From: Prauserella cavernicola
GTDB taxonomy: Bacteria; Actinomycetota; Actinomycetes; Mycobacteriales; Pseudonocardiaceae
DNA length: 64,000 nucleotides
Assembly: GCF_016595675.1 (NCBI RefSeq)
Contig: NZ_JAENJH010000004.1
Location: 248,001 to 312,000 of the forward strand
Reading direction: 5' to 3'
Every line of letters begins with the position of its first letter. Position 1 is the first letter of the stretch. The position numbers and the translations under genes are program-made. The notes beneath the pieces were generated by a model that saw nothing but the letters and a program-made list of their open reading frames with translations, searched no databases and was not told where the DNA came from. Of this stretch, positions 1-64,000 are shown in pieces.

Positions 1-357
1 TTCGTGTTCGTGTTGTCGGCCATGGTGATCCTGTCGTTCTACGGCGGCGGGTTCGCCACGATCCCGGCCTACCTCAAGGACCTCTTCGGCACCTACCAGG
101 TGGGCGCGATCCACGGCAGGCTGCTCACGGCGTGGTCGGCGGCCGGTGTGCTGGGCCCGCTGATCGTCAACGCGATCGCCGACAGCCAGGAGGCGGCGGG
201 CAAGGAGGGCCCGGCCCTCTACTCGACGTCGCTGTTCATCATGATGGGCCTGCTGATCGTCGGCTTCGTCGCCAACGAACTGGTGCGCCCGGTCAACTCG
301 AAGTTCCACGAGCCCTCCGTCGACCAGGCGGCCACCGTGGGCAAGGAGGCGAAGTGA
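1..357 (+). CDS. MFS transporter, OFA (oxalate/formate antiporter) type, C-terminal part
   Basis: Only the last 118 codons are present; the frame is open through the left edge, so the gene starts outside the window. The visible part holds three hydrophobic segments and ends in a short polar cytoplasmic tail rich in Glu, Val and Ala. The pattern FYGGGFATIPAYLKDLFG followed by GAIHGRLLTAWSAAGVLGP is typical of the second half of OFA-family major facilitator proteins, which exchange small carboxylates across the inner membrane. The substrate cannot be read from this fragment. The stop codon overlaps the start of the next small gene by 4 nt (GTGA), so the two are translationally coupled. Confidence 0.8.
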   Translation, partial: FVFVLSAMVILSFYGGGFATIPAYLKDLFGTYQVGAIHGRLLTAWSAAGVLGPLIVNAIADSQEAAGKEGPALYSTSLFIMMGLLIVGFVANELVRPVNSKFHEPSVDQAATVGKEAK

Positions 358-509
358 GCGAGACACCCGAGTCACAGACCTCGCAGACCCCGCAGGCGCC
401 ACAGCGCAGGACGCCGTTGCTCGTCCTCGTCTGGTTGTGGGTGGGCGTGCCCTTCGTCTACGGGCTCTACGAGCTGTTCCAGAAGGTCGTGCAGCTCTTC
501 GGCGGCTGA
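354..509 (+). CDS. MFS transporter small subunit-like membrane protein (51 aa)
   Basis: A 51-residue protein starting at GTG 354 inside the stop codon of the transporter gene. About 20 polar residues rich in Thr, Gln and Pro are followed by one membrane segment (around residues 22-42, LLVLVWLWVGVPFVYGLYEL) and a short KVVQLFGG end. Small one-helix proteins of this kind sit directly behind OFA-type MFS genes in actinomycetes and proteobacteria and are annotated as transporter small subunits; a role as accessory helix is inferred from that pairing, not shown. A longer open frame begins further upstream, but the coupled GTG is the sensible start. Confidence 0.7.
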   Translation: MSETPESQTSQTPQAPQRRTPLLVLVWLWVGVPFVYGLYELFQKVVQLFGG

Positions 510-593
510 CGCTGCCCGCGACGATCAGCGTCTTGCCAATTCGTTAGCGAACCGAAAGACTGGCGGACGTTGCCTGGCGCTGGGGAGGTTCGT

Positions 594-3119
594 GTGGTCG
601 CGCGGCGTTCTGCTCGTCGGGTCCTGCTGGTGCTGATGCTGGCGCTGGTGCTGCCCACGCTCACCGTTCCCGCGCAGGCGGGCACGCCCTCGGCCCACCG
701 CGATCCCGGCTACGTCGAACACGGCGCGACCGCGGCCGCCGCCGGGACCGCCCACTCGCCGGTCGCCGCCCACGGTGTGAACCACCGGGGCGGCGACCGG
801 GAGGGCTACCCACGCCGGACCGAGCTGCGGGTCTTTCCCACCGACGCCGGCGACAAGGCCGTCAAGCTCGGCCTGCTTCCGTACCACGACCTCGCTCCCG
901 CGCTGAACGATCTGCAGGCCCGCAGCGACCGGGTGTCGGCCGAGGTCATCGGACAGAGCACGCTCGGCCGCGATCTCTACCTCGTGACGGTCACGGCCCC
1001 GGAGACGCCGGAGCAGGCGCGGCAACAGGACCGCTGGCGCGAGCGGATCGAGAACGACCCGGCCGCCGCGGCGAAGGACTCCCGGCTCGCGCGCGACTAC
1101 AAGGCGCCCGTGTGGATCAACGCCAACATCCACGGCGACGAGTGGGAGGGCACCGACGGCGCCATGCGCGTGATCGAGGACCTCGCCACCACCACCGACC
1201 CCGCCGAGGTCCGGCTGCTCGACAGCACGCGCGTCTACTTCACCGTCACCAACAACCCGGACGGGCGGGTGGCGGGAACGCGGGCCAACGCGGCCGGTTT
1301 CGACGTCAACCGCGACCACATCACCTCGACCCAGCCGGAGTCGAAGGCGGTGCGCGACGTCGTGATCGGCACGCAGCCGCTGGTGATGCTCGACGAGCAC
1401 GGCTACACCGGCACCACGCTGATCGAGCCGGGAACGCCGCCGCACGGCCAGAACTACGAGTACGACCTCTACCTCAAGCACGCCTACGAGAACGCGCTCG
1501 GCATGGAGAAGGCCATCGCGGAGCTCGGGCACCCCGAGACCGCGCGCGCCGACATCCCGTTCCGCGACTTCCCTCCTGGCGAGTGGGACGACTGGCCGCC
1601 GATCTTCACGCCCATGTACGCGATCTACCACGGCGCGGTGGGCCACACGGTCGAGGTGCCGCTGCGCGTCAACCGCACCGAGTACGACACGCTGCCGGTG
1701 GAGGAGCTGCGCCGTCGCTCGGCGATCAACACCGACGTCGCCGCGGCCACGATCTCCGCGGGCATCGCCTACGCCGAGGACAACCGGCGCGAGCTGATCG
1801 CCGACCAGATCGAGGTGTTCCGCCGCGGCTGGGAGGGGGAGTCGCAACGCGAGATCCCCGACGGCTACGTGCCCGGCTTCGGCGAGGAGGACCGCTACTC
1901 CGCCGAGTTCCCGCGCGCCTACGTCATTCCCGCTGGCACGGCGCAGCGCTCGGCGCCCGCGGCGGCGCGGCTGGTCGATCACCTCGTCGCCAACGACGTC
2001 CGCGTGACGCGCGCGAAGCACGCGTTCCGGCTCTCGGGCCGGAACCATGCCGCTGGTTCCTACGTGGTCGACATGCGCCAGCCCAAGCGCGGGCTCGCCA
2101 ACGTGATCCTCGCCGACGGCAAGGACATCTCCGCCGACGTGCCCCGGATGTACGACATCTCCGGCTGGAGCCACGGGCTGCTCTGGGGCGCGACCGTGGA
2201 CGCCTCGCGCTCCCAGGCGCCGAAGGTCAGGACCACTCCGGTGCCGGCAGCCTCGCCCACGGGCTCGGTGGACGCGCCGCGCGGCAAGGACCTCGCGCTG
2301 CGGGTCGTCGACGGCAAGGACGTCCAGGCCGTGAACTTCCTGGCGGGGCAGGACATCGCTCTGCACCGCCGCGACGACGGCACCGTGCTGGTGCCCGCGT
2401 CGGCGCGTCGGCAGGTGGAGACGGCGGCCGAGCGCTTCGGCGTCCGGTTCACGCGGGCCGGTCCCGGCGAGCGAGGCACGCCGCTGCCCGCGCCCGTCGT
2501 GGCCGCGTCGGCGTCGGCGGACGAGCTGTTCGTGTTGCGGGAGCTGGGATTCGACGTCCGTCCCGTGTCGACACAAGCGCTGGAGGACGGCTTCGATCTC
2601 ACCGAGGTCGGCACGCTGTTCGTGTCGGCGGGGCTGTCGTACACGGGACTGAGCGATGCGGCGCGGGGGCGGCTCGACGACTTCCTCGCCGACGGCGGGG
2701 TGGTCACCAGGGGCGCGGCGGGCGCGACGTTCAACGAGGAGGCCGGGCTACTGCCGGTCACCACGGTCGCGGGGCGCTCCGACGCGAACGGTGTGGTCGC
2801 GGTCAGCGGAGTCCAGGGCGTGCTCGGTGGTGCCGCACCGGAGCACTCGTTCGTGTACTCCCCGCTGTGGTTCACCGAACTCGGTGAAGGCGTGGTCGCC
2901 GAGCAGCGCTACGGCGAGGGCAACCCGCTCGTCGCGGGGCACTGGCTGCCGGGCGACGACGGCAACGGCCCCGCGCAGGCGGCTGGAGAGGCCTCTGTGG
3001 TGTCCGGTGTGGCCGGAGCGCGCACCGTGCTCTTCGGCACCGAGCCGCTGTTCCGAGGCCACCCCAAGGGGCTCTACGGCCACGTGGCACAGGCGCTGTA
3101 CTGGACCGCGGCGGGTTGA
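594..3119 (+). CDS. Secreted M14-family zinc carboxypeptidase
   Basis: Metallopeptidase of the carboxypeptidase A (M14) family, 841 aa, exported. I chose GTG 594 because GGGGAGG lies 5 nt before it; an open TTG start at 570 has no such site. A signal peptide follows (twin Arg-rich n-region, then LLVLMLALVLPTLTVPAQA). Zinc ligands are visible as H180 and E183 in HGDEWEG and H269 in DEHGYTG; the general base is probably E354 in GHTVEVPL. After residue about 400 there is a long extra region that is not peptidase; around residues 630-720 it resembles a Rossmann-like or ThuA/glutaminase-like fold (DELFVLRELGFDV, TLFVSAG, LDDFLADGGVV). The cleaved substrate is unknown. It stands alone between the transporter pair and the GPP34 gene. 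Confidence 0.85.
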   Translation: MVARRSARRVLLVLMLALVLPTLTVPAQAGTPSAHRDPGYVEHGATAAAAGTAHSPVAAHGVNHRGGDREGYPRRTELRVFPTDAGDKAVKLGLLPYHDLAPALNDLQARSDRVSAEVIGQSTLGRDLYLVTVTAPETPEQARQQDRWRERIENDPAAAAKDSRLARDYKAPVWINANIHGDEWEGTDGAMRVIEDLATTTDPAEVRLLDSTRVYFTVTNNPDGRVAGTRANAAGFDVNRDHITSTQPESKAVRDVVIGTQPLVMLDEHGYTGTTLIEPGTPPHGQNYEYDLYLKHAYENALGMEKAIAELGHPETARADIPFRDFPPGEWDDWPPIFTPMYAIYHGAVGHTVEVPLRVNRTEYDTLPVEELRRRSAINTDVAAATISAGIAYAEDNRRELIADQIEVFRRGWEGESQREIPDGYVPGFGEEDRYSAEFPRAYVIPAGTAQRSAPAAARLVDHLVANDVRVTRAKHAFRLSGRNHAAGSYVVDMRQPKRGLANVILADGKDISADVPRMYDISGWSHGLLWGATVDASRSQAPKVRTTPVPAASPTGSVDAPRGKDLALRVVDGKDVQAVNFLAGQDIALHRRDDGTVLVPASARRQVETAAERFGVRFTRAGPGERGTPLPAPVVAASASADELFVLRELGFDVRPVSTQALEDGFDLTEVGTLFVSAGLSYTGLSDAARGRLDDFLADGGVVTRGAAGATFNEEAGLLPVTTVAGRSDANGVVAVSGVQGVLGGAAPEHSFVYSPLWFTELGEGVVAEQRYGEGNPLVAGHWLPGDDGNGPAQAAGEASVVSGVAGARTVLFGTEPLFRGHPKGLYGHVAQALYWTAAG

Positions 3120-3163
3120 GGCTTTTCCCTGCGCGGTGGCCCCCCGCCACTTAGGCTGCGGGA

Positions 3164-3847
3164 ATGCTGATCGCCGAGGACCTGCTGCTGCTCGTGTTCG
3201 ACGACGAGGAGGGCAAGCCGCTCGCCGGGGTGAACAATCTCGAGTACTCGCTGGCCGGTGCCCTGCTGATCGAGCTGGCCATGCTCGGCCGCGTCGACGT
3301 CACCGACGAGTCCGATGACGGCAAACAGGGCAGGCTCGTCCTCCGCGACTCCTCGCCGACCGGGAACGAGGCGCTGGACATCGCGCTCGAGACGATCGCC
3401 AAGGTCGAGGGACGCAAGCCCAAGGACGCCGTCTCGCCGCTGTCCGACGGCGGCAAGCTGTCGGGCAGGCTGCTCGCCGGGCTCGCCGACCGCGGTGTGC
3501 TGCGCCGCGAGCAGGGCAAGGTGCTCAAGCTCTTCCCCGTCACCCGCTGGCCCGCGGAGGACTCCCGGCACGAGGAGGCGACCCGCGCGGAGCTGGAGCG
3601 CGTCCTGGTGCACGGCGCCGAGCCCGCCGAACGCACCGGCGCGCTGATCTCGCTGCTCGCCGGCATGGGCGTGACCAAGCGGATCGTCGAGGGACCGGAC
3701 CAGAAGCTCATCGAGAGCAGGGCCAAGGAGATCGCCGAGGGCAACTGGGCGAGCGAGGCCATGCGCAAGGCCGTCGAGCAGGTGACCGCGGCGGTGATGA
3801 TCGCGGTGTTCGTGCCCGCGATCGTCACGACCACCACCGCCACCTGA
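3164..3847 (+). CDS. GOLPH3/VPS74 (GPP34) family protein
   Basis: A 227-aa protein beginning with MLIAEDLLLLVFDDEEG and NLEYSLAGALLIELAMLGR, the signature opening of the GPP34 family. In eukaryotes these proteins bind phosphatidylinositol-4-phosphate at the Golgi; actinomycetes carry several copies of unknown function. The body has the family pattern of helices with charged spacers, and the end (VMIAVFVPAIVTTTTAT) contains the hydrophobic hairpin typical for the C-terminus. Full length for the family. It converges on the molybdoenzyme gene, and a strong hairpin fills the 68-bp gap. No function can be assigned beyond probable membrane-surface association. Confidence 0.85.
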   Translation: MLIAEDLLLLVFDDEEGKPLAGVNNLEYSLAGALLIELAMLGRVDVTDESDDGKQGRLVLRDSSPTGNEALDIALETIAKVEGRKPKDAVSPLSDGGKLSGRLLAGLADRGVLRREQGKVLKLFPVTRWPAEDSRHEEATRAELERVLVHGAEPAERTGALISLLAGMGVTKRIVEGPDQKLIESRAKEIAEGNWASEAMRKAVEQVTAAVMIAVFVPAIVTTTTAT

Positions 3848-3859
3848 GGCTCACCCACG

Positions 3860-3914
3860 CGCGGTGAAGGGCACCTTTACTGCGTTCAACGCAGTAAAGG
3901 TGCCCTTCACCGCG
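3860..3914. terminator. Perfect 27-bp inverted repeat between convergent genes
   Basis: Arms 3860-3886 and 3888-3914 are exact reverse complements around a single unpaired base (C3887). The left arm begins CGCGGTGAAGGGCACC and ends TGCGTT. The element lies 13 bp after the GPP34 stop and 2 bp before the stop of the molybdoenzyme gene, so it can end transcripts from both sides. It lacks a long T run, but each arm carries a TTTA/TAAA stretch. It may be a dispersed intergenic repeat used as terminator; only one copy is in this window. Confidence 0.75.
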
Positions 3915-3915
3915 G

Positions 3916-6231
<2,316 letters not shown>

Positions 6232-6349
6232 TGTCGGCTCCACGGCTCCGGCTCGCGCCGACACGAAGGTGTCTGCTTGCTCACACCCCCGGCAGTGCCG
6301 CGCGGTGAGCGCGTGCCTACGCCGGTGACGATCGGGAATCGACGGTTCG

Positions 6350-6355
6350 TAGACT
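6350..6355 (+). promoter_or_regulatory. Predicted -10 box of valS
   Basis: TAGACT lies 8 nt before the valS GTG, with GTGACG as a possible -35 element about 18 bp upstream. The spacing implies transcription starts at or next to the start codon, and there is no Shine-Dalgarno sequence, so valS is probably leaderless. Confidence 0.5.
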
Positions 6356-6363
6356 GGGTTGTT

Positions 6364-8988
6364 GTGACGGAGAACGCGCCCCAGCAGCACACCGACCTGC
6401 CCAACGCCTGGAACCCGGCCGACGAAGAGGCCGACCTGTACCAGCGCTGGGTAGACGCGGGCTACTTCACCGCCGACGCGTCGTCGGACAAGCCGCCGTT
6501 CACGATCGTGCTGCCCCCGCCGAACGTCACCGGCAGCCTGCACATGGGCCATGCCCTCAACCACACGGTGATGGACGCGCTCACGCGCCGTCGCCGGATG
6601 CAGGGCTACGAGGTGCTGTGGCTGCCCGGCATGGACCACGCGGGCATCGCCACCCAGAACGTGGTGGAGCGCCAGCTCGCCAACGAGGGCCTCTCGCGCC
6701 ACGACCTGGGCCGCGAGCGCTTCGTCGAGCGCGTCTGGGAGTGGAAGGCCGAGTACGGCGGCAAGATCCTCGACCAGATGCGCAGGCTCGGTGACGGCGT
6801 CGACTGGTCGCGCGAGCGGTTCACGATGGACGAGACCCTCTCGCGTGCCGTCCAGACGATGTTCAAGAAGCTCTACGACGACGACCTCATCTACCGCGCC
6901 GAGCGCATCATCAACTGGTGCCCGCGCTGCCACACCGCGCTGTCGGACATCGAGGTGGAGCACTCCGACGACGACGGTGAGCTCGTCTCGATCCGCTACG
7001 GCGAGGGCGACAACGCGATCGTGGTGGCCACCACCCGGGCGGAGACGATGCTCGGCGACACCGCCGTGGCCGTGCACCCCGAGGACAAGCGCTACGCCCA
7101 TCTGATCGGCACCGAGGTGGAGCTGCCGCTCACTGGCCGTCGCATCCCGATCGTGGCCGACGAGCACGTCGACCCCGCGTTCGGCACCGGCGCCGTGAAG
7201 GTCACGCCCGCGCACGACCCGAACGACTTCGAGATCGGCAGGCGGCACAACCTGCCGATGCTGTCCATCATGGACGAACGTGCGGCGATCACCGCGCACG
7301 GACCGTTCGAGGGCATGGACCGGTTCGAGGCCAGGCCCGCCGTGGTCGCCGCCCTGCGCGAACAGGGCCGGATCGTGGCCGAGAAGCGCCCGTACGTCCA
7401 CGCCGTCGGTCACTGCTCGCGCTGCGACACCGTGGTGGAGCCGCGGCTGTCGCTGCAGTGGTGGGTCAACGTCGAGCCGCTGGCCCGCGCCGCCGGCGAC
7501 GCCGTGCGCGACGGCCGTACCCAGGTCCACCCGCCGGAGCTGGCCAAGCGCTACTTCGACTGGGTCGACAACATGCACGACTGGACCATCTCGCGCCAGC
7601 TGTGGTGGGGGCACCGGATCCCGGTCTGGTACGGCCCCGACGGCGAGACCGTGTGCGTCGGCCCCGACGAGCAGCCGCCCTCCGGCGAGGGCTGGTACCA
7701 GGACCCCGACGTGCTGGACACGTGGTTCTCGTCGGGCCTGTGGCCCTTCTCCACGATGGGCTGGCCGGAGAACTCCGCCGACCTGGCGAAGTTCTATCCC
7801 ACCAGCGTGCTCTCCACCGGCTACGACATCCTCTTCTTCTGGGTCGCCAGGATGATGATGTTCGGCGTCTACGCGATGGACGAGGTCCAGCCCTTCGACC
7901 ACATCTACCTGCACGGGCTGATCCGCGACGCGAGCGGCAAGAAGATGTCGAAGTCGCGCGGAAACGTGATCGACCCGCTGGACTGGATGGACCGCTTCGG
8001 CGCCGACGCCACGCGCTTCACCCTGGCCAGGGGCGCCAACCCCGGTTCGGACATGGCGCTGGCGGAGGAGTGGGCCGCGGGCTCGCGCAACTTCTGCACG
8101 AAGCTGTGGAACGCCACCAGGTTCGCGATCATGAACGGCGCCACGGTGGCCACGCCGCTGCCCGCCGTCGAGGATCTCACCGAGGCCGACCGCTGGATCC
8201 TCGGCAGGCTCTCGACTGTGGTGTCCGAAGTGGACGAGCTGCTGGAGGACTTCCAGTTCGCCAAGGCCACCAACGCGCTCTACCACTTCACGTGGGATGA
8301 GCTGTGCGACTGGTACCTGGAGCTGGCGAAGGTCCAGTTCTCCGGGGACAGGGCCGAGGGCACGCGGGCCGTGCTCGGGCACGCGCTCGACACGGTGCTG
8401 CGGTTGCTGCACCCGTTCATCCCGTTCGTCACGGAACGCTTGTGGACCACGCTCACCGGCGGTGAGTCGCTCGTCGTCGCGCAGTGGCCTGGTGTCGCCG
8501 CGCTGCCCGCCGCCGACCCGGCCGCGAACGCGCGCATCACCGACGTGCAGAAGCTCGTCACCGAGATCCGCCGGTTCCGTTCCGACCAGGGCCTCAAGCC
8601 GGGTCAGCGCGTCACCACCCGCCTGTCGGGTCCCGGCTTCGCGGAGCTGGCCGGACACGAGGAGGCGATCCGGGCGCTGGCCCGCCTCGGCGACCCCGGC
8701 GACGACTTCGCGGCCACCGCGTCGATCGAGGTCGCGCTGGCAGGCGGCGCGGCGACGGTCGAGGTGGACACCTCGGGCACGATCGACGTCGCCGCCGAGC
8801 GCAAGCGCCTGCAGAAGGACCTCGCGGTGGCCGAGAAGGAGCTCAAGCAGACCGAGGGCAAGCTCGGCAACCAGGCGTTCCTCGACAAGGCGCCCGCCGA
8901 CGTGGTGGACAAGATCCGCGGCCGCCGCGACACGGCGGCCGCCGACATCGAGCGCATCACCGCGCGCCTGGACTCCCTGCCCGCCTGA
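6364..8988 (+). CDS. valS: Valyl-tRNA synthetase
   Basis: Class I aminoacyl-tRNA synthetase that charges tRNA-Val with valine; 874 aa, normal length. It starts at GTG 6364, giving [18 protein letters not shown]. Landmarks: the HIGH-type motif HMGH at about residues 60-63, the editing (CP1) domain with [17 protein letters not shown], and KMSKS at 527-531. The anticodon-binding domain follows, and a C-terminal coiled coil ([20 protein letters not shown]) is the ValS-specific tRNA-binding arm. The long frame open upstream of 6364 is only the antisense of the molybdoenzyme gene. No T-box-like leader is present. In M. tuberculosis valS directly precedes folC; here about 12 kb of accessory genes lie between them. 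Confidence 0.98.
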
Positions 8989-8999
8989 GAGGCGACGGC

Positions 9000-9869
9000 T
9001 CAGCCGAGCGTCGCGGCGACCTCCGCCGCGACGCCGGCCATGCCGGCACGGTTCGGGTGGTACGAGGCGGCGGCGAACGGGTTGGTGTGCTGGCCCTGGA
9101 TCCACGCGTCGCCACCGGCGCACGCGTCGTGGCCCAGTGACGGCGGGTACAGGTCGACGAACGTCGCCGCGCCGTCGTCGGCGACGGCCTTCGCGAGCGC
9201 GGCGTTGAGCGTCTGCTCGATGTCGTCGAGCCAGGCGTAGTCGCCGTCGGCGAAGGGCAGCACCGCCGGGCACGTGCCGCTCGGCGGCGCGATCCTCGGG
9301 TAGCCGATCACCAGCACCGTGGCCTGCGGGGAGCGCTCGTGGATTCCGGCGAGGACCTCGGTGACCCGCTCGCCGGTGTCGGCGATCGCGGCCTTCAGCG
9401 TGTCTTCGCCGTCGACCGTGAAGTGGTCCTGACACGGCGTGCCGGTCGGGTCGGAGCCGCGCAGTGCCGGGCAGACGCCCACGATGTCGCCGAAGACGCC
9501 GTGGTCGTTGCCCCCGATGCCCAGCGTGACCAGGTCGGTGTCGGGCCTCAGCGCGTCGAACTGCGGCGCGTTGACGCCGAGCGGGACCTGTTGCCGTTGC
9601 GTCAGGTGCGTGGTGTCGGCGCCGCTGCAGCTCTCGTCGGTGAACGAGCGGGTGCCGAGCTCGCGGGCGAGCATCGACGGGTAGTTGTTGGTCGAGCGCG
9701 CGCACCCGAGCGGATCGAGCCGCTGCCACGGGATGAACGGGCCCGCCGTGTAGGAGTCGCCGAGTGCGACGTAGTGCTCGAACTGCTGTCGTGGCACCGC
9801 CGAGGCGAGGCCGGGTACGACGAGCGTCAGTGCGAGAACCGAGGCCAGGAGGATGCTCACTCGTCGCAT
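9000..9869 (-). CDS. Secreted SGNH/GDSL hydrolase (lipase-like)
   Basis: A 289-aa exported esterase or lipase of the SGNH superfamily, resembling Streptomyces secreted lipases. The ATG at 9869 is chosen over a GTG six codons upstream because AAGGAAGG precedes it. The signal peptide is MRRVSILLASVLALTLVVPG with cleavage probably after ASA. Block I is GDSYTAG with the nucleophile Ser, block III is GIGGNDHG with the oxyanion Asn, and the catalytic His lies in SYHPNRAGM near the C-terminus. Six Cys residues (for instance GCARS, ESCSG, GVCPAL, TPCQD) fit the three disulfides of the Streptomyces enzymes. It converges on valS with 11 bp between the stops. The ester substrate is unknown. Confidence 0.9.
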   Translation of the reverse strand: MRRVSILLASVLALTLVVPGLASAVPRQQFEHYVALGDSYTAGPFIPWQRLDPLGCARSTNNYPSMLARELGTRSFTDESCSGADTTHLTQRQQVPLGVNAPQFDALRPDTDLVTLGIGGNDHGVFGDIVGVCPALRGSDPTGTPCQDHFTVDGEDTLKAAIADTGERVTEVLAGIHERSPQATVLVIGYPRIAPPSGTCPAVLPFADGDYAWLDDIEQTLNAALAKAVADDGAATFVDLYPPSLGHDACAGGDAWIQGQHTNPFAAASYHPNRAGMAGVAAEVAATLG

Positions 9870-10014
9870 GCGGCGCCTTCCTTTCACGGTGTGTGCTCAT
9901 TCAAGTTCTAACCGTGAGAGCGGCGGCTGGATAGTCCCGAACGGGTGCTTCGGTGGCCGAACCTCGTGAGTCCGTTCAGTCTAGGTCGAACGTCGATTCG
10001 CCGTATTCGTCCAA

Positions 10015-10050
10015 ACTTTTGCTTGATTTAGGCATAAGTCGGGCTATGGT
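10015..10050 (+). promoter_or_regulatory. Promoter and candidate operator of the sugar operon
   Basis: TTGATT (10023-10028) and TATGGT (10045-10050) form a -35/-10 pair with a 16-bp spacer, ending 6 nt before the ATG of the ATPase gene, so the operon is probably leaderless. An inverted repeat, ACTTTTGC (10015-10022) and GCATAAGT (10032-10039), with one mismatch, covers the -35 box. Its AT-richness stands out against the surroundings. This looks like a repressor site of the ROK or LacI kind; no regulator gene is adjacent. Confidence 0.55.
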
Positions 10051-10056
10051 TTCCGC

Positions 10057-11568
10057 ATGGTTGTGACCGGCCTCACCGATGAGGCTCCCGCGGTGCGGAT
10101 GCGTGCCATCGGCAAGCAGTTCTTCGGCAACTCGGTTCTGCGCGATGTCGATCTCGACCTCTATCCGGGCGAGGTGCACGCGCTCGTCGGCGAGAACGGC
10201 GCCGGCAAGTCCACGCTCATGAAGATCCTCGCGGGTGTCCACCGCCCCGACGCCGGAACCGTGGAGCTCGGCGGCGAGGACGTGACCTTCGGTTCGCCCC
10301 GGCAGGCGCAGGCCGCCGGGATCTCGATCGTCCACCAGGAGTTCAACCTCCTCGGCGACCGCACGGTCGCGGAGAACGTCTTTCTCGGCAGGGAACCCGT
10401 GCGGCGCGGTCAGGTCGACCGCAAGCGCATGGAGGCCGACACCGCCGAGCTGCTCGACGGTCTCGGTGAGCGCGGCATCTCTCCCCGCACCGCCGTGCGG
10501 AGGCTGCCCGTCGCCCACCAGCAGGTGGTGGAGATCGTCAAGGCGCTGTCCACCGACGCGAAGGTGCTCGCGATGGACGAGCCCACCGCCGCGCTCGCCG
10601 ACCACGAGGTCGAGCTGCTCTACGGACTCGTGAAACGCCTGCGGGAGCGCGGAATCGCGGTCCTCTACGTCTCGCACCGGCTGCGCGAAGTGTTCGACCT
10701 CAGCCAGCGCATCACGGTGCTCAAGGACGGCGAGCTCGTCACGTGCACCCCCACGAAGGAGCTCACGTCCGACCAGCTGGTGCGCCACATGGTGGGCCGC
10801 CCGCTCGAGGCGCAGTTCCCCGACCTCGCCGACGAGGCCCACCTCGGCCGCACCCGGCTCTCGGTGCGCGGGGGCGGCAACGCGCGGCTCTCCGGGATCG
10901 GACTGGACGTGCGCGCGGGCGAGATCGTGGGACTCGCCGGACTGCAGGGCGCGGGCCGGTCCGCCGTCGCCCGCGCGATCTGCGGCGTGGACCCGTTCAC
11001 CGAGGGCACGGTGGAACTCGACGGCTCGCCGGTGACGCCGACCTCGCCGCGCTCGGCGATCCGCCACGGCATCGCGTTCGTCACCGAGGACCGCAAGGGC
11101 GACGGGCTCGCGCTGCGACAGTCGGTGCGGGACAACGCGTTGCTGGTGCGCAGGGCGGCCTTCGGCAGGGCGCGAGGACTCGGCGCGCTCGACCTCGCGG
11201 CGCTGCTGCGCTCGGTGACCCTCGTGTCGCGCGGGCCCGACCAGGAGGTGCGCTACCTCTCCGGCGGCAACCAGCAGAAGGTGGTGCTCGCGAAGTGGCT
11301 GGCCGTCGAGCCGAACGTGCTCGTGGTCGACGAGCCGACGCGCGGCATCGACGTCGGCGCCAAGCGGGCGGTGTACGACCTGCTGCGAGGCCTTGCTCGC
11401 GAGGGCGTGGCGATTCTGATGATCTCGTCGGAGCTACCCGAGCTGATCGGCATGAGCGACCGCGTGCTGGTGATGCACGAGGGCCGTCTCGCGGGGGAAC
11501 TGCCCGCCGGACCGACTGAAGAGGCCGTGATGACGCTCGCCACCGGGCACGAGCTGGAGGCCGCGTGA
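10057..11568 (+). CDS. Sugar ABC transporter ATP-binding protein (RbsA/XylG type)
   Basis: A 503-aa cytoplasmic ATPase with two tandem nucleotide-binding domains, as in ribose, xylose and related CUT2 importers. Domain 1 has Walker A GENGAGKST, the signature LPVAHQQVVEIVKAL and Walker B VLAMDEPTAAL. Domain 2 has a degenerate Walker A (GLQGAGRSA), the signature LSGGNQQKVVLAKWL and Walker B VLVVDEPTRGIDVGAK. One strong and one weak site is normal for this family. First gene of an operon; its stop overlaps the following permease start (TGATG). The sugar cannot be told from the ATPase. Confidence 0.93.
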   Translation: MVVTGLTDEAPAVRMRAIGKQFFGNSVLRDVDLDLYPGEVHALVGENGAGKSTLMKILAGVHRPDAGTVELGGEDVTFGSPRQAQAAGISIVHQEFNLLGDRTVAENVFLGREPVRRGQVDRKRMEADTAELLDGLGERGISPRTAVRRLPVAHQQVVEIVKALSTDAKVLAMDEPTAALADHEVELLYGLVKRLRERGIAVLYVSHRLREVFDLSQRITVLKDGELVTCTPTKELTSDQLVRHMVGRPLEAQFPDLADEAHLGRTRLSVRGGGNARLSGIGLDVRAGEIVGLAGLQGAGRSAVARAICGVDPFTEGTVELDGSPVTPTSPRSAIRHGIAFVTEDRKGDGLALRQSVRDNALLVRRAAFGRARGLGALDLAALLRSVTLVSRGPDQEVRYLSGGNQQKVVLAKWLAVEPNVLVVDEPTRGIDVGAKRAVYDLLRGLAREGVAILMISSELPELIGMSDRVLVMHEGRLAGELPAGPTEEAVMTLATGHELEAA

Positions 11569-12563
11569 TGGCGGCGAGCACCACCGCGGCGCCCGCGCGC
11601 CCGGCTCGGCGCCTCGCCGGGCTCCTGCAACCGACCGTGATCGTCTACCTGGCTCTGGTGCTGCTACTCATCGTGGGCAGCATCCTCGTGGCAGCGCGGG
11701 GCGGGATGCTGCTAGACCAGGGCGGCATCCTCAACATCCTCACGCGCAGCACGGCGCTGGGCCTGGTCGCCATCGGACAGACGATGGTGATCCTCACCGG
11801 GAAACTGGACCTCTCGGTCGCGTACCTGATCGGCCTGTGCTCGCTGATCGGCGCGGAGACCATGGGCGGCGATCCCGGAATGATCGTGCCCGCCGTGTTG
11901 CTGACCCTGGCCTGTGCCGCCGGTGTCGGGCTGGTCAACGGGCTCGTGATCACCAAGCTCAAGGTGAACGCGTTCATCGCCACACTGGGCATGGCCCTCA
12001 TCATCAGGGGATATCTCGAAAGCGCTTACTCCGGACCGTCCGGTGACGTGCCCCGCGCGTTCCAGCACCTCGGCTACGCCCGCATTGGCCCGATTCCGGT
12101 GTCGGCGCTGCTGATGCTCGCGCTCGCCGGGCTCGCGTGGTGGTACCTGATGCGCACCAAGGGCGGCTACCACGTCTACGCCGTCGGCGGCGACGAGGAG
12201 GTCGCACGGTTCTCGGGTATCCGCAGCGATCGCACGATCATCACGGTCCACGTGCTGTGCGCGGTCGCCGCCGGGCTCGCGGGACTGTTCCTCGCCAGCA
12301 GGCTCGGTTCCGGCGCGCCCTGGGTCGGTGTGGACGCGGGGTACGACCTCGAGTCGATCGCCGCGGTGGTGCTCGGCGGGACGTTGCTGGCGGGAGGCAG
12401 GGGCGGTGTCGCGGGCACGATCGGCGGCGTCCTGATCCTGGCGACGCTGGACACGATCTTCGACGACCTCGGCGTCACGCCGTTCTTCAAGGACGTCGTC
12501 CGCGGCGCCGTGCTGATCCTCGCGGTGGCGCTCTACGCACGCAGGCGGGGGTTGCTGCGATGA
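11568..12563 (+). CDS. Sugar ABC transporter permease 1 (RbsC type)
   Basis: A 331-aa integral membrane protein of the CUT2 permease family (BPD_transp_2 fold) with about 9-10 membrane helices. The family signatures are IGQTMVILTGKLDLSVAYL near residue 65 and VVLGGTLLAGGRGGVAGTIG near residue 265. ATG 11568 is preferred over GTG 11565 because GGAGG lies 7 nt before it; both overlap the end of the ATPase gene. It presumably forms a heterodimer with the next permease to make the translocation path. Confidence 0.9.
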   Translation: MAASTTAAPARPARRLAGLLQPTVIVYLALVLLLIVGSILVAARGGMLLDQGGILNILTRSTALGLVAIGQTMVILTGKLDLSVAYLIGLCSLIGAETMGGDPGMIVPAVLLTLACAAGVGLVNGLVITKLKVNAFIATLGMALIIRGYLESAYSGPSGDVPRAFQHLGYARIGPIPVSALLMLALAGLAWWYLMRTKGGYHVYAVGGDEEVARFSGIRSDRTIITVHVLCAVAAGLAGLFLASRLGSGAPWVGVDAGYDLESIAAVVLGGTLLAGGRGGVAGTIGGVLILATLDTIFDDLGVTPFFKDVVRGAVLILAVALYARRRGLLR

Positions 12564-13555
12564 CCGAGACCTCGACCGTGGAACGCAAACCCCGCCGGAT
12601 CCGGCTCGCCGACGGCACCGGGCCCGTGCTCGCGGTACTGGCGGTGCTGCTGATCGCGCTCGCCTTCGTCGGCCCCGCCTACAGCGAGCCCGCCGGGTAT
12701 CTCGCGCTGCTCAAGCGCGCCGCGCCACTGATGATCCTCGCGATCGGGCAGTACTTCGTGATCGTCAGCGGCGGGTTCGACCTCTCGGTCGGCTCGCTGG
12801 TGACGGCACAGGTGGTGATCGCGGCGAGACTCATCGACGGCGAGGAAGGGGCGACGCTGTGGGTGATCCCGCTGCTGCTCGTCACCGGCGCGCTCGTCGG
12901 GCTCGTCAACGGACTGATCACCACGCGGCTGCTGGTGCCGTCGTTCATCGTCACGCTCGGCATGCTGCTCGTCCTCGACGGCGCCGTGTTCCTGTGGACC
13001 GGCGGCTCGCCGCGCGGCGCGCTGTCCGAGGCCTTCCGCGTGGTCGGCAGGGAAGGGTTCGAGGTCCCGCTGCTGGGTTCGGTGCCGTGGTCGGTGCTGT
13101 TGCTCGCGGCGCTCGTGGTGGCCGCGGTGCTGTTCATGCGCGGCGGCACGGGACGCACCCTGGTCGCGATCGGCGACAACGACAAGTCGGTGCGGCTCGG
13201 CGGCGGGCGGGTCGAGAACCTGCGCACGCTCGCGTTCGTGCTCTCCGGGATCTCGGCCGCCATCGCCGCGATCCTGCTCGGCGGATTCGCCGGAGTCTCG
13301 GCACAGGTGGGTGAGGGCCTGGAGTTCCGGGTCATCACCGCCGTGGTGCTGGGTGGTGTGGTGCTCGGTGGGGGGCGTGGCTCCGTGGTGGCCGCGATGG
13401 CCGGAGCGCTCACCCTCGAGGCGTTGTTCTCTCTGCTCAACCTGCTCGGTGTTGCCGGCGGTCTCGAGTCCGCCGTGCAAGGCGTGATCATCATCGCCGC
13501 CGTGGCCTACGCCTCGGTCGGCAGGATTCCTTTCCGGACAAGGAGGTCCACATGA
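12560..13555 (+). CDS. Sugar ABC transporter permease 2 (RbsC type)
   Basis: A 331-aa CUT2-type permease starting at ATG 12560, overlapping the first permease by 4 nt. It carries the same signatures: ILAIGQYFVIVSGGFDLSVG near residue 70 and VVLGGVVLGGGRGSVVAAM near residue 270. The two permeases are clearly different in sequence, so the importer is a heterodimer rather than having a duplicated copy. The stop overlaps the binding-protein gene by 4 nt (ATGA). Confidence 0.9.
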   Translation: MTETSTVERKPRRIRLADGTGPVLAVLAVLLIALAFVGPAYSEPAGYLALLKRAAPLMILAIGQYFVIVSGGFDLSVGSLVTAQVVIAARLIDGEEGATLWVIPLLLVTGALVGLVNGLITTRLLVPSFIVTLGMLLVLDGAVFLWTGGSPRGALSEAFRVVGREGFEVPLLGSVPWSVLLLAALVVAAVLFMRGGTGRTLVAIGDNDKSVRLGGGRVENLRTLAFVLSGISAAIAAILLGGFAGVSAQVGEGLEFRVITAVVLGGVVLGGGRGSVVAAMAGALTLEALFSLLNLLGVAGGLESAVQGVIIIAAVAYASVGRIPFRTRRST

Positions 13556-14727
13556 AAAAGGCTTGCACGGTCGTGCTGGCCGCGGGCGCGCTGGTGTTGT
13601 CGGCGTGTTCCAGCGACCTGCCCGCCGATTCCGGCGCGGCACCGTCGCAGGCGCCGGGGGAGAGCGCGGGTCAGTCGGAGTTCTTCGACCAGGCCGAGTA
13701 CGAGCGTCAGCTCGCACTACGCGACGCCACCCCGGAGGGGCCTTCGGACAAACCGTGGGAACAGGCGCTGGAACCGGAGATGGTCGACACCGCCCAGTAC
13801 CAGAAGGACGGTCCACACCAGATCTGCTTCTCCAACGCGTCGGTGGACAACCCCTGGCGGCAGGTCGGTTTCAAGACGATGCAGGCCGAGGCCGACCTGC
13901 ACGACAACATCGCCGAGTTCAAGGTGCTCGACGCCGAGGCCAAGGACGACAAGCAGATCAGCGACATCGCCTCGCTGGTGTCGCAGGACTGCGACGCGCT
14001 GATCGTCTCGCCCAACACCACCGCCACGCTCACGCCCGCCGTCGAATCGGCGTGTGACAGCGGCATTCCCGTCGTGGTGTTCGACCGCGGCGTCAACACC
14101 GACTGCCCCGTGACCTTCATCCACCCCATCGGCGGCTACGCCTTCGGCGCCACCGCCGCGGAGTTCCTGTCCGGCGAGGTCGGCGAGGGCGGCAAGGTGC
14201 TCGGTCTGCGCGTACTGCCCGGCGTCGACGTGCTGGAGCACCGCTGGGCCGCCGCGCAGCGCGAGTTCGAGAACAGCGGCGTGCAGGTGGTCGGCGCCGA
14301 GTTCACCGAGAACGACAGCGCCACCGCCAAGAGCATCGTGTCGGACTACCTGCAGCGCGAAGGCCAGATCGACGGCATCTGGATGGACGACGGCACTGCG
14401 GCGGTCGCCGTGCTGGAGGCCTTCGAGGACGCCGGGATGGAGCCGCCCGCGATCTCCGGCGAGGACCAGCAGCAGTTCATGCAGAAGTGGAAGGCCGACG
14501 GGATCACCGCGCTCGCCCCGACGTACCCGACCTACCAGTGGCGGACCCCGGTGATCGCGGCGCTGAAGATCCTGGACGGCGAGCAGGTGCCGCAGGAGTG
14601 GATTCTGCCGCAGCCGGTGGTCGACTCGTCGAACCTCGACCAGTACCTGATCGAGGGCATGCCGCCACTGCACTACGGCCTGTGCGGCTGCCAGGACATG
14701 CCCGACTTCCCGCAGCGGTGGCAGTGA
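13552..14727 (+). CDS. Sugar-binding lipoprotein of the ABC importer (RbsB-like)
   Basis: A 391-aa lipoprotein: the N-terminus MKKACTVVLAAGALVLSAC ends in the lipobox LSAC, so Cys19 is lipidated and the protein is held on the outer face of the membrane. A linker rich in Ser, Ala, Gln and Glu of about 80 residues precedes the periplasmic-binding fold (ICFSNASVDNPWRQVGFKTM, then DCDALIVSPNTTATLTPAV, IPVVVFDRGV, IDGIWMDDGTAAVAVLEAF). It belongs to the ribose/autoinducer-type (Peripla_BP_4) family. The C-terminal LCGCQDMPDFP adds an unusual Cys pair. Translationally coupled to permease 2. Confidence 0.9.
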   Translation: MKKACTVVLAAGALVLSACSSDLPADSGAAPSQAPGESAGQSEFFDQAEYERQLALRDATPEGPSDKPWEQALEPEMVDTAQYQKDGPHQICFSNASVDNPWRQVGFKTMQAEADLHDNIAEFKVLDAEAKDDKQISDIASLVSQDCDALIVSPNTTATLTPAVESACDSGIPVVVFDRGVNTDCPVTFIHPIGGYAFGATAAEFLSGEVGEGGKVLGLRVLPGVDVLEHRWAAAQREFENSGVQVVGAEFTENDSATAKSIVSDYLQREGQIDGIWMDDGTAAVAVLEAFEDAGMEPPAISGEDQQQFMQKWKADGITALAPTYPTYQWRTPVIAALKILDGEQVPQEWILPQPVVDSSNLDQYLIEGMPPLHYGLCGCQDMPDFPQRWQ

Positions 14728-15599
14728 TGTCGGTGATGCCGGTAATGCACGCGATCGGCGTCAACACGTGGGTGTGGACCTCGCCACTGACCGACGAGTC
14801 GCTGGCGGAGCTCGCGCCCAAGGTCGCGGGGGCCGGGTTCGACGTGCTCGAGCTTCCCGTCGAGAACCTGGACGACTGGAAGCCCGCCGACACGGCGACT
14901 CTGCTGTCCGACCTCGGGCTCGGCGCCACGATGACACTGGTGATGGCGCCGGGCAGGGAGCTGGTGCGGGCCGACCCGGCGACGATCACCGCCACGCAGG
15001 ACTACCTGCGCGGCTGTGTCGACCTGGCCGCCGAGATCGGCTCGGCCGTGGTCGCCGGGCCCGCGTACGCCTCGGTCGGCCGCACCTGGCGGATGACCGA
15101 GGCCGAGCGGGCGGCGTGTGTCGCCGAACTGCGGGACAACCTCGCCCCGGTCGCCGAGTACGCGGCGGCCGCGGGCGTGGCGGTGGGCGTGGAACCGCTC
15201 AACCGCTACGAGACGAGCCTGCTCAACACCGTCGCGCAGACGCTGGAGGCGATCGAGGGCCTGCCCTCGTGCGGGATCGCGCTCGACGTCTACCACCAGA
15301 ACATCGAGGAGACCGACGTCCCGGCGGCGATCAGGAGTGCCGCCGGGCGCATCGCCCACGTGCAGGTGTGCGGCAACGACCGCGGCACGCCTGGCCGGGA
15401 CCACCTCGACTGGCCCGCGCTGGTGGCGGCGTTCGGCGACGCGGGCTACACCGGCCCGTTGTGCATCGAGTCGTTCACCTCGCACAACCAGAGCATCGCC
15501 ACCGCGGCCTCCATCTGGCGGCCGCTGGCCCCGAGCCAGGACGCGCTGGCCTTCGACGGCCTCGCCTTCCTGCGGGAGGTGATAGCAGCCCAGTCCTAG
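14727..15599 (+). CDS. Sugar phosphate isomerase/epimerase family protein (AP-endonuclease-type TIM barrel)
   Basis: A 290-aa TIM-barrel enzyme resembling D-psicose/D-tagatose 3-epimerases. Four metal-ligand candidates are in the expected places: E in VEPLNRYE, D in ALDVYHQN, H in AHVQVCGNDRG and E in CIESF; the substrate-binding Arg of NDRGTPGRDHLDW is also present. ATG 14727 overlaps the preceding stop by one base; GTG 14724 and in-frame ATG codons just downstream are alternatives. It probably interconverts the imported sugar or its keto form inside the cell. Members of this superfamily also act as lyases or isomerases on 3-keto sugars, which would fit the ThuA gene behind it; that is inference. 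Confidence 0.85.
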   Translation: MSVMPVMHAIGVNTWVWTSPLTDESLAELAPKVAGAGFDVLELPVENLDDWKPADTATLLSDLGLGATMTLVMAPGRELVRADPATITATQDYLRGCVDLAAEIGSAVVAGPAYASVGRTWRMTEAERAACVAELRDNLAPVAEYAAAAGVAVGVEPLNRYETSLLNTVAQTLEAIEGLPSCGIALDVYHQNIEETDVPAAIRSAAGRIAHVQVCGNDRGTPGRDHLDWPALVAAFGDAGYTGPLCIESFTSHNQSIATAASIWRPLAPSQDALAFDGLAFLREVIAAQS

Positions 15600-15660
15600 C
15601 GGTGGTTTCGACGGCGCCGGCACGCCGTGTCTCCTTCCCTTCCCCATACGTGAGGAACCC

Positions 15661-18600
15661 ATGAGCAGACGCACGACGTTCTTGCCACGGGTCGGCGCCG
15701 TGATGTTCGGCGCGCTGCTGACGGCCGGGCTCGCCCCGGCCGTCGCGGCGCAGGCGCAGGAACCCGAGTTCAACGCACTGTTGTTCACCAAGACCGCCGG
15801 CTACCGGCACGACTCGATCCCCGCAGGTGTGGCGACGTTCGAGCAACTCGCCGCGGACAACAACTTCACCGTCGACCACACCGAGGACTCAAGCGTCTTC
15901 ACCGACGCCTCCCTCGCCGAGTACGACGTCGTGATCATGTTCCAGACCTCGGGCATGGTCTGGGAGAACGACGAGCAGCGCCAGGCCATCCAGACCTATG
16001 TGGACAACGGCGGCGGCATCGCCGCGGTGCACAACGCGACGGACATGGGCATCGAGAACGAGTTCCCGTGGTGGGATGACCTCGTGAACGCGGGCACCCA
16101 CATGCCGTCGCACTCGCCAGGCGTGCTGCCCGGCACGGCCTACGTCGCCGACAAGCAGCACCCGTCCACCGCGGGGCTTCCGGAACGCTGGGAGCGCTCG
16201 GAGGAGTGGTACAACTTCGACGAGAGCATCCGCGGCAAGGCACACGTGCTCGTGAGCGCCGACGAGCGGACCTACAACCCCGGTGGCGACGCGATGGGCG
16301 CCGACCACCCGATCTCCTGGTGCCGCGACGTCGGTACCGCGCGGGTGTGGGCCACGGCGATGGGCCACCCGACGGAGTCCTACAGCGAGCCGGAGTTCGT
16401 GCAGCACCTGCTCGGTGGCGTGCGGACCGCGGCCGGCGCTGTGGAGGCCGACTGTGCGGCCACTGTGGACACCGCGTTCGAGAAGGTTCCGCTCGACACC
16501 AACACGAGCGCGCCGACCGCGATGGACATCACGCCCGACGGACGCGTGTTCTACACCGAGATCCTCGGTGAGGTCCGGGTGTTCGACCCGGCCACGGGAG
16601 CGGTGACGACGGCGCTGGACCTGCCGGTGTACTCCGGTGGTGAGGACGGGCTCGTCGGCATCACGTTCGACCCCGCGTTCGACGAGAACGGCTGGGTCTA
16701 CCTCTACTACTCGCCGCCGGGCACCGAGGAGTTCAACCGGGTCTCGCGGTTCACGGTGGAGGGCAACACGATCGACCCCGCCTCCGAGTCGAAGGTCCTC
16801 GACATCCCCGCGGCGCGGCGTTCCGAGCCCGGCCACACGGGTGGGTACCTGACGTTCGGGCCGAACGGCAACCTCTACATCGGCGTCGGCGACGACACCA
16901 ACCCGTTCGAGTCGAGCGGGTACACGCCGATCGACGAGCGCGAGGGCAGGGACCTCTTCGACGCGCAGAAGACGTCGGCCAACACCAACGACCTGCGCGG
17001 CAAGATCCTGCGGATCCACCCCGAGGCCGAGGGCGGCTACTCGATTCCCGAGGGCAACCTGTTCGCCCCGGGCACCGAGCAGACGCTGCCCGAGATCTAC
17101 GCGATGGGCTTCCGCAACGCGTTCCGCTTCAGTGTGGACACCGACGGCACGATCTACGCCGCCGACTACGGTCCCGACTCCAGCACCGCCAACCCCAACC
17201 GGGGGCCGGACGGCAAGGTGGAGTGGAACATCATCCGCGAGCCGGGCAACTTCGGCTGGCCCTACTGTGTGGGCAACAACATCGCCTACAACGACTACGA
17301 CTTCGCCACCGGCACCTCCGGTGAGAAGTTCGACTGTGCCAACCCGGTGAACGACTCGCCGAACAACACCGGCCTGACCGAGCTTCCCGCGTCGCAGGAG
17401 GCCGAGGTCTGGTACGGCTACGGCGAGTCGGCGGAGTTCCCGGACCTCGCCACTGGTGGCGCCGCGCCGATGGGTGGCCCGGTGTACCGCTTCGACCCCG
17501 AGCTCGAGTCGGAGGTCAAGTTCCCCGAGTACTACGACGGCAAGGCGTTCTTCTACGAGTGGGCCCGCAACAAGATCTTCACCTTCGCGCTCGACGAGCA
17601 GGGGTCGCTGCTGGACATCGACCCGTGGTACGAGAGCCAGGAGACGCTGGCCCCGATGGACATGCGCTTCGGTGCCGACGGTGCGATGTACCTGCTGGAG
17701 TGGGGCGGCGGCTACGGCCGCGACAACCCCGACTCGGGCCTGTACCGCATCGAGCACACGCAGGGCAACCGCAGGCCGGTCGCGCAGGCCACGGCGACGC
17801 CGCTGTCGGGTCAGCCGCCGCTGGAGGTCACCTTCTCCAGCGAGGGCTCGCACGACCCGGAGGGCACCGACGTGACCTTCGCGTGGGACTTCGGTGACGG
17901 TGGCACGTCCACGGAGCCGAACCCGGTCTACACCTACGCCGAGAAGGGCCAGTACAACGCGCAGCTGACCGTGACCGACGAGACCGGCAAGGAGGGCATC
18001 ACGAACTTGACGGTGACCGTGGGCAACACGGCGCCGACCGTGGAGCTGGCCACGCCGGCCGACGGCGCGTTCTTCGAGTTCGGCGACCAGGTGCCGTTCT
18101 CCGTGAACGTCAGCGATCCCGAGGACGGCGAGATCGACTGCTCCGAGGTCGTGGTGCAACCCGCGCTCGGGCACGACTCGCATGCCCACCCGATCGACCC
18201 GATCAACGCCTGTGAGGGCACAATCGAGACCATTGTGGACGATGGGCACGCCGGGGCGAACATCTACTACTCCGTCGACGCCAGCTACACCGACAAGGGT
18301 GCCGACGGGGTGCCCGCACTGACCGGGAGGGACACGGTTCTGCTGCAGCCCAAGCACAAGCAGGCCGAGTACTTCAACGACTCCTCGGGCATCCGGATCG
18401 TCTCGCAGGACGGCGCCGAGGGCGGCAAGCGCATCGGCGACATCAACGATGGTGACTGGATCTCGTTCAGCCCGGTGAACTTCACCGGGGTCGACGGGGT
18501 CTCGCTGCGGGTGTCCGCACCGGACGGTGCGGGCGGAGCGGTGGAGCTGCGCGCGGGCGCCACCGATGGTCCGCTGGTGGCCGAGGTCGACGTGCCGAGC

Positions 18601-19272
18601 ACGGGCGGGTGGGACAACTACGTCTCGCTGCCCGAGGCGCCGGTGACCGACCCGGGTGGCACGACGGAGCTGTTCCTCGTGTTCCGCGGTGACATGGCGG
18701 GTCCGTTCGACCTCGACTCGATGACGATCGTGGGCGACGGTGCCGCGGTGCCGGCCGACGAGGAGCCGCCCGCCGTCGAGGTGTCCGGTGTGGAGGACGG
18801 AGCGTCCTACGGCGACTCCAGGGACCTCACCGTCGGCTTCGAGGCGACCGACACCGGTTCCGGTGTCGCGAGCACCGAGGCCACGCTGGACGGGCAGGCG
18901 CTGGAGAACGGCGCGGTCGTGCCGCTGCACACCCTCGACCTCGGTGAGCACCAGCTCGTGGTGACCGCCACCGACAACGCGGGCAACGTGACGGAGCAGA
19001 CCGTGACGTTCACCGTGACCACGTCGGTGCGGGATCTGCGGGCGCTCGTCACGCGGTTCACCGACGACGGCCGGATCAACCGGGTGAGCTCGTTCGGGCT
19101 GCACGCGACGCTGACGTCGGCGAGCGCGCTCAACGCGTTCGGCAAGTCCAAGGCCGCGGCGCAGGTGATGACGGTCTTCTCCGAGATGGCGAAGCGCAAG
19201 GTCGCCGATGCCGAGGTGAAGGCGGTGCTGGTCCGGGACGCCGAGGCGCTCATCGAACGGTGGCGCGGCTGA
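15661..19272 (+). CDS. Secreted ThuA domain / PQQ-type sugar dehydrogenase multidomain protein
   Basis: A 1203-aa exported protein; GAGGAA precedes ATG 15661 and the signal peptide ends near VAAQAQA. Domains in order: ThuA-like (about 37-250; LLFTKTAGYRHDSIPAG, NGGGIAAVHNATD); a soluble glucose/sorbosone-dehydrogenase beta-propeller (about 285-700; TAMDITPDGRVFYTEILGEV, GLVGITFDPAFDENGWVYLY, EIYAMGFRNAFRF, GNFGWPYC); a PKD domain (about 708-790; FAWDFGDGGTSTEPNPVYTY); a second Ig-like segment; a CBM6-like beta-sandwich (about 900-1030; GDINDGDWISF); another Ig-like domain (about 1040-1115); and a helical FIMAH-like tail. The propeller would oxidise a sugar outside the cell with PQQ or a related acceptor; ThuA relatives act in 3-keto-sugar degradation. 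No PQQ synthesis genes are in the window. Confidence 0.85.
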   Translation: MSRRTTFLPRVGAVMFGALLTAGLAPAVAAQAQEPEFNALLFTKTAGYRHDSIPAGVATFEQLAADNNFTVDHTEDSSVFTDASLAEYDVVIMFQTSGMVWENDEQRQAIQTYVDNGGGIAAVHNATDMGIENEFPWWDDLVNAGTHMPSHSPGVLPGTAYVADKQHPSTAGLPERWERSEEWYNFDESIRGKAHVLVSADERTYNPGGDAMGADHPISWCRDVGTARVWATAMGHPTESYSEPEFVQHLLGGVRTAAGAVEADCAATVDTAFEKVPLDTNTSAPTAMDITPDGRVFYTEILGEVRVFDPATGAVTTALDLPVYSGGEDGLVGITFDPAFDENGWVYLYYSPPGTEEFNRVSRFTVEGNTIDPASESKVLDIPAARRSEPGHTGGYLTFGPNGNLYIGVGDDTNPFESSGYTPIDEREGRDLFDAQKTSANTNDLRGKILRIHPEAEGGYSIPEGNLFAPGTEQTLPEIYAMGFRNAFRFSVDTDGTIYAADYGPDSSTANPNRGPDGKVEWNIIREPGNFGWPYCVGNNIAYNDYDFATGTSGEKFDCANPVNDSPNNTGLTELPASQEAEVWYGYGESAEFPDLATGGAAPMGGPVYRFDPELESEVKFPEYYDGKAFFYEWARNKIFTFALDEQGSLLDIDPWYESQETLAPMDMRFGADGAMYLLEWGGGYGRDNPDSGLYRIEHTQGNRRPVAQATATPLSGQPPLEVTFSSEGSHDPEGTDVTFAWDFGDGGTSTEPNPVYTYAEKGQYNAQLTVTDETGKEGITNLTVTVGNTAPTVELATPADGAFFEFGDQVPFSVNVSDPEDGEIDCSEVVVQPALGHDSHAHPIDPINACEGTIETIVDDGHAGANIYYSVDASYTDKGADGVPALTGRDTVLLQPKHKQAEYFNDSSGIRIVSQDGAEGGKRIGDINDGDWISFSPVNFTGVDGVSLRVSAPDGAGGAVELRAGATDGPLVAEVDVPSTGGWDNYVSLPEAPVTDPGGTTELFLVFRGDMAGPFDLDSMTIVGDGAAVPADEEPPAVEVSGVEDGASYGDSRDLTVGFEATDTGSGVASTEATLDGQALENGAVVPLHTLDLGEHQLVVTATDNAGNVTEQTVTFTVTTSVRDLRALVTRFTDDGRINRVSSFGLHATLTSASALNAFGKSKAAAQVMTVFSEMAKRKVADAEVKAVLVRDAEALIERWRG

Positions 19273-19937
19273 TGGGATCGGCCAAGACGCGCGGGCGGTT
19301 GCCGGGCCGCCCCGCGCACCAGCCGGAGTCGCGGCGGGTTCGCCCGCCGTGGCTCCGGCCCCGGGCGCTGGCCGGCGTGGTCGCCGGTGTGCTGCTGGCG
19401 GTCGCGGCGGTGCTGGTGCTGCCGAGTGCCTTCGGTGACTCGGGCCCCGATCAGGATCGGGTCGCGGAGCTGCAGGAGCAGGAGCGGCAACGCGACACCG
19501 AGCTGACGAGGGACCTGGTCACCAAGGCCGAGCAGTCCAGGGCCGGCGTGACCACGGTGCTCGAGGGCCTCGAGCAGGCCACCGAGTCCGGCTCCGCCAC
19601 CGCCGACGACGTCGCGCGGTGGCGGGAGGCCGTGCGAGAGGCGGCCGAGCCGTGGGCCGAGCGGCCCTCCGGTGGTACCGAGGTGAACCTGGCTCGCTCG
19701 GGCTTCGCCGGGGCGGTCACGGTCGCCGACCGGGCCGTGGAGACCTTCGCGGCCTCGCAGGAGGCCTCCGGCGAGCTGGCCGAGCGCCTTCGGGCGCTGG
19801 CGGGGGAGCTGCACCACGACGCCGTCTCGGCGTGGTCGGTGGCGGCGACCCAGCTCGACGTGGCGGGAGTGGCGGCCGGGCTGGGACACGTCCACGTGTT
19901 CCTCGCCGGTACCGACCCCCACGGCCACGGGGGCTGA
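19272..19937 (+). CDS. Membrane-anchored coiled-coil protein of unknown function
   Basis: A 221-aa protein not recognised by family. A basic, Pro/Arg-rich N-terminus of about 40 residues is followed by one membrane helix (ALAGVVAGVLLAVAAVLVLP) and an outside domain made of amphipathic helices rich in Glu, Arg and Ala (for example RVAELQEQERQRDTELTRDL), with a His-rich end (HVHVFLAGTDPHGHGG). ATG 19272 overlaps the stop of the dehydrogenase gene by one base, so it belongs to that operon; GTG 19260 is an alternative start. The topology suggests a surface partner or anchor for the secreted enzyme, which is a guess from position. Confidence 0.7.
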   Translation: MGSAKTRGRLPGRPAHQPESRRVRPPWLRPRALAGVVAGVLLAVAAVLVLPSAFGDSGPDQDRVAELQEQERQRDTELTRDLVTKAEQSRAGVTTVLEGLEQATESGSATADDVARWREAVREAAEPWAERPSGGTEVNLARSGFAGAVTVADRAVETFAASQEASGELAERLRALAGELHHDAVSAWSVAATQLDVAGVAAGLGHVHVFLAGTDPHGHGG

Positions 19938-19953
19938 GCGGCAACTGACGAAG

Positions 19954-19990
19954 GCCATCCCCGGCGGGTCGAACTCCCCGGGGATGGCTT
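19954..19990 (+). terminator. Rho-independent terminator of the sugar operon
   Basis: GCCATCCCCGG (19954-19964) pairs with CCGGGGATGGC (19978-19988) around a 13-nt loop, followed by TTTC. It lies 17 bp after the last gene of the operon. Confidence 0.8.
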
Positions 19991-20047
19991 TCACCACTGT
20001 GCGGGGCAGGGATGCAGCGACCACCCATGAGGTGGTAGGCAGTAACC

Positions 20048-20239
20048 GTGATCGAAGCCGACCGTGACCTCTGTATCGGCGCCGGGATGTGCGCGGTGAC
20101 CGCGCCCGAGGTGTTCGACCAGGACGACGACGGGATCGTGGTGACCCTGGCCGAGCAGCCGGGTCCCGACGACACCGAGCTCGTCCGCGAAGCCGTCCAG
20201 CTGTGCCCCGCGGGAGCGCTCAGACTGAGCGGTAGCTGA
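20048..20239 (+). CDS. Small ferredoxin (3Fe-4S type)
   Basis: A 63-aa electron carrier starting at GTG 20048. It has three Cys in the pattern C9-x5-C15 (DLCIGAGMCAVTAPEVF) and C53-P, with Ala or Gly where the fourth Cys of a 4Fe-4S protein would be, so a 3Fe-4S cluster is expected. Such ferredoxins usually serve cytochromes P450 in actinomycetes, but no P450 or reductase gene is nearby. Its 3' end overlaps the convergent methyltransferase gene by 20 bp. Confidence 0.88.
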   Translation: MIEADRDLCIGAGMCAVTAPEVFDQDDDGIVVTLAEQPGPDDTELVREAVQLCPAGALRLSGS

Positions 20240-20831
20240 GCAGGTAGCGCCAGAACAGCAGCGTGCGCACCGTGCTGCCCGGCAGCAGCCGCGCGGCCTC
20301 GGTGCGCACGTCCGCCATCGACATGATCCAGTCCCTGACCGGGGCCCTGGGTTCGTCGTCGGCGCCGCCGTTGAGGCGCTCGCCCACGTGGACCAGGAGC
20401 CGCGCCGCCACGTTCACGGGAGCGGCGCCGAGCCACGTCGCGTGGTCGGCGGCGGTGCTCGGGGTGGCGAGTCCCAGCACGGCGAGCACGCCGCCCGGAG
20501 CCAGTGCCGTCCGTAGCCGCGTCACCGTCTCGAACGGCACGTGGTGCAGCGACGCCAGGCACGTGATGACGTCGTAGCGCCGCTGCGGCAGCTCCGCGGT
20601 CGTCACGTCCTCGTGCCGGTAGGTCACCGTGCCGGGCCCCGGTGAGCCGGTCGCGGTGGCGATGCCGATCATCTCGGCCGACGGGTCGATTCCCTCGACG
20701 TCCAGACCGTGCGCGGCGAGCCTGCGGGCGAATCGTCCGGAGCCGCAGCCCACGTCGAGCGCGGTGCGCGCGCCCGGCGGCACCAGCCGCACCAGCCGCG
20801 GGTGGTAGCGGTCGTTGTGGTTGAAGGGCAC
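20220..20831 (-). CDS. Class I SAM-dependent methyltransferase
   Basis: A 203-aa methyltransferase starting at GTG 20831. Motif I is ALDVGCGSGRFARRL, the acidic end of strand 2 is GIDPSAEMI, and the later motifs are YDVITCLASLHHV and LAPGGVLAVLGL. The substrate is unknown; the C-terminal part (VRDWIMSMADVRTEAARLLPG) is typical of small-molecule enzymes. The gene is divergent from folC and its last 20 bp overlap the ferredoxin gene tail to tail. A TAGACT box at 20857-20862 on the plus strand is the likely folC promoter. Confidence 0.85.
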   Translation of the reverse strand: MPFNHNDRYHPRLVRLVPPGARTALDVGCGSGRFARRLAAHGLDVEGIDPSAEMIGIATATGSPGPGTVTYRHEDVTTAELPQRRYDVITCLASLHHVPFETVTRLRTALAPGGVLAVLGLATPSTAADHATWLGAAPVNVAARLLVHVGERLNGGADDEPRAPVRDWIMSMADVRTEAARLLPGSTVRTLLFWRYLLSYRSV

Positions 20832-20896
20832 GGGCCGAGGCTAGCGAGTGCGGACGTAGACTCGGCTGGTCACACCGAACCACCAGGGAGTAGTGC

Positions 20897-22372
20897 GTGT
20901 CGACCGACGACCAGGAGTTTCCGCCCGAGCTCACCGAGGGCGACAACTTCATCGCCGGGCCGCTGCCGGACGATCCGGAGCCGCCGGAGGTCGACGAGGC
21001 CGCGATCGAGCAGCAGGCCCGCCGCGAGCTCATGGCGGTGGAGGCCGAGCTGAACGAGCGCTGGCCCGAGAGCAAGATCGCGCCGTCGCTCACGCGCATC
21101 ACGACGCTGCTGAACCTGCTCGGCGACCCGCAGACGACCTACCCGGTGATCCACGTCGCCGGCACCAACGGCAAGAGCTCGACCGCCCGCATGATCGAGG
21201 CGTTGCTCACCCGCATGGGCCTGCGCGTCGGCCGGTACACGAGCCCTCACCTGCAGATCGTGACCGAGCGGATCAGCATCGACGGCGAGCCGATCTCGGC
21301 GGAGAAGTACGTGGACACCTTCCGCGACGTCGCCCCGTTCGTGCGGATGGTCGACAGCGGCGCGGAAGCCGACGGGCCCCTGCTGAGCAAGTTCGAGATC
21401 CTCACCGCGATGGCCTTCGCCGCGTTCGCCGACGCGCCCGTGGAGGTCGCGGTGATCGAGACGGGCCTCGGGGGCAGCTGGGACGCCACCAACGTCGCCG
21501 ACGGGCAGGTCGCGGTGATCACCCCGATCGGCATCGACCACGTCGAGTACCTCGGCGGCGACCGCGCGAGCATCGCGAAGGAGAAGGCGGGCATCATCAA
21601 GTCCGGCGCCGTCGCGGTGCTCGCCGAGCAGGAGCCCGACGCCGAGCACGTGCTGCTGGAGCGCACCGTCGAGGTCGACGCCACCGTCGCCAGGTCGGGC
21701 AGCGAGTTCGGCGTGCTGGGGCGCGACATCGCCGTCGGCGGTCAGCTGCTGCGCCTGCAGGGTCTCGGCGGCGTGTACGAGGAGGTCTTCCTCCCGCTGC
21801 ACGGCAAGCACCAGGCCGACAACGCCGCGCTGGCGCTCGCGAGCGTCGAGGCGTTCTTCGGCGCGGGCAAGGAGCGCCAGCTCGTGCAGGACGCCGTGCG
21901 CGAGGCGTTCGCCGAGGTGCAGACGCCGGGCAGGCTCGAGCGCGTGCGTGCCGCGCCCGCCGTGCTGATCGACGCCGCCCACAACCCGCACGGCGCCGCC
22001 GCGCTGGCCAAGACCATCGACGAGGAGTTCGCGTTCCGCAGGCTCGCCGCCGTGGTCGGGGTGCTGGCGGACAAGGACGTTCGCGGGATCCTGGAGGCGC
22101 TGGAGCCCGTGGTCGCCGAGATCGTGGTGACCCGCAACGGTTCCGAGCGCGCGATGCCACTGGAGGACCTCGTTCAGCTCGCGACGCTCGTCTTCGGCGA
22201 GGAGCGCGTGCGGGCCGAGGCCGTGCTCGACACCGCGATCGAGACCGCGATCGGGCTCGTGGAACAGACCGACGATCCCGAGGAACCCCTCGCCGGGGGC
22301 GGAGTACTGGTCACCGGCTCGGTGGTCACCGCGGGTGAGGCGCGTACGTTGTTCGGCAGGGAGCCGGTATGA
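20897..22372 (+). CDS. folC: Bifunctional dihydrofolate synthase / folylpolyglutamate synthase
   Basis: Mur-ligase-fold enzyme of 491 aa that adds glutamate to dihydropteroate and then to reduced folates, in the cytoplasm. It starts at GTG 20897 with AGGGAG 6 nt upstream. The P-loop is HVAGTNGKSSTARMI (about residue 90), followed by SPHLQIVTERI, ETGLGGSWDATNV with the metal-binding region, and DAAHNPHGAAALAKTI in the C-terminal domain. About 70 acidic residues precede the conserved core, a common actinobacterial extension. Its stop overlaps the next gene by 4 nt, as in the Rv2447c-Rv2446c pair of M. tuberculosis. Confidence 0.96.
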   Translation: MSTDDQEFPPELTEGDNFIAGPLPDDPEPPEVDEAAIEQQARRELMAVEAELNERWPESKIAPSLTRITTLLNLLGDPQTTYPVIHVAGTNGKSSTARMIEALLTRMGLRVGRYTSPHLQIVTERISIDGEPISAEKYVDTFRDVAPFVRMVDSGAEADGPLLSKFEILTAMAFAAFADAPVEVAVIETGLGGSWDATNVADGQVAVITPIGIDHVEYLGGDRASIAKEKAGIIKSGAVAVLAEQEPDAEHVLLERTVEVDATVARSGSEFGVLGRDIAVGGQLLRLQGLGGVYEEVFLPLHGKHQADNAALALASVEAFFGAGKERQLVQDAVREAFAEVQTPGRLERVRAAPAVLIDAAHNPHGAAALAKTIDEEFAFRRLAAVVGVLADKDVRGILEALEPVVAEIVVTRNGSERAMPLEDLVQLATLVFGEERVRAEAVLDTAIETAIGLVEQTDDPEEPLAGGGVLVTGSVVTAGEARTLFGREPV

Positions 22373-22767
22373 GCGAGCACGACGAGCAGACCCCGAAGCC
22401 GCCCGCGAAGGACCCGATGAAGGGTTTCCGCGGCGTGCAGGCCGGCACACTGATCCTCGAGGCGATCGTGGTGGCGCTGGCGCTGCCCGTCGTGGCGACG
22501 CTCGGCAACGGCATCACGAGCTTCCAGGGCTGGACGATCATGGCGATCACGGTGGCGCTCGTGGTGTGCTGCGGCCTGCTGCGCAAGCCGTGGACGATCT
22601 GGGTGATCCTCGCGCTGCACGCCGGGCTGATCGCGTTCGTGGTGAGCCTGCCCGCGGTGGCGATCGTCGGGGTGCTGTTCCTCGCGGTGTGGCTGTGGCT
22701 GATGTGGCTGCGCCGGGACGTCGCCATCCGCATGGCGCAGGGTCGTTTGCCCAGCCAGCAGGCGTAA
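22369..22767 (+). CDS. DUF4233 membrane protein
   Basis: A 132-aa protein with four membrane helices: a polar start (MSEHDEQTPKPPAKDPMKGF), then GTLILEAIVVALALPVVATL, a second pair around FQGWTIMAITVALVVCCG and TIWVILALHAGLIAFVV, and VAIVGVLFLAVWLWLMWL. The phrase MKGFRGVQAGTLILEAIVV is the DUF4233 hallmark. It is always found directly behind folC in actinobacteria and here overlaps it by 4 nt. The function is unknown; the position suggests a link with folate metabolism, but nothing in the sequence shows it. Confidence 0.88.
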   Translation: MSEHDEQTPKPPAKDPMKGFRGVQAGTLILEAIVVALALPVVATLGNGITSFQGWTIMAITVALVVCCGLLRKPWTIWVILALHAGLIAFVVSLPAVAIVGVLFLAVWLWLMWLRRDVAIRMAQGRLPSQQA

Positions 22768-22831
22768 GGCGTTCACCGGCAGGCAAGCTGGCGTTCGTCC
22801 CGGCGCCCAGGTGGCCGGATAGAAGTGCGGC

Positions 22832-24379
22832 ATGACCGAACAGACTTCCTTCCACCGCCGTGGCGTGCTCAAGGCCGGACTGGCCGGTGCGGGCGTGCTC
22901 GCGACCGGCGTCCTGGGCTCCGGCTCCGCGGCCGCGTTCGTCCGCAGGGACCGCCCCGTGCTGACCCACGGTGTGCAGTCCGGCGACGTCACCAGCCACT
23001 CCGCGGTCGTGTGGACCCGCGCCGACCGTCCCTCGCGCATGCTGGTCGAGGTCTCGGCCGACCCGTCGTTCCGGCGCGCCCGTCGCATGCGCGGCCCGGT
23101 GCTGGGCCCGCGGACCGGTGGCACCGGCAAGCTGCGGATCCCCGGCCTGCGTCCCGGCACGGAGCTGCACTACCGCGTCACCGCGGAGGACCTCGACGGC
23201 CGCGCCACCAGCGAGCCGGTCCTCGGCCGGTTCGGTACCGCCCCGCTCGGACGTTCCGACGTGCGCCTGGTGTGGTCCGGTGACGTCGCGGGACAGGGCT
23301 GGGGCATCAACCCCGACATCGGAGGCATGACGGCCTACGCGGCGATGGCGGCGCGGCGCCCCGATCTGTTCCTGCACAGCGGCGACACGGTCTACGCCGA
23401 CGGCCCGATGACCGAGACCGTGACGCTGCCCGACGGCCGCGTCTGGCGCAACCTCATGACGCCCGAGAAGACCAAGGTCGCGGAGACGCTCGACGAGTAC
23501 CGGGGCCAGTTCGCCTACAACCTGCTCGACGAGAACGTGCGCGCGTTCAACGCCGCCGTGCCGAGCTACGTGCAGTGGGACGACCACGAGGTGACCAACA
23601 ACTGGTACCCCGGCGAGATCCTGGACCTGCCCGAGTACACCGAGAAGCGGGTGGACGTGCTGGCCCGCAGGGGATTCCAGGCGTTCCACGAGTGGCACCC
23701 GATCGACGCGAGGGCCGCCGTCGACGGCCGCGTGTACCGCAGCTTCTCGCACGGCAGGCACGCCGAGATCTTCGTGCTGGACATGCGCAGCTACAAGGAC
23801 GCCAACACCTCCGACAAGTCCGAGCCGGGCCACGTGCTCGGGCAGCGGCAGGCCAACTGGCTCGTCCGCGAGCTGGCGCGCAGCACGGCGACGTGGAAGA
23901 TCGTGCAGGCCGACCTGCCGATCGGGCTCATCGTGCCGGACGGCGACGACATCGAGGGCGTCGCGAACGGGCTGCCGGGCGCGCCGGGCGGCAGGGAGAC
24001 CGAACTGGCCTGGGTGCTGCGGGAGATCGCGCGCAGGCGGGTGCGCAACGTCGTGTGGCTGACCGCTGACGTGCACTACACCGCCGCGCACCACTACTCG
24101 CCGGAGCGCGCGTCCTACACCGACTTCGAGCCGTTCTGGGAGTTCGTGTCCGGCCCGCTGCACGCGGGTGCGTTCGGCCCCAACACCCTCGACCCGACGT
24201 TCGGCCCGAAGGCGGAGTTCGTGCACGCACCGCCGGTGGCGAACACGTCGCCGATGGACGGTTTCCAGCACTTCGGCGAGGTCAACATCGACGGCGCGAG
24301 CGGAGACCTGACGGTCGATCTGCGCGACGGCGCGGGCGCCTCGCTGTGGTCGAAGACCCTGCACCCGGAGCGCAGGTGA
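22832..24379 (+). CDS. Secreted PhoD-like alkaline phosphatase
   Basis: A 515-aa metallophosphatase of the PhoD family, exported by the Tat system: HRRGVLKAGLAGAG carries the twin Arg followed by a hydrophobic stretch ending near GSAAAF. An N-terminal beta-sandwich (VQSGDVTSHSAVVWTRAD) precedes the calcineurin-like core with LFLHSGDTVYADGP, YVQWDDHEVTNNWYPG (metal-binding DDHE and N), FVLDMRSYKD and VVWLTADVHYTAAHHY. Such enzymes cleave phosphodiesters and monoesters and need Ca and Fe in Bacillus PhoD. It is inserted between DUF4233 and ndk, which are adjacent in mycobacteria. Confidence 0.92.
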   Translation: MTEQTSFHRRGVLKAGLAGAGVLATGVLGSGSAAAFVRRDRPVLTHGVQSGDVTSHSAVVWTRADRPSRMLVEVSADPSFRRARRMRGPVLGPRTGGTGKLRIPGLRPGTELHYRVTAEDLDGRATSEPVLGRFGTAPLGRSDVRLVWSGDVAGQGWGINPDIGGMTAYAAMAARRPDLFLHSGDTVYADGPMTETVTLPDGRVWRNLMTPEKTKVAETLDEYRGQFAYNLLDENVRAFNAAVPSYVQWDDHEVTNNWYPGEILDLPEYTEKRVDVLARRGFQAFHEWHPIDARAAVDGRVYRSFSHGRHAEIFVLDMRSYKDANTSDKSEPGHVLGQRQANWLVRELARSTATWKIVQADLPIGLIVPDGDDIEGVANGLPGAPGGRETELAWVLREIARRRVRNVVWLTADVHYTAAHHYSPERASYTDFEPFWEFVSGPLHAGAFGPNTLDPTFGPKAEFVHAPPVANTSPMDGFQHFGEVNIDGASGDLTVDLRDGAGASLWSKTLHPERR

Positions 24380-24434
24380 CCGGGCCGCTAGGCTGCCAGC
24401 ACCGTTTTCGCAGTTGACAAAGGAGTAACACCCC

Positions 24435-24845
24435 GTGAGTGAGCGCACGCTGGTTCTGGTCAAGCCCGATGGCGTCAAGCGGGGCCTCGTCGGCGAGGTG
24501 ATCTCGCGCATCGAGCGCAAGGGGCTCACCCTCGCCGCCATGGACCTGCGCGTCGTCGAGCGCTCGGTGGCCGAGGAGCACTACGCCGAGCACAAGGACA
24601 AGCCGTTCTTCGGTGAGCTGCTGGAGTTCATCACCTCCGGCCCGCTGGTGGCCATCGCCGTCGAGGGCCCCCGCGCCATCCCGGCGTTCCGCCAGCTCGC
24701 AGGCGGCACCGACCCGGTGGAGAAGGCGACGCCCGGCACGATCCGTGGCGACTTCGCCCTCGAGACCCAGTTCAACCTGGTGCACGGCTCCGACGCCCCG
24801 GAGTCCGCCGAGCGCGAGCTGAAGCTCTGGTTCCCCGACCTCTGA
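24435..24845 (+). CDS. ndk: Nucleoside diphosphate kinase
   Basis: A 136-aa cytoplasmic enzyme that moves the gamma phosphate from ATP to NDPs through a phosphohistidine. It starts with [20 protein letters not shown]; the active-site His is in [13 protein letters not shown]. The GTG start has AAGGAG about 10 nt upstream, and TAGGCT at 24389-24394 is a good -10 box. Length is normal. Followed by a strong terminator. Confidence 0.98.
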
Positions 24846-24858
24846 GCCACCCATTTCC

Positions 24859-24900
24859 CGAAAGACCCTCGGTGACCGTCGTGTCGCCGGGGGTCTTTCG
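24859..24900 (+). terminator. Terminator of ndk
   Basis: CGAAAGACCC (24859-24868) and GGGTCTTTCG (24891-24900) form a perfect 10-bp stem with a GC-rich 22-nt inner region that can pair further. It starts 14 bp after the ndk stop. Confidence 0.85.
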
Positions 24901-24980
24901 CATTCCTGGCGTGCTGGTTGCTCTTTTCGATACCGTCGGGCGCGTGACCGGTATTTGATCTCTGTAAGGGGCTGGGGGAC

Positions 24981-26573
24981 GTGAAACGTTTACGAGTGTT
25001 CGGAGTCGCCGGCTCGCTGCTGCTGGCGGCGGGGCTGGTGACGGCGGGACAGGCGAGCGCGCAGCCGCAACGGGAGGTGCTGGGCACCAACGGCGCCCCG
25101 GTGCCCGAGCTGGCGTGGGGCCCGTGTGCGGAGGGCCAGGCCAAGGGATACGAGTGCGCCGAGGTCGAGGTGCCGCTGTCGTACCGCGATCCGGACGGCA
25201 AGACCATCACGCTGGCACTGGGCAAGCTGCCCGCGAAGGACCAGGAGAACAAGCTCGGCACGATCTTCTTCAACCCTGGCGGGCCCGGTGGCTCCGGCCG
25301 CTTCGCGCCGGAGCTGACGCCCGAGCTGCACGAGCGCTTCGACATCGTGGGCTTCGACCCGAGGGGTATCGCCGCGAGCACGCCGCTGCGCTGCTTCGAC
25401 GACCCCGCGCAGGGTGAGCTGCTGGCAGGCGAGTTCCCGGCGACCCCGGAGCAGACGCACCAGCGCATCACCGACACCGCGAAGGGCACCGAGCTGTGCG
25501 AGCAGAACGCGGGTGAGCTCATCGGCCACATGTCCACCGCCAACGTCGCGAGGGACATGGACCTGCTGCGCCAGGCGCTCGGTGAGGAACAGACGTCGTA
25601 CTACGGCATCTCCTACGGCAGCCACCTCGGCACCGTCTACGCCAACCTGTTCCCCGACAAGGTCGGCGCGGTCGCGATCGACGCCGTGCTGGATCCCGTG
25701 GAGTGGACGACGGGGGAGCGGCCGGGCGACCGGTTCACGCCGTTCAGCTACCGGCTCGGCAGCCACGACGGGGCGCAGCGTTCGCTGGAGACCTTCCTGG
25801 ACGCCTGCCAGGCCGACGAGCGCTGTGCGTTCCGCGAGCCCGGCCGTGACCTGGGCGAGAAGTACGACGCGATCCTGGAGACCCTGCGTGAGGGCCCGCT
25901 TGAGATCGCGCCGCCGGACAAGCCCGAGCCGTTCGAGGTGACCTACCAGATGGCGGTCTCCTCGACGATGGGCGCGCTCTACGACGCCGCGAACTCGTCC
26001 TCGCTGGCCGAGTTCCTCCAGGCGCTCGACGACGCGAGCGATCCCGGGTTGAGCACGCGCAGCGCGCCGGTGGCCGAGCTCCCGCCGTCCGCGCCGACAC
26101 CGGGTTACCAGGACGGGGCAACCTACATGGGGCCGGAGCAGGGCGCCGGGGTGTTCTGCGCCGACACCGACAATCCCGGTAACCCGTGGGCGTGGCCGGT
26201 GCACGCGCGCAAGGCCGATCGCGAGGCTCCGGGCTTCGGGTCCCAGTGGACGTGGCTGTCGCTGCCGTGCGCCTCGTGGCCGGCGTCCGATCCGGACCGC
26301 TACGCCGGACCGTGGGACAAGCAGACCGCCAACCCGGTGCTCGTCGTGGGCAACAGCCTCGGTGACCCGGCGACCCCGTACGACGACGCCGTGAGCACCT
26401 CGAAGCGGCTCGGCGACGCGCGGCTGCTGTCGCTGGAGAGCTTCGGCCACGGCGCCAGGGGCAACAGCGAGTGCATCGACTCCGCGCTGGACGCCTACTT
26501 CATCGACGGCGCACTGCCGGAGGAAGGCACGGTCTGCCAGCCGGATCGCGCACCGTTCGATCCCGTGTCCTGA
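24981..26573 (+). CDS. Secreted alpha/beta hydrolase, tripeptidyl aminopeptidase (TAP/SlpD) type
   Basis: A 530-aa exported serine peptidase of the Streptomyces TAP/SlpE kind (family S33). The start is GTG 24981 in VKRLRVFGVAGSLLLAAGLV, with a signal peptide ending near ASA. The oxyanion region is FFNPGGPGGSG; the nucleophile elbow is GISYGSHLG (Ser at about residue 213). The C-terminal TAP-like domain has NPVLVVGNSLGDPATPYDDA with the catalytic Asp and ESFGHGARGNSECID with the His. Four or more Cys suggest disulfides. Likely role: trimming of N-terminal peptides outside the cell. Confidence 0.9.
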   Translation: MKRLRVFGVAGSLLLAAGLVTAGQASAQPQREVLGTNGAPVPELAWGPCAEGQAKGYECAEVEVPLSYRDPDGKTITLALGKLPAKDQENKLGTIFFNPGGPGGSGRFAPELTPELHERFDIVGFDPRGIAASTPLRCFDDPAQGELLAGEFPATPEQTHQRITDTAKGTELCEQNAGELIGHMSTANVARDMDLLRQALGEEQTSYYGISYGSHLGTVYANLFPDKVGAVAIDAVLDPVEWTTGERPGDRFTPFSYRLGSHDGAQRSLETFLDACQADERCAFREPGRDLGEKYDAILETLREGPLEIAPPDKPEPFEVTYQMAVSSTMGALYDAANSSSLAEFLQALDDASDPGLSTRSAPVAELPPSAPTPGYQDGATYMGPEQGAGVFCADTDNPGNPWAWPVHARKADREAPGFGSQWTWLSLPCASWPASDPDRYAGPWDKQTANPVLVVGNSLGDPATPYDDAVSTSKRLGDARLLSLESFGHGARGNSECIDSALDAYFIDGALPEEGTVCQPDRAPFDPVS

Positions 26574-26587
26574 CCCCGGACGCACGT

Positions 26588-26618
26588 GAGGGCCACCCGC
26601 CGCGCGCGGGTGGCCCTC
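26588..26618. terminator. Bidirectional terminator between convergent genes
   Basis: GAGGGCCACCCGC (26588-26600) and GCGGGTGGCCCTC (26606-26618) are perfect 13-bp arms with a 5-nt loop. It sits 14 bp from each of the convergent stops. Confidence 0.9.
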
Positions 26619-26631
26619 GTCGTGTGCGGCG

Positions 26632-27558
26632 CTAGATCGCGCCGAGTCCTTCCGCGGCGAGGATCTCGCCGATCCGGTCGGTCTCGTCCGTCGACAACGG
26701 CGCGAGCGGGCGGTTGGTGGCGGGGCAGTCGAGGATGCCGCGCAGCGCCATCGCCGCCTTGAACCCTCCCAGCGCGCCCGCGGTGAAGCCGATCCGGCCG
26801 AGGTCGGCCACCGACGTGATCGCGAACAGCCTCGCGAGCCGCTCCTGTTCGGTGTTCGCCGCCTCGGCGTCGCCGTCCTTGGCTGCCCGGTACAACCGCA
26901 CGTAGCCGTGCGGGTCGACGTTGCCGAGTCCCGGCACGAGCCCGGCGGCGCCCAGCTGCACCGCCGTGTCGGCCAGCAGCTCCGAGCCGTTCAGCGAGGG
27001 CAGCGACGTCCGGCCGAGGATCTCCCGGAACGTCGCCAGATCGCCGCTGGAGTCCTTGAACGCCACCACGAACTTCGACTCCGCCAGCTCCACGAGGGCG
27101 TCCGGCAGCAGGCGGGTGCCGACGGCGCTCGGGATGTCGTAGGCCACCACGGGCACGTCCACGGCCTCGTGCACGTGCCGGAAGTGCGCCACGATCTCGG
27201 CGGGGTGCGGTTTGACGTAGAACGGCGGCGTCACCACGACGGCGTCGACGCCGAGTTCGGCCGCCTGCCTGGCGTCCTCGATCACCCGCGCGGTGCCGGT
27301 GTCGATCGCGCCGGCGAGCACGGGCACCGCGCCGGAGACCGTGCCCACGGTGGTCTCGACCACCGCGCGCTGAGCCGCCGAGTCGAGCAGGGCGATCTCC
27401 CCGCTCGACCCGCCGACGAACACACCGTCGACACCGGCGTCGAGCTGGTGGGCCACGAGCCGTTCCAAAGAGCGCCGGTCGACGTCACCTCGCTCGTCGA
27501 GCGGGGTGACGAGCGGCGGGATCACGCCGTGCAGGGACAGTCCGGAGTCAGACACCAC
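26632..27558 (-). CDS. DapA/NanA-superfamily aldolase or dehydratase
   Basis: A 308-aa class I aldolase of the dihydrodipicolinate synthase / N-acetylneuraminate lyase superfamily. The motif GGSSGEIALL matches the carboxylate-binding GxxGE; the Tyr of VVAYDIPSAVG and the Schiff-base Lys of FVVAFKDSSGD are present. It starts at GTG 27558 (or the next codon, also GTG) and overlaps the preceding transporter gene by about 10 nt. Coupling to a sugar-acid-like MFS gene and a GntR regulator argues for cleavage of an imported 2-keto acid sugar rather than lysine synthesis; the exact substrate is open. Confidence 0.88.
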   Translation of the reverse strand: MVSDSGLSLHGVIPPLVTPLDERGDVDRRSLERLVAHQLDAGVDGVFVGGSSGEIALLDSAAQRAVVETTVGTVSGAVPVLAGAIDTGTARVIEDARQAAELGVDAVVVTPPFYVKPHPAEIVAHFRHVHEAVDVPVVAYDIPSAVGTRLLPDALVELAESKFVVAFKDSSGDLATFREILGRTSLPSLNGSELLADTAVQLGAAGLVPGLGNVDPHGYVRLYRAAKDGDAEAANTEQERLARLFAITSVADLGRIGFTAGALGGFKAAMALRGILDCPATNRPLAPLSTDETDRIGEILAAEGLGAI

Positions 27559-28993
27559 TGGCGGTATTCCTTTCTGGAGGCAGCAACGCGGGAGCGTCGG
27601 AGTCGATCTTGAGTGCGCGGCCGATGCGCGCGGGGACGTTGAAGCCGATGATCAGCGCCACCACGACCGTCAGCGAACCGGCGAGCACGGTGAGGGCGGT
27701 GCCGAGGCTGCCGATGTCCTCCGCGATCGCCGCACCCGCCAGCGGTGCCACCGCGCCGCCGAGTGCGCCGACGTTGTAGGAGAACCCGAGCCCCGCCGCA
27801 CGAAGGCGCGTGGGGAAGTGGTCGCCGATGTACTTCGGCAGCAGCCCGGAGATGCCCTGGCTGGTGGCCTGCATGATGAACAGCAGCACCCACAGCAGCA
27901 CGATGTTGCCGGCGGGCAGCGCGAACACGGGGAACACGAACAGCAGCGACGTGAACAGGCCGAGCACGTAGGCCCTGCGCGTGCCGATCTTGTCGCCGAT
28001 GACACCCGCGAGGCACGAGCCCGCCGCGTAGCCGAGACCGGCCCACATCAGCGCGTTCGACACCTCGCTCGCGTCGTAGCCGAGATCGGTCTTGAGGTAG
28101 GTCGGCAGCAACGACTGGATCGGCCACGAGTACAGGAACGCGCAGAACACCGTGAGCATGATCGCGATCATCACCGGCCACAGTCGCCCGGCGAGCTGGA
28201 CGGCGAACAGCACGAAACACACGATGGTGAGCGCGATCAGATAGGGCATCGCGCCGCCCGCGGAGCCGGTGAAGATGAACACCAGCGCCGTCGAGAGCAC
28301 CACCGCGAGCGCGGCGTTGGGTAGTTGTCGCTTGCGCGAGAACAACACCGACGACGTGGTGACGTCCTTGCGATCACCCACCTCGGCCTGCCATTCGGCG
28401 GCCTCGGGCAGCGCGCGGCGCAGGTAGAGCGTCAGCGCGATCGGGATGATGCCGGCGTAGAACAGCCAGCGCCAGCCACCGGCGGGCACGATCAGCTCGT
28501 AGGCGAGCGCCGCGAGCACGGTGCCGATCGGGTAGGCGGAGAGCAGGAAGCCGGTGGCGCGGTTGCGCATCGACTTCGGCCACGACTCCATGACGTAGGT
28601 GGCGCTGGAGCCGTACTCGCCGGCCATGCCGATGCCGACGACGGCCCGGAAGATGAACAGCGACCAGTAGTCCCACGCGAAACCGCAGAGTCCACTGCCG
28701 ATGGAGAAGGCGAGGATCGCGAGGATCATCGCCGGTTTGCGTCCGTAGCGGTCGGCGATGGCGCCGAGTACCAGCCCGCCCAGCCAGCGGGACACGAACG
28801 CGGCGGACACGAGCGTGGCCGCCTGGGTCAGGTCGAGATCGAACTCGTCGGCGATCTCGGTGAGGATCAGCGTGATCAGGATGAAGTCGAAGCCGTCGAG
28901 CAGGTAACCGAGCCAGGCGGCGAAGAACGCCTTGCGCTGTCCTCGGTCGAGCTCACGGAACGACCCCGGGCTGGCGGGCGGCGACGCTGCCAT
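27548..28993 (-). CDS. MFS transporter, sialic acid/lactate (SHS, NanT-like) type
   Basis: A 481-aa membrane protein with 12 or more helices. The start is ATG 28993, with GGAGG about 8 nt upstream. Features of the sialate:H+ symporter group are WLGYLLDGFDFILITLILTE in helix 1, the MFS loop GAIADRYGRKPAMI, the segment MAGEYGSSATYVMESWP with the conserved E and S, and two extra helices in the middle. It probably imports the acid or sugar acid that the downstream aldolase cleaves. The two genes form an operon transcribed away from the GntR gene. Confidence 0.87.
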   Translation of the reverse strand: MAASPPASPGSFRELDRGQRKAFFAAWLGYLLDGFDFILITLILTEIADEFDLDLTQAATLVSAAFVSRWLGGLVLGAIADRYGRKPAMILAILAFSIGSGLCGFAWDYWSLFIFRAVVGIGMAGEYGSSATYVMESWPKSMRNRATGFLLSAYPIGTVLAALAYELIVPAGGWRWLFYAGIIPIALTLYLRRALPEAAEWQAEVGDRKDVTTSSVLFSRKRQLPNAALAVVLSTALVFIFTGSAGGAMPYLIALTIVCFVLFAVQLAGRLWPVMIAIMLTVFCAFLYSWPIQSLLPTYLKTDLGYDASEVSNALMWAGLGYAAGSCLAGVIGDKIGTRRAYVLGLFTSLLFVFPVFALPAGNIVLLWVLLFIMQATSQGISGLLPKYIGDHFPTRLRAAGLGFSYNVGALGGAVAPLAGAAIAEDIGSLGTALTVLAGSLTVVVALIIGFNVPARIGRALKIDSDAPALLPPERNTASGV

Positions 28994-29018
28994 GGCCTGC
29001 ACCTCCGTTGGATGTGAG

Positions 29019-29038
29019 GACATAGGATGTCCTATGTC
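29019..29038. promoter_or_regulatory. Palindromic operator for the GntR regulator
   Basis: GACATAGGA and TCCTATGTC are perfect 9-bp arms around TG. The site lies 26-45 bp upstream of the transporter ATG, where bound protein would block that promoter, and about 110 bp before the regulator start. FadR/FCD-type GntR proteins bind palindromes of this size. Confidence 0.65.
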
Positions 29039-29149
29039 GAGCGGTACCGTAGCGGTGGAAAGGGCTGGATGCAAGCACGAGATCGGACACCCGGCCGGGC
29101 CAGCGCGCCCGGCGGGCCTGCCAGGGGCGGGCAACTAGACTCCACGCCT

Positions 29150-29881
29150 GTGAGTACCTCGGCGAGTGGGCGGCAGTCGGGCGCACGCGCCAACCAGCGT
29201 GCGCTGCAGGAGTCGATCAAGAAACTGATCGTGGACCGCGGTCTCGTCCCCGGTTCCCCGCTACCGACCGAGTTCGAGCTCATGGAGGAACTCGAGGTCA
29301 GCAGGCACCCGCTGCGCGAGGCGATGAAGGCGCTCGAGGCCGTCGGGATCGTCGACATCCGCCACGGCTACGGCACCTACGTCGGCTCGGTGCCGCTGTC
29401 GGCGCTCGAGGCGGGACTGGCCTTCCGCAGCGCGCTGTCCGTGCGCGGCGACCACGCCGACATCCGCAACCTGCTCGAGGTGCGCGAGCTGATCGAGTCC
29501 GGCCTCGTCGGGCACGTGCTCGCCGCCTACGACCGGCTCGACTTCGACACCCTCGACGAGGCCGTGACCGAGATGGAGAAGGAGGCGGAGCAGGGCCGCT
29601 ACGCGCCGGGACAGGACTGGCGCTTCCACGAGACGCTCTACCGCCCGCTCGGCAACGACCTGGTGCTCGACCTGCTGCAGGTGTTCTGGAAGGTCTTCCA
29701 CACGCTCGATCCCGCTCTGGCGAGGGCCGACGACGTTCCCGAGGTCACGGCGCAGCGTCACCGCGCGATCCTGGAAGCCTTGCGCGCCAAGGACGAACCC
29801 GCACTGCGCGCCGCCGTGGACGAGCACTTCCGCGGCATCCGCGCCCGCGTCACGATCAGCGCGGGCGGCACCGCGCCGTAG
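29150..29881 (+). CDS. GntR-family regulator, FadR/FCD subfamily
   Basis: A 243-aa DNA-binding regulator. I choose GTG 29150, since TAGACT at 29136-29141 places transcription start next to it; the frame is open upstream to 29027 but that part looks non-coding. The winged helix covers residues about 15-80 (LVPGSPLPTEFELMEELEVS, RHPLREAMKALEAVGIV, HGYGTYVG). The FCD ligand domain follows, with candidate metal ligands in DWRFHETLY and AQRHRAILEAL. It most likely represses the divergent transporter-aldolase pair and responds to a carboxylate. Confidence 0.9.
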   Translation: MSTSASGRQSGARANQRALQESIKKLIVDRGLVPGSPLPTEFELMEELEVSRHPLREAMKALEAVGIVDIRHGYGTYVGSVPLSALEAGLAFRSALSVRGDHADIRNLLEVRELIESGLVGHVLAAYDRLDFDTLDEAVTEMEKEAEQGRYAPGQDWRFHETLYRPLGNDLVLDLLQVFWKVFHTLDPALARADDVPEVTAQRHRAILEALRAKDEPALRAAVDEHFRGIRARVTISAGGTAP

Positions 29882-29968
29882 GTTCGCCTGCCGTTCACTC
29901 GCGGTACTTCCCACGTCGGTTCCCGCCCGGTCTAATGATCGCGACCGCTGGGGAATCCGAGGTGTCCG

Positions 29969-32900
29969 GTGAAAACTGCACGTGTGGCCGCGATGTGCGC
30001 GGCGCTGCTCGTCGTCCTGCCCGCCGCGCCGTCGGCGGCCGACCCGCTCGACGCGCCGCTCGGCCCGCCGCCCGTCGACCTGGCCACCACGGCCGAGGCG
30101 AGCGAGGCGCTCGTCACCGACAGCTCCACGGCCGCCGTCGCACCGGGGCTCACGCTCACCGAGTTCGACCGTTTCGACCCGCAGGGCTGGATCCGAGGTG
30201 ACACGCTCACCGTCGACCTGGACGCGGGCCTGCGTCCCACGTACCTGAGCCCTGGCACGGTGTCCGAGCGGACGCCGCTGTCCGAGCAGCTCTCGCGTGC
30301 GGGTGCGGTCGCGGGCGTCAACGGCGACTTCTTCGACATCAACGCCACCGGTGCGCCCTTGGGCGTCGGCATCGACGACGGCGAGCTCCACACCGCCCCG
30401 GCCGCGGGGCACAACCTCACCGCCGCGATCACCAAGGACGGCACCGCCCGGCTCGCCGAGGTGTTCCTCAGCGCGTCGCTGACGCTGCCCGGCGGCACGG
30501 TCGTGCCCGCCACCAACTTCAACGGCGCCGTGCTGCCGCGCGACGGCATCGGCGTCTACACCCCGTTGTGGGGCAAGGCTTCCCGCGCCACCGCGGTCGA
30601 GGGTGCGCAGCGGGTGGTCGAGCTCGAGCTCCGCGACGGCGTGGTGACGCAGGTGCGCGACACTCCCGCGGACGGCCCCATTCCCGGCGGCAGCACGGTG
30701 GTGCTCGCCCGCGACGGCGGCGCCGACGCACTCGCGTCGCTCGAACCCGGTGACGCGGTAGGGACCGAGTTCGCGCCGCGCAGCGACGCCGGTGACCTCG
30801 CGGTCGCCGTGGGCGGCAACAATGTGCTGGTGCGCGACGGCGTGGTGCAGGACGTCGACGCCGCCACCGCGCACCCCCGCACCGCGGTCGGCTTCTCCGC
30901 CGACGGCGCCCGCATGTGGCTGGTGACCATCGACGGCAGGCAGACCGACAGCAGGGGCATGACGGAGCTGGAGCTCGCACGCCACCTCAAGTCCCTCGGC
31001 GCGGACGACGCGCTGAACCTCGACGGCGGCGGCTCCTCGACGCTGCTGGCCCGCGAGCAGGGCGAGCAGGACGTGAGCGTGCACAACTCGCCCTCCGACG
31101 GCGGGCAACGCCTGGTGCCCAACGGAATCGGCTTCGCGACCGCGCCGGGCAGCGGCAGGCTGACGGGTCTCGGGCCCGCGCCCGCGCACGACGGCGAGGA
31201 CTCCGACCGCGTGCTCTCCGGTCTGAGCCGCGTGCTCGAGCCCGGTGGCCACGACGAGAGCGGAGCCGCCGTGGCGAGCAGGCCGCTCTGGTACACCACC
31301 AACCCCCTGCGCGGCACCGTCCGGAACGGGGTGTTCACCGCGAGGGCCGACTGGCGGGACAAGGCCGAGCGCGCCGAGGTCGACGTCGTCGCCACGGAGC
31401 GGCTGCGCAAGGGCTCCACGACGCTGACGGTGCTGGGCGAGCCCGAACGGCTCGGCACGAGCACCGAGCGGCTCGCGCTCTCCGACGAGGGCGCCACCGG
31501 CACGTTCCAGGTCTATGGCTACGACGCCGACGGCTACGGCACCTGGGTCGAACCGCGCGACGTCGAGCTGGAGTACGACCCGTCCGTGGTCCGTGTCGAG
31601 GAGCGTGGCGACCGGTTCGCCGTCACCGCGCTCGCCGACCGCGGCGCTGCCGTGATCACGGCGAAGGCGGCGGGCCTGACCACCCACCTCGCCGCGTCAG
31701 TGGGCAGCGAGCCGCGAGTGCTCGCCCCGCTCGACGGCCCCGGGGGCTGGCGCGCGTCGGTGTACCCGAGCGCGGTCGGCGCGGCGCTGTCGGCCGCGCA
31801 GGGCCGTGACGGCGGCCAGGGGCTCGCGCTCGACTACCGGCTCACCGGAACCACCGCGACCCGCGCCGCCTACGTCTCGCCCGACCAGCCGCTCCCGCTG
31901 CCCGAGGGCACGCAGCGGATCGGCGTGTGGGTCAACGGCGACGGCAAAGGCGCGTGGCTGCGGGCCGAGCTGCGCGACGCGGGCAACGCCGCGTCGGTGG
32001 TGGACCTCGAGCTCGAGGTCGACTGGACGGGCTGGCGCTACGTCGAGGCCGCGCTGCCCGAGGGGCTGCCGTCCGGCCAGCGGCTCACCCGCTTCTACGC
32101 GGTCGAGAACGTGCCCGGCGAGCAGTACGAGGGCAGGCTCGTGTTCGACGACCTGACCGTCCAGGTCGCCTCGCCCGCCGACCCGCCCGCCGAGGAGGAG
32201 CCGCACGACCCCGCGCTGGTCACCGACGGCACGGTGAGCCAGAACGGACTGCGGATCGCCGTGCTCAGCGATGTCCAGTTCACCGCCGACGCCCCCGACG
32301 GCCCGCTTGTGGCACAGGCCCGGCGCACCATGCGGGAGGTCGTGGCGGCCGAACCGGACCTCGTGCTCATCAACGGCGACCTCACCGACCGCGGCACCGC
32401 ACCCGACTTCGACCTCGCGCGCACGATCATCGACGAGGAGCTGGACGGCAGGGTGCCCTGGCACTACGTGCCGGGCAACCACGAGGCCGACGGCGGCACC
32501 GGGCTCGACGAGTTCGAGGCCGAGTTCGGCGAGGCGCACCGCGTACTCGACGTCGACGGAGTCCGGCTGGTGCTGCTCGACACCTCGCGCGGCAGCCTTC
32601 GCGGAGGCGGGTTCGACCAGGTGCGCATGCTGCGGGACGCGCTCTCCAGGGCGGAATCCGACCGGGCGGTGCGGGGCGTGGTGGTCGCGATGCACCACCC
32701 CGTCGACGACCCGGCCCCGGCAGGCAACTCGCAGCTGGCCGACCGCAAGGAAGCCGACCTGCTCACCGACTGGCTCACGGAGTTCGAGGAGAGCTCGGGC
32801 AAGCCCGCCGCCACGATCACCTCGCACGCCGGGGTCTTCGACCTCAGCCGCGAGGACGGCGTGCCGTATCTCGTCAACGGCAACGCGGGCAAGGCGCCGT

Positions 32901-33289
32901 CGGCCGCGCCAGGGGACGGCGGCTTCACCGGCTGGAGCCTGCTGAGCATGGATCCCCGGGACCGGGACGAGCCGGTGCGGATCGAGACCAGGCCGCACGT
33001 CGACGGGCTGAGCCTGTCCGGGCCCGCGCGCCTGGCGCGCGGAGAGCGGGCCGACGTGAGCGCGGAGCTGGACCAGGGCGGCCGCACAGTGCCGGTGAGC
33101 TACCCGGTGAGCGCCGACTGGAGCGGTTCGCGCACCCACATCGAGGAGCGGGGCCGGTGGCCGTCGGTGCGCGACGTCGTGTCGTTCGACCCGGAGACCG
33201 GCACCCTGACGGCGTTGCGCCGGGGCACGGCTGAGCTGACGGTGACCGTCAACGGGGTGAGCGAGACGCTGCGCGTCACGGTCGGCTAA
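29969..33289 (+). CDS. Secreted phosphodiester glycosidase / metallophosphoesterase fusion
   Basis: An 1106-aa exported protein; the start is GTG 29969 with GAGGTG upstream and a signal peptide ending near PSAADP. The first third is a NAGPA-type phosphodiester glycosidase domain (GAVAGVNGDFFDINATGAPL at about 110; DALNLDGGGSSTLLAREQ at about 350), the family that uncaps GlcNAc-phosphodiesters. The middle (about 400-740) is made of Ig-like and carbohydrate-binding-like sandwiches. A calcineurin-like phosphoesterase domain covers about 765-1010 (IAVLSDVQF, LVLINGDLTDRG, YVPGNHEAD, VVVAMHHPVDDP, ATITSHAGVF), and a last Ig-like domain closes the protein. The two activities in one chain suggest stepwise removal of sugar-phosphate groups from a cell-wall or teichoic-acid-like polymer. 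Confidence 0.85.
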   Translation: MKTARVAAMCAALLVVLPAAPSAADPLDAPLGPPPVDLATTAEASEALVTDSSTAAVAPGLTLTEFDRFDPQGWIRGDTLTVDLDAGLRPTYLSPGTVSERTPLSEQLSRAGAVAGVNGDFFDINATGAPLGVGIDDGELHTAPAAGHNLTAAITKDGTARLAEVFLSASLTLPGGTVVPATNFNGAVLPRDGIGVYTPLWGKASRATAVEGAQRVVELELRDGVVTQVRDTPADGPIPGGSTVVLARDGGADALASLEPGDAVGTEFAPRSDAGDLAVAVGGNNVLVRDGVVQDVDAATAHPRTAVGFSADGARMWLVTIDGRQTDSRGMTELELARHLKSLGADDALNLDGGGSSTLLAREQGEQDVSVHNSPSDGGQRLVPNGIGFATAPGSGRLTGLGPAPAHDGEDSDRVLSGLSRVLEPGGHDESGAAVASRPLWYTTNPLRGTVRNGVFTARADWRDKAERAEVDVVATERLRKGSTTLTVLGEPERLGTSTERLALSDEGATGTFQVYGYDADGYGTWVEPRDVELEYDPSVVRVEERGDRFAVTALADRGAAVITAKAAGLTTHLAASVGSEPRVLAPLDGPGGWRASVYPSAVGAALSAAQGRDGGQGLALDYRLTGTTATRAAYVSPDQPLPLPEGTQRIGVWVNGDGKGAWLRAELRDAGNAASVVDLELEVDWTGWRYVEAALPEGLPSGQRLTRFYAVENVPGEQYEGRLVFDDLTVQVASPADPPAEEEPHDPALVTDGTVSQNGLRIAVLSDVQFTADAPDGPLVAQARRTMREVVAAEPDLVLINGDLTDRGTAPDFDLARTIIDEELDGRVPWHYVPGNHEADGGTGLDEFEAEFGEAHRVLDVDGVRLVLLDTSRGSLRGGGFDQVRMLRDALSRAESDRAVRGVVVAMHHPVDDPAPAGNSQLADRKEADLLTDWLTEFEESSGKPAATITSHAGVFDLSREDGVPYLVNGNAGKAPSAAPGDGGFTGWSLLSMDPRDRDEPVRIETRPHVDGLSLSGPARLARGERADVSAELDQGGRTVPVSYPVSADWSGSRTHIEERGRWPSVRDVVSFDPETGTLTALRRGTAELTVTVNGVSETLRVTVG

Positions 33290-33366
33290 ACCGCTCGATT
33301 CTGTCGGTGGCGCGTGGCAGTGTGCGCACCGTGGGTTCAGGCACTCCAGGTACTGACGAGACGGCG

Positions 33367-34281
33367 ATGGTGGAGGCCAAGGCGCTGGTGAAGCGCTTCG
33401 GCGACTTCGAGGCCGTCCGCGGCATCGACCTCCATGTCCGGCGGGGCGAGGCGTTCGGCTTCCTCGGGCCCAACGGGGCGGGCAAGTCCTCGACCATGCG
33501 CATGATCGCGTGCGTGTCCCCGCGCTCCGACGGCGAGCTGAGCGTCCTGGGCTTGGATCCCGATCGGGAGGGGCCGCGCGTGCGCGCGCGGCTGGGTTTC
33601 GTGCCTCAGCAGGACAACCTCGACACCGAGCTCACCGTCCGCCAGAACCTGCAGGTGTACGGGCGCTACTTCGGGCTGTCCAGGGCGCACGTGCGCGAGA
33701 AGGCGCACGAGCTGATGGAGTTCGCGCAGCTCACCGAGCGCGCCGACGACGAGGTCGAACCGCTCTCCGGAGGTATGAAGCGCAGGCTCACTATCGCGCG
33801 TTCGCTCGTCAACGACCCCGAGCTGCTGCTGCTCGACGAGCCGACCACCGGGCTCGACCCGCAGGCGCGGCACCTGTTGTGGGACAGGCTCTTCCGGCTC
33901 AAGTCGGCGGGCGTCACGCTGATCGTCACCACCCACTACATGGACGAGGCGGAACAGCTCTGCGACCGCCTCGTGGTTATGGACGACGGGCGCGTGGTCG
34001 CCGAGGGCTCGCCCTCCGAGCTCATCACCAGGTACTCCACCCGCGAGGTGCTCGAACTGCGCTTCGCGCCGGGGGAGCAGGAGGGCGCGGTCGCGTCGGT
34101 GAGCGACCTCGGCGAGCGCGTCGAGGTCCTGCCCGACCGCGTCCTGCTCTACACGCCCACGGGCGAGGCGGCGCTGGAACGCGTGCACGACAGGGGAGTG
34201 CGGCCACTGTCGAGCCTCGTGCGCCGCAGCACGCTGGAGGACGTCTTCCTCCGCCTCACCGGCCGGTCGTTGGTGGACTAG
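33367..34281 (+). CDS. ABC exporter ATPase (DrrA/NodI type)
   Basis: A cytoplasmic ATPase of 304 aa from ATG 33367, with alternative in-frame GTG starts at 33331 and 33307. Walker A is GPNGAGKSS, the Q-loop is FVPQQDNLD, the signature is LSGGMKRRL and Walker B is LLLLDEPTTGLDPQARH, followed by the H-loop TTHYMDEAEQL. The C-terminal part with LEDVFLRLTGRSL is typical for drug or lipo-oligosaccharide exporters. It forms a three-gene operon with two ABC-2 permeases. Confidence 0.9.
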   Translation: MVEAKALVKRFGDFEAVRGIDLHVRRGEAFGFLGPNGAGKSSTMRMIACVSPRSDGELSVLGLDPDREGPRVRARLGFVPQQDNLDTELTVRQNLQVYGRYFGLSRAHVREKAHELMEFAQLTERADDEVEPLSGGMKRRLTIARSLVNDPELLLLDEPTTGLDPQARHLLWDRLFRLKSAGVTLIVTTHYMDEAEQLCDRLVVMDDGRVVAEGSPSELITRYSTREVLELRFAPGEQEGAVASVSDLGERVEVLPDRVLLYTPTGEAALERVHDRGVRPLSSLVRRSTLEDVFLRLTGRSLVD

Positions 34282-34283
34282 CC

Positions 34284-35087
34284 ATGACGGTGGTGTCCTC
34301 GGGAAGAGTCGTCGGGTCGTGGCGCGCGGCATGGCTGCGAGTCGAGGGCCACTGGGCGTGGTACCGGCGGTACTGGACGTCCAATCTGTACTCTTCGGGC
34401 CTGCAGCCGCTGATGTACCTGCTGGCGATGGGCATCGGGTTCGGTTCCCAGGTGGAGCCGGGACCCGCCACCGGTGGACTGTCCTATGTGCACTACGTCG
34501 CGCCCGCGCTGCTCGTGGCGGGCGCCGTGCAGTACGCCGTCGGCGAGTCGACGTTTCCCGTCTTGTCGGGGTTCAAGTGGCAGAAGGACTTCATCGCCGT
34601 CACGGCCACACCGGTCACGCCGGGTCAGGTGCTCGGCGGGCAGCTCATCTGGGTGTCGATGCGGCTGCTGCTCTCGGGCGTCGTGTACGCGCTCATCGCG
34701 TGGGCGTTCGGGGCATGGCTCAACGCGGGCGCGGCGCTGGTCGTGCTCGTCGGCGCCCTCACCGGCGTCGCGTGCGCGGCCCCGCTCATGGCGATCGCGG
34801 CCACCACCTACGACGAGGGCACCCGGTTCACGTCGATCTTCCGGTTCATCGTGATGCCGATGCTGCTCTTCGCGGGCACGTTCTTCCCGATCGAGCAGAT
34901 CCCGGTCGCGATCAGGTGGCTCGCGTGGGTCTCGCCGCTGTGGCACGGCAACGAGCTCGCGCGCGGCGTCACCCTCGGAGGCCTGGACCTCGTCCCCGCA
35001 CTGGGGCACCTGGCGTTCCTGCTCGCCCTGTTCGCGGCGGGCGGACTCGTCGCGCGGCACTACTTCTACCGTCGGCTGGTGGTGTGA
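34284..35087 (+). CDS. ABC-2 type permease 1 of the exporter
   Basis: A 267-aa membrane protein with six predicted helices, starting at ATG 34284, two bases after the ATPase stop. ABC-2 family marks are LSYVHYVAPALLVAGAVQYA, WQKDFIAVTATPVTPGQVL and FRFIVMPMLLFAGTFFPIEQIP, then WVSPLWHGNELARG. It pairs with the next gene as an exporter resembling NodJ and DrrB systems. The cargo is not known. Confidence 0.88.
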   Translation: MTVVSSGRVVGSWRAAWLRVEGHWAWYRRYWTSNLYSSGLQPLMYLLAMGIGFGSQVEPGPATGGLSYVHYVAPALLVAGAVQYAVGESTFPVLSGFKWQKDFIAVTATPVTPGQVLGGQLIWVSMRLLLSGVVYALIAWAFGAWLNAGAALVVLVGALTGVACAAPLMAIAATTYDEGTRFTSIFRFIVMPMLLFAGTFFPIEQIPVAIRWLAWVSPLWHGNELARGVTLGGLDLVPALGHLAFLLALFAAGGLVARHYFYRRLVV

Positions 35088-35090
35088 GCG

Positions 35091-35918
35091 ATGGTCACTG
35101 TCGATGCTCCGGCGCGGCGCGGGTTGCTGCTGCGCGTCCTGCCGCCCTCGCTCTACGCGGGCAGGGCGAGCGCGCTGCTGGAACGGTCGGTGCTCGCGTA
35201 CTCGCGGGCCTGGCTGGTGTTCCTGTCCGGATTTCTCGAGCCGCTGTTCTACCTGCTGGCGTTCCAGATCGGCTTCGGCAAGCTCGTCAGCGAGGTCACC
35301 GGGCCCGGCGGGCAGCCGCTGAGCTACGTCGCGTTCGTCGCGCCCGCGCTGCTCGCGGCGTCGGCGATGAACGGCGCGGTGTTCGACTCGACGTACGGCG
35401 TGTTCTTCAAGTTCCGCTACCAGAAGACCTACGACGCGATGCTGGCGACGCCGATCGGCCCGCTGGACATCGCGCTCGGCGAGATCGCGTGGGCCGTGCT
35501 GCGGGGTGGTCTGTACGCGCTCGCGTTCTTCGGCGTCATGGGCGCGCTCGGTCTGGTCACGTCCCCGTGGGCGCTGTTGCTCGTGCCCGCGGCGGTGCTG
35601 GTGTCGTTCGCGTTCTCGGCGATCGGGATGGCGTGCGCGACGTTCCTGCGCTCCACGTCGCAGTTCGACTACATCAACCTCGCCGTGATGCCGATGTTCT
35701 TCTTCTCAACGACCTTCTACCCGCTGTCGGTCTACCCCGAGCCCCTGCAGTACGTCGTGCAGTGTCTGCCGCTCTACCACGCGGTCGAGCTCACGCGTGG
35801 GCTGTCGGTCGGGGTCCTGGACGCCGGGATGATCGGGCACGTCGCGTACCTCGTCGTCCTGGCGGGGCTGGGGGTCCACTGGGCCTCGCGCAGGCTCTCC
35901 GGTCTCCTGCTCCGCTGA
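35091..35918 (+). CDS. ABC-2 type permease 2 of the exporter
   Basis: A 275-aa, six-helix membrane protein beginning at ATG 35091, 3 bp after the first permease. It has LSYVAFVAPALLAASAMNGA, FKFRYQKTYDAMLATPIGP and LAVMPMFFFSTTFYPLSVYP followed by CLPLYHAVELTRG, all standard for the family. The last 213 bp (35706-35918) are overlapped on the other strand by an open frame that continues the subtilisin gene. Codon use and conserved C-terminus make this the real gene in the overlap. Confidence 0.88.
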   Translation: MVTVDAPARRGLLLRVLPPSLYAGRASALLERSVLAYSRAWLVFLSGFLEPLFYLLAFQIGFGKLVSEVTGPGGQPLSYVAFVAPALLAASAMNGAVFDSTYGVFFKFRYQKTYDAMLATPIGPLDIALGEIAWAVLRGGLYALAFFGVMGALGLVTSPWALLLVPAAVLVSFAFSAIGMACATFLRSTSQFDYINLAVMPMFFFSTTFYPLSVYPEPLQYVVQCLPLYHAVELTRGLSVGVLDAGMIGHVAYLVVLAGLGVHWASRRLSGLLLR

Positions 35919-37316
35919 CGCCGGGTCGGGGGTCGAGTCGCCGGACACCGCGGCGAGCGCGTCGACCATGCCGCGGCCGTAGAAGCCGTTGTAGCCGAGG
36001 TATCCGGCGCAGTAGGCGTCCTGGGTGCCGTTGCCGTTGAGGTCGTAGTTCTCGGGGCAGGCGACCGGGGCGGCCTGCTCGCCGAGCGCCTCGCGCAAGA
36101 GCGCGGGGGTCGCGTCCGGATCGCCCGAGGCGAGCAGGGCGGCGACCCCGGACACGTGCGGCGTCGCCATCGACGTGCCGCACAGCTCGCCGTAGCCGCC
36201 CGGGATGGTCGACAGCACACAGTCGTCGGACTGCCCGCCGGGCGCGGTGAGATCGATCACGCCGAGCCCGTACGAGCTGTAGCCGGCCTTCACACCGGAG
36301 GCGTCGACGGCCGACACCGCGAGCGTCTCGCGCAGCCCTGCGGGCAGCACCTCACAGGCGTCGTCCCGTGCGGCGGTGCCGCTGCCGGGCGAGGGTGTGA
36401 GGTCGAGTGCTCCGTTGGTGGCGGCGGCGACGCTGAGGGTGCCCGAGGAGTCCGCGTACTCGACCGCCCTGGCCACGGCCTCGCGAACCACGCCCTGGTC
36501 CTCACTGGTGGTGCACGGCATGCCGGGCGAGGTGACGGAGAAGCTGCTGTTGGCCACCTCGATGCCCGAGCGCGCCGCCCACATGAACCCGCAGACCGCG
36601 GCCTCGGGATCGACGTAGCCGTCGTCGTCGACGACCTTCACCGACGCCAGGCGCACGCCGGGCGCGACACCCGCGATGCCCCTGCCGTCGTCGGCCGCGG
36701 CGACGATGCCGGCCACGTGGGTGCCGTGTGTGGAGGCGGTGGGCACCCAGGCGTCCTCGGTGGACACTGGCGCGCCCGAGAGGCAGCCCGCGGACAGATC
36801 AGGGTCGACGGCCTCGGCGAGGTCGGGGTGCCGGGCGTCGATGCCGGAGTCCAGCACCGCCACGGCGACGTCGGGGCTGCCGGGCTCGATCGTGCGGGCC
36901 CGGTCGGCGCCGATGGTCCGCATGTCCCACTGCTCGCTCGTGCGGTCCTCGGAGGGCACCGCGCCGCCGCTCAGCGCCTCGTCAGCGGACTCGGCGGCGG
37001 GGGAGTGGCCCCGCGCCAGCCGCTCGGCCTGCGCGCTGAAGGCGCGGTCCGGCCCGATGGCGTCGGCGAAGCCCGAGCTCGCCGACGTGGCGACGGCCAC
37101 ACCGATCTCGGGGTAGTAGATTGACTGGTCGCCGCAGGCGGACTCGATCTCGTCGGCCGCGGACTGCTCGGAGGTCTCCTGGTCGAAGAGCACGACGTAG
37201 CGCAGCGACACGCCCGAGCCGGAACACGTCTCGGCGGACGCGGCCCCCGCGTTCGCCACGGCGGTAGTGCCGACGAGCGCCGCGCAGGCGAGCAGCACAC
37301 TCCCACGCACCAGCAC
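35706..37316 (-). CDS. Secreted S8 subtilisin-like serine peptidase with antisense C-terminal tail
   Basis: A 536-codon frame from GTG 37316, with GGAGGT just upstream. The signal peptide ends near AGAASA; an inhibitor-like propeptide with SLRYVVLFD covers about residues 38-120. The triad is D in VAVLDSGID, H in HGTHVAGI and S in GTSMATPHVSG; the oxyanion Asn is in AATNGALD. The peptidase fold ends near GMVDALAAVSGD (about residue 463). The last 70 codons lie antisense to the permease gene and are rich in Asp, Arg, Gln and Pro, so they are either a new tail or read-through after loss of the original stop by mutation. The function outside the cell is unknown. Confidence 0.82.
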   Translation of the reverse strand: MLVRGSVLLACAALVGTTAVANAGAASAETCSGSGVSLRYVVLFDQETSEQSAADEIESACGDQSIYYPEIGVAVATSASSGFADAIGPDRAFSAQAERLARGHSPAAESADEALSGGAVPSEDRTSEQWDMRTIGADRARTIEPGSPDVAVAVLDSGIDARHPDLAEAVDPDLSAGCLSGAPVSTEDAWVPTASTHGTHVAGIVAAADDGRGIAGVAPGVRLASVKVVDDDGYVDPEAAVCGFMWAARSGIEVANSSFSVTSPGMPCTTSEDQGVVREAVARAVEYADSSGTLSVAAATNGALDLTPSPGSGTAARDDACEVLPAGLRETLAVSAVDASGVKAGYSSYGLGVIDLTAPGGQSDDCVLSTIPGGYGELCGTSMATPHVSGVAALLASGDPDATPALLREALGEQAAPVACPENYDLNGNGTQDAYCAGYLGYNGFYGRGMVDALAAVSGDSTPDPASAEQETGEPARGPVDPQPRQDDEVRDVPDHPGVQDPDRQPTRELDRVVERQTLHDVLQGLGVDRQRVEGR

Positions 37317-37851
37317 TGGACCTCCGAAGACCGCACCGAGACGCCGACGCCGTTTCCCCTGCCGTGCGCACGGTAACCAGCCGCCGACGGCCCGACAAGC
37401 TGTCGGCGGAAGTTCCCCCAGCCGGTGCTATGCGCCCCAACCACACGGCAGCCCGGCCGCCGTGTGGGATACTGGGTGACGGTTGCTGAACCGTTGTCAC
37501 CGCCACACGGGCGGTGAGCAATGGTCGGTGGCCCGGTGACGTGCTGAAAGGACTCCGTGTCGTCGCCGCCGCGCGCTCGGCGTGCCAGGCGGCTCGACGA
37601 CTCGGGAGGTACCGAGTGGCGGGAGTTCGGTCAGAACGTCGCCGCGGGACCCGCCACTGCTGGCGAGCCGGCACCACCGGCTGCTCAGTGGCATGAGAGG
37701 CAAGGATTCCCGTCGGCGGTGAACCCACCACGGCGGTACAAAACAGGAAACGGTCCCTGTGCGGCCGCGTCCTGCCAGCCGGTTCCGGTGCCGAGGAGAG
37801 GTTCCTCGCCCGGTGCGGACTGCCAGACGCGCCCGGGGGCGAAGGAGACAT
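37317..37851 (+). other. Intergenic region with the long leader of rne (535 bp)
   Basis: No protein gene is supported here. It should contain the subtilisin promoter at the left end and a long rne leader. GGATACT (about 37467-37473) can serve as a -10 box, which would give a leader of some 370 nt. TCACCGCC (37497-37504) and GGCGGTGA (37510-37517) form an 8-bp hairpin with a 5-nt loop near its start. Long rne leaders mediate RNase E autoregulation in Escherichia coli; the same may apply here but is not shown. Short open frames in the stretch have no ribosome-binding sites or recognisable products. Confidence 0.45.
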
Positions 37852-40800
37852 ATGTCGAACGCGGAGACACCCGCCGAGAACACCGGCGGGACTACCGCCA
37901 CATCCATCACAGGGGCGCTGGCCGAGCTGCCGAACCGCGTCAGGGTGCACGCCCTGGCGAAGCTGCTGGGTTCCAGCAGCCGTGAGGTGCTCGCGAAGCT
38001 CGCCGAGCTGGGCGAGACCGCGCGCAGCGTGCAGTCGAGCGTGCCCAAGGATGTGGCGTTGCAAGTGGCACAGGCCCTCGGGGCCGTGGACCAGGCGGCC
38101 GGGGAGACCGCCGAACCGACCGGCGCGGACACCGCCGAGAAGACTTCCGCCGAGCAGCCTGCCTCCGTTCAGGCGCCCGCCGAGCAGCCCGGTCAGGTCG
38201 CTGCCGAGCCGGAGCAGCCCGTCGCGCAGGCCCCGGCGACATCCACCGCCCAGCCCGAGCAGGCTAAGCCGGAGCGGGCCAAGTCCGCGCGTGCCGCCGT
38301 GCACACGCCGGTGTTCGCCGCCCCGTCGCCGGTCTTCCTCCCGCCGGAGCCCGCCGCCGAGCAGGCCGCCGCGTCGCAGGACAAGGCCGAGAAGGCAGGC
38401 AAGCCCGAGCGGGGGGACAAGGCCGAGCGCCCCGAGAAGTCCGACCGGCCCGACAAGCGCGACAAGTCCGGCCGTCCCGAGAAGGCTGACAAGTCCGATA
38501 AGTCGGACAAGGGCGAGAAGCCCGAGCAGGCCGACGACGAGGCCGAGGACCAGGACCAGTACGGCGCCGACGGCGACACCGGTGACGGCTCCGACGGTGG
38601 CCGCAGGCGTCGGCGTCGCGGTCGTCGCGGCCGGGGCAGGGGCAAGGGCGGCGACGAGAACACCGCCGACGAGCAGAGCGACGGCGAGCACGCCGAGGGC
38701 GACGCCAAGACAGACGAGACCGACGAGCAGGCCCAGAAGGGCGACGAGGGCGCCGACTCCGACGACGCCGACGGCGAGGGCGGCAACAAGCGCCGTCGCC
38801 GCCGTCGCCGCCGCAAGGGCGGAGACGATGACGGCGCCGACGGCTCGGGCACCGACGACCCGCCCAACACCGTCGTCCACGTGCGCGACGCCAAGGCCGC
38901 CGACAACAAGAACGAGGCTCGCGACGGCGTGCGCAGCGTGCGCGGCTCCACGCGCCTCGAGGCCAAGCGCCAGCGCCGCCGCGACGGCAGGGAAGCGGGC
39001 CGCAGGCGCGCGCCGATCCTGTCCGAGTCGGAGTTCCTCGCTCGCCGCGAAGCGGTCGAGCGGACCATGGTCGTCGCCGAGCGCGGCGACTCCACGCAGA
39101 TCGGCGTGCTCGAGGACGACGTGCTGGTCGAGCACTTCGTGACCTCGTCGGGCAGCGGCTCGATCGTCGGCAACGTCTACCTCGGCCGCGTGCAGAACGT
39201 GCTGCCCTCGATGGAAGCCGCGTTCATCGACATCGGCCGCGGCCGCAACGCGGTGCTCTACGCGGGCGAGGTCGACTGGGACGCCGCCGGTCTGGAGGGC
39301 AAGGCCCGCAAGATCGAGCAGGCGCTGAGCTCGGGCGACAACGTCCTGGTGCAGGTCACGAAGGACCCGGTCGGGCACAAGGGCGCCCGGCTCACCACGC
39401 AGATCTCGCTGCCCGGCCGCTTCCTGGTGTACGTCCCCGCGGGCGGCGCCACCGGCATCTCCCGCAAGCTGCCCGAGAACGAGCGGCGCAGGCTCAAGGA
39501 CATCCTCAAGCGGATCGTTCCCGAGGACGCCGGGGTGATCATCCGGACCGCCTCCGAGGGCATCAGCGAGGACGAGCTCGCCCGCGACGTCCGCAGGCTC
39601 AAGGCCCAGTGGGAGGTCGTCAAGGAGAAGGCGGACTCCTCCACCGGCTCCGGCAAGAAGTCCAGCTCGCCCGTGCTCCTGTACGAAGAGCCGGACCTGC
39701 TGGTCAAGGTCGTGCGCGACCTGTTCACCGAGGACTTCGCGAAGCTGGAGGTCCAGGGGTCGACGGCCTGGGAGACCATCCACTCCTACGTCGAGCATGT
39801 CGCTCCCGACCTCACCGACCGGCTCAAGCGCCACGTCGGCAACGGTGACGTCTTCGCCGAGCACCGTATCGACGAGCAGCTCACCAAGGCGCTCGACCGC
39901 AAGGTGTGGCTGCCCTCCGGTGGCTACCTGGTCATCGACCGCACCGAGGCGATGACGGTGATCGACGTCAACACCGGCAAGTTCACCGGCTCGGGCGGCA
40001 ACCTCGAGGAGACCGTCACCCGCAACAACCTGGAGTCGGCCGAGGAGATCGTCCGCCAGCTCCGGCTGCGCGACATCGGCGGCATCATCGTGATCGACTT
40101 CATCGACATGGTGCTGGAGGCCAACCGCGAGCTGGTGCTGCGCAGGCTCACCGAGTGCCTCGGCCGCGACCGCACGCGGCACCAGGTCGCCGAGGTGACC
40201 TCGCTCGGACTGGTGCAGATGACCCGCAAGCGTGTCGGCACCGGGCTGCTCGAGGCCTACTCCACGACGTGTGAGCACTGCAAGGGGCGCGGCGTGATCG
40301 TGTCCACCGAGCCCAACCGCGGCAACGGTGGCGGCAATGGCAACGGCAACGGCCACCAGCACGGCGGTGGTGGCGGCGGACGTCGCTCCCGCGGCGGCCG
40401 GGGCAAGGGCGGCGGCGAGGAGCAGCAGGACGCCGCTCGCTCGTCCGACAGCGGCGCTCCGACGCCCGAGCAGCGTGAGTCGGTCGTGACGGCGGTCCAG
40501 GCGATGGCCAACGCCTCCAAGCCCACGAAGGGTGACGAAGCCGACGAGTCCGCGAAGGCGGACAAGCCGGAACGCGCCGAGAAGCAGGACAAGCCGGAGA
40601 AGCAGGACAAGCGCGACCGGTCCCCGCGGCAGCGGCGGCGTGAGTCCGCCAAGTCCGAACCCGCCCCGGCGGAGTCCGCTCCAGCCGAGCAGGCCGCCCA
40701 GGACTCGTCCGCGCAGCCTGAACAGACCCCGGCGCGGAACGCCGCGCCGCAGGAGCCGGCCAAGCCCGAGCAGACCGAGCCTGCCAGGACCGAACCGGCG

Positions 40801-41058
40801 GCGGAGGTCCCCGCGACCCCCGCGCAGCCGGAGAGTGGACGTGAGGCGGCCGAACCCGCCGCACAGCCGCTCAACGGGCACACCCCCGCCCACCAGGTCA
40901 GCACGCCTCAGCCGGAGACCCCGGCGGGCGAGGAGCAGCCGTCCGAGCCCGAGCAGCCCTCGGTCCCGGCGCCTGCCGTGCGTTCCACCACCCGGCGTCC
41001 GCGCCGGGCCGCCTCGCGGCCCGCGGGCCCGCCGGTGCACGCGCAGGAGAACGGCTGA
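37852..41058 (+). CDS. rne: Ribonuclease E/G with N-terminal IF2-like domain
   Basis: A 1068-aa endoribonuclease for mRNA decay and rRNA/tRNA processing. ATG 37852 has GAAGGAG 6 nt upstream. Residues about 28-78 ([20 protein letters not shown]) are an IF-2 N-terminal-like module. A disordered extension of Glu/Lys/Asp/Pro repeats ([14 protein letters not shown]) and Arg clusters runs to about 400. The catalytic core (about 404-815) has the S1 domain ([21 protein letters not shown]), the DNase-I-like site with catalytic Asp in [11 protein letters not shown] and DFIDM, and the Zn-link CEHC. A second disordered tail with poly-Gly and Arg patches ends the protein and probably docks other degradosome proteins. 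Next genes are rplU and rpmA, as in other actinobacteria. Confidence 0.95.
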
Positions 41059-41095
41059 TGACCACCCCGGTGCGCCCCGCGAACGAGGCGCGAAG

Positions 41096-41209
41096 TAAGC
41101 TGTCTAGCGGCCCGCCGTTGGAGCGGGTCGCTGCGCGCGACGCTTGGGACGCTGAAAGCGGACCGGTCGCGTGAGCCCCCACCCGCAGTCGAGCAAGCAG
41201 GAGACTTCC
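41096..41209 (+). promoter_or_regulatory. Promoter and structured leader of rplU-rpmA
   Basis: TAAGCT (41096-41101) is a likely -10 box. Right behind it AGCGGCCCGC (41106-41115) pairs with GCGGGTCGCT (41123-41132) through ten pairs including one G-U, with a 7-nt loop, close to the predicted 5' end. GGAG at 41200-41203 is the ribosome-binding site. A 5'-end hairpin of this type before L21 genes suggests autogenous control by bL21 or mRNA stabilisation. Confidence 0.5.
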
Positions 41210-41524
41210 GTGTCGGCGTATGCAGTCGTCAAGACCGGCGGCAAGCAGTACAAGGTCGCCGTCGGCGACGTCGTCGAGGTCGAGAAGCTCGAGGGCGAGC
41301 TGGGCACCGAGCACACCTTCCCCGCCGTGCTGTACGTAGACGGCAGCGAGGTCACCACGGACGTCGACGCGCTGGCGAAGGTCTCGGTCACCGGCAAGGT
41401 CGTCGAGCAGACCAAGGGTCCCAAGATCCGCATCCACAAGTTCAAGAACAAGACCGGCTACCACAAGCGGCAGGGTCACCGTCAGAAGCTGACCCGCATC
41501 GAGGTCACCGGAATCAGCAAGTAA
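41210..41524 (+). CDS. rplU: 50S ribosomal protein bL21
   Basis: A 104-aa component of the large ribosomal subunit that binds 23S rRNA. The start is GTG 41210 after AGGAG, giving [19 protein letters not shown]; an upstream in-frame GTG at 41171 would add 13 non-conserved residues. The C-terminus has the family pattern [19 protein letters not shown]. Coupled with rpmA 31 bp downstream. Confidence 0.97.
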
Positions 41525-41555
41525 GCCTGACGCTTTCAGAGGAGGGTGACCAGAG

Positions 41556-41813
41556 ATGGCACACAAGAAGGGCGCATCCAGCTCCCGCAACGGTCGTGAC
41601 TCCAACCCGCAGTACCTCGGTGTCAAGCGGTTTGGTGGCCAGGTCGTCAAGTCCGGCGAGATCCTGGTTCGTCAGCGCGGCACCAAGTTCCACCCCGGTG
41701 TGAACGTCGGTCGCGGCGGTGACGACACCCTGTTCGCGCTCGCCGCCGGTTCGGTCGAGTTCGGCAGCAAGCGCGGCCGCAAGACGGTCAACATCGTGCC
41801 GGCCGAGGCCTGA
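41556..41813 (+). CDS. rpmA: 50S ribosomal protein bL27
   Basis: An 85-aa large-subunit protein whose N-terminus reaches the peptidyl-transferase centre. It begins [17 protein letters not shown] without the cleavable extension seen in Firmicutes, and contains [19 protein letters not shown] and [23 protein letters not shown] precedes the ATG. Followed by a strong terminator. Confidence 0.98.
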
Positions 41814-41848
41814 GCCGGCCCGGCCAGCACGCGCTAGCACTCTCGAAC

Positions 41849-41888
41849 GAGGGGCGGGCCCGGAACATTTCCGGACCCGCCCCTCTTT
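41849..41888 (+). terminator. Terminator of rplU-rpmA
   Basis: GAGGGGCGGGCCCGGAA (41849-41865) pairs with TTCCGGACCCGCCCCTC (41869-41885) with one C-A mismatch and a tight loop, followed by TTTC. It separates the ribosomal genes from obg. Confidence 0.92.
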
Positions 41889-41933
41889 CGTGCATGTGGC
41901 AGTTTTTCCATCCCGGTAGAGAGGCACCTCCAC

Positions 41934-43391
41934 ATGGCATCCCGCTTCGTCGATCGCGCGGTGATCCACCTGGCCGCCGGCAGCGGCGGCAACGGCTGTG
42001 CCTCCGTGCACCGTGAGAAGTTCAAGCCGCTCGGCGGCCCCGACGGCGGCAACGGCGGCGGTGGCGGCGACGTCCTGCTGATCGTCGATCCGGGCGTGCA
42101 CACTCTGCTCGACTTCCACTTCCGCCCCCACGCCCGTGCGGGCAGCGGCAAACCGGGCCAGGGCGGCAACCGCAACGGCGCCGCGGGGGAGACGCTCGAG
42201 CTGCGCGTCCCCGACGGCACCGTCGTCCTCACCGAGGACGGTGAGGTGCTCGCCGACCTGATCGGCCCCGGCACCACGTTCGTCGCCGCCAAGGGCGGCC
42301 GCGGCGGCCTGGGCAATGCCGCGCTCGCGTCCCGCGCGCGCAAGGCGCCGGGGTTCGCCCTGCTCGGCGAGGACGGCGAAGAACGCGACCTGGTGCTGGA
42401 GCTGCGCTCGGTCGCCGACGTGGGTCTGCTGGGCTTCCCGTCCGCGGGCAAGTCGTCGCTCATCTCGGTGCTCTCGGCGGCCAAGCCGAAGATCGCCGAC
42501 TACCCGTTCACCACGCTTGTGCCGAACCTCGGCGTGGTCACCGCCGGCGACACCGTGTTCACGATGGCCGACGTGCCCGGCCTGATCCCCGGTGCCAGCG
42601 AGGGCAAGGGCCTCGGTCTCGACTTCCTGCGCCACATCGAGCGCTGCGCGGTGCTGGTGCACGTCATCGACTGCGCGACCTACGAGCAGGGGCGCGACCC
42701 CGTCTCCGACGTGGATGCTCTCGAGAACGAGCTCGCCCGCTACACCCCGGCGCTCGGTGGTGACCTCTCCGACCGGCCGCGCGTGGTGGTGCTCAACAAG
42801 ATCGACGTGCCGGACGCCGCAGAGCTCGCCGAGATGGTCCGCGCGGACCTGGAGGCCCGCGGACTGCGCGTGTTCGAGATCTCGACGGTCTCCCGCAAGG
42901 GGCTGCGCGAGCTGACGTTCGCGCTGGGCGAGGTGGTCGAGTCCTACCGCGCCTCCCTGCCGGAGGCCGAGCCCACCAAGATCGTGCTGTCGCCGCGCGC
43001 CGTCGACGACTCCGGCTTCACGGTGGAGTCCGACCCGGACGACCCGAGCGGCTACATCGTGCGCGGCCCGCGTCCCGAACGCTGGGTGCGCCAGACCGAC
43101 TTCAGCAACGACGAGGCTGTCGGCTACCTCGCCGACCGGCTGAACCGGCTCGGGGTCGAGGAGGAACTCGCCAGGATGGGTGCCGAGCCCGGCAGCCAGG
43201 TCAGCATCGGCGACTACCGCTTCGACTGGGAGCCGTCGACGCCGGGCGTGATGACCCACCTGGCAGGCCGGGGCACCGACCCGCGCCTGGAGAACCGCAG
43301 CCGCGTCACCGCCTCGGACCGCAAGGAAGCCCGGCGGGTCCGCCGCGACGGCGAACCCGAGGCCGAGCTCGGCGAGAACACCGGTGACTGA
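41934..43391 (+). CDS. obg: Obg-family GTPase
   Basis: A 485-aa GTPase that works in 50S subunit maturation and stress control. The Gly-rich Obg fold fills residues 1-158 ([29 protein letters not shown]). The G domain has G1 [10 protein letters not shown], switch II DVPGLI and NKID, and the C-terminal OCT domain (about 340-425) is followed by a charged tail. ATG 41934 has GAGAGG some 11 nt upstream. It overlaps proB by 8 nt. Confidence 0.97.
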
Positions 43392-44508
43392 CGTGGCGCG
43401 TGCGGCGATCGCCACCGCCTCCCGGCTGGTCGTCAAGGTCGGTTCCTCGGCGCTGACCACCGCGGGCGACGGTCTCGACGTGGCCAGGCTCGACGCACTC
43501 GTCGACGCCATCGCACATCGGGTGTCGCAGGACGCGCAGATCGTGCTCGTCTCCTCGGGTGCCATCGGGGCGGGCCTGGCCCCGCTGTCACTCGGCACCC
43601 GGCCCCGGGATCTCGCCACCCAGCAGGCGGCCGCCAGCGTCGGGCAGCTGGCGCTGGCCCACGCCTACGCGGAGTCGTTCGGCCGGTACTCACTGACTGT
43701 CGGCCAGGTGCTGCTCACCTCCGATGACGTCGTCCGCCGCTCGCACTACCGCAACGCCGAGCGGACCTTCTCACGGCTGCTGGCTCTCGGCGCGGTGCCC
43801 GTGGTCAACGAGAACGACACCGTGGCCACCGAAGAGATCCGCTTCGGCGACAACGACCGCCTCGCCGCACTCGTCGCACACCTCATCCGTGCCGACGCTC
43901 TCATCCTCCTGTCCGATGTAGACGCTCTGTACGACGGTGATCCGCGTGCGGGCGGCACTCGTCGCATCACCGAGATCTCCGGTGAGTCCGATCTGGACGG
44001 GCTCACCGTCGGAATGTCCAGCTCGGGCCTCGGCACGGGCGGCATGATGTCCAAGGTCGCCGCCGCACGTACCGCCGCCTCCAGCGGCATCCCCGTGCTG
44101 ATCGCCGCGGCCGCCGACGCCCGCGACGCACTCGGCGACGCCGAGGTGGGCACCGTGTTCCGGGCCGCGGGAACCCGACTGTCCGCGCGGCGCTTCTGGC
44201 TCGGGTACGCGGCGGGTTCGCACGGCAGGCTCCACCTCGACGACGGCGCCGTCGCCGCGGTGGTGGGCCGCAGGAGGTCGCTGCTCTCGGCCGGTGTCAC
44301 CGGCGTGGACGGCGACTTCCAGGCTGGCGATGTCGTGGACCTCGTCGACCCCGCTCAGCAGGTCGTCGCGCGGGGCGTGGTGGCCTTCGACGTCACCGAG
44401 CTCCCGGAGCTGATCGGCCGCTCGACCCACGAGCTCCCGCCGGAACAGCGCCGCGAGGTGGTGCACGCGGACGACCTCGTGCCCCTGAGCGGCCGCGCGG
44501 CGAAATAA
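43384..44508 (+). CDS. proB: Glutamate 5-kinase
   Basis: First enzyme of proline synthesis, phosphorylating glutamate with ATP; 374 aa. It starts at GTG 43384 within the end of obg (GTG 43393 is a second option). The amino-acid kinase domain has [41 protein letters not shown] and [14 protein letters not shown]-terminal PUA domain (about 285-365; GALHLDDG-like [20 protein letters not shown]) is present, as in full-length ProB. proA is not adjacent. The gene converges on the MHS-type transporter with 15 bp between. Confidence 0.96.
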
Positions 44509-44523
44509 CGCGCGGACCGTCTC

Positions 44524-45804
44524 CTACTTCAGCTCGCTGCGGTTGGTCTCCGGCAGCCGCAGGATCACGAAGAACGCCACCGCGGCAGCCACCGCGACGT
44601 ACCAGAAGAACACAGTGGACGCGCCGGCGTCGGACAGCGCCGTGATGACGAGCGGCGCGGTACCACCGAACACTGCGACCGTGAGGTTGTACCAGGCGCC
44701 GATTCCCAGCCCCCGCAACGAGGTCGGGAACAGCTCGCTCATGATCGCAGGCGCTATCGACGTCATCGCGGTGTAGAGGCCGAGCCCCACACAGAACACC
44801 ACGAGCAGCCCACCGAGGCCCGGACCGACCAGCGTGGAGAGCGGCACGATCAGCAGCGCCGTCGCCGCCGACCACACCAGCAACTGCGGTTTGCGGCCGA
44901 ACCGGTCCGAGATCACGCCCATCGGGTACTGCAGGACTACGAAGAGCGCCGTCGCGATGGACAGGGCGAGGAACACGTCCACGTCGTCGGCCTCGCGGGT
45001 GTTGACGGCGAACGGGGTCAGCGCGCTGAAGAAGGTGTAGTAGCAGAGCGTCGACAACATGGTGAAGCCCACGAGCTGCCCGACTGACCGCGGGTGCTCG
45101 CGCAAGGTCGTCAACAGCGGCCGGGACACCTTCCGTGCCACGGCCTTGTTGTCCTTGAACTGCTCGGTCTCCTCGAGGCTGGACCGCAGCCAGAGACCGA
45201 TCAGGCCGAGCACACCGCCCAGCAGGAACGGGATGCGCCAGCCCCACGACTCGAGTTGCGCGTCGTCCATCGTGCGGGCGAGCGTGAAGCCGAGCACGGA
45301 GGCGAGCAGCACAGCGGTGCCGGTGGAGATGTAGAAGAACGACGAGAAGCGCCCGCGCCGCTCCTTCGGTGCGATCTCGCCCAGGTAGGCCGAGGCATTG
45401 GAGACCTCGCCGCCGAGCGAGAGTCCCTGCGCAACCCGGGCCAGCAGCAACAGGATCGGGGCGAGCCAGCCCACCTGCGCGAAGGTCGGCAGGATGCCGA
45501 TGACGATCGAACCACCCGCCATGAGCACGATCGTGAAGATCATGGCGGGCTTGCGTCCCCGGAGGTCGGCGAACCGGCCGATCAGCATTCCGCCGAGTGG
45601 CCGGAAGAAGAAGGCCAGCGCATAGGTGGCGAACGTGTTGATCTGGGCGAGCTCTCCGGGGAAGAACGCACTGGCGAAGTAGATGCTGAACGTCGCGTAG
45701 ATGGTCCAGTCGAACCATTCGAGGGCGTTGCCGACGCTTGCTGCGAAGAGCCTGCGCACCGGGAGCCGGTGCTTGACGGGCGCGTTCACGTTCGACTCGA
45801 CCAT
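44524..45804 (-). CDS. MFS transporter, metabolite:H+ symporter (MHS) type
   Basis: A 426-aa, 12-helix transporter starting at ATG 45804 with GGAAGGT upstream. It opens with ASVGNALEWFDWTIYATFS and has the loop IGRFADLRGRKPAMI, then GLSLGGEVSNASAYLGE and the mid-loop ISDRFGRKPQLL. These are marks of the MHS family, which includes alpha-ketoglutarate, shikimate, citrate and proline/betaine permeases. The substrate is not decidable from sequence. The gene together with recQ separates proB from nadD. Confidence 0.87.
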   Translation of the reverse strand: MVESNVNAPVKHRLPVRRLFAASVGNALEWFDWTIYATFSIYFASAFFPGELAQINTFATYALAFFFRPLGGMLIGRFADLRGRKPAMIFTIVLMAGGSIVIGILPTFAQVGWLAPILLLLARVAQGLSLGGEVSNASAYLGEIAPKERRGRFSSFFYISTGTAVLLASVLGFTLARTMDDAQLESWGWRIPFLLGGVLGLIGLWLRSSLEETEQFKDNKAVARKVSRPLLTTLREHPRSVGQLVGFTMLSTLCYYTFFSALTPFAVNTREADDVDVFLALSIATALFVVLQYPMGVISDRFGRKPQLLVWSAATALLIVPLSTLVGPGLGGLLVVFCVGLGLYTAMTSIAPAIMSELFPTSLRGLGIGAWYNLTVAVFGGTAPLVITALSDAGASTVFFWYVAVAAAVAFFVILRLPETNRSELK

Positions 45805-45953
45805 GTCGACCTTCCGCCTCACCGAATAGTGAGTTGGCACTGTGCCACACGGGGCCGTGCGGTGGAAGGTCTTTCCCAGCACCGCGAGGACGGCGGGTCG
45901 TCGTCCCAGGCAAAACGTGGCCCGACGTCGGCGTCCCCATCGGTGATTCCGCT

Positions 45954-48059
45954 CTACGCCGTCGCCGCGAGTGCGAACGGGAGCACGGCCGGTGCGCCCG
46001 CCTGGCGGAGCAGGCGCGTGGCCACGGTCATGGTCCAGCCCGTGTCGACCAGGTCGTCCACCAGCAACACGGGGCCGCCGGCGCCGGAGACCGCCGCTCG
46101 CAGCGAGTCCGGGAGGGACAGTCGCCCCCACAGGTCGGCCAGCCGCTGCGCGCTGTTCGCCCTGCGGGGAGGCGGCCCCTGCGCCTCGATGGTTCCGAGC
46201 AGCTCCAGCCTGCCGATCTGTGACAACCGCGTGGCCAGGTCGCGCGTCAGCTCCGGCCGGGTGTACGAACCGAGCGCGACGACCGCGACCGGGCGCACCG
46301 CCCAGTCCCAGGCCGCGAGCACCGACACGCACGCCTGGAACACCTGGTCGGGAACGGGAGCGTCGCCGCCCTGCGCGCCGACGAGCTCGCGCAACCGCCC
46401 GCCCCAGCCGACATCGGTGAGCCTGCCGACGACGCGTCCCGGCTCCGCCTGCTCGTCCTTGCCGATGCGCCCGGACAGGGGAACGTCGAGCGACGCCATG
46501 CCCGTGGGCCACTGGCGCCGCGGCGCCACCTCGACGCCCGGTTTGCTCAGCTGCTCCCTGGTCGCCTCGGTGCTCTGGTCGGAGACGTCGGTGGCCCAGT
46601 GCCGTCCGGTGCAGTTGTCGCAGCGGCCGCACGGCTCGGCGTAGGGGTCGTCGAGCTGCCTGCGCAGGAACTCCATCCGGCAGCCCGGTGTGGCGAGGTA
46701 GTCCAGCATCGCCTGCTGCTCGGCAGCCCTGGACTGGCGGACGCGTTCGTAGCGTTCGGCGTCGTACTGCCAGTCCTGGCCCGTGGACTCCCAGCCGCCC
46801 CGCACCCTGCGCACGGCGCCGTCGACGTCGAGCACCTTGAGCACCATTTCCAGTCGCGACCGGGAAAGCTCTGCCATCGGCTCGATCGCGGCTGTCGACA
46901 ATGGACGGTCGGCGTACGCGAGCGCGTTGAGGACCTGGGTCACGCGGTTGCCGTCGGGAAACGCCAGCGAGCCGAAGTAGTTCCAGATCTCCACGTCCTC
47001 GCGGCCGGGAAGCAGCACGACCTCCGCCCGTCGCACACCACGGCCCGCGCGGCCGACCTGCTGGTAGTAGGCGATGGGAGACGACGGTGCGCCCAGGTGC
47101 ACCACGAAGCCCAGGTCCGGTTTGTCGAAACCCATGCCGAGCGCCGACGTGGCGACGAGCGCCTTGACCCGGTTGGCGAGCAGATCGTCCTCGGCGGCCT
47201 GCCGGTCCGCGGGATCGGTCTTGCCGGTGTAGGCGGTCACCGGGTACCCGCGGTCGGACAGGAGCGCCGCGACGTCGTTGGCGGCGGCCACTGTGAGCGT
47301 GTAGATGATGCCGGAACCCGGCAGCTGGTCCAGCTGCTCGGCCAGCCACGCGAGCCGCGCGGCCTCCGTCGGTAGTTCCACGACCGCGAGGTGCAGGCTC
47401 TCCCTGTCGAGCGGACCGCGCAGCACCAGAGTGTCCGAGCGGTGTCCGATACCCAGTTGCTCGGCGACGTCGGTGACCACGCGGTCGTTGGCGGTCGCGG
47501 TGGTGGCCAGCACGGGCACGCCGTCGGGCAGGTCGCCGATCAGGGTGCGCAGGCGCCGGTAGTCGGGGCGGAAGTCGTGGCCCCAGTCCGAAATGCAATG
47601 CGCCTCGTCCACCACGAGCAGGCCCGCGGAGGCGGCCAGTTTGGGCAGCACGGAGTCGCGGAAATCGGGGTTGTTGAGCCGTTCCGGGCTCACCAGCAGC
47701 ACGTCGATCTCACCCGCGGCGATCCGCGCCTGCACGTCGTCCCACTCCTGCTGGTTGGCGGAGTTCATCGTCGCGGCGTTGATGCCCGCTCGCGCGGCGG
47801 CGGCGATCTGGTTGCGCATCAGTGCCAGCAGCGGCGAGATGATGACGGTCGGCCCGGCGCCGCGTTCGCGCAGCAGGGCCGTGGCGAGGAAGTACACGGC
47901 CGATTTGCCCCAGCCGGTGCGCTGGACGACGAGCGCGCGCCGCTGGTGCGCGACGAGCGCCTCGATCGCCGTCCACTGGTCCTCGCGCAGGGAGGCGTCG
48001 GGTCCGGCGAGCGCACGCAGCAGGGTCTCGGCCCGCTGACGAAGGGTGTCGATGTCCAC
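45954..48059 (-). CDS. RecQ-family DNA helicase with C-terminal phosphoribosyltransferase-like domain
   Basis: A 701-aa ATP-dependent 3'-5' DNA helicase. I prefer GTG 48059, which begins just before the conserved [16 protein letters not shown] 48176 would add 39 residues that look non-coding and may hold the promoter. The Q motif region is [12 protein letters not shown]; Walker A is [12 protein letters not shown]; the DEAH box is [14 protein letters not shown]; motif VI is [10 protein letters not shown]. Zinc Cys are in TPGCRMEF and CGRCDNC. From about 540 on there is a separate part that ends in [20 protein letters not shown], a PRPP-binding loop of type I phosphoribosyltransferases, preceded by [11 protein letters not shown]. 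It may sense nucleotides or bind damaged DNA ends. Confidence 0.9.
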
Positions 48060-48340
48060 GGGAACCAGCTCTACAGCATGGCTCCGACGATGTCTGCCCA
48101 GGCCGGAGCGAACGGAGACCTCGCTGTCGGAAACCGGCCATATTGTGCCGCAGGTCACACTCAGGGTCCGCGTCATGTCCCGTCGGATGGCCAGTCACTT
48201 CCGCGTGCCAGCGCACGCGGGGTGTGCTGGCACCCGGCGAATTCCCCCAGATCGCCGGTCGCACCGGTACGTGCCGCGAGGGTCGGCCCCGACACGGGGA
48301 GTGGGACGGCCCGACCCTCGCGGCGCGTCTCACCAGGCCG

Positions 48341-48346
48341 TATAGG
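48341..48346 (+). promoter_or_regulatory. Predicted -10 box of nadD
   Basis: TATAGG lies 10 nt before the nadD ATG, and no ribosome-binding site is visible, so nadD seems leaderless or nearly so. Confidence 0.5.
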
Positions 48347-48356
48347 GTGGGTTTTC

Positions 48357-48944
48357 ATGTCGCCACGCCGCATCGGTGTCATGGGTGGAACATTCGACCC
48401 CGTGCACCACGGTCACCTCGTCGCCGCCAGCGAGGTCCAGTCCCGATTCGAGCTCGACGAGGTCATCTTCGTGCCCACGGGCCAGCCCTGGCAGAAGGCC
48501 GACCGCGTCGTCTCCAAAGCCGAGGACCGGTACCTGATGACGGTGATCGCCACCGCCTCCAACCCGGTCTTCTCCGTGAGCAGAGTGGACATCGACCGCA
48601 GCGGTCAGACGTTCACGGTCGACACGCTGCGCGACCTGCAGCACGAGTACCCCGACGACGAGCTGTTCTTCATCACCGGAGCCGACGCGCTCGAACAGAT
48701 CCTGACCTGGCGCGACGCGGACGAGGTGTTCACATACGCGCACTTCATCGGCGTCACCCGGCCCGGCTACCACCTCGACGACCACCACCTGCCCAAGGGA
48801 AAGGTCAGTCTCGTGGAGGTCACCGCCATGGCGATCTCCTCCACCGGCTGCCGTGAACGGGTCAAGGCGGGCGAGCCGGTCTGGTACCTCGTGCCCGACG
48901 GCGTTGTCCGGTATATCGATAAACGCAGGCTGTACCGGGACTGA
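48357..48944 (+). CDS. nadD: Nicotinate-nucleotide adenylyltransferase
   Basis: A 195-aa enzyme that makes deamido-NAD from nicotinate mononucleotide and ATP, an essential step of NAD synthesis. The ATP-binding motif is [14 protein letters not shown] and the second motif is [11 protein letters not shown], a variant of ISSTxxR. The C-terminus [11 protein letters not shown] is typical. The frame is open far upstream, but ATG 48357 matches family starts. Heads the conserved nadD-rsfS-gpgP-octT run. Confidence 0.96.
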
Positions 48945-49006
48945 CGGGTCCGTCGGCGGCTCCGGGTACGCTTCTGCGGACGCACGTTCGATCCCGAAGG
49001 AGCACC

Positions 49007-49411
49007 GTGACAGCGACGGCCGAAGCACGAGACCTCGCGACCGCGGCCGCGCACGCGGCGGCGGACAAGAAGGCGACCGACGTGGTCGTGCTCGACGTCT
49101 CCGAGCAGCTCGTCATCACCGATGCGTTCGTCATCGCGTCGGCACCCAACGAGCGCCAGGTCGGCGCCATCGTCGACAACGTCGAGGAGAAGCTGCGGCT
49201 GACCGGGCACAAGCCGGTCCGCAGGGAAGGCGCCAGGGAAGGGCGCTGGGTACTGCTCGACTACGTCGATGTCGTGATCCACGTGCAGCACGCCGACGAG
49301 CGTTCGTTCTACGGGCTCGAGCGACTGTGGAAGGACTGCCCCCGCATCGAGGTCGAGGGCCTCGAGGAGAGTGCGGCGAACGCGGCCACCGAGGAACCGG
49401 GTACGCCGTGA
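49007..49411 (+). CDS. rsfS: Ribosomal silencing factor RsfS
   Basis: A 134-aa protein that binds uL14 on the 50S subunit and blocks subunit joining under starvation. The start is GTG 49007 after GAAGGAG. Conserved stretches are VVVLDVSEQLVITDAFVI, SAPNERQVGAIVD and REGAREGRWVLLDYVDVVIHV, then FYGLERLWKDCPRI. The end is a short acidic tail. The stop overlaps the phosphatase start by 4 nt. Confidence 0.96.
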   Translation: MTATAEARDLATAAAHAAADKKATDVVVLDVSEQLVITDAFVIASAPNERQVGAIVDNVEEKLRLTGHKPVRREGAREGRWVLLDYVDVVIHVQHADERSFYGLERLWKDCPRIEVEGLEESAANAATEEPGTP

Positions 49412-50019
49412 GCCTGCGACGGCTCGTGCTGTGGCGGCACGGGGAGACCGATTACAACGCGGCAGGCCGGATGCAGGGTCACATCGACTCCGCGCTGACC
49501 GAGGTCGGCTGGAACCAGGCGCGGTTCGCCGCGCCCGCTCTGGCGCGCTTCGAGCCCGACCTGGTCATCGCCTCCGACCTGCGCCGCGCGACCGACACGG
49601 CCACCGTGCTCACCGACGCCATCGGCGTGCCGCTGCGCATCGACAAGCGCCTGCGCGAGACGCACCTTGGCGACTGGCAGGGCCTCACCGGCGCCGAGGT
49701 CGACGAGAAGGCACCGGGAGAACGCGACCGCTGGCGCACCGACGCCACGTGGGCGCCTCCCGGCGGTGAGTCGCGCATCGACGTGGCCGAACGGGCGGGC
49801 GAGGTCGTCAACGACCTCCTGCGCTCGGACGACGGTCACCAGACGGTGCTGCTGGCCGCCCACGGTGGGCTGATCGTCGCGGTCACGGCACACCTGCTGG
49901 GGTTGCCCGTTTCGCTGTGGCCCTCGCTCGGCGGCATCTCGAACTGCCACTGGGTCGAGCTCGTCCGGCGCGACGACGTCTGGCGGCTCCACGCGTACAA
50001 CGCGGGCATGACCGGCTAG
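49408..50019 (+). CDS. gpgP: Histidine phosphatase, probable glucosyl-3-phosphoglycerate phosphatase
   Basis: A 203-aa phosphoglycerate-mutase-like phosphatase. The RHG motif with the phosphohistidine is LWRHGETDYN (about residue 10); a second Arg lies in ASDLRRATDTA, Glu in LRETHLGDWQG and the second catalytic His in LLAAHGGLI. GTG 49408 overlaps rsfS. The position after nadD-rsfS and before the octT-like gene equals Rv2419c of M. tuberculosis, which dephosphorylates glucosyl-3-phosphoglycerate in methylglucose lipopolysaccharide synthesis; the assignment rests on this synteny. Confidence 0.85.
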   Translation: MSLRRLVLWRHGETDYNAAGRMQGHIDSALTEVGWNQARFAAPALARFEPDLVIASDLRRATDTATVLTDAIGVPLRIDKRLRETHLGDWQGLTGAEVDEKAPGERDRWRTDATWAPPGGESRIDVAERAGEVVNDLLRSDDGHQTVLLAAHGGLIVAVTAHLLGLPVSLWPSLGGISNCHWVELVRRDDVWRLHAYNAGMTG

Positions 50020-50021
50020 TC

Positions 50022-50780
50022 ATGACCTCGCCCCGGCTGCTGGTGTTCGGCGACTCGCTGAGCTTTCACGGCCCCGATGGGGGATATCCGTCCGACGAGC
50101 CGCGGCTGTGGCCCAACGTGGCGGCGCGGGAACTCGGCGGCAGCGCGGAGCTCGTCGCCGGTATCGGCTGGACGGCACGGGACGTCTGGTGGTCGCTCAC
50201 CGGTGACCCGAGGGTGTGGGCGGACCTGCATCGCGCCGACGTGGTCGTGCTCGCGATCGGCAGTATGGACTCGTTGCCCTCGCCGCTGCCGACCTACCTG
50301 CGGACCGGATTGCGCTACCTGCGGCCAGACGGCGTGCGCCGGGTGGTCCGCAACGCCTATCTCGCGGCCCAGCCGAGGCTCGCGGTCGCGTTCAACGGCA
50401 AGCCCGCCGTGCTGCCACCGCGGCTGACCGGGCAGTACCTGGCCACTTCCGCGTCCGCGCTGCGGGTGCTGCGTTCCTCGCTGCCCATCGTCGGCTGGCT
50501 GCCGTCGGTGCACCGGGCGCCGTCCTACGGCTACGTGCACACCGCGCGCGACGAGACGGCCGAGGAGATCGCGGCGTGGGGCCGCCGCGACGACGTGCCG
50601 CTGCTCGATCTGCCCGCCGTCGTCGGCCAGCACGTGCTCGGCGGACAGGGCAATACCGACGGCATGCACTGGGGCTGGGACGGGCACGAGGCGGTCGGCA
50701 AGGCCATGGCGGCGCTGATCGCGCCATTGGTGCCCGATGCTGGCGCGGCGACCCCCGCCACGGGGCGGACGGGAACGTAG
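50022..50780 (+). CDS. octT: SGNH-fold acyltransferase, OctT-like
   Basis: A 252-aa protein with an SGNH/GDSL fold but no signal peptide. Block I is FGDSLSFHGP with the nucleophile Ser; an oxyanion-type segment is VLAIGSMDSLP, in which Ser-Met-Asp replaces the usual Gly-Asn-Asp; the C-terminal catalytic pair is in DGMHWGWDGHEAVG. Starts 2 bp after the phosphatase stop. It is in the place of Rv2418c, the octanoyltransferase acting on diglucosylglycerate in mycobacteria; the same role is likely here but is inferred by position and length. Confidence 0.75.
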   Translation: MTSPRLLVFGDSLSFHGPDGGYPSDEPRLWPNVAARELGGSAELVAGIGWTARDVWWSLTGDPRVWADLHRADVVVLAIGSMDSLPSPLPTYLRTGLRYLRPDGVRRVVRNAYLAAQPRLAVAFNGKPAVLPPRLTGQYLATSASALRVLRSSLPIVGWLPSVHRAPSYGYVHTARDETAEEIAAWGRRDDVPLLDLPAVVGQHVLGGQGNTDGMHWGWDGHEAVGKAMAALIAPLVPDAGAATPATGRTGT

Positions 50781-50790
50781 GCTGGCGCTC

Positions 50791-51636
50791 GTGCCGGTCG
50801 CCGTTGTCACGGACTCCACTGCTCATCTGCCGGAAGGGTTCGCCGAGAGGCATGGGATCCGGGTGGTCCCGCTCCACGTGCTCGTCGACGGGGTCGCCGC
50901 GCTCGACGGTGTCGATGTCGGTCCCGTGGTGCTGGCAGAAGCCCTGGGGCAGCGCCGCATCGTGACCACGTCCCGGCCCACTCCGTCCGCGTTCGCAGCC
51001 GCGTTCCGGGCCGCGCTCGACGACGGCGCCGACACCGTCGTGTCCGTCCACCTGTCGAAACGGCTGTCCGGCACGTGGGAGTCCGCGGTCATCGCGGCGC
51101 AGGAAGTGGGGCCTGACCGGGTGCGCGTCGTGGATTCGCGCACCACCGCGATGGGACTGGGGTTCGCGGCGCTGCACGCGGCCGCCGCGGCGGCCAACGG
51201 CGCGCGGGGCGAGGAGGTCGAGGCCGCCGCCGTCCAGGCGGCGGAGCGGTCGGAGACGTTGTTCGTGGTGGAGACGCTCGAGTACCTCCGCAGGGGCGGC
51301 CGGATCGGGCCCGCGGCCGCGCTGTTGGGTACCGCGCTCGCCGTCAAACCGGTGCTGCGGATGGACGGTGGGGAGATCACCCCGCTCGAGAAGGTGCGCA
51401 CCATGAACAGGGCCATGGGCCGGCTCGTCGACCTCGCGGTGCAGGCGGCCAAAGACACCGAGATCGAGCTCGCCGTGCACCATCTGGCCTCGCCGGAGCG
51501 CGCGGCCGAGCTGGCGACGCGGCTGGAGGAGCGGCTGCCGCGCTCCCGCGGGTGCGTCGTGTCCGAGTTGGGCGCCGTGATCGGAGCGCACACGGGCCCC
51601 GGCGTGCTCGGAGTGGTCGTCCAGCGTCCGGCCTGA
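50791..51636 (+). CDS. DegV family fatty-acid-binding protein
   Basis: A 281-aa protein with the two-domain DegV fold that holds one fatty acid; relatives (FakB) hand fatty acids to FakA kinase. The start is GTG 50791, with TAGGCT (50778-50783) 7 nt upstream, so it is probably leaderless. Motifs: VAVVTDSTAHLP at the N-terminus, TTSRPTPSAFAAAF, VSVHLSKRLSGTWESAV and VETLEYLRRGGRIG, then GVVSELG-like CVVSELGAVIGAHTGPG. No fakA-like gene is in the window. Confidence 0.92.
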   Translation: MPVAVVTDSTAHLPEGFAERHGIRVVPLHVLVDGVAALDGVDVGPVVLAEALGQRRIVTTSRPTPSAFAAAFRAALDDGADTVVSVHLSKRLSGTWESAVIAAQEVGPDRVRVVDSRTTAMGLGFAALHAAAAAANGARGEEVEAAAVQAAERSETLFVVETLEYLRRGGRIGPAAALLGTALAVKPVLRMDGGEITPLEKVRTMNRAMGRLVDLAVQAAKDTEIELAVHHLASPERAAELATRLEERLPRSRGCVVSELGAVIGAHTGPGVLGVVVQRPA

Positions 51637-51637
51637 C

Positions 51638-51710
51638 TTGTCCACATCACCCGGGTAATCCACAGCCCTGGCAGTTTCCACTGCTCCGGTCGGCTCGTCC
51701 TCCCTAGCGT
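51638..51710 (+). promoter_or_regulatory. Promoter region of comEA with two DnaA-box-like sites
   Basis: TTGTCCACA (51638-51646) matches the high-GC actinomycete DnaA box, and TAATCCACA (51656-51664) differs from TTATCCACA by one base. Both point the same way and their starts are 18 bp apart. TAGCGT (51705-51710) is a probable -10 box 8 nt before the GTG of comEA, making the mRNA leaderless. Confidence 0.5.
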
Positions 51711-51717
51711 CGAATAT

Positions 51718-52560
51718 GTGTTCGACCAAGCGAAGCCTGGTTCCGGCGACGCGGAACCCCAGCCAGAACCCGAGCTGCGCCCGCAGCCGGGTGCGTCGAA
51801 GGTGCGGCTGGCCCAGCTGGCCGCGCAGGTCAGCGATGAGCAGACTCCGCAGCCGGAGTCCGGCGCCGCGTCCCCGGGTAAGACCGGCCGCCTTGTCGAG
51901 CGATGGCTGCCGTCCGGGTTGGCGAACGCGCCACCCCGGAGGCAGCGCAGGATCGCGGTCGTCACTGCCCTGGCGGGAGTGGCGGTCGCGGCCGGCCTGG
52001 CCGTGTTCGTGCTGGGCGGCCGTCCCGAGCCGGAGCAGCCGCCGCCGCTACCGGTGGCGCAGACGGCCGCCACCTCTGCGCCCTCGCCCGCGCCGACCAG
52101 TGAGCAGAGCGCCGAACCACTGGTCGTCAGCGTCGTCGGCAAGGTCGCCGAGCCCGGCCTCATCACCGTCCCGCCGGACGCCAGGGTCGCCGATGCCATC
52201 GAGAAGGCGGGCGGTGCCCACCGGGACGCCGATCTGCTGACCGTCAATCTGGCCCGGCGGCTGGTCGACGGGGAGCAGCTCTACGTGGGTGTTCCCGCGC
52301 CGCCGGGAATGCAGGCTCCCGAGGCTCCGGCCGACGCACCCGGTGCCCCGGGCGGCCAGGCCGAGGCGAAGGTCGATCTGAACGCGGCGGGGCAGGACGA
52401 GCTGGAGAGTCTCGACGGGGTCGGCGAGGTCACGGCGCAGCGCATTCTCGACTGGCGTGAGGAGCACGGCCGGTTCAGCGCGGTAGAGCAACTGCGTGAG
52501 GTCGATGGCATCGGTGAGAAGCGGTTCGAGGAGCTGCGTGACCAGGTGCGGCTCGGATGA
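51718..52560 (+). CDS. comEA: ComEA-like DNA-binding membrane protein
   Basis: A 280-aa protein anchored by one membrane helix (about residues 80-101, IAVVTALAGVAVAAGLAVFV). Cytoplasmic N-terminus of about 78 residues; outside are a Pro/Ala-rich linker, an SLBB domain (about 135-195; VVSVVGKVAEPGLITVPPDA) and a C-terminal helix-hairpin-helix pair (VDLNAAGQDELESLDGVGEV, RFSAVEQLREVDGIGEKRF) that binds DNA. GTG 51718. Overlaps comEC by 4 nt. In naturally competent bacteria it receives DNA; uptake in this organism is not proven. Confidence 0.93.
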   Translation: MFDQAKPGSGDAEPQPEPELRPQPGASKVRLAQLAAQVSDEQTPQPESGAASPGKTGRLVERWLPSGLANAPPRRQRRIAVVTALAGVAVAAGLAVFVLGGRPEPEQPPPLPVAQTAATSAPSPAPTSEQSAEPLVVSVVGKVAEPGLITVPPDARVADAIEKAGGAHRDADLLTVNLARRLVDGEQLYVGVPAPPGMQAPEAPADAPGAPGGQAEAKVDLNAAGQDELESLDGVGEVTAQRILDWREEHGRFSAVEQLREVDGIGEKRFEELRDQVRLG

Positions 52561-54956
52561 CCACCTGGCTGCAGGGCGAGTCCTCTGGCGTGGCGCGCCG
52601 TCAGGACCTGCGGCTGGTACCGGCGGCGGTGGTGGTGTGGTCGTCGGCGCTGTGCGGGCTGCTGTGGGGCTGGTGGGCGTGTGTGCTGTTCGGTGCGGTG
52701 GGGCTCGTCGTCGCCGCGGTTGTGGCCCGGAGGTGTGTCCGTAGCCGCGCCGGGCCGGTGCCGGACCGGCGGCTGGCCGCCGCGGGGGCGCTCGCGGTGT
52801 GCGGCCTGCTGACCGTGGGGCCGCAGGCCATCCGGTTGTCGTCGGCGGAGCACGACCCGCTGCGGGAGGAGGCTCGGCAGGGGAGCTCTGTCACCGTCCG
52901 CGCTGTCGTCGGGGAGCGGCCGCGGGCATTGCGCTCGGCGGGCTACGCCGACCAGCGTGGGGGAGCGCGGTCGGTCCTCGTCCCCGTGGACGTTCTCTCC
53001 GCGACCGTGCACGAACGATCCGTGGCCTCGACCGGCCGAGTGCTGCTCATCGCGCCGTTCGCTGGGTGGTCCGAGCTGTTGCCGGGGCAGGAGGTCACCG
53101 CGTCGGGTGTGCTCGCACCCGCACGGTCGGGTGAGCTGACGGTCGCCGTCACCTACGTGCGCGGTCCGCCCGAGGACACCGGGGACGCGCCGTGGTGGCA
53201 GGTGGGCGCCGAGTCGATCAGGGCTGCCTTGCGCACCGTCTGCGGGGTGCTCTCCGACGAGCCGGCGGGGCTGCTTCCCGGGCTCGTCGTGGGCGATACC
53301 AGTGCCCTGCCGGAGCGGGTGGAGCAGGAGTTCTTGGACGCGGGGCTGTCACATCTCACTGCTGTCAGCGGTTCCAACGTGGCGATCATCTGTGGCGCGG
53401 TGCTGCTGGTCGCCCGGGCGCTGCGGGCTGGGCCCCGGCTCTCGGCGATCGTCGCCGGTGCGGCGCTGGTGGGCTACGTGACGCTGGTCGGGTACGAGCC
53501 GAGCGTCCTGCGCGCCGGTGTCATGGGTGCCGTGGGTCTGCTCGCACTCGTGCTGGGCAGACAGCGTTCCGCGATGCCGGCACTCGCGGCGGCGGTGTGC
53601 GCACTGGTTCTCTATGACCCCGCGATGGCCGTGAGCATGGGCTTCGCGCTGTCGGTGGTCGCCACGGCCGGTCTGGTGCTGCTGGCGCCGAGGTGGTCCG
53701 AGGCGATGACCCGCCGACGAGTGCCCGCCGGCGTGGCCGAGGGGCTCGCGATCCCGGTCGCGGCCTTCGTAGTCACCGCGCCGATCATCGCTGGAATGGC
53801 GGGCGAGGTCAGCCTCGTGTCGGTGGTCGCGAACCTGCTGGCCGCACCCGTGGTCGCGCCGGTGACGGTGCTCGGAGTGGTCGCCGCGGTGCTGGCCGGT
53901 CCCTGGCCCGCGGCCGCGGAGGTGTTGGTGCAGGTCGCCGGTCCCGGCGTGAGCTGGCTGGTGTTCGTGGCGCGCGAGGCCGCTGGGCTGCCGGGTGCGG
54001 TGGTGTCGTGGCCGGCGGGCTGGTGGGGAGGGTTGCTCGCCGCCGGTGTGGCGGGCTTGCTGGTCCTGGCGCTGCGGTACCGGCAAGCGCGGATCGCACT
54101 GGCGTTGACTCTGGTGGCCCTGCTGGTGGTGCTGGTGCCGGTGCAGGTGGTCTCGCCGTCCTGGCCGCCGGACGACTGGGCTGTCGTGGCGTGTGACGTG
54201 GGTCAGGGGGACGGTCTCGTGCTCGCGACCGGCGAGCCGGGACGTGCGGTGGTGGTCGACGCCGGACCCGAGCCGGGGCCGCTCGACCGTTGCCTCGAGC
54301 GGCTGGGTGTGGACCGGGTTCCGCTGGTGGTCCTGAGTCATCTCCACGCCGACCACGTCGGCGGGCTCGCGTCGGTACTGGAAGGGCGTGCGGTAGGTGC
54401 GGTCGCCGTCGGTCCTGGCCGTTCGCCGCGCTGGGCGTGGCGGGAGGTCGCGGCGGAGACGTCCACGCGCGGGATTCCGCTCGTCGAGCTCGGACTGGGT
54501 GAGCGGCTGGACTGGCCGTCATTGCGTTTGGAGGTGATCGGGCCGCGGTACGCGGCGCCCGACTCGGGAGATCTGGAGGAAGGCACGGAGATCAACAACA
54601 ACTCGCTGGTGGTGCGCGCGAACACCGCGGCCGGGCGCGTGCTGCTGACCGGCGATGTCGAGCTCGCCGCGCAGAGCGATCTGCTCAACGCGGACACGGA
54701 CCTGAGCGCCGAGATCCTGAAGGTCCCGCACCACGGCTCGCGCTACTCGCTTCCGCCGTTCATGAGTGCCGTGGCGCCGCGGGTGGCTCTGGTGAGCGTC
54801 GGCGCCGACAACAGCTACGGACACCCCAACGACACGACGCTGAGCGTCCTGACGAGAGGAGGAGCGCTGGTGGCCCGTACCGACACCGGCGGAGACACCG
54901 CCGTGGTTCCCGACGGGGGAGTGCCGGCCGTGGTGCGGAGAGGACCGTCGACATGA
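52557..54956 (+). CDS. comEC: ComEC/Rec2-type DNA channel with beta-lactamase-like domain
   Basis: A 799-aa membrane protein that should form the DNA uptake channel. It has N-terminal helices and a soluble OB-like DUF4131 domain (about 95-210), the Competence helices (LLPGLVVGDTSALPE, GLSHLTAVSGSNVAIICGAV) and a C-terminal metallo-beta-lactamase domain (about 535-799) with VACDVGQGDGLVLA, LSHLHADHVGG, LLTGDVEL and KVPHHGSRYS. The metal ligands HxHxDH are intact, so the nuclease-like domain may be active. Length is normal. Other competence pilus genes are not in view. Confidence 0.94.
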   Translation: MTTWLQGESSGVARRQDLRLVPAAVVVWSSALCGLLWGWWACVLFGAVGLVVAAVVARRCVRSRAGPVPDRRLAAAGALAVCGLLTVGPQAIRLSSAEHDPLREEARQGSSVTVRAVVGERPRALRSAGYADQRGGARSVLVPVDVLSATVHERSVASTGRVLLIAPFAGWSELLPGQEVTASGVLAPARSGELTVAVTYVRGPPEDTGDAPWWQVGAESIRAALRTVCGVLSDEPAGLLPGLVVGDTSALPERVEQEFLDAGLSHLTAVSGSNVAIICGAVLLVARALRAGPRLSAIVAGAALVGYVTLVGYEPSVLRAGVMGAVGLLALVLGRQRSAMPALAAAVCALVLYDPAMAVSMGFALSVVATAGLVLLAPRWSEAMTRRRVPAGVAEGLAIPVAAFVVTAPIIAGMAGEVSLVSVVANLLAAPVVAPVTVLGVVAAVLAGPWPAAAEVLVQVAGPGVSWLVFVAREAAGLPGAVVSWPAGWWGGLLAAGVAGLLVLALRYRQARIALALTLVALLVVLVPVQVVSPSWPPDDWAVVACDVGQGDGLVLATGEPGRAVVVDAGPEPGPLDRCLERLGVDRVPLVVLSHLHADHVGGLASVLEGRAVGAVAVGPGRSPRWAWREVAAETSTRGIPLVELGLGERLDWPSLRLEVIGPRYAAPDSGDLEEGTEINNNSLVVRANTAAGRVLLTGDVELAAQSDLLNADTDLSAEILKVPHHGSRYSLPPFMSAVAPRVALVSVGADNSYGHPNDTTLSVLTRGGALVARTDTGGDTAVVPDGGVPAVVRRGPST

Positions 54957-55017
54957 GGGATCCGCCGTGGCGCTAATTCGGTTGCCGGGGTTTCGGCGCA
55001 CCCGACACGCTGGCCCG

Positions 55018-55800
55018 ATGATCGATACCGGACTCGCGGGGAAGGTCGTACTCGTCACTGGGGGCAGCGGTGGCATCGGTGAGGCGATCAGCCGGGCCTT
55101 CGCCGCACAGGGCGCGCGCGTGGCGGTGCACCACCATGCAGGGGAGCGGGAACCGCCCGGGCGGGCCCGATGGGCACATGTGACCCCGCACGCCGAGGCG
55201 GCGCGGAGTTTGGCCGACGAACTGACGGGAGCGGTCAGCGTCGCGGCCGATCTCGCGGCGCCGGACGCGGCCTCACGATTGCTCGATGCCGTCGAGGACA
55301 GGCTCGGGCCCGTGGACGTGCTGGTGAACAACGCCGCGCACTGCGAGACACCCGACAGCATCGGGGAGCTCACCGCCGAAGGGCTGGAACGGCACTACCG
55401 GGTCAACGCGGTGGCGCCAGCACTGTTGATCAGCGAGCTCGCCCGCCGCCACCGGCCGGAGCGGCCCGCGCCGTGCGTCGTCAACATCTCGACGGATGCG
55501 GCCAGGGCCTTCCCCGGCCAGATCGGCTACGGCACGTCCAAGGCCGCGCTGGACGGGCTGACGCGGGCCACAGCGCTCGACCTGGGACCCACCGGGATCC
55601 GGGTCAACGCCGTGGCGCCGGGGCCAGTGCAGACGGGCTGGATGGACGACGCCATGGAAGCGCAGGTGAGCGATCTGGTTCCGTTGCGGCGTGTCGGCGA
55701 ACCCGGAGACATCGCCGATGGCGTGGTGTTCCTGGCGTCCCGGCAGGCCCGCTGGGTCACCGGCCAGGTGCTGCAGGTCGCGGGCGGGCACGCGCTGTGA
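55018..55800 (+). CDS. Short-chain dehydrogenase/reductase
   Basis: A 260-aa NAD(P)-dependent SDR enzyme. ATG 55018 fits the family start (GLAGKVVLVTGGSGGIGEA); GTG 54967 would add 17 residues without support. Cofactor motif TGGSGGIG, NNAAH in place of NNAG, catalytic Ser in VNISTDAAR and the Y-x3-K motif YGTSKAAL; the C-terminus RWVTGQVLQVAGGHAL is typical. Insertion of about 10 residues after strand 2 (HAGEREPPGRARWAH) is unusual. The substrate is unknown; it stands alone in front of thrC, convergent. Confidence 0.88.
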   Translation: MIDTGLAGKVVLVTGGSGGIGEAISRAFAAQGARVAVHHHAGEREPPGRARWAHVTPHAEAARSLADELTGAVSVAADLAAPDAASRLLDAVEDRLGPVDVLVNNAAHCETPDSIGELTAEGLERHYRVNAVAPALLISELARRHRPERPAPCVVNISTDAARAFPGQIGYGTSKAALDGLTRATALDLGPTGIRVNAVAPGPVQTGWMDDAMEAQVSDLVPLRRVGEPGDIADGVVFLASRQARWVTGQVLQVAGGHAL

Positions 55801-55829
55801 TCCGCGACGGGCAAGACCGCCGCGGATCA
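55798..55829. terminator. Bidirectional hairpin between the SDR gene and thrC
   Basis: TGATCCGCG (55798-55806) and CGCGGATCA (55821-55829) are perfect 9-bp arms that start inside the SDR stop codon; the thrC stop is at 55841. It can end both convergent transcripts. Confidence 0.65.
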
Positions 55830-55840
55830 CCGGCTCCGGC

Positions 55841-57097
55841 TCAGTAGCCGAGGACCTTCCGCACCGCGTCGGCGGACGGGGGCACGGTGGCCTTCGGACC
55901 GATCTTGCCCTCGACGGCGTCGAGCGTCTTCAGACCGTCGCCGGTGATGAGCAGGACCGTCTCGGCGTCCGGGTCGAGCTTGCCAGCCTCGATGAGCTTC
56001 TTCGCGGTCGCCACGGTGACACCGCCGGCGGTCTCGGTGAAGATGCCCTCGGTGCGCGCCAGCAGACGGATGCCCTCGACGACCTCCTCGTCGGAGACGT
56101 CCTCGATCGCGCCGCCCGTGCGGTTGACGGTGTCGAGCACGTACGGACCGTCGGCAGGGTTGCCGATCGCGAGCGAGCGGGCGATGGTGTCGGGCTTCAC
56201 CGGCTGGACCACGTCGTGGCCGTTGCGGAAGGCGGTGGACACGGGGGAGCAGCCGGTGGCCTGGGCGCCGAAGATCTTGTACGGCGACTCGTCCACCAGG
56301 CCGAGCTGGCCCAGCTCGCGGAAGCCCTTGTCGACCTTGGTCAGCTGGGAGCCCGACGCGATCGGGACGACGATCTGCTCAGGCCGCCGCCAGCCGAGCT
56401 GCTCGGCGACTTCGAAGGCGAGGGTCTTGGAGCCCTCGGAGTAGTAGGGCCGCACGTTGACGTTCACGAACGCCCACGACTCGTGCTCGGAGGCGAGTTG
56501 GGTCGCGAGCCGGTTGACGTCGTCGTAGTTGCCGTCGACGGCGATCAGCGAGCCGTCGTAGACGGCCGTGGTGAGGATCTTGGCGCGCTCGAGGGAGGAG
56601 GGGATCAGCACGACCGACTGCCAGCCCGCCCTGGCGGCGGCAGCGGCGACGGCGTTGGCGAGGTTGCCCGTCGAGGGGCAGGCCAGCGTGTCGAAACCGA
56701 ACTCGCGGGCCGCGGCGAGCGCGACGGCGACCACGCGGTCCTTGAACGAGTGCGTCGGGTTGCCGGTGTCGTCCTTGACCCAGATGCGCTTGACCCCGAG
56801 GGCCTTCGCCAGCCGGTCGGCACGCACCAGCCTCGTACAGCCCGGCTCGGTGTTGGGGGTCTCCTCGACGTTGGAGGGGACCGGAAGCAGCTTCTTGTAG
56901 CGCCAGATGTTGCGCGGGCCGGACTCGATGTCCTCCCTGCGCACCTTGCCGAAGTCGTAGGCCACCTCGAGCGGCGAGAAGTCCTCGGGGGAGACGAACT
57001 CCGGAGCCAGCGGCTGGCGGTGGCCCTCTTCCTTGGACACGAGCTCGACGGCCGGACCGAGGTCAACGGACTTGGTGGTTTCGAGCGCTGCAGTCAT
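55841..57097 (-). CDS. thrC: Threonine synthase
   Basis: PLP enzyme of 418 aa that turns O-phosphohomoserine into threonine. The PLP Lys is in NPTHSFKDRVVAVAL; the phosphate-binding Gly loop is IASGSQLTKV, and CPSTGNLANAVAAAA is also conserved. The ATG at 57097 follows AAAGGA 7 nt upstream. Length and the N-terminal DFGKVRREDIESGPRNIWRY type of start fit the longer actinobacterial ThrC with its own N-terminal segment. The leader holds a SAM-I riboswitch, so expression responds to methionine/SAM supply, a competing branch of the aspartate family. Confidence 0.95.
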   Translation of the reverse strand: MTAALETTKSVDLGPAVELVSKEEGHRQPLAPEFVSPEDFSPLEVAYDFGKVRREDIESGPRNIWRYKKLLPVPSNVEETPNTEPGCTRLVRADRLAKALGVKRIWVKDDTGNPTHSFKDRVVAVALAAAREFGFDTLACPSTGNLANAVAAAAARAGWQSVVLIPSSLERAKILTTAVYDGSLIAVDGNYDDVNRLATQLASEHESWAFVNVNVRPYYSEGSKTLAFEVAEQLGWRRPEQIVVPIASGSQLTKVDKGFRELGQLGLVDESPYKIFGAQATGCSPVSTAFRNGHDVVQPVKPDTIARSLAIGNPADGPYVLDTVNRTGGAIEDVSDEEVVEGIRLLARTEGIFTETAGGVTVATAKKLIEAGKLDPDAETVLLITGDGLKTLDAVEGKIGPKATVPPSADAVRKVLGY

Positions 57098-57111
57098 CGC
57101 GAGGTCCTTTC

Positions 57112-57240
57112 CTCATCTGTCCCACTGACGCGGGTCGGAATTGGCACCGTGTTCGTCAGCTACCTCGCGGAATCGAGATGACAGGCTGACGCCGGTTGCC
57201 GGGGCTTCAACGGGCCGTTCCCTCTGCCCCTCTGGATGAG
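57112..57240 (-). promoter_or_regulatory. SAM-I (S-box) riboswitch in the thrC leader
   Basis: Read on the minus strand from 57240 the leader has all S-box marks. P1 is CTCATC (57240-57235) with GATGAG (57117-57112). AGAGGGGCAGAGGGAACGGC is followed by TTGAAGCCCCGGCAACC, with P2 GGGGC (57230-57226) and GCCCC (57205-57201). P3 is CGTCAGC (57191-57185) with GCTGACG (57160-57154). P4 carries GGTGCCAATTCC (57148-57137). The 3' strand of P1 ends directly before the AAAGGA ribosome-binding site of thrC, so control is probably at translation start. There is no separate terminator hairpin with a T run. Confidence 0.93.
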
Positions 57241-57356
57241 CGGTATTCGGTTGTCGGTCGGCGGAAATCCGCCTGACGTCGCTTCGAAGCGTACGTCATG
57301 AGGATCAGATCGTGCCATGGCTGTGCGGGTTGGGTCACCGTGGCAGGATCGTCGTC

Positions 57357-58337
57357 GTGACCGCGTCAGCCACCGCACCAGAGCCACTGCACCTCGTGCT
57401 CGGCGATGAGGAACTGCTCGTCGAGCGCGCGGTGCGCGCCGTGCTCGACTCCGCGCGGAAGGTCGACGCCACCGCCGAGCTGACCCGGGTGCGGGTGTCC
57501 GAACTCACAGCCCCGCAGCTCGCCGAGCTCGTCAGCCCCTCCCTGTTCAGCGAGGGGCGCGTGATCGTGCTGGAGAGCGCGCAGGACGTCTCGCAGGAGA
57601 TCTCCGACGCGGTCATGTCCTACGTGGCCATGCCCGCGGACGGCATCGCGCTCGTGGTGGTCCACACCGGCGGCGGACGCAGCAAGGCGGCCAAGGCTCT
57701 GCCCGCGACGCTGAAGAAGGCTGGCGCCACCGTCACCGAGTGCGACAAGATCACCAAGCCCGCCGAGCGCGAAGCGTTCGTGCGCAACGAGGTTCGCACC
57801 GCGGGTGGCCGGATCGACGCGGCAGGCGTGGTCGCGCTCATCGACTCCGTGGGTTCCGATCTGCGGGAGCTCTCGGCCGCCGCGGCGCAGCTCGTGGCCG
57901 ACTCGGGCGGCAAGGTCGACGAGGACGCCGTGCGCCGCTACCACCGCGGCCGCGCTGACGTCACCGGCTTCATGGTCGCCGAGAAGGCCGTGGCGGGAGA
58001 CCGGGCCGCCGCGCTCGAATCGGTGCGCTGGTCCCAGCAGATCGGTGTGCCACATGTGCTGGTGGCCGACGCGCTGGCCGATGCGATCCGCACGATCGCC
58101 CGGGTGTCGGCGGCGGGCCGGGGCAACCCGAACCAGATGGCCGGCGAGCTCGGCATGCCGCCGTGGAAGATCCGCAAGGCGCAGGGGCAGTCGCGTGGCT
58201 GGAACGGAACCTCGCTGGCGGAGGCCATGCGCATCGTCGCCAGGGTCAACGCCGAGGTGAAGGGCGCGGCGGCCGATCCGGACTACGCGATCGAACGGGC
58301 CGTGCTCGATCTCATCGCGGCCAAGGAACGCCGCTGA
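57357..58337 (+). CDS. holA: DNA polymerase III subunit delta
   Basis: A 326-aa clamp-loader subunit that opens the beta clamp. It begins with LHLVLGDEELLVERAVRAVL, has the AAA-like domain I with VSPSLFSEGRVIVLESAQ, then GVVALIDSVGSDLRELSAAA and the C-terminal helical collar domain (AALESVRWSQQIGVPHVLVA, MAGELGMPPWKIRKAQ). GTG 57357 lacks a ribosome-binding site, while an upstream AT-poor CAGGAT may act as -10. Located behind comEC as in many bacteria (Rv2413c in M. tuberculosis). Confidence 0.94.
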   Translation: MTASATAPEPLHLVLGDEELLVERAVRAVLDSARKVDATAELTRVRVSELTAPQLAELVSPSLFSEGRVIVLESAQDVSQEISDAVMSYVAMPADGIALVVVHTGGGRSKAAKALPATLKKAGATVTECDKITKPAEREAFVRNEVRTAGGRIDAAGVVALIDSVGSDLRELSAAAAQLVADSGGKVDEDAVRRYHRGRADVTGFMVAEKAVAGDRAAALESVRWSQQIGVPHVLVADALADAIRTIARVSAAGRGNPNQMAGELGMPPWKIRKAQGQSRGWNGTSLAEAMRIVARVNAEVKGAAADPDYAIERAVLDLIAAKERR

Positions 58338-58795
58338 CCCCGAACGCGTGGTCGCGACGGCTCCGTTCGCGCCGCCAGCCGCGCATCGGCGTGGACCGGC
58401 GGCCGACCAGCTGACGGTCTGACGGACCGAGTCGGACTGGTCAACGAGCGGACTGACGGACCAAGTCTGACCGGCCAATTGACGGACCGAGGGACCAAGT
58501 CGGACCGACCAACACTCGGTCCGGCGGACCGAGTCGGACCGACCGATGGACCGTCGGGCCGACCAACCGAGCCAACCGATCAACTGACGGACCGACTCTG
58601 ACTCGGCACCGACCCGGACCTGCACGACGCGGACCCGGTACGACGCGGACCCGGCGGGACGCGGATCGACGCGATCCGGGCCCGCGCGACGAGGACCGGC
58701 ACGACCCGGGCCGACACGATCCGGACCGACGCGATCCGGGCCGACACGACCCCTGACACGACCCGGACCCAACTCCTGCACGATCCCTGACACGA
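58338..58795. repeat. Field of degenerate short repeats between holA and rpsT
   Basis: No gene is supported in this 458-bp gap. From about 58410 to 58610 a unit of roughly 26 bp around TGACGGACCGAGTCGGAC recurs with changes, partly in opposite orientation (ACTCGGTCC at about 58515). From about 58611 to 58790 a 15-bp unit close to GATCCGGGCCGACAC / GACGCGGACCCGGTAC repeats some ten times with substitutions. Open frames cross it on the minus strand with Gly-Pro-Asp-Arg-Val type repeats, but have no start signals and no known product. It looks like decayed tandem repeats, able to form many alternative hairpins. Confidence 0.7.
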
Positions 58796-58832
58796 CGAAG
58801 CCCCCGGCGACCGTGGTCGACCGGGGGCTTCG
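58796..58832 (-). terminator. Terminator of rpsT
   Basis: CGAAGCCCCCGG (58796-58807) and CCGGGGGCTTCG (58821-58832) form a perfect 12-bp stem with a 13-nt loop, 19 bp beyond the rpsT stop. Confidence 0.9.
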
Positions 58833-58851
58833 CGAAAGCTCGTCCGCTGGG

Positions 58852-59112
58852 TCAGAGCTTGTTGGCGCGCTGGGCCATCGCGGACTTCTTGTTCGCGGCC
58901 TGGTTCTTGTGGAGCACGCCCTTGCTCACAGCCTTGTCCAGGCTGCGCGCGGCGGCACGCTGCATCTCGACGGCCTTGTCCTTGTCGCCGGAGTCAGCAG
59001 CCTCGCGGAACTTGCGGACCGCGGTCTTCACCGCCGACTTGACCGACTGGTTGCGCTGACGCGCCTTCTCGTTGGTCGTGATGCGCTTGACCTGGGACTT
59101 GATGTTGGCCAC
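58852..59112 (-). CDS. rpsT: 30S ribosomal protein bS20
   Basis: An 86-aa small-subunit protein with the all-helical S20 form: [50 protein letters not shown] and [12 protein letters not shown]. The start is GTG 59112, with GAGGAG 8 nt upstream; the frame open to 59238 is not conserved. Alone on the minus strand, with its own terminator, beside holA as in M. tuberculosis. Confidence 0.97.
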
Positions 59113-59321
59113 GGGGGCTCTCCTCACATCGTTCGGCGGGATGTCGTTGCCGCGTTGTCGTGGCCCCGGTGACTCACCGGGCTTCCTCCCTGGCGGAACG
59201 CCACACGGCAACGACGGGAAAGCATAACAACGCACCATGTCCGGGCTCCGGCCAGGTGGGCCACTCGTCGCTGGTCAGGCTCGTCGCGCCGGTCCGCGGG
59301 GTGGCGTGAGACGGTGTGGTC

Positions 59322-59699
59322 ATGGACGTGCTGAGCAGCAGGGTGCTGGTTCATCCCCGGGATCCGGACGTGACGACGGCCTTCTACCGCGACACGCTCG
59401 GGCTGGCGGTCTATCGCGAGTTCCCCGGCGGCACGGTGTTCTTCCTTGGCGGGGGATTCCTCGAGGTCGTCGGCAGGGGCAGCACGGGGCCGGGGCCTGA
59501 CGTCGCGCTGTGGCTGCAGGTCAGGGACCTCGCGGCCACTCTCGCGGACCTGCGCGAGAAGGGCGTCGAGCCGGAGCGCGGGCCGCGGCGGGAGCCGTGG
59601 GGGCTCGACGAGGCGTCGATCGCCGACCCGGACGGCACGCGGATCGTGCTGGTCGAGGTCCCGTCCGACCATCCGCTGCGCGTGGACGTCCGCCCGTAG
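59322..59699 (+). CDS. VOC superfamily (glyoxalase/dioxygenase-like) protein
   Basis: A 125-aa protein with the beta-alpha-beta3 pairs of the vicinal oxygen chelate fold: VLVHPRDPDVTTAFYRDTLG, GGTVFFLGGGFLEVV, WLQVRDLAATLADLREKGVE and ASIADPDGTRIVLVEVP. ATG 59322 is chosen; GTG 59316 is two codons upstream. Of the usual metal positions, Asp or His candidates are few, so it may be a binding protein rather than an enzyme. The substrate is unknown; it converges on a methyltransferase gene. Confidence 0.85.
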   Translation: MDVLSSRVLVHPRDPDVTTAFYRDTLGLAVYREFPGGTVFFLGGGFLEVVGRGSTGPGPDVALWLQVRDLAATLADLREKGVEPERGPRREPWGLDEASIADPDGTRIVLVEVPSDHPLRVDVRP

Positions 59700-59713
59700 T
59701 TCGGGACGGTTGT

Positions 59714-60319
59714 TCAGTGCGGTAGCGGCCGCCAGGCGCGCAGCTGCGCGGCGCGGGCGGCGATGGGGCCGGGCGGATCCCAGACCCACGTCTGCAGATC
59801 GGTGAAGCCGGCCGCCTCCAGTTCCGCGGCGAGGTCGTGCCTGGCCACGGGCAGCCACTTCTCGTGCGCGGAGAGCACGAGCCTGCCTCCGGGGCGCAGC
59901 ACGCGCAGCAGCTCCGCGAACGCCGCGCCCCGGTCGCCCCAGAGCTGCACGTTGTTGACGCTGAGCACGACGTCCATCGACGTCTCGGGCTGACCGGTCG
60001 CCGCGGCCGTGCCGGCGCGCAGCACGACGGACCCCGCGCGCACCGCGTCGGCACACCGCTGTCGGCACAGCTCCAGCATCTCGTCGGACGGATCGACACC
60101 GACGGCGAGCCGGGCGCGCCCGGCGGCCTCGGCGAGCCCGACACCCGGGCCGGGACCGAGCACCAGCACGGTCTCCTGGTCGCCGGGTTTCGCCACCTCC
60201 ACGACGTGCCGTTCGGTCGCGGCGTTGCCGTGGGCCATCAGGGCCCCGCCGAGTCTGCCCAGCAGACCGCGGGGATGACCGAATGCCCTGTCCAGTGCTT
60301 CGTCGACTACAGAACTCAT
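59714..60319 (-). CDS. Class I SAM-dependent methyltransferase
   Basis: A 201-aa methyltransferase from ATG 60319. Motif I is VLVLGPGPGVGLAEAA (a Pro-containing variant), the acidic residue after strand 2 is in GVDPSDEMLELC, and motifs IV and VI are MDVVLSVNNVQLW and LLRVLRPGGRLVLSAHE. The N-terminal part has the helix ALDRAFGHPRGLLGRLGGAL. The substrate is unknown. It is divergent from lepA, with 113 bp between the starts. Confidence 0.85.
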   Translation of the reverse strand: MSSVVDEALDRAFGHPRGLLGRLGGALMAHGNAATERHVVEVAKPGDQETVLVLGPGPGVGLAEAAGRARLAVGVDPSDEMLELCRQRCADAVRAGSVVLRAGTAAATGQPETSMDVVLSVNNVQLWGDRGAAFAELLRVLRPGGRLVLSAHEKWLPVARHDLAAELEAAGFTDLQTWVWDPPGPIAARAAQLRAWRPLPH

Positions 60320-60432
60320 ATTTCGAGGTCAGCACGGAGCGAGCGAGGCTCGCATCGGGGATGACCCGGAAATGTCGGTGTGGCGGCATGGGAACATGGA
60401 GGACGCCACCCGCGAGCGACCTGAGGTAACGA

Positions 60433-62298
<1,866 letters not shown>

Positions 62299-62506
62299 CG
62301 CCCTGGGTCGGGACCGCGCCGTGGTCGAGGTGATCACGGCGTGGGGGAGCACGCCAGTGTTCGATGACGCGGCGTTCGGCGACGTCGCGGCTCTGATGAT
62401 GGATCGGGTCGCTTCGGTCGCCGTGCTCGAGTCGGCCGAAGCGCGACGCTGAACCGGCGGGCCCGGTATCTCACACAACCGATGCCGCAGCCCTTGGCGT
62501 CCGTGT
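62299..62506. other. Intergenic region after lepA
   Basis: About 200 bp without a supported gene. A frame with GC-skewed codons reads VVEVITAWGSTPVFDDAAFG to a stop at 62452 and is open into lepA upstream, which could be a gene remnant; it has no start signal of its own after the lepA stop. No clear terminator of lepA was found. Confidence 0.4.
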
Positions 62507-62530
62507 TACATTCATACAAGTATGTATGTA
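62507..62530. promoter_or_regulatory. TetR-type operator before the Moco gene
   Basis: TACATTCATAC (62507-62517) and GTATGTATGTA (62520-62530) are inverted arms around AA with one mismatch. The site is 13 bp upstream of the start codon of the first gene of the pair, partly over the expected promoter. Such AT-rich TATGTA palindromes are usual for TetR-family repressors, and the second gene encodes one. Confidence 0.7.
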
Positions 62531-62542
62531 TGAGGAGCCGGT

Positions 62543-63268
62543 ATGCCGAAGTCGTCACGCTCCCGAAAAACGCACCACACCACCGCCACGGGCGGCCCCG
62601 GTTCGAGCTCGTCTCTTCCGCCTGGCCAGCGGCGCCGCCGGGACTTCCCGCGCTTCTCCCACCACCGGAAGCGTCCCCCGGCTGTCGCGAGTGCACCCGA
62701 GGTGCTCGTAGTTCTCCCCTCTGGGCATGAGTTCCGGGTCCCGGTCCACCGTCTGGAACAGGCCGTTCCGCGCGTCGAGCAGGTCGCGGACTTCCACTGC
62801 GTCGCGGGCTGGAGCTCTCCGTCATTGACCTGGTCGGGCTTCTCGTTCGGGCAGTTCTGGGCGGCCTTCGTGGAGCCTCGCTGCGCTCGCGGCCAGACGG
62901 CGGGGATCGTGGTGCACGGCCAGGACGGTGTCGTCGCCGCGCTCGATCTGCGCGACGCGCTGGGGCACGACGTCCTGCTCGCGGACCGGCTCGACGGCGC
63001 ACCGCTTGATCCCGCCCACGGCGCGCCGTTGCGGCTCGTCACGCCCGGCCAGTACGGGTACAAGAACATCAAGCACGTGGCCAGGATCGAGGTCTGCGCG
63101 ACGCTGCCGGATCCCGGTCGCGGACGACATCTCCGCGCTCGGGTCGAGCACGAGGAGCGGCACCCCAGAATCCGCGGCCGCCTGCTCCGCCTGCCTTACC
63201 GGCTGGCTATTCCACTGATCATCCGCATGAGCAGGCTGAAGTACCGCCCGGAAGACAGGGAGACCTGA
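62543..63268 (+). CDS. Molybdopterin-dependent oxidoreductase, sulfite oxidase (YedY/Moco) domain
   Basis: A 241-aa protein with the sulfite-oxidase-type Moco domain: the Mo-ligand Cys in ADFHCVAGWS, then LTWSGFSFGQFWAAFVEP, LLADRLDGAPLDPAHGAPLR and TPGQYGYKNIKHVARIEV. The first 45 residues are Ser/Arg-rich without a signal or Tat motif, so it should be cytoplasmic. ATG 62543 has GGAG 6 nt upstream. It stands 2 bp ahead of the TetR gene under the palindrome. The substrate is unknown. Confidence 0.88.
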   Translation: MPKSSRSRKTHHTTATGGPGSSSSLPPGQRRRRDFPRFSHHRKRPPAVASAPEVLVVLPSGHEFRVPVHRLEQAVPRVEQVADFHCVAGWSSPSLTWSGFSFGQFWAAFVEPRCARGQTAGIVVHGQDGVVAALDLRDALGHDVLLADRLDGAPLDPAHGAPLRLVTPGQYGYKNIKHVARIEVCATLPDPGRGRHLRARVEHEERHPRIRGRLLRLPYRLAIPLIIRMSRLKYRPEDRET

Positions 63269-63270
63269 CA

Positions 63271-63888
63271 ATGCCCCCGCGCAACGACGACACCCGTCGC
63301 ACTCAGGCTGAGCGGCGCACACAGAGTCGTCACGCCTTGCTGAAGTCGGCCGCGGCGGGCTTCGCCCAGCACGGCTATGCCGGTCTGTCACTGGAGAGCG
63401 TCGCGACGGGCGCCGGCTACACCCGCGGAGCGCTGTACCACCAGTTCGCGAGCAAGGAGGAGCTCGCGCTGGCGGTGGTGCACTGGATCGACGAGAACTG
63501 GCAGCTCGAGGTCGGCCAGGCCGCGCTGGTGGAACCCGATCCGGTCTCGGCCCTGCTCATCATGGCGCGCGAGACCATCTCCTACTGCCGCCACGAGGCC
63601 GCTCGGGCCCTGCTGACGTTGCGCAACGAGTTCCGGACCGGCGACCACGCCATCGGCGCGGCGATCGGCCAGATGCGCGACCAGCTGATGGAACGATGCA
63701 TCGGCCTCGTGGAGAAGGGACGGGCGGACGGCACGATTCCGCCCGGACCGCCGTCCGACAGCACCGCCCTCGCCTACCTCACGGTGGTGGACGCGGTGGC
63801 GATCCAGCTGGCCGGAAAGACCGGTCACGATGTCGAGCTCGGCGAGCGAGCCGTGCGCGGCGTGCTCGGGATAGGGAACGTGGGGTGA
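63271..63888 (+). CDS. TetR/AcrR family transcriptional regulator
   Basis: A 205-aa repressor with an N-terminal helix-turn-helix (about residues 15-62; LLKSAAAGFAQHGYAGLSLE, GAGYTRGALYHQFASKEEL) and an all-helical ligand domain. The Tyr-His HTH end GALYHQF is canonical. It is cotranscribed with the Moco gene and probably represses the operon through the operator at 62507-62530. The last base pairs overlap the start of the following gene by 4 nt. Confidence 0.93.
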   Translation: MPPRNDDTRRTQAERRTQSRHALLKSAAAGFAQHGYAGLSLESVATGAGYTRGALYHQFASKEELALAVVHWIDENWQLEVGQAALVEPDPVSALLIMARETISYCRHEAARALLTLRNEFRTGDHAIGAAIGQMRDQLMERCIGLVEKGRADGTIPPGPPSDSTALAYLTVVDAVAIQLAGKTGHDVELGERAVRGVLGIGNVG

Positions 63889-64000
63889 GCACTGTGCACA
63901 GAGGACAAGACGCACCGGGCGTCGGGAAGCCGGCAGCGGAGCACCACAGCAGCAGAGCCGCCACGCAGACGATCTGGGCTGGCCGGAGCCTGGTGCTGAT
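63885..64000 (+). CDS. N-terminal fragment of an unknown protein, cut by the window edge
   Basis: From GTG 63885, overlapping the TetR stop (GTGA), a frame runs to the edge with about 38 codons: a polar start with His, Gln and Ser, then IWAGRSLVL, which could open a membrane helix. Coupling to the regulator suggests a transporter or other target of the same operon. GTG 63894 is another start. Too short for a family call. Confidence 0.45.
   Translation, partial: MSTVHRGQDAPGVGKPAAEHHSSRAATQTIWAGRSLVL

Follow-up and report, generated by a model that had tools for sequence, protein, structure and literature searches.

The window examined here, 64,000 nucleotides of Prauserella cavernicola DNA, contains an S-box leader in front of a gene of the type annotated "threonine synthase", and the locus raises the question of what this gene makes and in which direction SAM acts on it. 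The sequence-only reading had taken the gene for the cell's threonine synthase, found an ordinary OFF switch counter-intuitive there and favoured an ON switch, with the enzyme made when SAM is plentiful. The apparent paradox of an S-box on a threonine synthase stems from the gene's name, and it is removed once that name is questioned.

Scanning of the whole window with cmscan gave a single Rfam match at the gathering threshold: RF00162 (SAM), on the minus strand at 57242-57110, with 75.9 bits against a cut-off of 44.4, E 5.2e-16 and the model covered completely (1-108). This covariance search confirms the full S-box aptamer described earlier, with coordinates agreeing within 2 bases, and places it in RF00162; the aptamer presumably binds SAM. 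Its 3' edge lies 12 bases 5' of the ATG of a 418-aa gene, and, as had been read before, P1 abuts the ribosome-binding site, GAUGAG being directly followed by GAAAGGA, which makes a good Shine-Dalgarno sequence. The parts of the locus are the following:

57110..57242, minus strand: complete SAM-I (S-box) aptamer (RF00162).
57235..57240, minus strand: 5' strand of P1, CUCAUC (Rfam alignment).
57112..57117, minus strand: 3' strand of P1, GAUGAG, used by both P1 and the alternative hairpin (Rfam alignment and platform analysis).
57105..57111, minus strand: Shine-Dalgarno sequence GAAAGGA, immediately 3' of P1 and 7 bases 5' of the ATG (sequence).
57099..57117, minus strand: alternative hairpin over the ribosome-binding site, which excludes P1, has an energy of -5.3 kcal/mol and carries AAAGGA, the core of the Shine-Dalgarno sequence, as part of its loop (platform pairing and fold).
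55841..57097, minus strand: metM-like gene for a 418-aa PLP enzyme of a type that goes under the annotation "threonine synthase" (PF00291, TIGR00260, tree and synteny).

Pairing of GAAAGGA with an assumed 16S tail sequence was calculated at -8.7 kcal/mol. A simple scan of 56900-57450 found no sigma-70-type promoter, and its only terminator-like site was on the plus strand, at 57012; this bears out the earlier remark that no terminator hairpin is seen for the gene. Since the scan showed no minus-strand terminator in this region and the gap between P1 and the start codon is just 14 bases, control by transcription termination was rejected.

The 418-aa product scores 284.8 bits with the NCBIfam model TIGR00260 ("threonine synthase"), whose cut-off is 167.1, and the solved structures nearest to it by sequence are threonine synthases. 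Both observations would suit a rival reading, in which an OFF switch governs a second threonine synthase, perhaps one which also acts as a threonine deaminase feeding isoleucine. PMC12172450 describes a Microcystis MetM homologue, also located beside a metO-like gene, which was active in vitro both as a threonine synthase and as a deaminase and was not found to act fully as MetM in threonine-treated cells. TIGR00260, however, does not separate MetM-like proteins from ThrC, as it is passed both by the window protein and by the canonical ThrC encoded elsewhere in the same genome. That thrC (359 aa) lies in the gene order lysA-hom-thrC-thrB-rho, where thrC was named by profile and lysA, hom, thrB and rho by our own reading of the translations. 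The two proteins share 32% identity. The window gene stands alone, outside any hom-thrC-thrB operon, with a divergent holA on one side and a convergent short-chain dehydrogenase gene downstream. Its earlier identification as the cell's threonine synthase is therefore not supported. At 58350-58790 of the window, between holA and rpsT, lies a stretch of degenerate repeats in which GACCGA/GACCGG is frequent.

In a 39-protein tree with one CysM as outgroup, seven ThrC form a separate branch (support 99/98), far from the window protein. The latter falls into a group of 18 together with the sampled metO-linked genes, with a support of 89/90, short of the 95/80 that the tool sets as its mark. The best 80 loci kept from named genomes range from Prauserella and Amycolatopsis to Kribbella and Actinomadura. 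In all of these 80 loci, CGGCAACC, the core string of the S-box, is located no more than 450 bases upstream. An Rfam check of 20 loci, 18 with the metM-like gene and two before metB or metX, gave RF00162 in every one. A metO-like carrier gene comes next downstream in 26 of the best 80; these make up 26 of the last 28 loci among them (L164-L191), where no Pseudonocardiaceae genus appears in the titles. The plasmid search (E limit 1e-40) returned no Streptomyces copy and, among Actinomycetota, only Nonomuraea (one of 16 records), in which SAM-I is located upstream and a metO-like gene alongside.

The window gene has no metO at its side. Among 72 loci of the order (G188 counted twice), an adjacent metO was found in one and was absent from 71, the search covering at most some 2 kb of downstream sequence, and 219 bases for one of the loci. 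The protein also lacks the N-terminal CxxC-CxxC motif of its MetM relatives, which is present in 97 of 144 proteins and absent from 47 (26 from named loci within L112-L155, the other 21 from family f1). It is a threonine-synthase-like PLP protein distinct from ThrC, as TIGR00260, the separate clade and the other thrC indicate, and it is preceded by a SAM riboswitch. We refer to the gene as metM-like, and not as a proven metM, because metO is not adjacent, although such adjacency is a trait of gene order and is dispensable for activity. Most likely, the name "threonine synthase" is a misnomer and the gene codes for a homocysteine synthase using O-phosphohomoserine.

The distribution of the gene was followed across 200 genomes of the order, 148 of which contain it (E up to 1e-60). 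SAM-I is present in 148 of 148 genomes with the gene and in 11 of 52 without it, and it is directly upstream on the same strand in at least 137 of the 148 among the matches listed; in two gene-bearing genomes (G005 and G165) the listed SAM-I and the gene are on different contigs. Canonical ThrC (E 1e-90) accompanies the gene in 141 of the 148 genomes, the seven exceptions being assemblies of 170 to 670 contigs. A CysO/MetO-like carrier (E 1e-9) was found in 145 of 148 genomes with the gene and 22 of 52 without it, while metX-like genes (E 1e-50, with no match at the curated cut-off in any of the 200 genomes) are rarer in its presence (66 of 148 against 41 of 52); as all these genomes are related and belong to a single order, Fisher values for the co-occurrence overstate independence. 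Within one genus, the carrier is present in nine of nine genomes with the gene and in none of eight without it.

Taken together, the other thrC in nearly all gene-bearing genomes, the linkage to sulfur-carrier genes in relatives, the tie to CysO-like carriers and the inverse tie to metX-like genes speak against a second threonine synthase, which we regard as a rather improbable function of the window gene. The same data suggest that many "second thrC" genes of Actinomycetota may be methionine genes, and that the riboswitch is a handy marker by which MetM-like genes can be told apart from those for ThrC, a distinction that the NCBIfam model fails to draw.

The 11 genomes that have a SAM-I but are counted as lacking the gene carry 17 SAM-I matches. 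One of them, G124, has a partial copy of the gene at a contig end behind its SAM-I. Besides this match, seven loci from six genomes were examined, G018, G021, G050 and G160 being left out: five SAM-I stand before a metB-type gene, one before metX-metB and one before an ORF of no assigned kind. Since SAM-I precedes the metM-like gene and, where that gene is absent, metB or metX-metB in six of the seven loci examined, the leader looks like a shared regulatory slot, which tends to serve whichever homocysteine-pathway enzyme a genome uses.

Other matches to SAM riboswitch families were encountered as well. Two SAM-I are present in 28 of 29 genomes of the family, and G188 has six. The second SAM-I of the P. 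cavernicola genome (G000:C33:255446-255535; L030:2447-2536) is located after a ksgA-like gene and before a lone gene for a MetN-like ABC ATPase (TIGR02314, 181.8 bits, under the cut-off), an arrangement repeated in G156 (L110). A single SAM-IV was found (G000:C11:620699-620810; L192:1501-1612; 110.9 bits); it heads a same-strand stretch encoding a SufS/cysteine-desulfurase-like protein (TIGR01979, 242.3 bits, under the cut-off). In G108, which lacks metM, a SAM-I (L104:373-480) precedes a 252-aa ORF with no NCBIfam match, which we take by eye to be isochorismatase-like.

MetM would require a sulfur donor, and four ThiS-family proteins are encoded in the genome. We read them as CysO, ThiS (by thiO/thiG), MoaD (by moaA) and one carrier of no assigned kind, the neighbours being named by our own reading of the translations. 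The first of them is the following:

C33:605036-605311: CysO-like carrier gene, beside mec-like and cysM-like genes (ThiS-family match and neighbours).

The genome thus holds a CysO/MetO-like carrier, and CysO is likely to be the carrier partner of the window's MetM-like protein. A gene for a MoaD/ThiS-like carrier ending in GG is located at G000:C22:about 1281790 (L013:1462-1734), right behind that of a 360-aa protein which by eye resembles a BNR-repeat or sialidase-type beta-propeller. A metX-like gene (428 bits, below the curated 500), adjoined by a PF01053 (metY-type) gene, and one more PF01053 gene are present in the genome as well, so MetM would not be the sole route to methionine.

For a methionine-forming gene, OFF control is ordinary, and the objection that an OFF switch would be counter-intuitive falls together with the threonine synthase identity. 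The ON reading likewise loses its metabolic motive, and its structural side had to be considered separately. Leaders were collected from the named loci, eight of 80 being dropped as the script found no start codon, and from the order; 14 of the remaining 144 loci did not fit the P1 pattern, and removal of duplicates left 114 unique leaders. P1 is 6 bp long (CUCAUC/GAUGAG) and unextended in 111 of these 114 leaders fitting the search pattern, an invariance which is partly by construction because the 14 misfitting loci were left out. The distance from the end of P1 to the start codon has a median of 14 bases and is 13-15 bases in 79 of the 114.

A riboswitch that has decayed and is merely carried by descent could also be imagined, as the overall fold of the window leader is no more stable than that of its shuffles (z -0.04). 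This measure is uninformative, whereas the completeness of the aptamer, its score and the largely constant position of P1 make non-functionality extremely unlikely.

The alternative hairpin is conserved. Of 71 distinct platforms, 65 can pair three or more bases of GAUGAG with sequence further downstream, compared with 28.2 expected from shuffles; the median energy of the platform hairpin is -5.3 kcal/mol, and 27 of the 71 reach -6 kcal/mol or lower. As this hairpin covers the ribosome-binding site and is exclusive with P1, it would allow the ON switch proposed earlier: SAM-bound P1 would release the pre-start region from the hairpin, and translation would proceed when SAM is plentiful. Several folding results lean the same way. 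In the ligand-free window leader the alternative hairpin has a probability of 0.63 and P1 of 0.36, and among the 114 ligand-free leaders the 3' GAG is paired downstream with a probability above 0.5 in 70, while P1 exceeds this value in 15. The 5' strand of P1 pairs with the GAUG at the window's start codon (probability 0.52), covering it, so that the SAM-free state would be the closed one; such pairing exceeds 0.5 in only 22 of the 114 leaders. Opening of positions -14 to +4 in the window costs 5.6 kcal/mol with P1 and 8.3 without it.

The predicted sign, however, varies with the length of single-stranded RNA that the ribosome is assumed to require 5' of the Shine-Dalgarno sequence. Folding energies with no clearance there score 68 of the 114 leaders as ON, 33 as OFF and 13 within 1 kcal. 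Three bases of clearance turn this into 67 OFF, 18 ON and 29 within 1 kcal, and six bases into 93 OFF, four ON and 17 within 1 kcal. The window leader itself moves from ON by 3.2 kcal to OFF by 1.9 and then OFF by 4.5. The scoring forbade only P1 pairs; a variant with the 5' strand of P1 held open gives similar results. Energies alone would thus not fix the sign: they allow the ON switch, the window included, if no clearance is demanded. Other considerations oppose it. P1 takes part of the Shine-Dalgarno sequence and weakens it by more than 1 kcal in 54 of the 114 leaders, and its formation leaves 29 without a Shine-Dalgarno better than -4 kcal, although neither applies to the window. A methionine enzyme induced by SAM would amount to positive feedback, and in relatives without the gene SAM-I precedes metB or metX in six of the seven loci examined. 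We therefore hold the ON switch to be unlikely, if somewhat less so than a second threonine synthase.

An OFF switch on methionine synthesis is most likely. We prefer this sign because of the probable role of the gene, the P1 strand taking part of the Shine-Dalgarno sequence in those 54 leaders and the precedent of a Xanthomonas SAM-I OFF switch with a short Shine-Dalgarno hairpin. When SAM is high, SAM-bound P1 would stand right against the Shine-Dalgarno sequence, or over it in part of the relatives, and hinder ribosome loading. When SAM is low, the 3' strand of P1 would pair with bases 5' of the start codon into a small hairpin with the Shine-Dalgarno core in its loop, which the ribosome would need to melt for expression. 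The enzyme would then draw on the threonine branch for O-phosphohomoserine and form homocysteine for methionine, a thiocarboxylated carrier protein supplying the sulfur. MetM reportedly uses O-phosphohomoserine and thiocarboxylated MetO (Hasebe et al. 2024, Appl Environ Microbiol).

Overall, we consider it quite probable that the gene is of the metM type and that this SAM-I riboswitch acts on its translation by ordinary OFF logic. More tentatively, and with rather more doubt than conviction, we speculate that MetM of Pseudonocardiaceae has lost its own MetO and takes sulfur from CysO, one carrier then serving both cysteine and methionine, while its gene is under translational control by a minimal SAM-I platform, about 14 bases long, where the 3' strand of P1 is traded between the aptamer and a hairpin with the Shine-Dalgarno core in its loop.

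The compact platform is an interesting feature of the system. PMC12172450 credits Hasebe et al. with the discovery of MetM as a novel homocysteine synthase of Streptomyces and places a SAM riboswitch upstream of S. albulus metM; our literature search found no other report in which metM is controlled by a SAM riboswitch. According to a survey of Actinobacteria from 2005, methionine operons are not preceded by conserved RNA structures (PMC1262725). PMC2267785 lists SCO4293 (thrC) and SCO4294 of S. coelicolor with those genes of sulfate assimilation that share an expression profile; the two presumably represent metM-metO of that species. The window gene shares with S. albulus metM-metO a threonine-synthase-like PLP enzyme downstream of a SAM riboswitch, and some relatives, including Nonomuraea, share the adjoining metO-like gene as well. 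It differs in having no metO alongside, in a genome with metX-like and PF01053 genes, and differs from MetM relatives in the missing CxxC-CxxC motif. With canonical ThrC of hom-thrC-thrB it has in common the TIGR00260 family and, by inference, the substrate, but it belongs to a separate clade, whereas ThrC is encoded in its own operon. Compared with RF00162 in general, the aptamer is equally complete, while here no terminator is seen, P1 sits directly on the ribosome-binding site and a small hairpin competes with it. A parallel in mechanism is the met operon of Xanthomonas campestris, for which PMC7270179 describes a translational SAM-I OFF switch, with repression by SAM shown and a short hairpin at the Shine-Dalgarno sequence in the SAM-free state; there, hairpins P5-P7 hold the Shine-Dalgarno sequence and the AUG, whereas here the platform between P1 and the start codon spans just 14 bases.
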